Origin: a virus
Strand: one strand, 5' to 3'
Virus record (IMG/VR): IMGVR_UViG_3300027747_000993
Coordinates: 1 to 30,411 of that record
Length of the DNA stretch: 30,411 nt
Positions within the stretch are counted from its first letter, which is position 1. Every line of letters starts with the position of its first letter. This document shows positions 1 to 30,411 of the stretch, piece after piece. The notes beneath the pieces were generated by a model. That model worked only from the letters and a program-made list of their open reading frames with translations. It was not told where the DNA came from and searched no databases. Position numbers and translations under genes: made by a program.

Positions 1-269
1 CAGTTAACTGGATCGTTGATTACAATAAACTTGGGCCACCAAACCTTAGTGGACAATATGACTTTTACTACCAAGGAGATTCTGTAGGTGTTGATACTAC
101 TGGCGAATCCCTTGATGTTGCAGAGATGATGGGTATTGTTCAGCGCGGTGGTGCTTGGTATACCGTTGGGGAAGAGCGTATTCAGGGCAGGGCTAAGGCA
201 GTAGATTATTTACGATCTAATCCAGATGTAGTAGAGAAGATTAAGGAACAAATCTATGCCAAATCTTGA
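1..269 (+). CDS. recA: RecA-like recombinase, C-terminal fragment
   Basis: The open frame (codons from base 3) enters from the left edge and stops with TGA at 267-269, so only the last 88 residues are present. They match the RecA C-terminal pattern: a D-x-x-G-E-S-L-D-V-A stretch, then V-Q-R-G-G-A-W-Y-T-V-G-E-E-R-I-Q-G, then a helix with L-R-S-N-P-D-V-V-E-K-I-K-E-Q-I. In RecA this region follows the ATPase core and carries the G-A-W-Y segment. The ATPase core lies outside the window, so activity cannot be judged. The RuvC-type and Cas4-type genes downstream suggest a phage recombination module. The next gene overlaps the last 14 bases. Confidence 0.85.
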   Translation, partial: VNWIVDYNKLGPPNLSGQYDFYYQGDSVGVDTTGESLDVAEMMGIVQRGGAWYTVGEERIQGRAKAVDYLRSNPDVVEKIKEQIYAKS

Positions 270-441
270 GGGCTTTCTGGGCAAAAACAACAACAGGTTT
301 GATGGATGGGAAACTGTTCAAGGAAACTATGGTTGTATGCAATGTGAAGAAGATATGGATCATGCGTATTTTAACGAGGACACCCAGACCCTTGTCTGGA
401 TTTGTAGCCAAAAACACGAATCGAAGTTAGAAGTTGTCTGA
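256..441 (+). CDS. Small Cys-containing phage protein (Zn-ribbon-like)
   Basis: This 61-residue protein starts inside the end of the recA-like gene, which suggests translational coupling. It has a C-M-Q-C pair at residues 27-30, a following H, and I-C-S-Q-K-H near residues 49-54. Two Cys and two His/Cys candidates could bind one zinc, as in short phage zinc ribbons. No family is recognised. Its position between RecA and a putative nuclease suggests a role in DNA metabolism, but that is only inference. It overlaps the next gene, which begins with TTG at 434. Confidence 0.6.
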   Translation: MPNLEGFLGKNNNRFDGWETVQGNYGCMQCEEDMDHAYFNEDTQTLVWICSQKHESKLEVV

Positions 442-736
442 GCGGGCTGAGATAAAAAGAGACGGTGCCAAGGCTCAGAAGAACTCTGGGCGTGGACAAT
501 ATCAAAAGGGCGATGCCATCATGGGTCCATTTCTTGTGGACTACAAGGAGGCTTCTAGGTCTTTTACGCTCAACAAAGATGTGTGGGCAAAGATTTGTAC
601 CGATACGTTTAAAGTGTCTAGGGATTTGTATCCTTGTCTTAAGATTATTATTGGCGAAAATAACGATAAGGTTCGCCTAGCCATTATTGAATGGGCTTAT
701 TTAGAAGATTTGTTGGAAGGTCAGAATGAACGATAA
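434..736 (+). CDS. Putative PD-(D/E)XK-type endonuclease / Holliday junction resolvase-like
   Basis: This 100-residue protein starts with TTG at 434, eight bases before the previous stop ends; no ATG is placed to give the full length. The centre reads G-x-G-Q-Y-Q-K-G-D-A-I, then F-L-V-D-Y-K-E-A-S-R-S-F-T-L, then a helix beginning D-V-W-A-K-I. The order of acidic residues around D26-D36 and the D-Y-K triplet resembles the core of small phage resolvase-like PD-(D/E)XK nucleases, followed by a beta strand ending I-I-E-W. The neighbours (RecA, Cas4-like, RuvC-like) fit a recombination role. The catalytic assignment is tentative and needs a profile search. Confidence 0.5.
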   Translation: MSERAEIKRDGAKAQKNSGRGQYQKGDAIMGPFLVDYKEASRSFTLNKDVWAKICTDTFKVSRDLYPCLKIIIGENNDKVRLAIIEWAYLEDLLEGQNER

Positions 737-1049
737 TATTCTAGAATCAATTAGTGAAGTATCTGAGTTTAATGAATTAGCCAAGTTTATGCAAGACCCT
801 GATCTTGACGAGGCTCTGTCCCTTGTGATAAAATTAATTGTTAAACCTGATGTTCCCGCTGCCAAAGCGCCGGAACTTATTGTTAGACTACAGGCTATGA
901 GTGCTAAGTTTGCTATGCAAAAACGTTACTACATGACCTTTGAGAAAGGTACTGAGGCTTCTGTGAAAAAGAATACTTATGCTTCAGCGGCAGACGCAAT
1001 TGATAAGGTTGTGGACAGTCTTAAATATATTGCAAGATATGGAGCGTAA
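726..1049 (+). CDS. Conserved-looking helical phage protein of unknown function
   Basis: This is a 107-residue product with an ATG preceded by GGAAGG at a suitable distance. It overlaps the upstream gene by 11 bases, and its stop codon shares a base with the next ATG. The predicted protein is acidic at its N-terminus, rich in Ala, Leu and Lys, and looks all-helical, with no cysteines and no membrane segment. The final 25 residues (A-S-A-A-D-A-I-D-K-V-V-D-S-L) look like one amphipathic helix. I do not recognise a family. The tight packing between two nuclease-like genes suggests it belongs to the same recombination operon. Confidence 0.65.
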   Translation: MNDNILESISEVSEFNELAKFMQDPDLDEALSLVIKLIVKPDVPAAKAPELIVRLQAMSAKFAMQKRYYMTFEKGTEASVKKNTYASAADAIDKVVDSLKYIARYGA

Positions 1050-1831
1050 TGGCTAATAGTATTATTGGAAGTTTAAAGTTTCAGAAGCCGCCAGCGGGTG
1101 GGTTTGATCCTAATCAGTTTGCGGAAGAGATTGAAACAAGTTATTTAAATCAACGGAGACCAAATGGATTTACACAAAAAGTTACCTTCAGTCCCAGTAG
1201 CCTTGGATACGGTCACGGAAATTGCCCACGCTACTGGTTCTATGCTTTTTCCGGCACTGAGTTTTCTGAGACAACGACAGCGCAGGGTCTGGCGAATATG
1301 CAAAACGGCAGTGCAGCACATGACAGGTTACAGAAAGTTATAGGCGCAATAAATCGACCTACAGAGTTTGAAGTTGAAATTAAAAATGAAGACCCACCTA
1401 TTCGCGGATTCGTTGATGTTGTCATGGACTGGGATGGGGAAACGGTTATTGGTGAGATTAAGACGGCAAAGGAAGAAGTTTACGCCCATCGCCAAAGCAG
1501 CATGAAACCATCTGGCAACCACCTTTTGCAGTTGCTAGTTTATATGAAAGTTCTTAAGGTATCGCAGGGTGTCTTTATCTATGAGAATAAAAACAATCAA
1601 GAACTTTGTCTAATTCCTATTCGCGTCAATGAACGATATATTGGTATTATTGACGAATTGTTTGAGTGGATGCGTGATGTGCGTGCGGCCTATGAGGCTA
1701 AAGACCTTCCTAGGCGTGTTGCCACTAAGAGTACTCCTATGTGCAAGAATTGTCCCGTCAGGGATACTTGCTGGGAGAATAAGAAGGACGAAGCGACACT
1801 TGAAATTAGGAAATATGAGCCACCAAAATGA
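1049..1831 (+). CDS. Cas4/RecB-family PD-(D/E)XK exonuclease with Fe-S cysteines
   Basis: This 260-residue protein carries the hallmarks of the Cas4/AddB-type nuclease group. It has C59 in N-C-P-R-Y-W, H91 in the A-A-H-D helix, D123 in G-F-V-D-V-V, and E136/K138 in I-G-E-I-K-T-A, which is the (D/E)XK motif. A C-terminal cysteine triad (C232, C235, C241, in C-K-N-C-P-V-R-D-T-C) would form a [4Fe-4S] cluster together with C59. Family members degrade DNA ends with ATP-independent exonuclease activity. No cas1 or cas2 is nearby, so a role in phage recombination is more likely than CRISPR adaptation. Its ATG shares a base with the previous stop (TAATG). Confidence 0.85.
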   Translation: MANSIIGSLKFQKPPAGGFDPNQFAEEIETSYLNQRRPNGFTQKVTFSPSSLGYGHGNCPRYWFYAFSGTEFSETTTAQGLANMQNGSAAHDRLQKVIGAINRPTEFEVEIKNEDPPIRGFVDVVMDWDGETVIGEIKTAKEEVYAHRQSSMKPSGNHLLQLLVYMKVLKVSQGVFIYENKNNQELCLIPIRVNERYIGIIDELFEWMRDVRAAYEAKDLPRRVATKSTPMCKNCPVRDTCWENKKDEATLEIRKYEPPK

Positions 1832-2121
1832 CAGGTGTTTGCGCGTACGATAAGTGTAAAAAAGAGTTTACAAAGTCTACTCATAATCAAAAGTATTGTT
1901 CTGATGTATGTTGTCGTACAGCAACTAACTTAAAGATTAAAGAAAAGTATTATGAGAACAAAGAACGCCTTCGCGGAAAGAAACGATATTGCTCTAAGCG
2001 CGGTTGCAATAATCTTCTCAGTAGATATAACACAGATGCTATATGTCAGGAATGTGCTGCTAAGGCAGAGTCTTCTAAAAGAAATACTATTTTGAATATG
2101 ATGAAAAATGTCTCTGGCTAA
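1828..2121 (+). CDS. Cys-rich zinc-finger protein
   Basis: This 97-residue basic protein has an ATGA overlap with the nuclease gene. It contains two clusters of cysteine pairs. The first is C-A-Y-D-K-C near the N-terminus with Y-C-S-D-V-C-C about 18 residues later. The second is Y-C-S-K-R-G-C-N-N with I-C-Q-E-C-A near residue 70. Each cluster could hold one zinc ion. A highly charged Lys/Glu/Arg helix (K-I-K-E-K-Y-Y-E-N-K) joins them. The Y-C-S-x-x-C pattern recalls nucleic-acid-binding fingers seen near HNH proteins, but no HNH residues are visible. Nucleic-acid binding is an inference. Confidence 0.65.
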   Translation: MTGVCAYDKCKKEFTKSTHNQKYCSDVCCRTATNLKIKEKYYENKERLRGKKRYCSKRGCNNLLSRYNTDAICQECAAKAESSKRNTILNMMKNVSG

Positions 2122-2683
2122 ATTAAAAAAGTTTACTGCTCATCGCGTTCTTGGGATAGATGCTAGTACAAATAGTATTGCATTCTGTACTTTTCTAGAT
2201 AAAACGCCCGTCTCTTATGGAGAAATAGAATTTGAAGGCTCAAATGTATACGAACGTCTTTTAGATGCAAAACGCAAGGTGGCTGCTGCTAAAAGGGCTG
2301 GCCTCTTTGATGTAGATTTTATTGCAATTGAGGCTGGTGTAGTTGTTAAATCTACGCATGTCGGTATTAAGATGGCGTATGTCTTCGGAGTCATAATGGC
2401 TGAATTGTTAACTGAAGATATAGATATTGTTGAGGTTCATCCGATTTCTTGGCAGTCTTATATTGGAAACAAGAATTTTACTAAGGCTCAAAAGGAGTCG
2501 GTTAAATTAGAGTTTCCCGGTAAGTCTGAGAATTGGTATAAGAATAAGATACGTCAGATTCGCAAAGAAGCAACTTTACAGTTTATGCATGATAAAGGTA
2601 TAATTACAAAGAGTGATAATGTCGCTGATGCGGCTGGCTTGGCATGGTATGCCGTGAATAACATTACGAGGACTGATGGCTAG
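2108..2683 (+). CDS. ruvC: RuvC-like Holliday junction resolvase (RNase H fold)
   Basis: This 191-residue protein has the RuvC layout. The first strand carries L-G-I-D-A-S-T-N-S with D18, a later strand I-A-I-E-A carries E75, and the C-terminal helix carries D-N-V-A-D-A-A-G-L-A with D170 and D174. These four acidic residues match the metal-binding tetrad of RuvC. The basic N-terminus and the Lys-rich segment before the last helix would contact DNA. RuvC enzymes cut four-way junctions and in phages resolve recombination or branched replication intermediates before packaging. It overlaps the zinc-finger gene by 14 bases and the next small HTH gene by 8 bases. Confidence 0.85.
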   Translation: MSLAKLKKFTAHRVLGIDASTNSIAFCTFLDKTPVSYGEIEFEGSNVYERLLDAKRKVAAAKRAGLFDVDFIAIEAGVVVKSTHVGIKMAYVFGVIMAELLTEDIDIVEVHPISWQSYIGNKNFTKAQKESVKLEFPGKSENWYKNKIRQIRKEATLQFMHDKGIITKSDNVADAAGLAWYAVNNITRTDG

Positions 2684-2831
2684 ATTATACGAAAGTTATT
2701 CTTGGTTGTATACAAGGTATGTTATGCAAAAAATGACTATTATTCAAATGGCGGAAGAGGCTAGGTGTAGTCATATGACTATTCAACGTGCTTTAGAAAA
2801 GCACAAACTTACTAGAAAGAGAAATGTATGA
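2676..2831 (+). CDS. Small helix-turn-helix protein (51 aa)
   Basis: An ATG at 2676 overlaps the RuvC-like gene by 8 bases, and the stop (TGA, 2829-2831) overlaps the start of the dehydratase gene in ATGA form. The product has 51 residues. Residues 21-42 (T-I-I-Q-M-A-E-E-A-R-C-S then H-M-T-I-Q-R-A-L-E-K) fit a helix-turn-helix of the I-A-x-x-x-x-C-S-x-x-T-I-x-R-x-L type, followed by a basic tail (K-L-T-R-K-R-N-V). It could be a tiny DNA-binding regulator or a resolvase-type HTH domain alone. It lies exactly at the border between the recombination module and the sugar cassette. Confidence 0.7.
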   Translation: MARLYESYSWLYTRYVMQKMTIIQMAEEARCSHMTIQRALEKHKLTRKRNV

Positions 2832-3838
2832 AAAAGGTTTTGATCACCGGAATTACTGGGCAGGATGGATCATATCTAGCAGAGATGCTGCTTGAAAAAG
2901 GATATGAGGTTCATGGTTTAAAGCGCAGGCTATCAGCGGATAATAATTATAGAATTTCTAAGATTATCAATGATGTAAAGTTGCATACAGGAGATTTGAG
3001 CGAGAGTCTCGCATTGCTTAATATTATTAAGAATGTTGAGCCAGATGAAATTTATAACCTAGCAGCCCAGAGTCATGTCAGCGTTTCATTTAATAATCCA
3101 GAATACACGGCAAATGTAGATGCACTAGGGCCGGGAAGAATTCTAGAATCAATTAGAACACTAGGCTTACCCGCAAAATTTTATCAGGCTAGCACTTCAG
3201 AGATGTTTGGGCTTGTGCAAGGATTTACACAATCAGAGACAACGCCGTTCTATCCTCGCTCTCCTTACGGAGTAGCAAAAGTTTATGGACACTGGATTAC
3301 AAAAAATTATCGTGAATCTTACGACATGTTTGCTTGCAGTGGAATTTTGTTTAATCATGAGTCTCCTCGCCGTGGATTAGATTTTGTAACTAAGAAAATT
3401 GTTCATGGAATTTATAATATTTATGCTGGTAATCAAAAAGAATTACTATTGGGTAATCTAGATTCTTCCAGAGACTGGGGACATGCAAAAGATTTTGTTC
3501 GCGCTATGTGGATGATGCTTCAGTATGAAACTCCAAATGATTATGTTGTTGGTACGGGAGAACCACACTCTATTCGAGATTTTGTAGAACGCGCAGGAGA
3601 GTACTTTGACATGAATATTGTCTGGAGTGGCACTGGTGTAGATGAAATTGGAATTGATTCTAATACTGGAAATGTAATTGTTCGAGTATCTCCAGATTTC
3701 TTTAGGCCAGTAGAAACCACAACTCTTCGGGCAGATTACTCTCTGGTCAAGGAAACCCTTGGCTGGGAGCCTTCAATGACATTTCAAGAATTAGTTGAAG
3801 ATATGTGTCAATCTGAGGCAAACGGTGGCGCAGAATGA
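2828..3838 (+). CDS. gmd: GDP-mannose 4,6-dehydratase
   Basis: This 336-residue protein is a full-length short-chain dehydrogenase of the GMD type. It has a G-I-T-G-Q-D-G-S-Y-L-A NAD(P) loop at residues 8-18, Y-N-L-A-A-Q-S-H-V at 76-84, the T-S-E-M-F-G catalytic triad region (T123, S124, E125), and Y147-x3-K151 in S-P-Y-G-V-A-K-V-Y-G-H. It also keeps the F-N-H-E-S-P-R-R-G segment. The family converts GDP-D-mannose to GDP-4-keto-6-deoxy-D-mannose, the precursor of fucose, rhamnose-D, perosamine and related sugars. It is the first gene of the sugar cassette. No classic GDP-fucose synthase follows; the next gene is a different epimerase. Confidence 0.93.
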   Translation: MKKVLITGITGQDGSYLAEMLLEKGYEVHGLKRRLSADNNYRISKIINDVKLHTGDLSESLALLNIIKNVEPDEIYNLAAQSHVSVSFNNPEYTANVDALGPGRILESIRTLGLPAKFYQASTSEMFGLVQGFTQSETTPFYPRSPYGVAKVYGHWITKNYRESYDMFACSGILFNHESPRRGLDFVTKKIVHGIYNIYAGNQKELLLGNLDSSRDWGHAKDFVRAMWMMLQYETPNDYVVGTGEPHSIRDFVERAGEYFDMNIVWSGTGVDEIGIDSNTGNVIVRVSPDFFRPVETTTLRADYSLVKETLGWEPSMTFQELVEDMCQSEANGGAE

Positions 3839-4815
3839 AAACTGCTCTAGTGCTTGGCGCGGGGGGATTTATTGGAAGCCATATGGTACGAAGACTCAAG
3901 TCAGAGGGCTACTGGGTTCGTGGAGTTGATGTTAAACTTCCAGAGTTTTCAGAAACCTTGGCAGACGAATTTGTCTTAGGTGATCTAAGAGAATATAATT
4001 TTGTAGCCAGTGTTGTTCATCATCACGGTGAAACTTTTGATGAAGTTTATCAATTTGCCGCTGACATGGGTGGAGCCGGATATATTCTTACGGGTCTTCA
4101 TGATGCAGATGTTATGCATAATTCAGCATTAATTAATCTTAATGTAGTTAGTGCAATTCATGAATTAAACTTGAAGTGCGGAGTAAATAAAACTAAGATT
4201 TTCTATAGTAGTAGTGCATGTGTCTATCCTGAGCATAACCAACTTGATCCAAATAATCCTATTTGTTCTGAAGATTCTGCATATCCAGCAGAACCAGATT
4301 CAGAATATGGTTGGGAAAAACTATTTAGTGAAAGATTATATTTTTCTTACAATCGTAATCATGGAATCCCCGTTAGAATTGCCAGATTTCACAACATTTT
4401 CGGTCCTCAGGGAACTTGGAAGGATGGAAAAGAAAAGGCTCCCGCAGCAATTTGTAGAAAAATTGCTGAAATAGAATCTGGTGGGACAATTCAGGTGTGG
4501 GGAGACGGAGAACAGACTCGCTCCTTCCTGTTTGTGGACGAATGCATTGAAGCAATAAGAAGATTAGTAGAATCAGATTTTTCTGGACCAGTTAATATTG
4601 GTTCTGAAGAAATGGTAACCATTAATCGTTTAGTTGAGATTACTGCTGCGAAAGCAAATAAGGTTGTAAACATTGAATACATTGATGGTCCAACTGGAGT
4701 TCGTGGAAGAAATTCTGATAACAGATTAATTAGAGAAAAACTTAACTGGGATTATGAACAGTCGCTCGAAGATGGAATTGCAAAAACTTATGACTGGATT
4801 AATAGTCAAATATGA
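3835..4815 (+). CDS. GDP-mannose 3,5-epimerase-like enzyme
   Basis: This 326-residue extended SDR has G-A-G-G-F-I-G-S-H at residues 8-16, A-A-D-M-G-G at 75-80, S-S-S-A-C-V-Y-P-E around C129, Y158-x3-K162, G-T-W-K-D-G-K-E-K-A-P with K201, and G-V-R-G-R-N-S-D-N near the end. These segments match GDP-mannose 3,5-epimerase. C129, Y158 and K201 sit at a constant offset of 16 from plant GME Cys145, Tyr174 and Lys217 (numbers from memory). The family turns GDP-D-mannose into GDP-L-galactose or GDP-L-gulose. The ATGA overlaps on both sides place it firmly in the operon. It could instead act on a 4-keto product of the preceding dehydratase. Confidence 0.85.
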   Translation: MKTALVLGAGGFIGSHMVRRLKSEGYWVRGVDVKLPEFSETLADEFVLGDLREYNFVASVVHHHGETFDEVYQFAADMGGAGYILTGLHDADVMHNSALINLNVVSAIHELNLKCGVNKTKIFYSSSACVYPEHNQLDPNNPICSEDSAYPAEPDSEYGWEKLFSERLYFSYNRNHGIPVRIARFHNIFGPQGTWKDGKEKAPAAICRKIAEIESGGTIQVWGDGEQTRSFLFVDECIEAIRRLVESDFSGPVNIGSEEMVTINRLVEITAAKANKVVNIEYIDGPTGVRGRNSDNRLIREKLNWDYEQSLEDGIAKTYDWINSQI

Positions 4816-4868
4816 AAATATTATTTGTAAACCATAGCCAGCAACAATGTGGGGTTTATCAACATGGG
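4777..4868 (+). repeat. 92-bp direct repeat, copy 1 (epimerase end plus paralogue A start)
   Basis: This stretch covers the last codons of the epimerase gene and the first codons of paralogue A. It matches 5780-5871 at 87 of 92 positions by direct comparison. Identity falls sharply beyond base 4868, where the two paralogues diverge strongly. The repeat marks the end of the duplicated unit. Confidence 0.85.
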
Positions 4869-5744
4869 AAAAGAACGGCGGAAATATTATCTGCTGATGA
4901 TAGGATAGATATAGAGTATATAGAAATAAATAATTCAGATTCTTTGTTCATAAAAAATTATGAAATTAATCCAGATGTAATAGTTTATCAATGGCATATA
5001 AGTACAATGCCGTGGTTAAATAAAAAAATAATTTCATTAATTGATGCAAAACAATTTATTTTTTTCCAAGAAGGCAGTGGCGATGTACCTACATATTTAA
5101 ACGCAACTGGATACATTATGGGAAATATGGAAAATTCAATAAACAATAAAAATTTTTACAGTTTGCCAAGAGCAATAGTAGAAAAAGAAATAAAAACATT
5201 GCCATTAAATAATCCGATAAAAATTGGAAGTTTTGGTTTGGCAACGCCAAATAAAAATTTTGATGATATATGTAGAAAAGTTGTTAATGAATTTACTGAT
5301 GCCGAAATCAGGTTACATTTAACTCGCGCAAATATGGCAGGATTTTTGGCAGAAAAAATGTTAAAAGATATAATATATGAATGCAAATCTGTAGTAAATG
5401 ATACAAATATAAAATTAAACATAACAACACATTTTGTATCAGATGATGAAATTATTAATTTTTTGCAAGAAAACGATGTAAATTTATTTTTCTATGATAA
5501 TCAACCAGAAAGAGGTATAGCCTCAGCAACTGATTATGCTATTGGAGCAGAGACACGTTTTGGAGTAAACAATTCAAGTATGTTTAGACATATATTAAAA
5601 GAATGTCCAGAGTTAGATGTAACTAACAAAAAAATAAAAGATTTGATAAATTTAGGTAACGTTCCTGCTCTTAAATTAAAATCTTTATGGGGAAATAAAA
5701 AATTATGTGATAGATTTATTGAAATTATAAATATGGAGAATTAA
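4812..5744 (+). CDS. Glycosyltransferase-like protein, paralogue A of a four-gene array
   Basis: This 310-residue protein begins with a strand, then H-S-Q-Q-Q-C-G-V-Y-Q-H-G-K-R (residues 8-21). I-K-I-G-S-F-G follows at 136-142, I-R-L-H-L-T near 170 and a F-L-Q-E-N-D-V-N-L-F-F-Y segment. The last part holds G-I-A-S-A-T-D-Y-A. This two-domain Rossmann layout resembles a GT-B glycosyltransferase, but no family-defining E-x7-E motif is certain. Three paralogues follow at 5815, 7013 and 7945. The gene is visibly more AT-rich than its neighbours (11 G/C in 4921-4980 against 26 in 9121-9180). Donor and acceptor are unknown. Confidence 0.65.
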   Translation: MKILFVNHSQQQCGVYQHGKRTAEILSADDRIDIEYIEINNSDSLFIKNYEINPDVIVYQWHISTMPWLNKKIISLIDAKQFIFFQEGSGDVPTYLNATGYIMGNMENSINNKNFYSLPRAIVEKEIKTLPLNNPIKIGSFGLATPNKNFDDICRKVVNEFTDAEIRLHLTRANMAGFLAEKMLKDIIYECKSVVNDTNIKLNITTHFVSDDEIINFLQENDVNLFFYDNQPERGIASATDYAIGAETRFGVNNSSMFRHILKECPELDVTNKKIKDLINLGNVPALKLKSLWGNKKLCDRFIEIINMEN

Positions 5745-5818
5745 TGAAAACTATTGGAAATCTTATAGATAAATTATCTATTGCAAAAACTTATGATTGG
5801 ATTAATAGTCAAATATGA
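5744..5818 (+). CDS. 24-codon fusion ORF at a tandem-duplication junction
   Basis: The ATG at 5744 shares a base with the stop of paralogue A, and the TGA overlaps the ATG of paralogue B. The first 13 residues (M-K-T-I-G-N-L-I-D-K-L-S-I) resemble the start of the 84-residue protein at 6759 (M-D-T-V-G-S-L-M-D-K-L-S-I). The last 11 (A-K-T-Y-D-W-I-N-S-Q-I) are identical to the C-terminus of the epimerase at 3835-4815. It is therefore a junction left by a tandem duplication whose breakpoints joined in frame. It may be translated because of coupling, but a function for the peptide is doubtful. Confidence 0.7.
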   Translation: MKTIGNLIDKLSIAKTYDWINSQI

Positions 5819-5871
5819 AAATATTATTTACAAACCATAGCCAGCAACAGTGTGGGGTTTATCAATATGGG
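5780..5871 (+). repeat. 92-bp direct repeat, copy 2 (fusion ORF plus paralogue B start)
   Basis: This is the second copy of the repeat at 4777-4868, offset by 1003 bases and with five mismatches. Upstream of 5780 the sequence instead resembles the start of the 84-codon gene at 6759. The left edge shows only a few bases of shared sequence (ATT), consistent with illegitimate joining. Confidence 0.85.
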
Positions 5872-6759
5872 GCTAGAACAGCAAAAATTTTAGAATCCGA
5901 TCCAAGATTTTTACTTTTATACGTAGAGGTTGATAATCCTGAGCAACTATATTCAGCCGTTTCCCAATTTGAACCTGACGTTATTTTATTAAACTGGGCC
6001 TTGGGGACACAGCCGTGGTTGAGTGGAGAAGTACTTAATGGTTTAAACGCTAAAAAAGTTGTTTTTTATCATGATGACTTTAATGATCATTTACGGACTT
6101 TCAATGCTGATGCTTTTATTGTTGGTAGTCAAGATGAGAATGATCCATCTAGACCATCAGAGAATAAATACTACGTGCTTCCTAGACCTATTGTAGAAAG
6201 AGATGTAGTCGAAAAAGAACGTGGCGACATTATTTCAATTGGAAGTTTTGGGACTGGATCGACTCGTAAAGGTTTTCAGGATGTTGTGACTCGCGTATGC
6301 AATGAATATGATGAGGCTATTATTAACTTTCACATTACTGGAGCCTACTTCGATTATACTAACGGGGCTACCGCTCTTGCAGTATCAGATTTGTGCCGTC
6401 AGCATGTAACTAAGCCGGGTATTCAACTAAACATTACTAATGATTTTATTACTGATGAGGAGTTGGCTCTTAGATTACAACAAAACGATATAAATATTTT
6501 CATGTATACTCATGAGGTGCCACATTTTGCCGGTATAGCGTCATCGTTAGATTTCCCTGTGGGTTGGGGAGGGCCAATTGCTACTAATGGTAATATAATG
6601 TTTAGGCATGTATTAAAAGATTACCCAGAAATTAATTTGGACAATCATTCCATTGACGAAGTTTTAGCATTAGGCAACAGAGTTTCTTTAGAATTACGTG
6701 ATCAATGGAGCAACAAGAATTTAAGAGATAAGATTTATCAAATAACACAGGAGATTTAA
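5815..6759 (+). CDS. Glycosyltransferase-like protein, paralogue B
   Basis: This 314-residue protein shares the N-terminal N-H-S-Q-Q-Q-C-G-V-Y-Q motif (residues 7-17), the I-G-S-F-G-T-G segment near 142, I-N-F-H-I-T, Q-L-N-I-T-N-D-F-I and L-Q-Q-N-D-I-N-I-F-M-Y with paralogues A, C and D. It diverges elsewhere, so the array is old. The DNA of the first 57 bases is nearly the same as in paralogue A, which points to later recombination or conversion at the 5' end. Its overlaps with the fusion ORF (4 bases) and the following small gene (1 base) suggest coupled translation. The transferred sugar is unknown. Confidence 0.65.
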   Translation: MKILFTNHSQQQCGVYQYGARTAKILESDPRFLLLYVEVDNPEQLYSAVSQFEPDVILLNWALGTQPWLSGEVLNGLNAKKVVFYHDDFNDHLRTFNADAFIVGSQDENDPSRPSENKYYVLPRPIVERDVVEKERGDIISIGSFGTGSTRKGFQDVVTRVCNEYDEAIINFHITGAYFDYTNGATALAVSDLCRQHVTKPGIQLNITNDFITDEELALRLQQNDINIFMYTHEVPHFAGIASSLDFPVGWGGPIATNGNIMFRHVLKDYPEINLDNHSIDEVLALGNRVSLELRDQWSNKNLRDKIYQITQEI

Positions 6760-7013
6760 TGGATACGGTCGGAAGTTTAATGGATAAATTATCAATAGTT
6801 AATCTTAGGATTTGGATGGCAGAAGATATAAAGCGAAATCCAAATGCTACCGATAAACAATTGGCTGATGCTACAAGGCTTACAAACATTTGTAATCCTC
6901 AACGTAATGATCTTATTCAAGAGATAGACGAGATGATTAATCACCTCGTAGAAACAGGCAAGGGGCAGAAGTTATATAAGCAAGGTTCAACAAAAATATA
7001 TGGCAATAAGTAA
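6759..7013 (+). CDS. Small D-K-L-S-I-V-N-type protein of polysaccharide loci
   Basis: This is an 84-residue protein with start V-G-S-L-M-D-K-L-S-I-V-N-L-R-I-W-M, a charged middle and a helix R-N-D-L-I-Q-E-I-D-E-M-I. I recall short proteins with this opening next to glycosyltransferases in bacterial polysaccharide loci, but I cannot name a function. It has no Cys, signal peptide or membrane segment. It sits between paralogues B and C with one-base overlaps on both sides. The first 13 codons of a second, truncated copy survive at 5744-5782, showing that it was part of the duplicated unit. Confidence 0.7.
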   Translation: MDTVGSLMDKLSIVNLRIWMAEDIKRNPNATDKQLADATRLTNICNPQRNDLIQEIDEMINHLVETGKGQKLYKQGSTKIYGNK

Positions 7014-7948
7014 TGTCTGATATTGTTTTTTTAAATCATTTTAAATCGCAATGCGGTATATATGAAATTGGAAAAAGAATTCATAGTCTGCTCTGGCAGG
7101 GAGGATTAGAAACAGAATACATAGAGGTTCCTGTTGACGGTCTTACAGATTATATAATTAGAATTTCTGAAAGTAATCCTTCTAAAATTATATATAATTA
7201 TTACCCCGGCACTATGTTGTTTTTAAACAAATCAAATTTAAATGTATTCCCACATATTAAACATTACGGAATTATTCATGATCCACTGGACCCTTCTTTT
7301 ATAGCGTCAGTAGATGATATGTTTGATGCTTGGATTATTCATGATCAAACCAATCCAATTCCTTCTTCTAAAAAGTTTAAAACTTTTAGACCTATTCCCA
7401 GATATGAAAGAAAAGAATTTAATTCTAATAAAATTAGTATTGGAAGTCACGGGTTCAACTGTTCTCCGTGGAAGATGTTTGGGGAAAGTATTAATATTAT
7501 TCAGAGCGAGTTTGACGAAGTTGACATCAACATCAATATTCCTAAGGCCACCTTTGCCTCAGATGAACAAAACAATTTTCATCAAATTTCTGAATGGCAA
7601 CAATCTATTACAAAATCTGGAGTCAATCTAAACATCACAAACGACTACTTTGAAACAGAAAATCAATTAATTGAATTTTTAAGTAAAAATGATATGAACG
7701 TTTATTTCTACAATCCTCCCGGCCCTCATGTTGGAGTAGGTGGAAGTGCTGATTTAGCCGTAGCGTCACAGTCTAGCCTAGTTGTTAATGATTCCTATAT
7801 GTACAGGCATTTTCATGAGTCGCTTGGTTTTTATCAAGCGGGTGGTTCTATAAAAGAATTTCTAAACAATAGAGATAAAGTGCGTGGTATTTATGAAGAA
7901 TGGTCACCCGAGGCGTTGGCTGAAGATTATAAAAGGATGCTTGGATGA
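7013..7948 (+). CDS. Glycosyltransferase-like protein, paralogue C (divergent)
   Basis: This 311-residue protein keeps the array signature in weaker form: N-H-F-K-S-Q-C-G-I-Y-E-I-G-K-R (residues 8-22), K-I-S-I-G-S-H-G-F near 140, N-L-N-I-T-N-D-Y-F and L-S-K-N-D-M-N-V-Y-F-Y. The C-terminal G-V-G-G-S-A-D-L-A-V replaces the G-(I/V)-(A/S)-S-A-T-D-Y-A of A and D. It is the most divergent member, so it may use a different donor or acceptor. The start shares a base with the preceding stop, and the end overlaps paralogue D by ATGA. Cytoplasmic location is expected, as no signal or membrane segment is visible. Confidence 0.6.
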   Translation: MSDIVFLNHFKSQCGIYEIGKRIHSLLWQGGLETEYIEVPVDGLTDYIIRISESNPSKIIYNYYPGTMLFLNKSNLNVFPHIKHYGIIHDPLDPSFIASVDDMFDAWIIHDQTNPIPSSKKFKTFRPIPRYERKEFNSNKISIGSHGFNCSPWKMFGESINIIQSEFDEVDININIPKATFASDEQNNFHQISEWQQSITKSGVNLNITNDYFETENQLIEFLSKNDMNVYFYNPPGPHVGVGGSADLAVASQSSLVVNDSYMYRHFHESLGFYQAGGSIKEFLNNRDKVRGIYEEWSPEALAEDYKRMLG

Positions 7949-8868
7949 GAGTTTTAATTGTAAATAATTATCAACAACAATGCGGTATTTATCAGCATGG
8001 CAAGAGGCTTGCTCAGGTTCTTGAGACTGACTCCCGATATAGAATTAAATATTTAGAAGCAGATAACGCTGAAATATTTTTTTCTGTTGTAGAAGATTTT
8101 AAGCCAGATGTTGTTTTTTATAACTGGCACGATATAACTTTGCCGTGGCTATCGCCACAGATTACTGATCAGGTAAAGGCTAAACAATTATTTTTTTTCC
8201 ATGAATTTTTAATGCCACATACACACAATTATGATGCTATTGTTATGGCAAATATGAATGAAAATGTTAGTGCTAAAACTTATGGACTTCCCCGCGTCAC
8301 ATTTGATTTTGATTTACCAGAAATTGAAAAAAATGATATCATTAATATTGGAAGTTTTGGGTTTGGGCTTAATAACAAAGGCTTTGAAAGAATATGTCAG
8401 CGGGTATCAGATGAATTCGATCAGGCAAATATTAATCTACATATAACTTCGTCGTTTTTTGGTGACCCATCTGGTTCGTTAATGAACGATATATCTAGAA
8501 GGTGTGTTGATCAATTTAATTCTTCAACAATCAAGGTAAATGTTACAAATAACTTTATGTCAGATGAAGACTTAGTAAAGTTCTTAAGAAAGAATGACAT
8601 TAATCTTTTTCTGTACGATTATGAAGAAGATCGCGGAGTGTCTTCTGCAACAGACTATGCCGTGAGTGCTGGCAGACCTTTTGGAGTTAGCAATTCTTCT
8701 ATGTTTGAACATGTGAATAAAGTTTTTCCGCAGATAAATGCAGATAATTATTCAATAAAAGAAATAATTGAATTCGGAGATGCTCCCTTCGAATATTTTA
8801 GATCACAATGGAGCAACCAAAAACTTAAAGATAAGTTTTATTATATTCTGAAGGAAGTAACTAAATGA
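7945..8868 (+). CDS. Glycosyltransferase-like protein, paralogue D
   Basis: This 307-residue protein has N-N-Y-Q-Q-Q-C-G-I-Y-Q-H-G-K-R at residues 7-21, I-I-N-I-G-S-F-G-F near 135, I-N-L-H-I-T, F-L-R-K-N-D-I-N-L-F-L-Y and G-V-S-S-A-T-D-Y-A-V. By eye it is closest to paralogue A, sharing F-G-V-x-N-S-S-M-F. The four genes have similar lengths (307-314 residues), which fits gene amplification rather than domain shuffling. It overlaps paralogue C upstream and the methyltransferase downstream by 4 bases each. GT-B fold is the best guess; no substrate can be assigned. Confidence 0.65.
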   Translation: MRVLIVNNYQQQCGIYQHGKRLAQVLETDSRYRIKYLEADNAEIFFSVVEDFKPDVVFYNWHDITLPWLSPQITDQVKAKQLFFFHEFLMPHTHNYDAIVMANMNENVSAKTYGLPRVTFDFDLPEIEKNDIINIGSFGFGLNNKGFERICQRVSDEFDQANINLHITSSFFGDPSGSLMNDISRRCVDQFNSSTIKVNVTNNFMSDEDLVKFLRKNDINLFLYDYEEDRGVSSATDYAVSAGRPFGVSNSSMFEHVNKVFPQINADNYSIKEIIEFGDAPFEYFRSQWSNQKLKDKFYYILKEVTK

Positions 8869-10085
8869 AGGAATTATTTACATTAGGCGATTTGTATGTC
8901 TCTGATTTTATTGCAGATGGAGAACCTCCTCGCGGTGGTAGAGTAGAAATGAAACTGGTTTGGGATGACGCTCGAAAGGCTCCTAGATTAGAAGAAATTA
9001 CTCCCCCCGAGTTTATGTATGGTCAATACTGGTATCGTTCTGGGACTAATGCAACAATGACCAACGAATTGCGTGGAATTGTAGAGTCAGTAACTTCAAG
9101 TTACAAATTGCAAGAAGGCGATGTTTGGCTGGATATTGCATGTAACGACGGCACTTTGCTGAAGTTTGTTCCTCAAGAGTACAAGCGTGTGGGTATTGAC
9201 CCAGTGGATGATTCTTATGTAGCAGAATCAAGCCAGTACGCAGATAAGATTATCCAAGATTATTTTAGCGCAGACGCATACGCTACCACGGGTTTCAACC
9301 CAGCAAAGGTAGTGACTATTATTGCCATGTTCTATGATCTAGAAAATCCAGAAGCAATCCTTGAAGAATTGAGTAGTGTTATGGATGATGATGGTCTTCT
9401 GGTTATTCAGATGAGTTATACTCCGTTAATGATTAATCAGATGGCATTTGATAACATTTGCCACGAACATCTTTACTATCATTCCATTCAATCAATGCAG
9501 GGAATTTTTGAAAGATCAGGATTCCAAATTGTAGATGCTCAGTTGAATGATATCAACGGTGGTTCTTTTAGACTGTATGCAATGAAAAATAATGCAGATG
9601 TCAAGAAGTTTGGAACTCAACCTTATCGTGATGTGTGTAAGGCAAGAGTGGATTCTTTGATTGCATACGAAAAAGATAATGGATACAATACTCCAGAAAT
9701 TTGGACGGCGTTTTATAATAATTTGCAAACTTTAAAGCAAGAAACCTATGATTTTATTGTGGCGGAAAAGGCCAAGGGAAAGAAAATTTGGGGATACGGT
9801 GCGTCCACTAAGGGTAATACGTTGCTTCAATACTTTAACATTGATCATACTCTAATTGATGGCATTGCAGAGCGTAGCCCATACAAGTTTGGGCTAAGAA
9901 CCGTAGGTACAGAGATTCCAATTTATTCTGAGGAAGAAATGCGTGCTGCTAATCCAGATTATCTTCTTGTACTTCCTTGGCATTTTATTAATGAATTTGT
10001 TAAGCGTGAGGAAAATTTCTTAAAGGCTGGCGGAAAGTTTATTGTTCCATGCCCTCGCTTTGAGGTAATTGGATATGATCAATAG
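8865..10085 (+). CDS. SAM-dependent nucleotide-sugar C-methyltransferase
   Basis: This 406-residue protein has a class I methyltransferase core: V-W-L-D-I-A-C-N-D-G-T-L-L at about residues 87-99, and G-I-D-P for the SAM site. The H-E-H-L-Y-Y-H-S-I motif follows, then N-G-G-S-F-R-L-Y. A C-terminal domain carries W-G-Y-G-A-S-T-K-G-N-T and V-L-P-W-H-F. This order matches sugar 3-C-methyltransferases (TylC3/NovU type), which methylate 4-keto-6-deoxy sugars. The usual N-terminal zinc-binding cysteines are absent; that region keeps only Y-W-Y-R-S-G-T-N. The two nearby 4,6-dehydratases could supply keto-sugars. ATGA overlap links it to paralogue D. Confidence 0.85.
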   Translation: MKELFTLGDLYVSDFIADGEPPRGGRVEMKLVWDDARKAPRLEEITPPEFMYGQYWYRSGTNATMTNELRGIVESVTSSYKLQEGDVWLDIACNDGTLLKFVPQEYKRVGIDPVDDSYVAESSQYADKIIQDYFSADAYATTGFNPAKVVTIIAMFYDLENPEAILEELSSVMDDDGLLVIQMSYTPLMINQMAFDNICHEHLYYHSIQSMQGIFERSGFQIVDAQLNDINGGSFRLYAMKNNADVKKFGTQPYRDVCKARVDSLIAYEKDNGYNTPEIWTAFYNNLQTLKQETYDFIVAEKAKGKKIWGYGASTKGNTLLQYFNIDHTLIDGIAERSPYKFGLRTVGTEIPIYSEEEMRAANPDYLLVLPWHFINEFVKREENFLKAGGKFIVPCPRFEVIGYDQ

Positions 10086-10941
10086 ATTAGTAGTATTTAA
10101 CACTTGGCATCTTGGAGATATGCATGTTGGCAAAGAATTTGTTAGAAAATTCTTTGACGTAGCAGAAAGAAACAATGTTCCATATTTTTATGCTACAGAT
10201 AAAAACAATCATGCTCTTAATTTACCTGTTAATTTTCTTTCTTTAGACCAGTGTGATCCTGCGGTTAGAAATTGTCCTCCTTCTTTTTATTCTCATGATG
10301 GAACTTTCTATGCAAACATTTGGGTTGGACATTATATGATTGCTCAGCAACATAATATTGTTAATCAAATTCCTATGTGGCAAGATATTGCTGTTAAGTT
10401 AATAGCAAACAGCGGCGGACAACTAATACCTTCTATATCAAATGATCCTTGGGAATTTGTACCAGAGATAAATGAAGAACTTCTTTCTCCAATGAATGTA
10501 CCTGAGGGAAAAAAAGTTCTTATCTGTAACAACCCTTCCGTATCCTTGCCAACTTTTCAAACAAATCTTTATGAACCAATTAGCAGACTTGCTGACGAAT
10601 TTCCTAATGTTAATTTTGTTTGTACCTTGAATATGGGACTTGTCAAGCCAAATGTTTGTTACACGGAAAATATAATTACCAATCAACATGGCAACGATCT
10701 TCCAGAAATTGGTCACCTTGCAAAATATTGTGATGTTATTGCAAGTAACTCATCTGGACCCGGCACATTTATTATTAATAAAACAGTTTTATCTGATGCA
10801 AGTAAAAGAATAATTTCTTTTTCTCCCGCATATGAAAATACTTTATGGGCAGGCGTAGGTGCAGTAGCACAAACTTCATGGGAACCCGATGCAAGTGATC
10901 AAAACTTTTATGAAAAAGTTAGAGATGCTTTAAATGCCTAA
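10075..10941 (+). CDS. Glycosyltransferase, GT9-like (tentative)
   Basis: The ATG at 10075 is preferred over a TTG two codons upstream; it overlaps the methyltransferase stop by 11 bases. The 288-residue product opens with V-F-N-T-W-H-L-G-D-M-H-V, similar to the G-D-x-L loop of heptosyltransferase-type GT-B proteins. It has a second Rossmann-like half with K-K-V-L-I-C-N-N-P-S and a late S-N-S-S-G-P-G-T-F loop, which could bind the nucleotide-sugar. Family assignment is by layout only. It lies within the sugar cassette and overlaps the next gene by 8 bases. Confidence 0.55.
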   Translation: MINRLVVFNTWHLGDMHVGKEFVRKFFDVAERNNVPYFYATDKNNHALNLPVNFLSLDQCDPAVRNCPPSFYSHDGTFYANIWVGHYMIAQQHNIVNQIPMWQDIAVKLIANSGGQLIPSISNDPWEFVPEINEELLSPMNVPEGKKVLICNNPSVSLPTFQTNLYEPISRLADEFPNVNFVCTLNMGLVKPNVCYTENIITNQHGNDLPEIGHLAKYCDVIASNSSGPGTFIINKTVLSDASKRIISFSPAYENTLWAGVGAVAQTSWEPDASDQNFYEKVRDALNA

Positions 10942-11521
10942 ATTTTCAATTATTGCTGTTGACTATGAGTTTCATGTTCCTAGACCGGGTATGCGTGCGG
11001 GCTTAGACTCTTTAGCCGCACAACATTTTGATGATTTTGAGATAGTGTATGTGCATGATGGACCCAAGGGTGCCCCATTGGAACATGAATATGATTTGAG
11101 TAAATTCAAGCATCCTGTTAAAATTTTAAACACACCAGAGCATATGGGGCATTGGGGGCATTATAGCCGCGATTTTGGGATGAGAAATGCTTCAGGAGAA
11201 TATTTTTTACATTTTAATATTGATAATGTTCTTTATCCAGAAGCACTACAAGTTATTTCAGATACATTAGATAATCATCCCGGCAATATGGTAATATTTG
11301 CGGTAAGGCATTTCAAGGCAGCGGCAGGGCAAATTTTTTCGGGGCTACCTCCCACGCATTGTTATATAGATGCCATGCAATTAGTTGCTTCTAAAAGTGT
11401 GTGGGAAAATGCGGGTTATTGGTATACTTATGAAGGAACCTCTGATGGAATTATTTATGAAAAAATATGTGCGGAGAACCCGTACGTTCATATCCCCCAA
11501 TGTTTGGGCGAGAACTACTAG
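10934..11521 (+). CDS. Family 2-type glycosyltransferase (short)
   Basis: This is a 195-residue GT-A-like protein. It opens with F-S-I-I-A-V-D-Y-E-F, has L-D-S-L-A-A-Q-H-F-D-D-F-E-I-V-Y-V-H-D-G near residues 24-43, and an N-I-D-N-V-L-Y-P-E-A-L stretch that may replace the D-x-D metal site. It ends soon after the G-T-S-D-G-I-I-Y-E-K segment, so it is shorter than most GT2 enzymes (usually above 220 residues) and lacks a C-terminal extension. It overlaps the preceding gene by 8 bases. An AGGAG for the following dehydratase overlaps its stop codon region. Confidence 0.7.
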   Translation: MPKFSIIAVDYEFHVPRPGMRAGLDSLAAQHFDDFEIVYVHDGPKGAPLEHEYDLSKFKHPVKILNTPEHMGHWGHYSRDFGMRNASGEYFLHFNIDNVLYPEALQVISDTLDNHPGNMVIFAVRHFKAAAGQIFSGLPPTHCYIDAMQLVASKSVWENAGYWYTYEGTSDGIIYEKICAENPYVHIPQCLGENY

Positions 11522-11529
11522 GAGAATTT

Positions 11530-12540
11530 GTGAAAAGAGTTTTATTGACCGGCTCTTCCGGTTTTGTGGGCAGTCATGTTCTGCGACATATTTTAATTAA
11601 TACAGATTGGTTCGTAGTGTGTCCCACTACATTCACTCACAAAGGATTACAAGATAGAATTCGTGTAGCATGTGATGATTTACCAGATGCTTACAAGCGC
11701 GTGAAAGTTATTCGTTGCGATTTCACATCTCCCATTTCCCCAATTACAGCGCGTGAATTCGGAAAGATCGACCTTGTAATCAATGTTGCAAGTGAGAGTC
11801 ATGTTGATCGTAGCATTGAAGAGCCAGCATCATTCATTATCAATAACGTATCCCTAATCTGTCACATACTTGATTGGGCACGCTATTCAGATATTGAAAA
11901 ATTTATTCAAGTTTCTACTGATGAAGTTTATGGACCTGCTCCTGAAGGATATGCTCATCAGGAATGGGTAGATCAACATCTTCCAAGCAATCCATATTCT
12001 GCATCAAAAGCGGCTCAGGAAGACATTGCATTCTCCTACTGGCGTACATACGGTATTCCTCTTGCAATCACTAATACTATGAATATTATTGGTGAAACGC
12101 AAGACCCTGAAAAGTATGTACCCATGACAATCAAGCGCGTTTTGAATGGAGAAAAGGTAACTATTCATGGTTCTTTGGATGGAAAAATTGGTAGCCGCTT
12201 TTATCTTCACGCACGCAATCAGGCAGACGGTTTGCTTCATGTTGCTACTTTGCCAACACCTTCATTTGGCGAGACTTCTATGCCAGCCCGCTATCATATC
12301 GTTGGCGAGCGCGAGGTAGATAACTTAGAGTTGGCACAACTTATTGCTGAGTATGTAGGTAAGCCACTTAATTATGAGATTGTTGATTTCCATTCATCTC
12401 GTCCCGGTCATGATTTGCGCTATGCCCTTGATGGGAACAAGATGGCGGAAACAGGATGGTCACTTCCTATCCCACTAGAAGAGTCTCTTAAACGTACTGT
12501 AGAATGGACATTAAAGCATCCTGAATGGCTAGACATATGA
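11530..12540 (+). CDS. rmlB: dTDP-glucose 4,6-dehydratase-like SDR
   Basis: The GTG at 11530 is the likely start, as an AGGAG (11520-11524) lies five bases ahead; the frame also stays open upstream. The 336-residue product has T-G-S-S-G-F-V-G-S-H (residues 7-16), A-S-E-S-H-V-D-R-S-I (88-97), S-T-D-E-V-Y-G with T130, D131 and E132, and Y156-x3-K160 in N-P-Y-S-A-S-K. These are the catalytic residues of NDP-glucose 4,6-dehydratases, which make 4-keto-6-deoxyglucose. The nucleotide (dTDP or other) cannot be read. The product is a suitable substrate for the C-methyltransferase at 8865. Confidence 0.85.
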   Translation: MKRVLLTGSSGFVGSHVLRHILINTDWFVVCPTTFTHKGLQDRIRVACDDLPDAYKRVKVIRCDFTSPISPITAREFGKIDLVINVASESHVDRSIEEPASFIINNVSLICHILDWARYSDIEKFIQVSTDEVYGPAPEGYAHQEWVDQHLPSNPYSASKAAQEDIAFSYWRTYGIPLAITNTMNIIGETQDPEKYVPMTIKRVLNGEKVTIHGSLDGKIGSRFYLHARNQADGLLHVATLPTPSFGETSMPARYHIVGEREVDNLELAQLIAEYVGKPLNYEIVDFHSSRPGHDLRYALDGNKMAETGWSLPIPLEESLKRTVEWTLKHPEWLDI

Positions 12541-13190
12541 TAGGTTTTATTGCCCCAGTGCTTAATAGATTTGATTTGTTTACGCAAATGATGTCAAGTG
12601 TTGATATGGAAGTTCGCCCATATATTATAGATAATTTCAGAGAAAACCGTGGCGTTTCTAGTGCGTGGAACGAGGGAATGAAAAAGGCATCTAATGAAGG
12701 ATGTCGCTATGCATTCATTACCAATGATGATGTTTATTTTTCTCCCGGTGCATTGAAATCTATGTACGATACTATTGTAGAGACGCAAGGTGTTTTAGTT
12801 AGTGCTAATCCTAATGGAGCATTCGGGACTGAACTAGAAGTATTTGAAGGAGCAGATTTTTTTTGTTTTATTGTGGATATTCCGCAATTAATTTCGTATT
12901 GTGGTACGTTTGATGAGAATTTTTTTCCAGCGTACTTTGAGGATAATGACATGCATTATCGAATTCGGTTATCAGGGAGAAAGGCTTACATTCAGCCAAA
13001 GGCTGTTGTAATGCATCATGGGTCCGCTACTCAGTATGCTGATCCAAATAACCCTGTGACCCCTCCCCATCAGTTTGAAAACAATAGAAGGTATTTTGTG
13101 GAAAAGTGGGGTGGAACACCGGGCGCTGAACAATTCACAAATCCTTTTAGAGATGTAAATCAAAAATTATGGGATTGGGAGAAACGATGA
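12537..13190 (+). CDS. Family 2-type glycosyltransferase
   Basis: The ATG at 12537 gives an ATGA overlap with the dehydratase and is preferred over an ATG four codons earlier. The 217-residue protein has a GT-A core: I-G-F-I-A-P-V-L-N-R-F at the N-terminus, N-R-G-V-S-S-A-W-N-E-G-M, then I-T-N-D-D-V-Y-F-S-P-G-A-L with the metal-binding D-D. E-D-N-D-M-H-Y-R and V-M-H-H-G-S-A-T follow. The E-D-N-D region fits the catalytic-base motif of rhamnosyltransferase-like GT2 enzymes. It closes the sugar cassette and overlaps the purine gene by four bases. Confidence 0.8.
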   Translation: MIGFIAPVLNRFDLFTQMMSSVDMEVRPYIIDNFRENRGVSSAWNEGMKKASNEGCRYAFITNDDVYFSPGALKSMYDTIVETQGVLVSANPNGAFGTELEVFEGADFFCFIVDIPQLISYCGTFDENFFPAYFEDNDMHYRIRLSGRKAYIQPKAVVMHHGSATQYADPNNPVTPPHQFENNRRYFVEKWGGTPGAEQFTNPFRDVNQKLWDWEKR

Positions 13191-14227
13191 AATTGTACCG
13201 AAAAGAAGAACAACTTTGTTTTGACGATATTTTGTTAGTTCCAAATGCTTCTTCTATTGAAAGCCGTAAAGACATAGATTTAGCAATGTCTATTGGCGAA
13301 GGAGAGAGAAAAGTTGATCTTTATCTCCCCGTTATTGCCGCTCCTATGGATACCGTATGCGAAGAGCAACTAGCAACTGAGATTGCTAATCATGGCGGGC
13401 TAGGAATTATTCACCGTTATATGAAACCTGAAGTGCAGACTAATCAGGTTCTTGCTGTATCTAAAAAGAAATTAAAGGTAGGTGCTGCGGTAGGAAGTGT
13501 TGTTGGTAGCAAGACTGCCCTCAAGCACATAGAGTCTTTAATTATTTGTGGTGCCGATGTTATCCTCGTAGATACTGCAAACGGTCACAGTATTTTTGCG
13601 GTAGAAACTGTAAGAGAAATTCGCAAAACATTTCCTCAGATTCATATTATGGCTGGAAACGTTTCCACATGGGATGGATTCTTAGCCCTTTCCCTAGCCG
13701 GAGCAGATTCTGTGCGCGTTGGGATTGGCGGAGGTTCTTGCTGTACTACCAGAATTGTTACTGGTCATGGTATGCCCACATTGTCATCAATTATTGATAT
13801 TTATGAAATGATGGAGCGAATGGATTTGCCAACGTCAATTGTGGCAGATGGCGGGATTCGGAACACCGGAGATATGGTTAAGTCCTTTGCCGCAGGAGCA
13901 GGTGCTGTAATGGTCGGCTCTATGCTTGCAGGTCATGATGAATCCCCCGGCAAACTCGTAGATGGTTCTTACAAGGAATTGAGGGGAATGGCTAGCCATA
14001 ATGCTCAGCAAGATTTCTATGGTGGAGTATCTGTAGTAGAAGGCGTTGCTGGAAAGGTTCCTTATCGTGGTAGCCTGTCCAAGACTTTGGACGGTATACG
14101 TGGAGGAATTTCAAGTGGCTGTTCTTATTCTGGAGTTTTCCACCTTGAAGATTTAGAATATAACTCACAGTATGTCCGTGTAAGTCAGGCTAGTTTAGGA
14201 GAGAGTAAGCCACATGTCCAAAGTTGA
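13187..14227 (+). CDS. GMP reductase / IMP dehydrogenase family enzyme
   Basis: The ATG at 13187 overlaps the previous stop by 4 bases (ATGA). The 346-residue product lacks the CBS domains of classical IMP dehydrogenase. It has F-D-D-I-L-L-V-P near the N-terminus, [24 protein letters not shown] with the catalytic Cys at about 186, [11 protein letters not shown], and [12 protein letters not shown]. The C-T-T-R-x-x-T-G and A-G-H-x-E-S motifs are closer to GMP reductase as remembered. The reaction is therefore GMP to IMP, or IMP to XMP. It could serve nucleotide salvage or supply guanine nucleotides for GDP-sugars. Confidence 0.8.
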
Positions 14228-14498
14228 GCCAAAGAATCAGACAGAGAAAGAAATTGCGGCAGTGTGCGATGAGGCTAAAGAAATGCTTATTCTTAAGAAT
14301 AGGGCATATGGAAATTCGGCGCTTAATCCTACTAGAATCTTTTCTAAGTCTGACAATGTTGAGCAGTTAAAAGTTCGCATTGATGATAAATTATCACGGT
14401 TTATGCGCGGTAACGAATTTCCCGGCGATAATGACCTTGACGACTTAATGGGATATCTGGTACTATTAAAGGTAGCAAATAGAGACAACTGGAGTTAG
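14214..14498 (+). CDS. DUF1599/Nmad1-like small protein
   Basis: This 94-residue protein matches, as I remember it, the DUF1599 family (called nucleotide modification associated domain 1). It has K-N-R-A-Y-G-N-S-A-L-N-P at about residues 28-39, R-I-F-S-K-S-D-N-V-E-Q, V-R-I-D-D-K-L-S-R-F-M-R-G and D-L-D-D-L-M-G-Y-L-V-L-L. The conserved Asp residues recall MazG-like pyrophosphohydrolase helices. It overlaps the purine enzyme by 14 bases. Together they suggest a nucleotide-pool or base-modification function, which remains an inference. Confidence 0.7.
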   Translation: MSKVEPKNQTEKEIAAVCDEAKEMLILKNRAYGNSALNPTRIFSKSDNVEQLKVRIDDKLSRFMRGNEFPGDNDLDDLMGYLVLLKVANRDNWS

Positions 14499-14499
14499 T

Positions 14500-14667
14500 A
14501 TGCCTATCTATACATTTGTTTGTATGCATTGCGATTATACAAGAGAACGCAATGTTCCGATGGATGATCGTGATGGTCAGTTCTGCAATGAATGTGGCAA
14601 TAGATTGAATAGGGCCATTGACCGACCGGGAATGGTTTGGGCACCAACAGCAGGAGGATATCGGTGA
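14500..14667 (+). CDS. FmdB-type zinc-ribbon protein (55 aa)
   Basis: The ATG at 14500 follows the previous stop by one base. The 55-residue product starts M-P-I-Y-T-F-V-C-M-H-C and has a second C-N-E-C-G pair at residues 29-33. This is the FmdB-like pattern (M-P-x-Y-x-Y-x-C-x-x-C ... C-P-x-C-G) ending in G-G-Y-R. Two C-x-x-C pairs should bind one zinc. FmdB-like ribbons are common in phages near terminase genes; their role is unknown. The next gene overlaps it by GTGA. Confidence 0.8.
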   Translation: MPIYTFVCMHCDYTRERNVPMDDRDGQFCNECGNRLNRAIDRPGMVWAPTAGGYR

Positions 14668-14948
14668 AGCGTAGGCGGCAAGAATATATTCCTTACAATG
14701 ATAACGAAAACATTCATGTGTTTTATGAATTAAATTTTAAAAAGGATGTAATCAAGCCGGGGGATAAGATTACTTTTAAGAATGTACGTGGTGTGTATTT
14801 GTTTCAACAGTTTGTTACTAATTCTAAGTTGGACGTGCAGTGGATTGACTGCCGCGAAATGGCTACAATGCAGTACCGATCTTTTTATGTAGATCGGCTC
14901 AAGGGTGTCTATCGCGCCAAGAAGAGCATTAGGAAAAAACTTGTCTGA
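14664..14948 (+). CDS. Hypothetical phage protein upstream of terminase
   Basis: GTG at 14664 is chosen because AGGAGGA (14651-14657) stands at the right distance and it gives a GTGA overlap; the frame also extends to a TTG at 14637. The product has 94 residues. It is basic at both ends, with a beta-rich centre: H-V-F-Y-E-L-N-F, K-P-G-D-K-I-T-F-K-N-V-R-G-V-Y-L-F and V-Q-W-I-D-C. The pattern recalls small beta-barrel proteins encoded near terminase genes, but I cannot name the family. Confidence 0.7.
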   Translation: MKRRRQEYIPYNDNENIHVFYELNFKKDVIKPGDKITFKNVRGVYLFQQFVTNSKLDVQWIDCREMATMQYRSFYVDRLKGVYRAKKSIRKKLV

Positions 14949-15462
14949 ACTTGAAATTGCTGACCGTTTTGATTCTATGAATCGGGTGGTTGAGGAATTA
15001 TTAAAAGGAAAGAACCCTAAGGACATTGCTGTTCAATTAAACATGTCCCGCGCTTTGGTATTAGAGTTTATTAGCGAGTGGAAACAAATAATCCATAATG
15101 ATACTAATATTCATGCGCGGGCTAGAGAAGCATTGGCTGGTGCAGATCAGCATTATGCCATGATTATTGAAAAGGCATGGGAGACTGTTGAGCAGGCAGA
15201 CACAAACCAGCAACTTAGTGTAAAGACTCAGGCTCTTAAACTTGTTGCAGATACAGAACAAAAACGTTTGGATATGTTGAATAAGGCTGGCGTGCTAGAG
15301 AATAATGAATTAGCAGAGCAACTTATGGAAACAGAACGTAAGCAAAAGATTCTTGTAGAAATACTTAAAGATGTTACTTCAAATTGTGAGCGTTGTAAGT
15401 TTGAAGTTTCCCGCCGACTGTCAGAAGTTACTGGTAAAGTTGAGGCTGTGGCGGTAGACTGA
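14941..15462 (+). CDS. terS: Probable terminase small subunit (HTH protein)
   Basis: TTG at 14941 is preferred: it overlaps the previous stop by eight bases and has AGGAAA ahead. A GTG at 14905 in the same frame is an alternative. The roughly 173-residue protein starts with a helix, then N-P-K-D-I-A-V-Q-L-N-M-S-R-A-L-V-L-E-F as a helix-turn-helix, then long charged helices that could form a coiled-coil oligomer. The last 30 residues hold two Cys. Small terminase subunits recognise phage DNA and hand it to the large subunit. The direct neighbour is the large terminase with a one-base overlap, the main basis for this call. Confidence 0.75.
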   Translation: MSELEIADRFDSMNRVVEELLKGKNPKDIAVQLNMSRALVLEFISEWKQIIHNDTNIHARAREALAGADQHYAMIIEKAWETVEQADTNQQLSVKTQALKLVADTEQKRLDMLNKAGVLENNELAEQLMETERKQKILVEILKDVTSNCERCKFEVSRRLSEVTGKVEAVAVD

Positions 15463-17300
15463 TGTTTGACGAGTTTCTTGAAGCGTTAGACGGTAACGAA
15501 TTTGCTGAGAAACCAGTCTCTGTTGAAGAGTTTGTATCATCAAAGAATTTTCTTTCCCTCCCACCATTGTCTGACTATCAGTATCAGATGATTAAGGCTT
15601 CTACGCAAATCTATAAGAAAGAAACTCTTGTGCATTTGTTTGGTGCAGAAGAAGGTCATAAGCGTTGGAAACAAACTTGTAATGAAGTTATCTTCCAGTT
15701 AGGTAAGGGCAGCGGTAAAGATTATATTTCCACCATCGCCTGTGCCTATGTTGTGTATTTGCTTCTGTGCTTAAATGATCCTGCTAAATATTATGGCAAG
15801 CCTCCCGGTGATAGCATCGACATTATCAATATTGCTATTAACGCAGTGCAGGCTAACCGTGTGTTCTTCAAAGGCTTCACTAATAGAATTGAGCGGTCGC
15901 CGTGGTTTCAAGGAAAATATAATGCTAAAGCAAACAGCATAGAATTTGATAAAGCAATTACAGTTCACTCAGGTCACTCTCAAAGAGAATCGTGGGAGGG
16001 CTACAACGTATTGGTGGTGTTCCTTGACGAGATTTCCGGCTTCGATATGGATTCAACCAGCGGTAATGAACAGGCTAAGACTGCTGGCGCTATCTATCGA
16101 ATGTATCGTGCTTCTGTTGATTCTCGTTTCCCCGACTATGGTAAAGTAGTTTTACTTTCATTCCCTCGTTTCAAGAATGACTTTATCCAACAACGCTACT
16201 CTGAAGTTGTTGATCAGGTAGAAGTTGTTGTGAGAGAACACACATTTAAAATTGATCCCGATCTGCCAGACGACATTGAACAAAACAAGTTTACTATTGA
16301 GTGGATGGAAGATCATATTATTACCTATAAGGTTCCGCGAGTTTATGCGCTCAAGAGGCCAACGTGGGATATTAATCCTACCCGTAGTATTGAAGATTTT
16401 ACTATTTCTTTTTATACCGACCCTGTAGATGCCCTGTCGCGCTTTGCCTGTATGCCTCCAGATGCTCAGGATGCGTTCTTCCGTTCCCGTGAAAAGATTG
16501 AGCGGGCGTTCAGTGATCTTAATTTAGCCCTAGCAGATGATCATAGATTCCAAGATTGGTTTACTCCAGAGGAAGACAAAGTGTACTTTGTCCACGTTGA
16601 CCTTGCACAGAAGCATGACCACTGTGCTGTAGCCCTTGCCCACGTAGACAAGTGGGTTAAGATAAAGGTTGGCAATCAAACTAAAGAAGCAGCACCATTT
16701 GTTGTTGTAGATGCTGTGCGTTGGTGGACTCCAAAGTCTACTCAAAGCGTTGACTTCACAGAGGTTAAGGATTATATTACTTCTCTCAAGCATCGCGGGT
16801 TTAATATTAAGGCCGTCACGTTTGACCGCTGGAACTCCCATGACATGATGCAACAATTAAAGGCATATGGAATGAACGCAGAAATTCTTTCCGTGGCTAA
16901 GAAGCACTATGAAGACATGGCGTTGGTTGTTATGGAGGAGCGTCTTCATGGACCGCATCATCAATTGCTTGTAGACGAATTGTTACAACTTAGAATTGTT
17001 AAAGATAAAGTTGATCACCCTCGCAAGGGTTCTAAGGATTTGGCTGACGCAGTTTGTGGAGCGGTATATAATGCGATTAGCCGTACCGCTACAGATATGA
17101 ATCGTGAGGTAGAAATTCATTCTTATGACTATGAAGATGAAAAAGAAGAGATGGAAGCACTTGAAAGAAAACAGAACAACACGATAGAATTTAATCCTAG
17201 CAAAAGGGAAATGCCCGATTACCTGCAAGAATTTTTTGGGGGTCGGGACGACGATGAAGATGGTGGCATGAGATTCGTTGATAATTTTACAATGTTATGA
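15462..17300 (+). CDS. terL: Terminase large subunit
   Basis: This 612-residue protein has an ATPase domain with a variant Walker A, G-K-G-S-G-K-D (residues 81-87), and Walker B V-L-V-V-F-L-D-E-I-S with D189 and E190. The C-terminal nuclease has V-H-V-D-L-A-Q-K-H-D with D380, F-D-R-W-N-S-H-D with D455 and K-G-S-K-D-L-A-D-A-V with D529. The three acidic residues fit the RNase H-like metal site of TerL. It drives ATP-dependent packaging into proheads and cuts the DNA. Its size is somewhat above the usual 450-600 residues. It ends 3 bases before a tRNA. Confidence 0.93.
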   Translation: MFDEFLEALDGNEFAEKPVSVEEFVSSKNFLSLPPLSDYQYQMIKASTQIYKKETLVHLFGAEEGHKRWKQTCNEVIFQLGKGSGKDYISTIACAYVVYLLLCLNDPAKYYGKPPGDSIDIINIAINAVQANRVFFKGFTNRIERSPWFQGKYNAKANSIEFDKAITVHSGHSQRESWEGYNVLVVFLDEISGFDMDSTSGNEQAKTAGAIYRMYRASVDSRFPDYGKVVLLSFPRFKNDFIQQRYSEVVDQVEVVVREHTFKIDPDLPDDIEQNKFTIEWMEDHIITYKVPRVYALKRPTWDINPTRSIEDFTISFYTDPVDALSRFACMPPDAQDAFFRSREKIERAFSDLNLALADDHRFQDWFTPEEDKVYFVHVDLAQKHDHCAVALAHVDKWVKIKVGNQTKEAAPFVVVDAVRWWTPKSTQSVDFTEVKDYITSLKHRGFNIKAVTFDRWNSHDMMQQLKAYGMNAEILSVAKKHYEDMALVVMEERLHGPHHQLLVDELLQLRIVKDKVDHPRKGSKDLADAVCGAVYNAISRTATDMNREVEIHSYDYEDEKEEMEALERKQNNTIEFNPSKREMPDYLQEFFGGRDDDEDGGMRFVDNFTML

Positions 17301-17303
17301 TTC

Positions 17304-17376
17304 GGAGCCATAGCATAATGGTTAATGCGTCCGCCTTATATGCGGTTGACTGTAGGTTCAAATCCTACTGGCTCTA
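17304..17376 (+). tRNA. tRNA-Ile (anticodon UAU)
   Basis: The cloverleaf reads acceptor GGAGCCA with TGGCTCT (one G-T wobble), D-stem GCAT/ATGC, anticodon stem CCGC/GCGG (with a T-T mismatch at the base), loop CTTATAT with anticodon TAT, T-stem GTAGG/CCTAC and loop TTCAAAT, and discriminator A. Anticodon UAU reads AUA codons. No CCA is encoded. It begins three bases after the large-terminase stop. Confidence 0.9.
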
Positions 17377-17378
17377 CT

Positions 17379-17516
17379 GGTTGGAGGTAGGAATCCTTAG
17401 GAATGGGTATAGTTACGAATACTCCCGAGCGATTTTTAAGAGTCTGCAAGTTGGGACAGTTGAAGTCCAGCGAAATATCTTGTGCAGAGAAAAGGAAATC
17501 GGACCTACCTCCAACC
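17379..17516 (+). ncRNA. Candidate structured RNA with a 13-bp closing stem
   Basis: Two bases after the tRNA-Ile, GGTTGGAGGTAGG (17379-17391) pairs perfectly with CCTACCTCCAACC (17504-17516). The enclosed 112 bases contain further nested pairing. A hairpin with GGGTAT at 17405-17410 pairs with ATAC-T-CC at 17419-17425. CGATTT (17430-17435) pairs with AAATCG (17496-17501). TCTGCA (17443-17448) pairs with TGCAGA (17483-17488). GGAC (17454-17457) pairs with GTCC (17465-17468). No matching family is recalled; it is not a tRNA. The only long frame across it also runs through the tRNA and is unlikely to be a gene. Function is unknown. Confidence 0.55.
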
Positions 17517-17546
17517 TCCTATGTTAAACTATAAGGGTTGATATTA

Positions 17547-17798
17547 ATGTCTGAAGAGAAACACAAAATGAGATTGTCTGCTCATCAAGAGGGGGACAGG
17601 ACAGTAATTGTTGCTGCTACAGATGATGCCCAAATGATTTTAAAGTATACAGATGGGGGCAAGGGTCAGATCGAAGCCCTCGTTGATTCTGGTGAAAAGA
17701 TTCTTGAGTACATGTGGAATGATTATTTAATTAGACGTAACTTTACTCAACAGTTAGAAAACGATTTAGATAAATGGCTAGGCGATGGCGGAAAATAA
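17547..17798 (+). CDS. Hypothetical phage protein
   Basis: The ATG at 17547 is chosen over a TTG three codons earlier; AAGGG lies about ten bases ahead. The product has 83 residues and starts M-S-E-E-K-H-K-M-R-L-S-A-H. The middle is beta-rich (R-T-V-I-V-A-A-T and Q-M-I-L-K-Y-T-D-G-G-K-G-Q-I-E-A-L), then a helix. The C-terminal third is helical and charged (R-N-F-T-Q-Q-L-E-N-D-L-D-K-W-L). No family is recognised and no Cys or membrane segment is present. It is the only gene between the folded RNA and the next tRNAs. Confidence 0.6.
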   Translation: MSEEKHKMRLSAHQEGDRTVIVAATDDAQMILKYTDGGKGQIEALVDSGEKILEYMWNDYLIRRNFTQQLENDLDKWLGDGGK

Positions 17799-17820
17799 AT
17801 TATCTAGAATAATTAAAAAA

Positions 17821-17826
17821 TATAAT
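17821..17826 (+). promoter_or_regulatory. -10 box ahead of tRNA-Gln
   Basis: A perfect TATAAT at 17821-17826 stands 14 bases before the tRNA-Gln 5' end, which would leave a short leader to be trimmed. The surroundings are AT-rich and no clear -35 is visible. Confidence 0.5.
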
Positions 17827-17840
17827 ACACTTAAACTTTA

Positions 17841-17911
17841 TGCGGGATCGTCTAATGGCAGGACAACGCTCTTTGGAAGCGTTTATCAAAGTTCGAATCT
17901 TTGTCCCGCAG
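17841..17911 (+). tRNA. tRNA-Gln (anticodon UUG)
   Basis: Acceptor TGCGGGA pairs with TCCCGCA, the U1-A72 pair typical of bacterial tRNA-Gln, and the discriminator is G. D-stem is GTCT/GGAC, anticodon stem ACGCT/AGCGT, loop CTTTGGA with anticodon TTG, T-stem CAAAG/CTTTG with loop TTCGAAT. It reads CAA. Only one base separates it from the following tRNA-Val. Confidence 0.9.
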
Positions 17912-17912
17912 C

Positions 17913-17984
17913 GGTCCTTTAACTCAGCGGTAGAGTGTCTCGTTTACACCGAGAAGGCCGGGGGTTCGAATCCCTCAGGGACCA
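17913..17984 (+). tRNA. tRNA-Val (anticodon UAC)
   Basis: Acceptor GGTCCTT pairs with AGGGACC (one T-G), D-stem is ACTC/GAGT, anticodon stem TCTCG/CGAGA with loop TTTACAC and anticodon TAC, T-arm GGGGG-TTCGAAT-CCCTC, and discriminator A. It reads GUA codons. It is almost fused to the tRNA-Gln upstream, so both are expected to be processed from one transcript. Confidence 0.92.
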
Positions 17985-18016
17985 CTATATTATTAATTCC
18001 GCGTGGCCTTTAATTA

Positions 18017-18025
18017 TGATATAAT
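18017..18025 (+). promoter_or_regulatory. Extended -10 promoter giving a leaderless start at 18032
   Basis: TGATATAAT (TG at 18017-18018, TATAAT at 18020-18025) ends six bases before the ATG at 18032. Transcription would start at or next to the A of that ATG, so the mRNA would have no leader. There is no ribosome-binding site ahead of the ATG. No clear -35 is visible, consistent with an extended -10. Confidence 0.7.
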
Positions 18026-18031
18026 CGAAAC

Positions 18032-18427
18032 ATGGCAAATACTACTTTAACTACTGGCCCCGCATTGCTAGACCTTATTGTTTATAAAGGAGATACTTTA
18101 AACTTAACAGTTTATTTAAAGAATGCAGATGCTAGCGCGTTTGATTTGTCTACTGGTATTACTAATTTTTCCGCATCTGGACTTATTTCTATGACAAATG
18201 GAGCCTCCGCAGTGTCAGCAAGTTTTGCTCAGGTTACTCCTGCTGGTGGAGAATTGGCAGCAGGAACATTAAAGTTCTTCTTGTCTTCTACAGAATCAGA
18301 TAAAGTAAGTTCCTCTTACACAAACGGTAAATATGACATTCAGGTTAAATACACAAAAAGTTCACAGGCTATTGTAAGAACAATTTTATATGGCGGCGTC
18401 ACAGTTGTCAACGATGTGACGGCATAG
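18032..18427 (+). CDS. Tail/baseplate-like structural protein (tentative)
   Basis: This 131-residue protein begins right after an extended -10 with no Shine-Dalgarno, so a leaderless transcript is expected. It opens with L-L-D-L-I-V-Y-K-G-D-T-L-N-L-T-V-Y-L and has T/S/A-rich beta strands with the G-K-Y-D-I-Q-V-K-Y segment near the end. This strand pattern is like small beta-sandwich domains of baseplate upper proteins that precede tail-fibre genes. It is followed directly by a tail-fibre-like gene (7-base gap). Identity is tentative. Confidence 0.6.
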   Translation: MANTTLTTGPALLDLIVYKGDTLNLTVYLKNADASAFDLSTGITNFSASGLISMTNGASAVSASFAQVTPAGGELAAGTLKFFLSSTESDKVSSSYTNGKYDIQVKYTKSSQAIVRTILYGGVTVVNDVTA

Positions 18428-18434
18428 GAGAATC

Positions 18435-19295
18435 ATGGCAGACGTAACAATTACTACTACAGTAACTGAACCATCGGTTACTGCCGCGTTTGACGCGGTA
18501 TCACATAGTCATGCATCAAATCAATTAAATCAATCTAATACTCATCAGAGTCCTGATACAGATTCTTCTACCTCTGCACTTCACCATACGCTGGGTACAG
18601 GTTCTGCTCAGGCCGCGTCTGGAGATCACACACATGCATATTCTGCTTCTGGGCATACTCATAGTTATTTAAGTTCATCTTCTACTTTAGATTCTTCTAA
18701 GTTGACAGGCACAATTACAGCCTCTGTCCTTGGGAATTCCTCTTTGTACGTTGGCACCACTTCGGTTGCCCTGAATCGTTCATCAACTTCACAAACTTTA
18801 ACTGGAGTGTCCGTTGATGGAAATGCAGCAACTGTAACCAATGGTGTATATACTACAGGAACATATTCTAACCCAGCATGGATTACCGCGCTAGCATGGA
18901 GCAAACTTACATCTACCCCAACTACATTATCAGGATATGGAATAACTGATTCTCAATCCTTAGATGGAGATTTAACAGCCATTGCTGCAATTGATAATAA
19001 TAGTGTGGGATTGTTAAATAAAACTGCTCAAAATACTTGGGCAGTAAATCCTTTTTATGCAACAACAAGCGCATCGAAATCTTGTGTCGCGGGCAACGTT
19101 CAAACGTTTGACTTTAGTTTTTCTTTAGGCACTACTCCAAAAGTAATAGCATCTGTGCAATCTGCTCATGCAACTAACGCACTGACTGGAAGTGTTACTT
19201 TTTCTGTTTACAACGTAGACAGTACTCAGGCTCACGTAAGAGTAATTAGTTCAGATACTCAAAACATTAAAGTAAGTATTTTTGCTATAGTGTAA
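18435..19295 (+). CDS. Tail fibre-like protein
   Basis: This is a 286-residue Ser/Thr-rich protein. Repeated short segments (S-T-S-Q-T-L-T-G-V-S-V-D-G-N-A-A-T and S-G-Y-G-I-T-D) are typical of phage tail fibres. H-S-H (24-26), H-T-H (65-67) and H-T-H (74-76) recall the metal-binding H-x-H of trimeric fibres. The last third, with short strands ending V-S-I-F-A-I-V, could be the receptor-contacting tip. Receptor binding is the expected role. An AGGAGAA spans the intergenic gap ahead of the ATG. A tRNA starts 7 bases after its stop. Confidence 0.8.
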   Translation: MADVTITTTVTEPSVTAAFDAVSHSHASNQLNQSNTHQSPDTDSSTSALHHTLGTGSAQAASGDHTHAYSASGHTHSYLSSSSTLDSSKLTGTITASVLGNSSLYVGTTSVALNRSSTSQTLTGVSVDGNAATVTNGVYTTGTYSNPAWITALAWSKLTSTPTTLSGYGITDSQSLDGDLTAIAAIDNNSVGLLNKTAQNTWAVNPFYATTSASKSCVAGNVQTFDFSFSLGTTPKVIASVQSAHATNALTGSVTFSVYNVDSTQAHVRVISSDTQNIKVSIFAIV

Positions 19296-19301
19296 TCCTC
19301 C

Positions 19302-19372
19302 GCGTCTGTAGTGTAGAGGTAACACGTTATCCTTCCAAGTTAAAATCGCCAGTTCGATTCTGGTCAGACGCT
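19302..19372 (+). tRNA. tRNA-Gly (anticodon UCC)
   Basis: Acceptor GCGTCTG pairs with CAGACGC, D-stem is GTGT/ACAC, anticodon loop CTTCCAA gives TCC, the anticodon stem TTATC/GTTAA has one T-T mismatch, and the T-arm is GCCAG-TTCGATT-CTGGT. Discriminator is T. It reads GGA. It lies between the tail-fibre-like gene and the promoter of the next gene. Confidence 0.88.
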
Positions 19373-19385
19373 CTTTTAGATAGGA

Positions 19386-19394
19386 TGTTATAAT
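19386..19394 (+). promoter_or_regulatory. Extended -10 promoter giving a leaderless start at 19401
   Basis: TGTTATAAT (TATAAT at 19389-19394) ends six bases before ATG 19401, as at 18020-18032. No Shine-Dalgarno precedes the ATG. The promoter lies about 14 bases past the tRNA-Gly. Confidence 0.7.
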
Positions 19395-19400
19395 TAGATT

Positions 19401-20222
19401 ATGCCATATGAAATTAAACATAATATAGAAGGTTGCAGCGCATATGCCGTTGTGCTGTCTGATTCTGGAAAAATTGTTACTTGTCATCCAGATAAAGAGT
19501 CAGCACTTAAGCACCTAGCCGCGCTTGAAATTAATGTGGAGGAGGCAAAAATGGATAAGTCTGATAGCAAAAAAGTTGGTCAGTTCGTAACTTGGAATTC
19601 ATCTGGTGGAATGGCTCACGGAAAAATTGTTAGAATTGTTCGTAACGGAAAAGTAAAAGTCCCCGGCTCTTCTTTTGAAATTACAGGAACACCTGAAGAC
19701 CCCGCTGCATTAATTAGAATCTATAAAAAAGTTGAAGATAAATGGAAGCCAACTGATACAATTGTTGGGCATAAGGTTAGTACATTAAAGTCTGATACAG
19801 TAAAGAAATTGTTTATGTTTGGCGGTAGTAAGGAATTCAAGGTTGAATACAACGTTGGAGATTGTCAGGGTGGGTGGGCCGTTCTTAAGGACGGTACAGG
19901 AGAAGTTGTTGGATGCCACAAGACAGAAGAAGAGGCCGTTGATCATAAAGAATTACTTACTGTAGAAATGCAAGATATACTTGGCTCTGAGGTGAGGACT
20001 GCTAAGTCTCCCTCTGAGTATGCAGAAACAAAGAAGTCCTATGATGCCGCTTCTATTTGGGATGGAGTTTTCTTTCCCGCAAAGAAAGGTATTATGGGTA
20101 TAGATAATGACACAAACGAAGAGAATGCTAGATTTGTGTCTACATATAACACACCGCCCCAGAAGGACGGTCTTGACAGTGCTGGCTACGGAAATAGAAG
20201 CGCAGGCACTAACCCAAAATAA
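19401..20222 (+). CDS. Protein with Tudor-like HVA1/DUF2945 domain flanked by two C-x-H-x-x-E repeats
   Basis: This 273-residue protein has a first repeat C-S-A-Y-A-V-V-L-S-D-S-G-K ... C-H-P-D-K-E-S-A near the N-terminus. A central segment (about residues 57-130) follows with K-V-G-Q-F-V-T-W-N-S-S-G-G-M-A-H-G-K-I and G-T-P-E-D-P-A-A-L-I-R-I-Y-K, similar to DUF2945/HVA1 Tudor-like domains. A second repeat is C-Q-G-G-W-A-V-L-K-D-G-T-G ... C-H-K-T-E-E-E-A. The tail holds an N-N-P/T-P-rich low-complexity end. Such proteins occur in phage structural regions; the role is unknown. Its leaderless promoter is described separately. Confidence 0.7.
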   Translation: MPYEIKHNIEGCSAYAVVLSDSGKIVTCHPDKESALKHLAALEINVEEAKMDKSDSKKVGQFVTWNSSGGMAHGKIVRIVRNGKVKVPGSSFEITGTPEDPAALIRIYKKVEDKWKPTDTIVGHKVSTLKSDTVKKLFMFGGSKEFKVEYNVGDCQGGWAVLKDGTGEVVGCHKTEEEAVDHKELLTVEMQDILGSEVRTAKSPSEYAETKKSYDAASIWDGVFFPAKKGIMGIDNDTNEENARFVSTYNTPPQKDGLDSAGYGNRSAGTNPK

Positions 20223-20233
20223 TAGGAGAATTA

Positions 20234-20962
20234 ATGCCAAATTCATTAAACGGTTGGGAAGGTATCCCAAACGAAACAGACCCGCGTCTGAAGTGGGGAA
20301 CCGTTCCCGGCACAAAGAAACAAGTTTTACTAAATAAAGATGTTCTTCCAGTATTTTTGAACATGCTTGCACAGGTCAATCGACTTGTAATCCCACTTGA
20401 TCCCGGTCCCCTAGACGGTTGGGAATATAGAGATGCCAGAACAACTGCTCAACTTAGCAATCATGCGAGCGGGACGGCCTCTGACATGCGTTACGATGTG
20501 CTTAAGGCAGACCGTCAACAGCATATGACTGCAAAGCAGAGGACAACTATGCACAAGTTGCTTGACAAGTATGTTACGTCAACGGGCAAGCGTGTATTTG
20601 GTTGGGGCGGAGACTGGGATTTGGGAACCTATATGGATGAAATGCATCTTGAGGCAATTCAATCATGGTCTCCCGGCGCTCAGGGAGCGAACGCTACAGC
20701 AGCAGATTTTGCTGATGTAAAGAAGCGTCTTGGAATTAAAGACAATGGAACCCGCACAATCGTTGCCCTTATTGTTCCTCCAAAGAAGCCGGTTGTTTCT
20801 GCTCAGGCAGCAGCGGCTGACGCTAATGCTCTTACCGCGCCTCCAGCAACGCCAAAGAAGGCACGCAAGGCTACTGCAAATAAGGCCGCACCTAAGGTTG
20901 CAGCAGAGAAAAAGCCTGCCGTAAAACGTACCACAAAGAAGGCAACTCCGCCTGCCAATTGA
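20234..20962 (+). CDS. M15-family peptidase endolysin with cationic C-terminal tail
   Basis: This 242-residue protein has the M15 (D-Ala-D-Ala carboxypeptidase/endolysin) zinc site: S-N-H-A-S-G-T-A-S-D with H77 and D84, and D-E-M-H-L-E with H138 and E136. F-G-W-G-G-D-W lies between them. After residue about 175 follows a long Ala/Lys/Pro-rich tail (K-A-R-K-A-T-A-N-K and A-V-K-R-T-T-K-K-A), strongly basic and probably disordered, as in some lysins with extended tails. The family cleaves peptide bonds of peptidoglycan. AGGAG precedes the ATG. The tail is unusual in length and charge. Confidence 0.85.
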   Translation: MPNSLNGWEGIPNETDPRLKWGTVPGTKKQVLLNKDVLPVFLNMLAQVNRLVIPLDPGPLDGWEYRDARTTAQLSNHASGTASDMRYDVLKADRQQHMTAKQRTTMHKLLDKYVTSTGKRVFGWGGDWDLGTYMDEMHLEAIQSWSPGAQGANATAADFADVKKRLGIKDNGTRTIVALIVPPKKPVVSAQAAAADANALTAPPATPKKARKATANKAAPKVAAEKKPAVKRTTKKATPPAN

Positions 20963-20965
20963 TGG

Positions 20966-20971
20966 TATAAT
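20966..20971 (+). promoter_or_regulatory. -10 box ahead of the Dps gene
   Basis: TATAAT at 20966-20971 ends six bases before a long inverted repeat at 20978. By the spacing used elsewhere in this window, the transcript would begin at the first base of that hairpin. No clear -35 is visible. Confidence 0.6.
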
Positions 20972-20977
20972 AATAAA

Positions 20978-21006
20978 AGGTGGGGGTAGTAATCCTACCC
21001 CCACCT
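20978..21006 (+). terminator. 12-bp perfect GC-rich hairpin (terminator or 5' cap hairpin)
   Basis: AGGTGGGGGTAG (20978-20989) pairs perfectly with CTACCCCCACCT (20995-21006) around the loop TAATC. It follows the endolysin stop, so it could end the upstream transcript, but the T-run after it is weak. It also sits exactly at the predicted +1 of the promoter at 20966, so it could cap the Dps mRNA. Confidence 0.7.
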
Positions 21007-21028
21007 AATTAAACTTATAAGGATGATA

Positions 21029-21478
21029 ATGGGACATTTAGTAAACGAACTCAAAATTCTTCAGGCAAATGATTTTGTGATGTATTCACAGGCTCATGGA
21101 TATCACTGGAATGTTGAGGGTATGCTATTCAAAGAATTGCACGCTTTCTTTCTAGAGATTTATGAAGATGTTTATGAGCAAGTCGATACCATTTCAGAAA
21201 ATATTCTTAAATTAGGCGAAAAGGCTCCGTTTGGGGCTATGCAGTGGTTAAATAATTCCACTATCAGGATTAACGATGGTCTTGATCTTGATCCCGTTAC
21301 TATGTTAAAGTGTCTTGCAGAAACAAATGCTTTTCTAATTGATCAGTTAAAGCATGTTTTTGAAGTTGCAGATATGGAAAATGAGCAGGGTATCGCTAAT
21401 TATATTGCTGAAAGAATCGACAAGCATCAGTTCTGGAACTGGCAGTTAACTGCAACTTTGAAAATAGTTGTAGTTTAA
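21029..21478 (+). CDS. dps: Dps/ferritin-like protein
   Basis: The ATG at 21029 is preferred over one two codons upstream because AAGG lies six bases before it. The 149-residue product has the Dps signature A-H-G-Y-H-W-N-V-E-G with H26, L-H at about 38, and D53 and E57 in V-D-T-I-S-E-N-I. These correspond to the ferroxidase residues of Dps (H31, D58, E62 in E. coli numbering, from memory). Dps proteins form 12-mers that oxidise and store iron and protect DNA. In a phage it may shield the DNA or be packaged. It stands between the M15 endolysin and a lysozyme-like gene. Confidence 0.82.
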   Translation: MGHLVNELKILQANDFVMYSQAHGYHWNVEGMLFKELHAFFLEIYEDVYEQVDTISENILKLGEKAPFGAMQWLNNSTIRINDGLDLDPVTMLKCLAETNAFLIDQLKHVFEVADMENEQGIANYIAERIDKHQFWNWQLTATLKIVVV

Positions 21479-21480
21479 CC

Positions 21481-21509
21481 TTGACGGAATAGCACCTTTT
21501 TGGTATCCT
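21481..21509 (+). promoter_or_regulatory. Promoter of the lysozyme-like gene
   Basis: TTGACG (21481-21486) and TATCCT (21504-21509) are separated by 17 bases, the optimal spacing. The ATG at 21517 lies seven bases after the -10, so the transcript would be leaderless or nearly so. No Shine-Dalgarno is visible. Confidence 0.65.
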
Positions 21510-21516
21510 AGTATGA

Positions 21517-22107
21517 ATGGATATTATCAAAAGGGTTGCTCCCGCTGTCGCCCTTCTTGCCGCGCTTTCTGCGGTACAGGCACCGACAGCCCAGAGCATA
21601 ACTCTAGACAGTTCCCCTAAGGTTACAGTTCCTGCAAGTTTTACTGTAGATACTGTAACAACACCACAAGTAATTAAGAAGAAAAAGCACAAGCCCAAAC
21701 TCTGTAAAGATAACATCGTCAGATGGCTTTATAAGGGTGGCTTCAGAGGAAACGCTCTGAGAGTTGGTTGGGCAATCGTTATGAGAGAGTCTAATGGAAA
21801 TAACATTGGACCGGGGAATGTCCACTTTAATGGCGAAGACTATGGAATATGGCAGATTAATTCGCCTACACACTCACAGTATCGCACAAAGGACTTGTTG
21901 GACCCCCTCAAAGCATCACGCATCACATATAAAATGTCTAAGGGCGGACGAGATTGGTCTGCTTGGGGCATTGGCGTGACTAATTCAGGAAAGGTTTACT
22001 TAGATTCATCGCAGTATGATGGCATTTGGGATTCAGCGACACAGTACGCTTGGATTTGGAAGCCGTTTACGCAATGGTATTCTGCTTACCCGCAATCATG
22101 TAGGTAA
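21517..22107 (+). CDS. Secreted lysozyme/transglycosylase-like protein
   Basis: This 196-residue protein starts with a Sec-type signal peptide: positive I-K-R, a hydrophobic core (A-V-A-L-L-A-A-L) and cleavage near A-Q-S (about residue 27). The lysozyme-like domain (about 62-196) has V-G-W-A-I-V-M-R-E-S-N-G-N with the candidate catalytic E91, D-Y-G-I-W-Q-I-N-S and a final W-S-A-W-G-I. This is the soluble lytic transglycosylase or Rpf-like fold. It may act in lysis or in degrading host cell wall. It follows Dps by 38 bases. A basic K-K-K-K-H-K linker precedes the domain. Confidence 0.82.
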   Translation: MDIIKRVAPAVALLAALSAVQAPTAQSITLDSSPKVTVPASFTVDTVTTPQVIKKKKHKPKLCKDNIVRWLYKGGFRGNALRVGWAIVMRESNGNNIGPGNVHFNGEDYGIWQINSPTHSQYRTKDLLDPLKASRITYKMSKGGRDWSAWGIGVTNSGKVYLDSSQYDGIWDSATQYAWIWKPFTQWYSAYPQSCR

Positions 22108-22116
22108 TTGGTTACC

Positions 22117-22189
22117 GCCTCCTTAACTCAGTTGGTAGAGTGTCGCACTTGTAATGCGAATGTCGTTGGTTCGATTCCGACAGGAGGCT
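22117..22189 (+). tRNA. tRNA-Thr (anticodon UGU)
   Basis: Acceptor GCCTCCT pairs with AGGAGGC, D-stem is ACTC/GAGT, anticodon stem TCGCA/TGCGA with loop CTTGTAA and anticodon TGT, T-arm GTTGG-TTCGATT-CCGAC, discriminator T. It reads ACA. It starts 9 bases after the lysozyme-like gene. Confidence 0.92.
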
Positions 22190-22209
22190 CGTAGAGAAAG
22201 GCAATCTAA

Positions 22210-23346
22210 ATGAAGATTGGTATGCTCAGTTCAGACTGGGGCGACTATGAAAAAGCGAGTCCCGGTGGTTGTACATGGATTAGATTCTTTGGTCCCGGTT
22301 CACAGTTAAATCGTATTGGCGTTGAAACTGTTATTGGTGAAGTGGGTTGGCGGGATGAAGAAGGATTTGTTGCTGTTCCCGTAAGACAAAGGTTGATAGC
22401 AAACAATCGCGCCCCCATCGTTAATCCTAAAGAGTATTCGGGAGACCTTGATGTTGTAATTCTTAAATTGTGGATGTGGCATGAGGCAAATGCATATATT
22501 GCTAAGGCTCGTGCGTTAGGTCAGACAGTCATTATCGATATTGATGACTGGTTCCACGGTCTTCCTACAACTAATATTGCTTTTCAGACTACGCATCCTG
22601 ATCGTGATGCTACATGGAACCGTAATCATATGCTAAATAGTTATGGTGAGGTTACTGGATTAATTACCAGTACCGAATTTCTTCAAGATTATTATTCTAA
22701 AAAGAATAAGAATTGCTATCAGGTTTATAATTCCCTGAGTCCAAGTAATTTTGTTAAGCGTATTGATTCTGCCGGACGTAAACCTACAATTGGTTGGGTT
22801 GGGATTATGATTTGGCGTTCTGGAGATATTGAAGAGTTGCGCGGTTGGCTTGGAGATTTCATTGAACGTAATGACTTAATGTTCCATCATGCAGGAATAC
22901 TTCCAGATCAACCTAAAGAATTTGCTGATATTGCCGGGATTAATCCAGATAGACTTAAAGGCACAACTGGTTGTAGCCCTGAATATTACGGCAACATCCT
23001 GCTGCCTATGGACATCGGTATCGTTCCATTAAATAGCCTACCGTTCAACGAGGCCAAGAGTAATTTAAAGGGCTTAGAATACGCTATGAGTGGCATACCG
23101 TTCGTTGCGTACGGCTCTAAGGAGTATCAGAAACTAGAGGCTGAGGGTGCAGGTAATACTGCTAGACGCCCGCGTGATTGGTTGAAGCACCTAGAGAGAC
23201 TTCTTGATCCAGATTTACGTAAGGCTCAGGCTGAACGTGGGTATGAATTAGTAGTAGATAAATACAATGTTGAAAATGTGGTCTATAATTGGTTAGAGGC
23301 TATCGCAAAGATTCATGCCACTAACCCTAGGAGAAGAAATGCCTAA
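22210..23346 (+). CDS. Glycosyltransferase, GT4/GT-B type
   Basis: This 378-residue protein has an N-terminal half with P-G-G-C-T-W-I-R-F-F-G-P and I-I-D-I-D-D-W-F, and a C-terminal half with I-G-W-V-G, then D-I-G-I-V-P-L and F-N-E-A-K-S-N-L-K-G-L-E-Y-A. The last element is the nucleotide-sugar-binding E-A-K-S-x-L-K-x-x-E motif of GT4 enzymes. It stands alone, far from the main sugar cassette, with AAAGG ahead of its ATG. It probably glycosylates a virion or cell-surface target. Confidence 0.82.
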   Translation: MKIGMLSSDWGDYEKASPGGCTWIRFFGPGSQLNRIGVETVIGEVGWRDEEGFVAVPVRQRLIANNRAPIVNPKEYSGDLDVVILKLWMWHEANAYIAKARALGQTVIIDIDDWFHGLPTTNIAFQTTHPDRDATWNRNHMLNSYGEVTGLITSTEFLQDYYSKKNKNCYQVYNSLSPSNFVKRIDSAGRKPTIGWVGIMIWRSGDIEELRGWLGDFIERNDLMFHHAGILPDQPKEFADIAGINPDRLKGTTGCSPEYYGNILLPMDIGIVPLNSLPFNEAKSNLKGLEYAMSGIPFVAYGSKEYQKLEAEGAGNTARRPRDWLKHLERLLDPDLRKAQAERGYELVVDKYNVENVVYNWLEAIAKIHATNPRRRNA

Positions 23347-23641
23347 GTGGGGCAACGCGGGGTACAACATTGGTGTAATTTTAGCAATTACGTTTAGAGT
23401 AATTGTTTATGGATTGTGCGTGTATGGGTTTGTAGTATCTTTAATTAATCATGAGATTCCTTGGTGGCCTCTGATTCTTTTCTTTACTTTTTCGTCTTGG
23501 TTGCGTATGATAGGCATTAATGCCATTATTCGTAATCTATCGACTAGGCCAGCACCAATAGCCACCGTTGACCCACAAGAGATCGAAGCATTGGTTAATG
23601 TATATACATTTCGTAATATGTTTATGGGAGGCCCAAACTAA
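23339..23641 (+). CDS. Membrane protein with two hydrophobic segments
   Basis: The ATG at 23339 is preferred, as AGGAGAAG stands just ahead; an ATG eight codons earlier is less likely. The 100-residue product has two probable membrane helices: I-G-V-I-L-A-I-T-F-R-V-I-V-Y-G-L near residues 10-35, and W-W-P-L-I-L-F-F-T-F at about 41-58. A soluble tail of about 40 residues follows. A small two-helix membrane protein could be a holin, but the distance from the lysins argues against certainty. It overlaps the glycosyltransferase stop by 8 bases and the next ATG by one. Confidence 0.65.
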   Translation: MPKWGNAGYNIGVILAITFRVIVYGLCVYGFVVSLINHEIPWWPLILFFTFSSWLRMIGINAIIRNLSTRPAPIATVDPQEIEALVNVYTFRNMFMGGPN

Positions 23642-24183
23642 TGACTTGCATTGTCGCTGCGACAAATGGAACAAAAGTGTTCATGGCAGCAGATTCCTGT
23701 GCAGTTGACGAGACATCTATTTCTTCCAGAAAGACTCCTAAGATTTTTATTAAGGGGTCTTTTCTGTTGGGGTACTGCCAAAGTTTTAGATTAGGTCAAA
23801 TAGCACAGTATGCCTTTGACCCTCCCGCCCTTCCCACAATTAAATTAACTGATGATGTTCTTACAGGTTATATGGTTAAAAACTTTGTGCCAGCATTAAA
23901 AAAATGTTTAGAGGAAAATAATTTTCCTTATCATGATGATGACAAAGATGACTGGGAAATTATTGTAGGAATAAAGGGTCGAATCTTTGTGGTAGAGAAC
24001 GATTGGCAAGTTGGATTAGATATACATAATTACTGGGCTTCCGGCGCAGGCGCACACATTGCTTTGGGTGCGCTTTTTGCTTGCGAGGATATGGAGCCTA
24101 ATGCTAGACTCATGGTGGCATTAAATGCTGCTAAAGAATTCTCTCCATTTGTGAGAGAACCATTTAATTTTCTATCCGTATAA
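23641..24183 (+). CDS. Proteasome/HslV-like Ntn hydrolase
   Basis: This 180-residue protein begins M-T-C-I-V-A-A-T-N-G, so removal of Met would expose a catalytic Thr. It continues V-F-M-A-A-D-S-C-A and K-T-P-K-I-F-I-K-G-S-F-L-L-G-Y-C-Q-S-F-R-L-G-Q, then A-S-G-A-G-A-H-I-A-L-G-A-L. These match the HslV/proteasome-subunit-like peptidase family seen in phages and bacteria (N-terminal Thr, A-D-S, G-S-G-x-x-x-A). The role in a phage is unknown; degradation of host proteins is possible. No hslU-like ATPase is in the window. It starts on the last base of the membrane gene. Confidence 0.75.
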   Translation: MTCIVAATNGTKVFMAADSCAVDETSISSRKTPKIFIKGSFLLGYCQSFRLGQIAQYAFDPPALPTIKLTDDVLTGYMVKNFVPALKKCLEENNFPYHDDDKDDWEIIVGIKGRIFVVENDWQVGLDIHNYWASGAGAHIALGALFACEDMEPNARLMVALNAAKEFSPFVREPFNFLSV

Positions 24184-24191
24184 GGACGGCT

Positions 24192-24410
24192 ATGAGCATT
24201 CTAGATTTTAAGCAGGAAAATCCCGGCCCATCCTTTGACATGTCTGGAATTATTATGCATGAGTGCGTATGTGGTTCAGATATGTGGAAAGTAGTGGTTA
24301 CTTTTGAAGATTATGAAATTGCAGGATACCTGCTAGACATGGAGTGTTTCCATTGTGGAACACGGGCAACAGCACCAACACCAATAGACCATCCAGAATA
24401 CGAGGCATAA
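24192..24410 (+). CDS. Small zinc-ribbon-like protein
   Basis: This is a 72-residue acidic protein. C-V-C near residue 21 and C-F-H-C near residue 54 form two cysteine pairs about 33 residues apart, as in short zinc ribbons. It is otherwise Glu/Asp-rich. It is not recognised. The ATG is 8 bases past the previous stop with AAGGA ahead, and its stop shares a base with the next ATG. Confidence 0.6.
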   Translation: MSILDFKQENPGPSFDMSGIIMHECVCGSDMWKVVVTFEDYEIAGYLLDMECFHCGTRATAPTPIDHPEYEA

Positions 24411-24631
24411 TGGAAAACGAATTTGAAAGTCTAGGAATGGACTACGAAGCAATCTATCTTCAGGTTGCCCAAGAGTTTCATGATAAATATATTGCTAATC
24501 CCGACCGCGAGACAGACTATACTCTTGCAATTGCAATGGAATATACTGAATTTATTATTGATCGTTGTGATGAACTTACAGCAGACATGTATTTTACTCT
24601 CAAAGGGTTAGAGAATGAACCACCACTCTGA
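24410..24631 (+). CDS. Small acidic helical protein
   Basis: The ATG at 24410 shares a base with the previous stop (TAATG), so coupling fixes this start; the frame also opens upstream. The product has 73 residues and is acidic and helical (Y-E-A-I-Y-L-Q-V-A-Q-E-F and Y-T-E-F-I-I-D-R-C-D). It has no recognised domain. Confidence 0.6.
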   Translation: MENEFESLGMDYEAIYLQVAQEFHDKYIANPDRETDYTLAIAMEYTEFIIDRCDELTADMYFTLKGLENEPPL

Positions 24632-24800
24632 AGTAATTGAATTTATTGCTAAGGACATGATTGCCTATGACAGAAGTCACAAGGAAAAAACGTGGCGGGA
24701 ATTGGCAGAAGTAGCGTATAGTGCTTGTATAAGACATTACATGATGCAAATGATGCAGGAGGTAAACAATAATGGACGACAACAGTCTCGGTTATTTTAA
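24615..24800 (+). CDS. Small phage protein of unknown function
   Basis: This 61-residue product overlaps the previous gene by 17 bases. It is His/Met-rich with a helix, M-I-A-Y-D-R-S-H-K-E-K-T-W, and a second, Y-S-A-C-I-R-H-Y-M-M-Q-M-M. It has no known family. AGAG lies ahead of the ATG. A strong AGGAGG (24757-24762) for the following small ORF is inside its end. Confidence 0.55.
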   Translation: MNHHSEVIEFIAKDMIAYDRSHKEKTWRELAEVAYSACIRHYMMQMMQEVNNNGRQQSRLF

Positions 24801-24843
24801 TTACAAATTTTTTACAATGAATGACGAAATCCTTGAATCTTAA
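24772..24843 (+). CDS. Tiny ORF (23 aa) with a perfect AGGAGG
   Basis: ATG 24772 is preceded by AGGAGG nine bases upstream, the best ribosome-binding site in this part of the window. The frame lies in the end of the previous gene and runs past it to TAA at 24841-24843. The product M-D-D-N-S-L-G-Y-F-N-Y-K-F-F is acidic with an aromatic centre. The strong site argues for translation; no function can be proposed. Confidence 0.55.
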   Translation: MDDNSLGYFNYKFFTMNDEILES

Positions 24844-24865
24844 ACAAAGGCTGTGGTAATATAAA
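24833..24865 (+). promoter_or_regulatory. Candidate promoter before the 24920 gene
   Basis: TTGAAT (24833-24838) and TAATAT (24857-24862) are 18 bases apart and lie at the end of the tiny ORF. Downstream there is a stretch free of genes until 24920. The match is moderate. Confidence 0.4.
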
Positions 24866-24871
24866 AATAAG

Positions 24872-24910
24872 AACCCACAAGGAGCCTAATTTATTAAAAC
24901 CCACAAGGAG
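24872..24910 (+). repeat. Direct repeat AACCCACAAGGAG, period 26
   Basis: The 13-base word AACCCACAAGGAG occurs at 24872-24884 and 24898-24910. Each copy ends in AAGGAG, and the second acts as the ribosome-binding site for the ATG at 24920. The first would give a second site with no start codon at the right distance. It may be a slipped duplication of a ribosome-binding site. Confidence 0.65.
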
Positions 24911-24919
24911 TAATACCGT

Positions 24920-25072
24920 ATGAAAAAGATTATTGCAAAGATTAAAAATAAGTTTACAAATGAAGACAACTCGTTTCTTAACACTTGGGAAAAAGAAAGA
25001 ATGAATGCTGCTCGTTACGGGCATTCTCACGTAGAAGAAATAGATGTAATTTTCAGTCGCCATATTCGATAG
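24920..25072 (+). CDS. Small phage protein (50 aa)
   Basis: ATG 24920 follows AAGGAG by nine bases. The 50-residue product is Lys-rich at the N-terminus (K-K-I-I-A-K-I-K-N-K-F) and ends in I-F-S-R-H-I-R. No domain is recognised. It begins a transcription unit behind a candidate promoter at 24833-24862. Confidence 0.6.
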   Translation: MKKIIAKIKNKFTNEDNSFLNTWEKERMNAARYGHSHVEEIDVIFSRHIR

Positions 25073-25084
25073 ATAGGAATCATA

Positions 25085-25558
25085 GTGCAGGTTTTCCTTC
25101 CACATAAAAACTTTACTGAATCTGCGCGGGCGTTAGATCAAAAACGCCTTGTCAAGCAGTTGTTAGAGGGTCGTCAGATTCTTGCAGCAATTGCTGGAGA
25201 TTCTAAAGGTTGGGTTAATCACCCTGCCACTAAAATGTTTCGCAACAGTCCCAATACTCTTGTAGCATATTTACATGCCATTGCTACAGAGATGGGTATG
25301 CGTGGATATAAGTGGGAAAATAATTGGTCGTTTATTGAAAAATATGCACAGCAACTTAGGAACTTTGACTTTGGTAAGCCTTCTTGGATGCATGGAACAG
25401 AGTTTGATAAAGTTATTATTACTCATCGTGCTAATCTATATCTTAAGGCTCCCGATCTTTATCCACAGTATGAGTCGGCGGTAGATATTTACCGCCCTCT
25501 GGTATGCTGTGAGAGTTGTAATTATTATTGGCCTACACATATTAAGGAAGCAGCATGA
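25085..25558 (+). CDS. MSMEG_6728-type / pyrimidine-dimer glycosylase-like protein
   Basis: This 157-residue protein starts with GTG at 25085, seven bases after AGGA. It reads Q-V-F-L-P-H-K-N-F, A-R-A-L-D-Q-K-R-L-V-K-Q, G-W-V-N-H-P-A-T-K-M and a P-x-W-M-H-G. I recall this opening (M-Q-T-F-L-P-x-x-D-F-x-x-S-A-x-x-L-D-x-x-R-L) for the MSMEG_6728 family, annotated as a pyrimidine-dimer DNA glycosylase/endonuclease V-like protein. The end has C-C-E-S-C-N with two Cys pairs. Repair of UV damage in the phage genome is a possible role. It overlaps the next gene. Confidence 0.65.
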   Translation: MQVFLPHKNFTESARALDQKRLVKQLLEGRQILAAIAGDSKGWVNHPATKMFRNSPNTLVAYLHAIATEMGMRGYKWENNWSFIEKYAQQLRNFDFGKPSWMHGTEFDKVIITHRANLYLKAPDLYPQYESAVDIYRPLVCCESCNYYWPTHIKEAA

Positions 25559-25752
25559 GTAAGTTAAATCATACAGATTTTTATTTTACATATGAAGAGT
25601 ATCTTTCTATGTTTTCTAACGTATTTGAAAAAGTATATGGCAATGACAAGCACAAATGGCACCCTGAGGATTTTCAATATCAGGCAGAGACTGTTCTTCA
25701 GACAATGTGTAAGACGCTTAATGAAATGATTATTGTTAAGAAAAACATATAA
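25555..25752 (+). CDS. Small phage protein of unknown function
   Basis: This 65-residue product has an ATGA overlap with the gene before. It is rich in aromatic residues (D-F-Y-F-T-Y-E-E-Y) and has a D-F-Q-Y-Q-A-E-T-V-L helix. No family is known. Its stop shares a base with the next ATG. Confidence 0.55.
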   Translation: MSKLNHTDFYFTYEEYLSMFSNVFEKVYGNDKHKWHPEDFQYQAETVLQTMCKTLNEMIIVKKNI

Positions 25753-25850
25753 TGTTTGCAGATATTTCTTGGGCATCGTTTGCTATTTCTTGTTGTATAG
25801 TTGCCCTATTGTGTATTTGGGAAGTAGTCAAGCGTAATGATGATCAGTAA
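25752..25850 (+). CDS. Single-helix membrane peptide (32 aa)
   Basis: ATG 25752 shares a base with the previous stop. The product has one hydrophobic segment (S-F-A-I-S-C-C-I-V-A-L-L-C-I-W), followed by a charged K-R-N-D-D-Q tail. This is the size and layout of many phage membrane peptides. Function cannot be inferred. Confidence 0.55.
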   Translation: MFADISWASFAISCCIVALLCIWEVVKRNDDQ

Positions 25851-25852
25851 GA

Positions 25853-25858
25853 TATAAT
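25853..25858 (+). promoter_or_regulatory. -10 box giving a leaderless start at 25865
   Basis: TATAAT at 25853-25858 lies directly after the stop of the membrane peptide and ends six bases before ATG 25865, the same spacing as at 18032, 19401 and 27665. No ribosome-binding site is visible, and no clear -35. Confidence 0.65.
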
Positions 25859-25864
25859 TATTCC

Positions 25865-26032
25865 ATGAATGATATAGATCGTGCATACCAACAAGGATAT
25901 GATCAGGGACGAAAAGAAGAACGTTCTTTTATATGTTCCGAAATATATCGTTATGCTGCAAGATTGCATGATAAGGCGGAGGGCAATGGTCATCATTGGG
26001 TCATGACTATTTATAGATTGTTCGTGCGATAA
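25865..26032 (+). CDS. Small phage protein (55 aa)
   Basis: This 55-residue product is translated from a predicted leaderless mRNA. N-terminal Y-Q-Q-G-Y-D-Q-G-R-K-E-E-R is a short charged helix, and the middle reads Y-R-Y-A-A-R-L-H. It shows no domain. The next ATG starts on the base after its stop. Confidence 0.6.
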   Translation: MNDIDRAYQQGYDQGRKEERSFICSEIYRYAARLHDKAEGNGHHWVMTIYRLFVR

Positions 26033-26266
26033 ATGCACGAACCAACTTGTCCTGTATTCGGTAGAAAACATTGTCATATTGACAGATGCGACTGCCATTT
26101 AATTGGCTGTAATTGTTCAAAAGAAAGTACTGACTATAAACACGGAGCGTTCGACGAAAGACAGCGTATTATTAATTTAATAAATAATATTCCTGATCGT
26201 ACCCGTATGGTACAACTAGACTGGTGTTTAAAAAAAATAATTGAAACAATAGAAAAAAATAGTTGA
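26033..26266 (+). CDS. Cys/His-rich small protein
   Basis: This is a 77-residue protein with an N-terminal half rich in Cys and His (C-P-V-F-G-R-K-H-C-H-I-D-R-C-D-C-H and C-N-C-S), followed by a helical C-terminal half. Six Cys and several His could hold one or two metals. No family is recognised. The C-terminal half (R-I-I-N-L-I-N-N-I) is a hydrophobic helix. Confidence 0.6.
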   Translation: MHEPTCPVFGRKHCHIDRCDCHLIGCNCSKESTDYKHGAFDERQRIINLINNIPDRTRMVQLDWCLKKIIETIEKNS

Positions 26267-26292
26267 TAAAGAATTCTGTGATCATGTATACT
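26263..26292 (+). promoter_or_regulatory. Promoter ahead of the 26306 gene
   Basis: TTGATA (26263-26268) and TATACT (26287-26292) are 18 bases apart. The next ATG (26306) follows AGGAG (26296-26300), so this unit has a short leader, unlike the leaderless ones. Confidence 0.55.
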
Positions 26293-26305
26293 TTCAGGAG
26301 ATCAT

Positions 26306-26455
26306 ATGACGAGTACTTGTACTCACACTAGGCATCAAGAATATGATTGTCGAATTGCTGGTATGGTAAACAAAAAGAAGTTTCCATACGATAAGTGGTG
26401 TAGTAAGTGTAAAGAAACATTCCCCAACTTTGTAAAGGATAACAGTGAGCATTAA
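26306..26455 (+). CDS. Small zinc-binding-like protein (49 aa)
   Basis: ATG 26306 follows AGGAG by five bases. The 49-residue product has C-T-H-T-R-H near the N-terminus and W-C-S-K-C at residues 31-35. Two Cys pairs or Cys-His pairs could bind zinc. The centre has K-K-K-F-P. It overlaps the next gene by 11 bases. Confidence 0.55.
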   Translation: MTSTCTHTRHQEYDCRIAGMVNKKKFPYDKWCSKCKETFPNFVKDNSEH

Positions 26456-26624
26456 TCAGGAAGAAACAGATCGCCTTTTACGCGATCTTGCATCAGCATC
26501 TAACGATGTAAAGAAGCAGATTTCTGGAAAGCCCGGTGAGGCTTCGGAAAAGCGATATGGTATCGCATATCAGCAATGTGTTAAGGCTGGCATCAAGCCA
26601 CCATTGAAGAGGAAGTATCGGTAA
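26445..26624 (+). CDS. Small basic phage protein (59 aa)
   Basis: GTG at 26445, with AAAGGA ahead and overlapping the previous gene, starts a 59-residue product: S-I-N-Q-E-E-T-D-R-L-L-R-D-L helix, then K-K-Q-I-S-G-K-P-G-E-A, then R-Y-G-I-A-Y-Q-Q-C-V-K. The end is very basic (P-P-L-K-R-K-Y-R). No family is recognised. Its stop and the next ATG share a base (TAATG). Confidence 0.55.
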   Translation: MSINQEETDRLLRDLASASNDVKKQISGKPGEASEKRYGIAYQQCVKAGIKPPLKRKYR

Positions 26625-26827
26625 TGCGCGTAACGTTGTGGCATGATCGGCAGAACTTTCTTGTCGTGGACAATAATCCATTGCCGAATGATCCTACTGT
26701 AGATATTCCTAATAAGATTCTGGATCGTTACAATCGTATCATTAGAGATTGGTTAGACATTCAGGATGAATTAGAACAATTTAATCGTGAGCAGGACAGA
26801 GCGGAAGAGTACGAGAGACTTGCTTAG
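26624..26827 (+). CDS. Small acidic phage protein (67 aa)
   Basis: This 67-residue product begins R-V-T-L-W-H-D-R-Q-N-F-L-V-V-D-N (a beta strand pair) and ends in a long acidic helix (D-I-Q-D-E-L-E-Q-F-N-R-E-Q-D-R). It shows no known family. Its stop is 12 bases before tRNA-Arg. Confidence 0.55.
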   Translation: MRVTLWHDRQNFLVVDNNPLPNDPTVDIPNKILDRYNRIIRDWLDIQDELEQFNREQDRAEEYERLA

Positions 26828-26838
26828 TCTCTCGTTAT

Positions 26839-26911
26839 GCCTCCGTAACTCAGTGGATAGAGTGAAACACTTCTAATGTTTAAGTCGCAGGTTCGAATCC
26901 TGCCGGAGGCA
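26839..26911 (+). tRNA. tRNA-Arg (anticodon UCU)
   Basis: Acceptor GCCTCCG pairs with CGGAGGC, D-stem is ACTC/GAGT, anticodon stem AAACA/TGTTT with loop CTTCTAA and anticodon TCT, T-arm GCAGG-TTCGAAT-CCTGC, and discriminator A. It reads AGA codons, which are frequent in the phage genes of this window. Confidence 0.93.
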
Positions 26912-26937
26912 CTTTTTGTGCGGGAAGGCTTGAGTTA

Positions 26938-27138
26938 ATGACTAGAGTCAGGTATCATGGTAGTATAATTGATTCTCATGGCGAGGGGGAATGTTCTCCC
27001 TACTGGTTAAAACCAGAACGCTATGTGATTGTTCTTGACAATGGAGAAACATTAATCAATGTAGGACACGAATCGTTCACTATTTTAGGAGATGATGATG
27101 CTAGAGATGAAATCCCCGACGTTTACGAAACTGGATAG
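26938..27138 (+). CDS. Small beta-rich phage protein (66 aa)
   Basis: This 66-residue product reads T-R-V-R-Y-H-G-S-I-I-D-S-H, then R-Y-V-I-V-L-D-N-G-E-T-L and H-E-S-F-T-I-L-G-D-D-D-A-R-D-E. The alternating strands and acidic C-terminus suggest a small beta barrel. No family is recalled. GGAAGG lies 11 bases ahead. Confidence 0.55.
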   Translation: MTRVRYHGSIIDSHGEGECSPYWLKPERYVIVLDNGETLINVGHESFTILGDDDARDEIPDVYETG

Positions 27139-27307
27139 ATGCGACCGATGTGGCGCACAAGCATTTGTTCTTGTAAAAATGATGAGTGGAGAATTGTTTT
27201 TCTGTGGTCATCATTACGCAAAGTACGAATCCCCCCTAAATAAAGTGGCATACGAGGTTATTGATGACCGCGAAACAATTAACAACAAGAGCGAATCTAG
27301 CGCGTAA
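27098..27307 (+). CDS. DUF7455-like actinobacterial zinc protein
   Basis: ATG 27098 is preferred, as AGGAG (27087-27091) ends six bases before it; two ATGs lie just upstream in frame. The product has 69 residues. D-R-C-D-R-C-G-A-Q-A-F-V-L-V-K-M-M-S-G-E-L-followed by F-F-C-G-H-H matches the DUF7455 proteins I recall from actinobacteria. C-x-x-C and C-G-H-H would bind zinc. It is the strongest single hint for an actinobacterial host. It overlaps the gene upstream by 41 bases. Confidence 0.75.
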   Translation: MLEMKSPTFTKLDRCDRCGAQAFVLVKMMSGELFFCGHHYAKYESPLNKVAYEVIDDRETINNKSESSA

Positions 27308-27315
27308 GGAAGATA

Positions 27316-27636
27316 ATGGACAACGACCCAGAAGTTGACGCAATTATTGCGGAGATGGTTGATTTTGGAGTTCTTCAGCCCAATGGCATGTATGGGGAAG
27401 AGTTCACCTACAATGTTGACATGAAGAGTGCAAAGAAGCATTTCCCTGAGTTTTATGAAATGCTTATGCAGGATGTTGACGACACCATGCTTGAATTAGT
27501 CAAGCATGATTTAGTTTCTGTTAATTACGATGAGAATCTTACCGCCAGTTTTGAGATTACTGAAAAAGGCAAGGAAGTTCTTGAGGCTGGTAATCATGGG
27601 GAGTACTTCTCCAATGAATCCTTTGACGAGTCGTAG
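27316..27636 (+). CDS. Acidic phage protein, possible winged-helix fold
   Basis: This 106-residue acidic protein ends in L-T-A-S-F-E-I-T-E-K-G-K-E-V-L-E-A-G, a strand followed by a helix as in winged-helix domains. Two helices precede it. AAGGA stands ahead of the ATG. Binding partner is unknown, and the fold call is a guess from pattern. Confidence 0.55.
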   Translation: MDNDPEVDAIIAEMVDFGVLQPNGMYGEEFTYNVDMKSAKKHFPEFYEMLMQDVDDTMLELVKHDLVSVNYDENLTASFEITEKGKEVLEAGNHGEYFSNESFDES

Positions 27637-27652
27637 AATTTCTTGACTAAGG

Positions 27653-27658
27653 TATAAT
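27653..27658 (+). promoter_or_regulatory. -10 box giving a leaderless start at 27665
   Basis: TATAAT at 27653-27658 ends six bases before ATG 27665, which has no ribosome-binding site. TTGACT at 27643-27648 is too close (4 bases) to be its -35. Confidence 0.65.
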
Positions 27659-27664
27659 GTTGTT

Positions 27665-27988
27665 ATGGCTGATATTAATTTAACTCCTAGTGATGGGATG
27701 GTTGCTGCTGCAAAGCGTGCTTTGAAATGGCATGAAGACGGCAAGCGCGGAGGGACTATTATTGGCGTGACTCGCGCAGGACAGTTGAGTCGCAGAGAAA
27801 ACCTATCTCCTCGTACTGTAAAAAGGATGTTTAGTTTTTTTAGCAGACATGAAGTAGATAAGAAAGCAAAGGGATTCAATTCAGGAGAAGAGGGTTTCCC
27901 TTCCCCCGGTCGCGTCGCATGGGATATGTGGGGCGGAGATGCCGGATTCTCTTGGTCAAGAAAGAAGGTGAATCAACTAAATGGATAA
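27665..27988 (+). CDS. Phage protein with T-P-S-D-x-M-V-x-A-A-K-R-A-L motif
   Basis: This 107-residue basic protein has L-T-P-S-D-G-M-V-A-A-A-K-R-A-L at residues 6-20, G-V-T-R-A-G-Q-L-S-R-R-E-N-L-S-P-R-T-V-K-R-M near 34-55, S-R-H-E-V-D-K-K-A and W-D-M-W-G-G-D-A-G. I recall this signature in phage and prophage proteins next to or fused with portal or protease genes, but no function is known. It starts the gene block before the Cys-rich protein. Confidence 0.7.
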   Translation: MADINLTPSDGMVAAAKRALKWHEDGKRGGTIIGVTRAGQLSRRENLSPRTVKRMFSFFSRHEVDKKAKGFNSGEEGFPSPGRVAWDMWGGDAGFSWSRKKVNQLNG

Positions 27989-28280
27989 TAATCAACAAGA
28001 CAACAACCCAGTACAGCCAGCATCAGGACCAAATAACCTTGGAACAGGAGTAGGTCCAGATAACGCTGACGGTTACTCTCTTACAAATCGGTCACTCTGG
28101 GACGGTGGATACAATTTTCAAGATATCGGAATCAACGAGCCAAAGACAATGACAGGTAATAGCGTACAGAGTCCTTTCACTGGTCAGGATGTTTCAATGA
28201 CAACAGGTCAGCCTTTTGGCGGACCAATTGTTTCAACAGAAACAGAGCCAAACGTTCGTCGTGAAGCAGGCCCGTACTAA
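27981..28280 (+). CDS. Asn/Gly/Pro-rich low-complexity phage protein
   Basis: This 99-residue product has N-N-Q-Q-D-N-N and G-P-N-N-L-G-T-G-V-G at the start, then N-R-S-L-W-D-G-G-Y-N-F and a T-G-Q-P-F-G-G-P tail. It has no Cys and looks largely disordered. It overlaps the previous gene by 8 bases. Such spacers often belong to structural genes, but no role is known. Confidence 0.6.
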   Translation: MDNNQQDNNPVQPASGPNNLGTGVGPDNADGYSLTNRSLWDGGYNFQDIGINEPKTMTGNSVQSPFTGQDVSMTTGQPFGGPIVSTETEPNVRREAGPY

Positions 28281-28281
28281 A

Positions 28282-29154
28282 ATGCCAGATAATCAAGGTA
28301 GACTTTCTCCTTTAACATCCTCTAGCGGTCAACGCCAAGAGGAGCCTGACAATTCTGTAGAGTATTATGTTAAGGCATCTAAGGAAGAGTCTGAGTATGT
28401 CGATGCAGCAAACAACAAGAAATCACTTTATTGTTGTACATGTAAGTTTTTTGTAGCCTCTGAGGAGGCTTGCACTGTTGTTGCTGGTAGAATCGAAGAT
28501 AAAGCATATTGCAAACTTTATATTGAAGGTGGTGAAAAAATGAGTGATAAAGGATTAGACGTTAATGAATCTATTACAACAGACAATAGTTATGTACCGA
28601 ATACATCAGTAGAACCCGATCCCCAGAGCGAACTTGCCATGCAGAAGGCATCAGTAGTTGGTGGTCCAACTTACACAGAGCCAGCAAAATTAGATGGCAC
28701 TGGAAACTACAGCACCACAGCCAATTCAACAACAGATGCTCCCTCTGCCGGTGAAACTACAGAGCCAGATGAGGTTAATAAGTCAGATGATAACATGCAA
28801 CTGTGTAACTGTGCAGGTATGAGTAAGTGTATCGGTTGTGCATGTTCCGGTTGCCAGACTTGCGATGGTTGCGACGATAGCGATGGAGAATGTTGTCAAG
28901 GATGTTCCTGTGAACATGCTATGTCAAAGGCAGATACATGCAACTGTTGTACAGATTGTGGATCAGATTGCGGTGGCGATTGCTGTTCAGATTGTAGCAT
29001 GACTACCAAGGCTGCTTCTAAAGAAGATGAGAAGTCAGAGCCAGCACCGGACGTAGAAGAACTTGAGAAGTCCGTAGATAAATCTCTGTGGGGAAATGCT
29101 TTCTCCCCCGGAATTCCACGCGCTGCTGTTAATTTTATGTTCAAGTCAGAGTAA
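28282..29154 (+). CDS. Cys-rich protein: HiPIP-like segment plus 20-Cys metallothionein-like block
   Basis: ATG 28282 follows the previous stop closely, and the frame also extends upstream. The 290-residue product has C51, C52, C54, C64 and C77 in a pattern like the high-potential iron-sulfur motif of some phage proteins (C-x-x-C, C, C, ending Y-C-K-L-Y). A Thr/Asp-rich linker follows. Residues 175-238 hold 20 Cys in 64 residues, including C-A-C-S-G-C-Q-T-C and C-C-T-D-C. The C-terminus (S-L-W-G-N-A-F-S-P-G) is conserved in style with N-R-S-L-W-D in the preceding gene. Metal binding is inferred. It precedes a strong terminator. Confidence 0.75.
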   Translation: MPDNQGRLSPLTSSSGQRQEEPDNSVEYYVKASKEESEYVDAANNKKSLYCCTCKFFVASEEACTVVAGRIEDKAYCKLYIEGGEKMSDKGLDVNESITTDNSYVPNTSVEPDPQSELAMQKASVVGGPTYTEPAKLDGTGNYSTTANSTTDAPSAGETTEPDEVNKSDDNMQLCNCAGMSKCIGCACSGCQTCDGCDDSDGECCQGCSCEHAMSKADTCNCCTDCGSDCGGDCCSDCSMTTKAASKEDEKSEPAPDVEELEKSVDKSLWGNAFSPGIPRAAVNFMFKSE

Positions 29155-29169
29155 TTTAATTAGTTAATT

Positions 29170-29208
29170 AAATAGAGAAGCGGTCTAAATTGGGCCGCTT
29201 CTCTATTT
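29170..29208 (+). terminator. Strong 14-bp hairpin terminator
   Basis: AAATAGAGAAGCGG (29170-29183) pairs perfectly with CCGCTTCTCTATTT (29195-29208) around an 11-base loop. It lies between two + strand genes and separates the Cys-rich protein from the gene at 29222. The T-run after it is short. Confidence 0.8.
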
Positions 29209-29221
29209 CTAAGGAGAAATC

Positions 29222-29623
29222 ATGAGAGTATTGGTTGTTGGTAGTCGAAACTGGACTGACTACAATGAAGTTATGCGTAATCTAACTATTGCTATTGAAG
29301 ATGCTTCCATCTTTTCCCCCGATGACAAACGCATTGTATTTGTTCATACGGGTGCATCTGGTGCAGAAAATATGACTACTGAATATGTGGGCAAGGTGGA
29401 AAAATACATGCGTCAGAAAGAATATGCAGTTAAAGAAGAGTTAGTTAATAATAGATTGAGTGGTAACAACATAGACAAGTTGACCGCCGACTATGACACT
29501 ATAACTTCTGGCATTGACTCCGCTGTAATCTTCGTTCGAGGTAAAGATCGTCGTGCAGAGTATTGCATCAGTATCCTTAAAGAAATGGATATTCCTACCA
29601 AAGTTGTAAGGGACAAGTCATGA
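29222..29623 (+). CDS. SLOG-family (YspA/DUF2493-like) protein
   Basis: This 133-residue protein opens with M-R-V-L-V-V-G-S-R-N-W-T-D and has V-F-V-H-T-G-A-S-G-A-E-N-M-T and E-Y-V-G-K-V-E. The G-S-R and G-A-S-G-A-(E/D) loops match the Rossmann-like SLOG superfamily (YspA/YpsA-related), which is thought to bind nucleotide ligands. In phages such proteins may process or sense nucleotide-derived molecules. AAGGAG stands ahead of the ATG. It starts the unit after the terminator. Confidence 0.75.
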   Translation: MRVLVVGSRNWTDYNEVMRNLTIAIEDASIFSPDDKRIVFVHTGASGAENMTTEYVGKVEKYMRQKEYAVKEELVNNRLSGNNIDKLTADYDTITSGIDSAVIFVRGKDRRAEYCISILKEMDIPTKVVRDKS

Positions 29624-29745
29624 ATGAATATCAACAGGGCCGCGAAGACGCGGCTAGAGATGTTAGAGAAGCCCTAATGGCTTCATTTGGTATATTGTAT
29701 ATTGATACATGTGAACGTATTGTAGCGGCTGCGCTGGGTGAATGA
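29620..29745 (+). CDS. Small phage protein (41 aa)
   Basis: ATG 29620 overlaps the SLOG gene in ATGA form. The 41-residue product is N-E-Y-Q-Q-G-R-E-D-A-A-R-D-V-R-E-A-L, then a short hydrophobic part. Its Q-G-R-E-D-A and helical form recall the charged start of the small protein at 25865. No function is known. Confidence 0.55.
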   Translation: MNEYQQGREDAARDVREALMASFGILYIDTCERIVAAALGE

Positions 29746-29978
29746 TGCTATGGTCTTGGATACTGGCTGCGTTTGGCGTAACAACAATGTTCTTTGCCGG
29801 TCGTATGAAGTGGTGGGCTTGGCCTATTGGTATTTTTACTGAGGGTATGTGGATTTATTACTCCATAATTTCTGAGCAGTATGGATTTATTGTTGCTTCT
29901 TTAGCATACATAGTCGTATACTTAAAAAACACAAAGACGTGGTATCGGAAAGGCAAAACAAATGCTTCAGGAGAGTGA
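29742..29978 (+). CDS. Membrane protein, three hydrophobic segments
   Basis: This 78-residue product has hydrophobic parts at L-W-S-W-I-L-A-A-F-G-V-T-T-M-F, W-A-W-P-I-G-I-F-T-E-G-M-W-I-Y-Y and I-V-A-S-L-A-Y-I-V-V-Y. W-A-W-P-I-G reminds me of PnuC-like transporter helices, but the protein is far too short to be a PnuC transporter. It overlaps the previous gene by 4 bases. Confidence 0.6.
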   Translation: MMLWSWILAAFGVTTMFFAGRMKWWAWPIGIFTEGMWIYYSIISEQYGFIVASLAYIVVYLKNTKTWYRKGKTNASGE

Positions 29979-30333
29979 CTCGCAGTTGTCCAACAGGGAC
30001 CGCCGCTATCTTAATCTTGCTAAGAACGTTGCCATGTCGTCATCAGAAAGAATGATGCATGGCGCGGTTATTGTAAAGAGTAATCGTGTTCTTAGTGTAG
30101 GTATTAATAAGTTTCGTAATCATCCTGACATTATTCCAGAGGAACAAATTAAAACTTCCTGTTCTGTTCATGCAGAGGCAGATGCTCTTCGTAAGATAAA
30201 GGATGCAAAGGGCGCAACAATTTATGTGGCAAGGATTAATAGGCGTGGCAAGCAAAGACTTTCTCGCCCCTGCGATAATTGCTATAAAGCAATTAAAGAA
30301 GCAGGAATAAATAAAATTATCTATACTGATTGA
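29962..30333 (+). CDS. Cytidine/deoxycytidylate deaminase-like protein
   Basis: This 123-residue protein has the zinc-dependent deaminase signature: H-A-E at residues 70-72 (S-V-H-A-E-A-D-A-L) and P-C-x-x-C at 103-107 (R-P-C-D-N-C), with H-G-A-V-I-V before and G-A-T-I-Y-V-A-R between. The family deaminates cytidine, dCMP or other bases; the substrate cannot be read here. The ATG overlaps the membrane gene by 17 bases. It may tune dUMP/dTTP supply. Confidence 0.82.
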   Translation: MLQESDSQLSNRDRRYLNLAKNVAMSSSERMMHGAVIVKSNRVLSVGINKFRNHPDIIPEEQIKTSCSVHAEADALRKIKDAKGATIYVARINRRGKQRLSRPCDNCYKAIKEAGINKIIYTD

Positions 30334-30363
30334 TTGACTAAAACCGTATCAAACTGATACAAT
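30334..30363 (+). promoter_or_regulatory. Promoter with extended -10 and overlapping palindrome
   Basis: TTGACT (30334-30339) and TACAAT (30358-30363) are 18 bases apart, with TGA before the -10. GTATCA (30346-30351) and TGATAC (30355-30360) form a 6+6 inverted repeat that covers the spacer and part of the -10, as an operator would. A transcript would start near 30370 and run out of the window. Confidence 0.6.
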
Positions 30364-30396
30364 TAATACATTATAACTACTAGCATTGGGACTAAG

Positions 30397-30411
30397 ATGT
30401 CAAATTATGCA
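30397..30411 (+). CDS. Start of a gene running out of the window
   Basis: ATG 30397 after GGGA begins a frame M-S-N-Y-A cut by the window end. The promoter at 30334-30363 lies upstream, giving a leader of about 27 bases. Nothing can be said about the product. Confidence 0.4.

Follow-up and report, generated by a model that had tools for sequence, protein, structure and literature searches.

An RNA gene beside tRNA-Ile

We analysed a 30,411-nt stretch of virus DNA, positions 1 to 30,411 of IMG/VR record IMGVR_UViG_3300027747_000993 (hereafter the window), in which a 138-nt element lies at 17379–17516 on the + strand. An earlier interpretation made from the letters alone (the sequence-only reading) had placed this element next to tRNA-Ile and before a separate gene. 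Indeed, tRNA-Ile ends at 17377, one base from the closing stem, and the next gene starts at 17538 as a mechanical open reading frame or at an in-frame ATG at 17547. The features at the locus are listed below; pairing with rRNA is predicted from complementarity to the E. coli 23S rRNA gene rrlB.

15462–17300, + strand: terminase large subunit (TerL) gene, the upstream landmark (PHROG matches, tblastn and the search of RNA-bearing contigs)
17304–17377, + strand: tRNA-Ile(UAU), with one base between it and the RNA (ARAGORN, Rfam tRNA)
17379–17516, + strand: RNA gene, 138 nt (covariance model R1, 44.2 bits, E about 1e-7; folding z −3.7)
17379–17391, + strand: closing stem P1, 5' strand (perfect 13-bp helix; covariation at all 12 pairs of the family model)
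17395–17402, + strand: putative antisense block 1a, CCUUAGGA, complementary to 23S rRNA 1923–1930 (8 Watson–Crick pairs)
17407–17422, + strand: predicted P2 hairpin presenting an AGUUAC loop, its 5' side being part of block 1b (from the sequence)
17408–17417, + strand: putative antisense block 1b, UAUAGUUACG, complementary to 23S rRNA 1909–1918, the helix 69 loop (10 Watson–Crick pairs; conserved family-wide)
17480–17487, + strand: putative antisense block 2, UUGUGCAG, complementary to 23S rRNA 1962–1969 (independent window test)
17504–17516, + strand: closing stem P1, 3' strand (fold and family covariation)

The perfect 13-bp closing stem around 112 nt, on which the sequence-only reading was built, was confirmed: GGTTGGAGGTAGG (17379–17391) pairs with CCTACCTCCAACC (17504–17516), and 68 distinct family members retain the stem, mostly with different stem sequences, which goes far beyond chance. 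The folding check proposed along with it was likewise passed, as the minimum free energy (MFE) of the 138 nt was −47.2 kcal/mol, against −32.0 ± 4.1 kcal/mol for 200 dinucleotide shuffles (z −3.7), none of which folded equally well. The nested helices CGAUUU/AAAUCG and UCUGCA/UGCAGA are present in the MFE structure; however, the multibranch interior is not what the family conserves. These helices are common only to two near-identical relatives (L004 and L084), and this interior of the window RNA shows no conservation across the family.

A search of Rfam 15 gave no match over 17379–17516, even at E ≤ 10, and the homologues L017 and L055 were likewise without a meaningful match. ARAGORN and Rfam 15 detected only the neighbouring tRNAs, and neither a cloverleaf nor a tRNA-like domain with a T-arm was found, so that the exclusion of tRNA and tmRNA held. 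Together with the strong covariation across homologues described below, the absence of an Rfam match bore out the proposal of an undescribed structured RNA.

A covarying family in one actinophage lineage

The element belongs to an unannotated RNA family of at least 68 distinct sequences in more than 100 IMG/VR contigs from a single freshwater actinophage lineage. Terminase relatives in IMG/VR carry the same element after TerL, with the common core CTTAGGATG[GT]TATAGTTAC inside a differently sequenced closing stem. Scanning IMG/VR with this core pattern gave 97 stretches, and further patterns gave 13 and 22. Covariance model R1, built from 35 sequences (alignment A1), then detected 95 loci at E < 0.001, which together with a few weaker ones comprise 68 distinct RNAs. 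Exactly one strong match was present in 15 of 20 long records, and one more had a single weak match that was raised to E = 1e-6 by model R2; the RNA is present once per genome. Model R2 also recovered divergent forms of 77–82 nt, the smallest of which (L034 and L222) contain little beyond P1, block 1 and GUGCAG.

All of the 20 RNA-bearing contigs tested encode a TerL homologue with 64–77% identity, and the terminase of the window is closest, among cultured phages, to those of Streptomyces phages of Stanwilliamsviridae. Since WhiB genes are present in the contigs (13 of the 14 long ones), the hosts are inferred to be actinobacteria. Outside the family, a sister TerL group (L056–L083) gave no significant covariance-model match, and a blastn search of cultured phages with four family members returned nothing at the sensitivity used. 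The Streptomyces relatives Gilson and Paradiddles were considered as carriers and rejected, having no significant match with R1 or R2. With the sensitivity applied here, the core pattern was found only once in 85,462 prokaryote species, as a chance match in a Cellulosilyticum MAG. A different, GC-richer contig pair (L214 and L221) contains GTGCAG-TTA-CTTAGGATGGTATAGTTAC, with both antisense motifs side by side, without a closing stem and possibly within coding sequence.

The check for compensatory changes that the sequence-only reading had called for was strongly passed by the homologues aligned with the covariance model. All 12 modelled P1 pairs changed on both sides, 98.4% of P1 cells were paired, and the stem length ranged over 12–14 bp. 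The whole structure was 91% paired, versus 25–43% when slid by 1–3 columns, and its covariation score exceeded those of all 500 shuffles. The alignment was fitted to the structure under test; the ungapped stem is already plain in the raw sequences. P2 columns were 95.7% paired with little covariation, the AGUUAC loop being mostly unpaired in the ensemble, and P3 and P4 were weakly supported (73–90% paired). Because the P1 cells contain far more G·U than A·C combinations (30 versus 2), the + strand is the RNA.

The 5' end and the neighbouring genes

Of 73 distinct loci, 51 have a tRNA directly before the RNA, usually at a distance of 0–2 nt, which fits the earlier suggestion that the RNA is cut out of the tRNA transcript. 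No tRNA was annotated in 21 loci; in two of these (L087 and L122) a visible tRNA end had been missed by ARAGORN, and its 3' end, gggttcgaatccctaattattca, is found two or three bases upstream of the RNA. Among the remaining 19, 15 matched at least 10 of the 12 positions of TTGACA-N15–19-TATAAT with the −10 box ending 6–8 nt before P1, a sigma70 promoter score reached by 0.7% of random 40-mers. A start of the RNA at P1, following a tRNA or from its own putative promoter, is strongly indicated, and the G·U pairs and predicted promoters together fix the + strand. Perfect consensus sigma70 promoters (TTGACA-N18-TATAAT) were seen upstream of the RNA in L024, L125, L136, L139, L148 and L174, and such promoters would be useful to predict early transcription in these phages.

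Downstream, the RNA is followed by a tRNA within 2–12 nt or by varied genes. A cis-regulatory element was considered and rejected, since the downstream gene varies and the small 86-aa gene after the RNA was seen close to it at just 3 of 68 loci. This varied downstream content points to a trans-acting RNA rather than to the leader of one gene. A discrete trans-acting RNA gene should possess its own start or a processed end and no fixed downstream gene; the element meets this description, which argues for such a gene as far as can be judged without transcript data. A gene for a DNA-binding protein (phrog_3636; 21023–21478 in the window) was observed in the vicinity of the RNA at 30 of 68 loci, and in two close relatives an HNH-type endonuclease gene directly follows the RNA (L005, 2960–3460; L006, 7061–7555).

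Complementarity to helices 69–71 of 23S rRNA

One further property of the RNA, an antisense match to 23S rRNA, escaped the sequence-only reading: read as its reverse complement, the invariant core CUUAGGAUG-UUAUAGUUAC corresponds to the universal 23S rRNA segment 1910–1930, comprising helix 69 and the next strand. The rRNA reference was that of E. coli, not the 23S rRNA of an actinobacterial host, and the idea of complementarity arose post hoc, whereas the controls did not. The consensus core formed 18 of 19 Watson–Crick pairs with one bulge (score 18.5 of 19), which was reached neither by 3000 shuffles (maximum 16.5) nor by 6000 random phage 19-mers (maximum 17.0). The GG-UGUA variant of the core scored 17.0, and since this was equalled by 4 of the 6000 random 19-mers, individual variants stand out less than the consensus does.

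In typical members, RNA positions 26–37 are complementary to 23S 1910–1921 and positions 18–26 to 1922–1930; in the window RNA, positions 30–39 match 1909–1918 and positions 17–24 match 1923–1930. A helix 69 match of 7–12 Watson–Crick pairs beginning at 1909 or 1910 was among the best stretches listed for 67 of the 68 RNAs, and the second stretch, to 1922–1930, was present in nearly all 68. These counts are not independent, as the family members share ancestry. All 16 invariant columns of alignment A1 fall inside the antisense blocks. Within block 1, 10 of 17 positions are invariant and several others change from A to G opposite an rRNA U, so that a G·U pair is kept; the positions facing 23S 1924 and 1918 tolerate mismatches. 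In L053 and its kin, RNA positions 49–57 carry a second stretch, CCGUUAUAG, which is also complementary to 23S 1914–1922.

A second block, GCCAUU..GUGCAG, is likewise conserved, and its complement in 23S rRNA lies close by, at 1955–1976. Indeed, when block 1 was left out, 23S 1951–2000, which adjoins the block-1 target, ranked first among about 175 windows of 16S and 23S rRNA (summed over 23 representatives). The smallest forms, L034 and L222, retain block 2; in four members of 77–80 nt (L013, L099, L121 and L129) it is not clearly present, and its scores are poor in a few families. The 23S segment 1905–1945 is identical in representatives of six phyla (E. coli, Deinococcus, Hymenobacter, Mycoplasmopsis, Lysinibacillus and Fusobacterium), and the block-2 target shows small changes among them.

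Duplex energies were less informative. The core and helix 69 gave −22 to −28 kcal/mol, versus −8 kcal/mol for shuffled cores; however, whole-RNA energies against all rRNA windows were not distinct from shuffles, with chance duplexes down to −25 kcal/mol. The case thus rests on conservation, namely on the core and the second block, and not on energy, since chance duplexes of the whole RNA are equally strong. Lenient local alignment of whole RNAs with rRNA was uninformative, and under stricter scoring whole RNAs taken one by one reached significance only in part.

The conserved core invites two readings without any ribosomal target. If the 23S rDNA were the source of the core, a piece of it might have been retained as a DNA-level homing or recombination site. 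The region concerned contains the I-CeuI homing site, and in L005 and L006 the RNA is followed by HNH-type genes. We regard such a relic as barely plausible, because what is conserved is chiefly the set of letters that can pair with rRNA, the block order is permuted, P1 shows RNA-type covariation with a G·U bias, and the predicted promoters would start transcripts exactly at P1. Alternatively, the core may be kept for the fold of the RNA itself or for a protein, the 23S match being coincidental; other stable RNAs lie beside tRNAs in phages, namely T4 rnaC and rnaD, whose function is unknown (PMC9697503). We consider this coincidence distinctly unlikely, since no random 19-mer out of 6000 matched rRNA equally well and the second block independently indicates the adjacent 23S segment.

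Proposed function

The target segments lie on the intersubunit face of the large subunit, where helix 69 forms bridge B2a. That no letters of the RNA are invariant except those complementary to this site, the large subunit's most conserved contact point, suggests that these phages target the ribosome by RNA pairing, the pairing itself being inferred. We lean, with only slightly more confidence than doubt, towards a phage antisense RNA that clamps helices 69–71 on free or maturing 50S subunits; this rests on sequence, in the absence of expression or binding data. More broadly, we consider it reasonably probable that this phage-encoded structured RNA arrests, tunes or guards the ribosome by pairing with the universal helices 69–71. 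The family, its covarying stem, its strand and its complementarity were directly observed; inhibition, shielding or guiding of the ribosome follows only from the inferred pairing and is the least certain.

In the proposed mechanism, the 5' end would be set by 3' processing of the upstream tRNA or by the RNA's own sigma70 promoter, and the 12–14 bp stem would lock both ends while the interior presents two antisense elements. The 5' element (CUUAGGA and UAUAGUUAC) would pair with helix 69 and the following strand (23S 1909–1930), and the 3' element (GCCAUU..GUGCAG) with 23S 1955–1976. Since the targets are on the intersubunit face, pairing would be limited to free 50S subunits or 50S precursors, with the 30S subunit excluded. 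Clamping of these helices during infection may hold back subunit joining or late 50S maturation and thereby tune the host ribosome pool. Mutations in helix 69 prevent translation or 70S formation (PMC1190176), and the bridge mutations A1919G (H69) and A1960G (H71) lead to degradation of mutant and wild-type ribosomes (PMC4289901). Several points speak against a clamp: part of block 1 is engaged in P2 and helix 69, once mature, has a fold of its own, so that strand exchange would be needed, and the order of the two blocks is permuted compared with that of a simple antisense RNA. Furthermore, plain inhibition would require timing or partial action, because the phage depends on ribosomes.

The same pairing might instead shield helices 69–71 of free 50S subunits from a host ribosome-cutting toxin or defence nuclease. 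The two blocks flank 23S 1932–1955, which contains UUCCU at 1939–1943, and M. tuberculosis MazF6 was reported to cut the 23S rRNA of dissociated ribosomes (PMC3968373); the title of a reference cited there places this cleavage at the ribosomal A site. The hosts are likewise actinobacteria, as judged from the WhiB genes. However, these hosts are not known to have such a toxin and the blocks do not extend over the UUCCU stretch itself, which leaves the shield possible but unlikely.

Should the pairing prove real, RNA by itself would be a means for phages to influence the host ribosome, through a target that would be hard for the bacterium to change, since helix 69 is identical across the phyla checked. 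The RNA would then be a natural probe for bridge B2a, and the identity of the target region in E. coli makes the idea testable there at once.

Comparison with known RNAs

T4 rnaC (species 1, 139 nt) and rnaD (species 2, 119 nt) resemble the phage RNA in size, in being structured and in lying end to end with tRNA genes. Inspection of their sequences and folds, however, revealed neither a common motif nor a common architecture: the fold of rnaC includes a T-arm-like hairpin, rnaD lacks excess stability, and a coarse energy scan found no rRNA complementarity above shuffles in either. They were thus rejected as homologues or rRNA binders, location beside tRNA genes being the only shared criterion. 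Unexplained RNAs of phage tRNA clusters have remained an open question since rnaC and rnaD, and pairing with rRNA, if real, would provide a function for at least some of them.

The archaeal and eukaryotic C/D and H/ACA s(no)RNAs share with the phage RNA short elements antisense to conserved rRNA within a structured RNA. A snoRNA-like guide would bring an enzyme to helices 69–71 for modification or cutting; two antisense blocks on either side of the target are what guide RNAs have, and the region is rich in modified bases. The phage RNA, in contrast, is encoded by a phage of bacteria, which are not known to possess guide RNP proteins, and it has permuted blocks and no known partner protein. Neither C/D or H/ACA box motifs nor the pocket geometry were met, with no Rfam guide-RNA model matching and the block order opposite to that of the H/ACA pocket; TROVE protein was found in none of 14 contigs and no dedicated neighbour gene is conserved. 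We therefore hold a guide to be very unlikely.

Bacterial Y RNAs (YrlA), which act with Ro60/Rsr, likewise end in a long stem, are phage-borne and occur in or near tRNA clusters, and Ro acts on 23S rRNA in Deinococcus. The Y RNA reading was rejected, as there was no Rfam match and TROVE was absent from all 14 RNA-bearing freshwater contigs, which are possibly incomplete; Y RNAs need Ro. TROVE/Ro60 genes were observed in Gilson (L181; NC_048742, 68923–69786) and Paradiddles (L182; MF347637, 81719–82639), at a distance of some 5–12 kb from TerL and within or close to the tRNA cluster; the RNA was not found in these two phages. TROVE and the RNA could be two different ways to act on rRNA or misfolded RNA at one locus.

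Like bacterial and phage antisense small RNAs, the phage RNA is proposed to act in trans by base pairing, but its target would be rRNA and not mRNA. A phage RNA complementary to 23S rRNA had no precedent in Rfam 15 or in the literature searched, the coverage of which is incomplete. Taken jointly with the ribosome-pairing reading, the RNA is, in our cautious judgement, probably a kind of viral RNA not described before.
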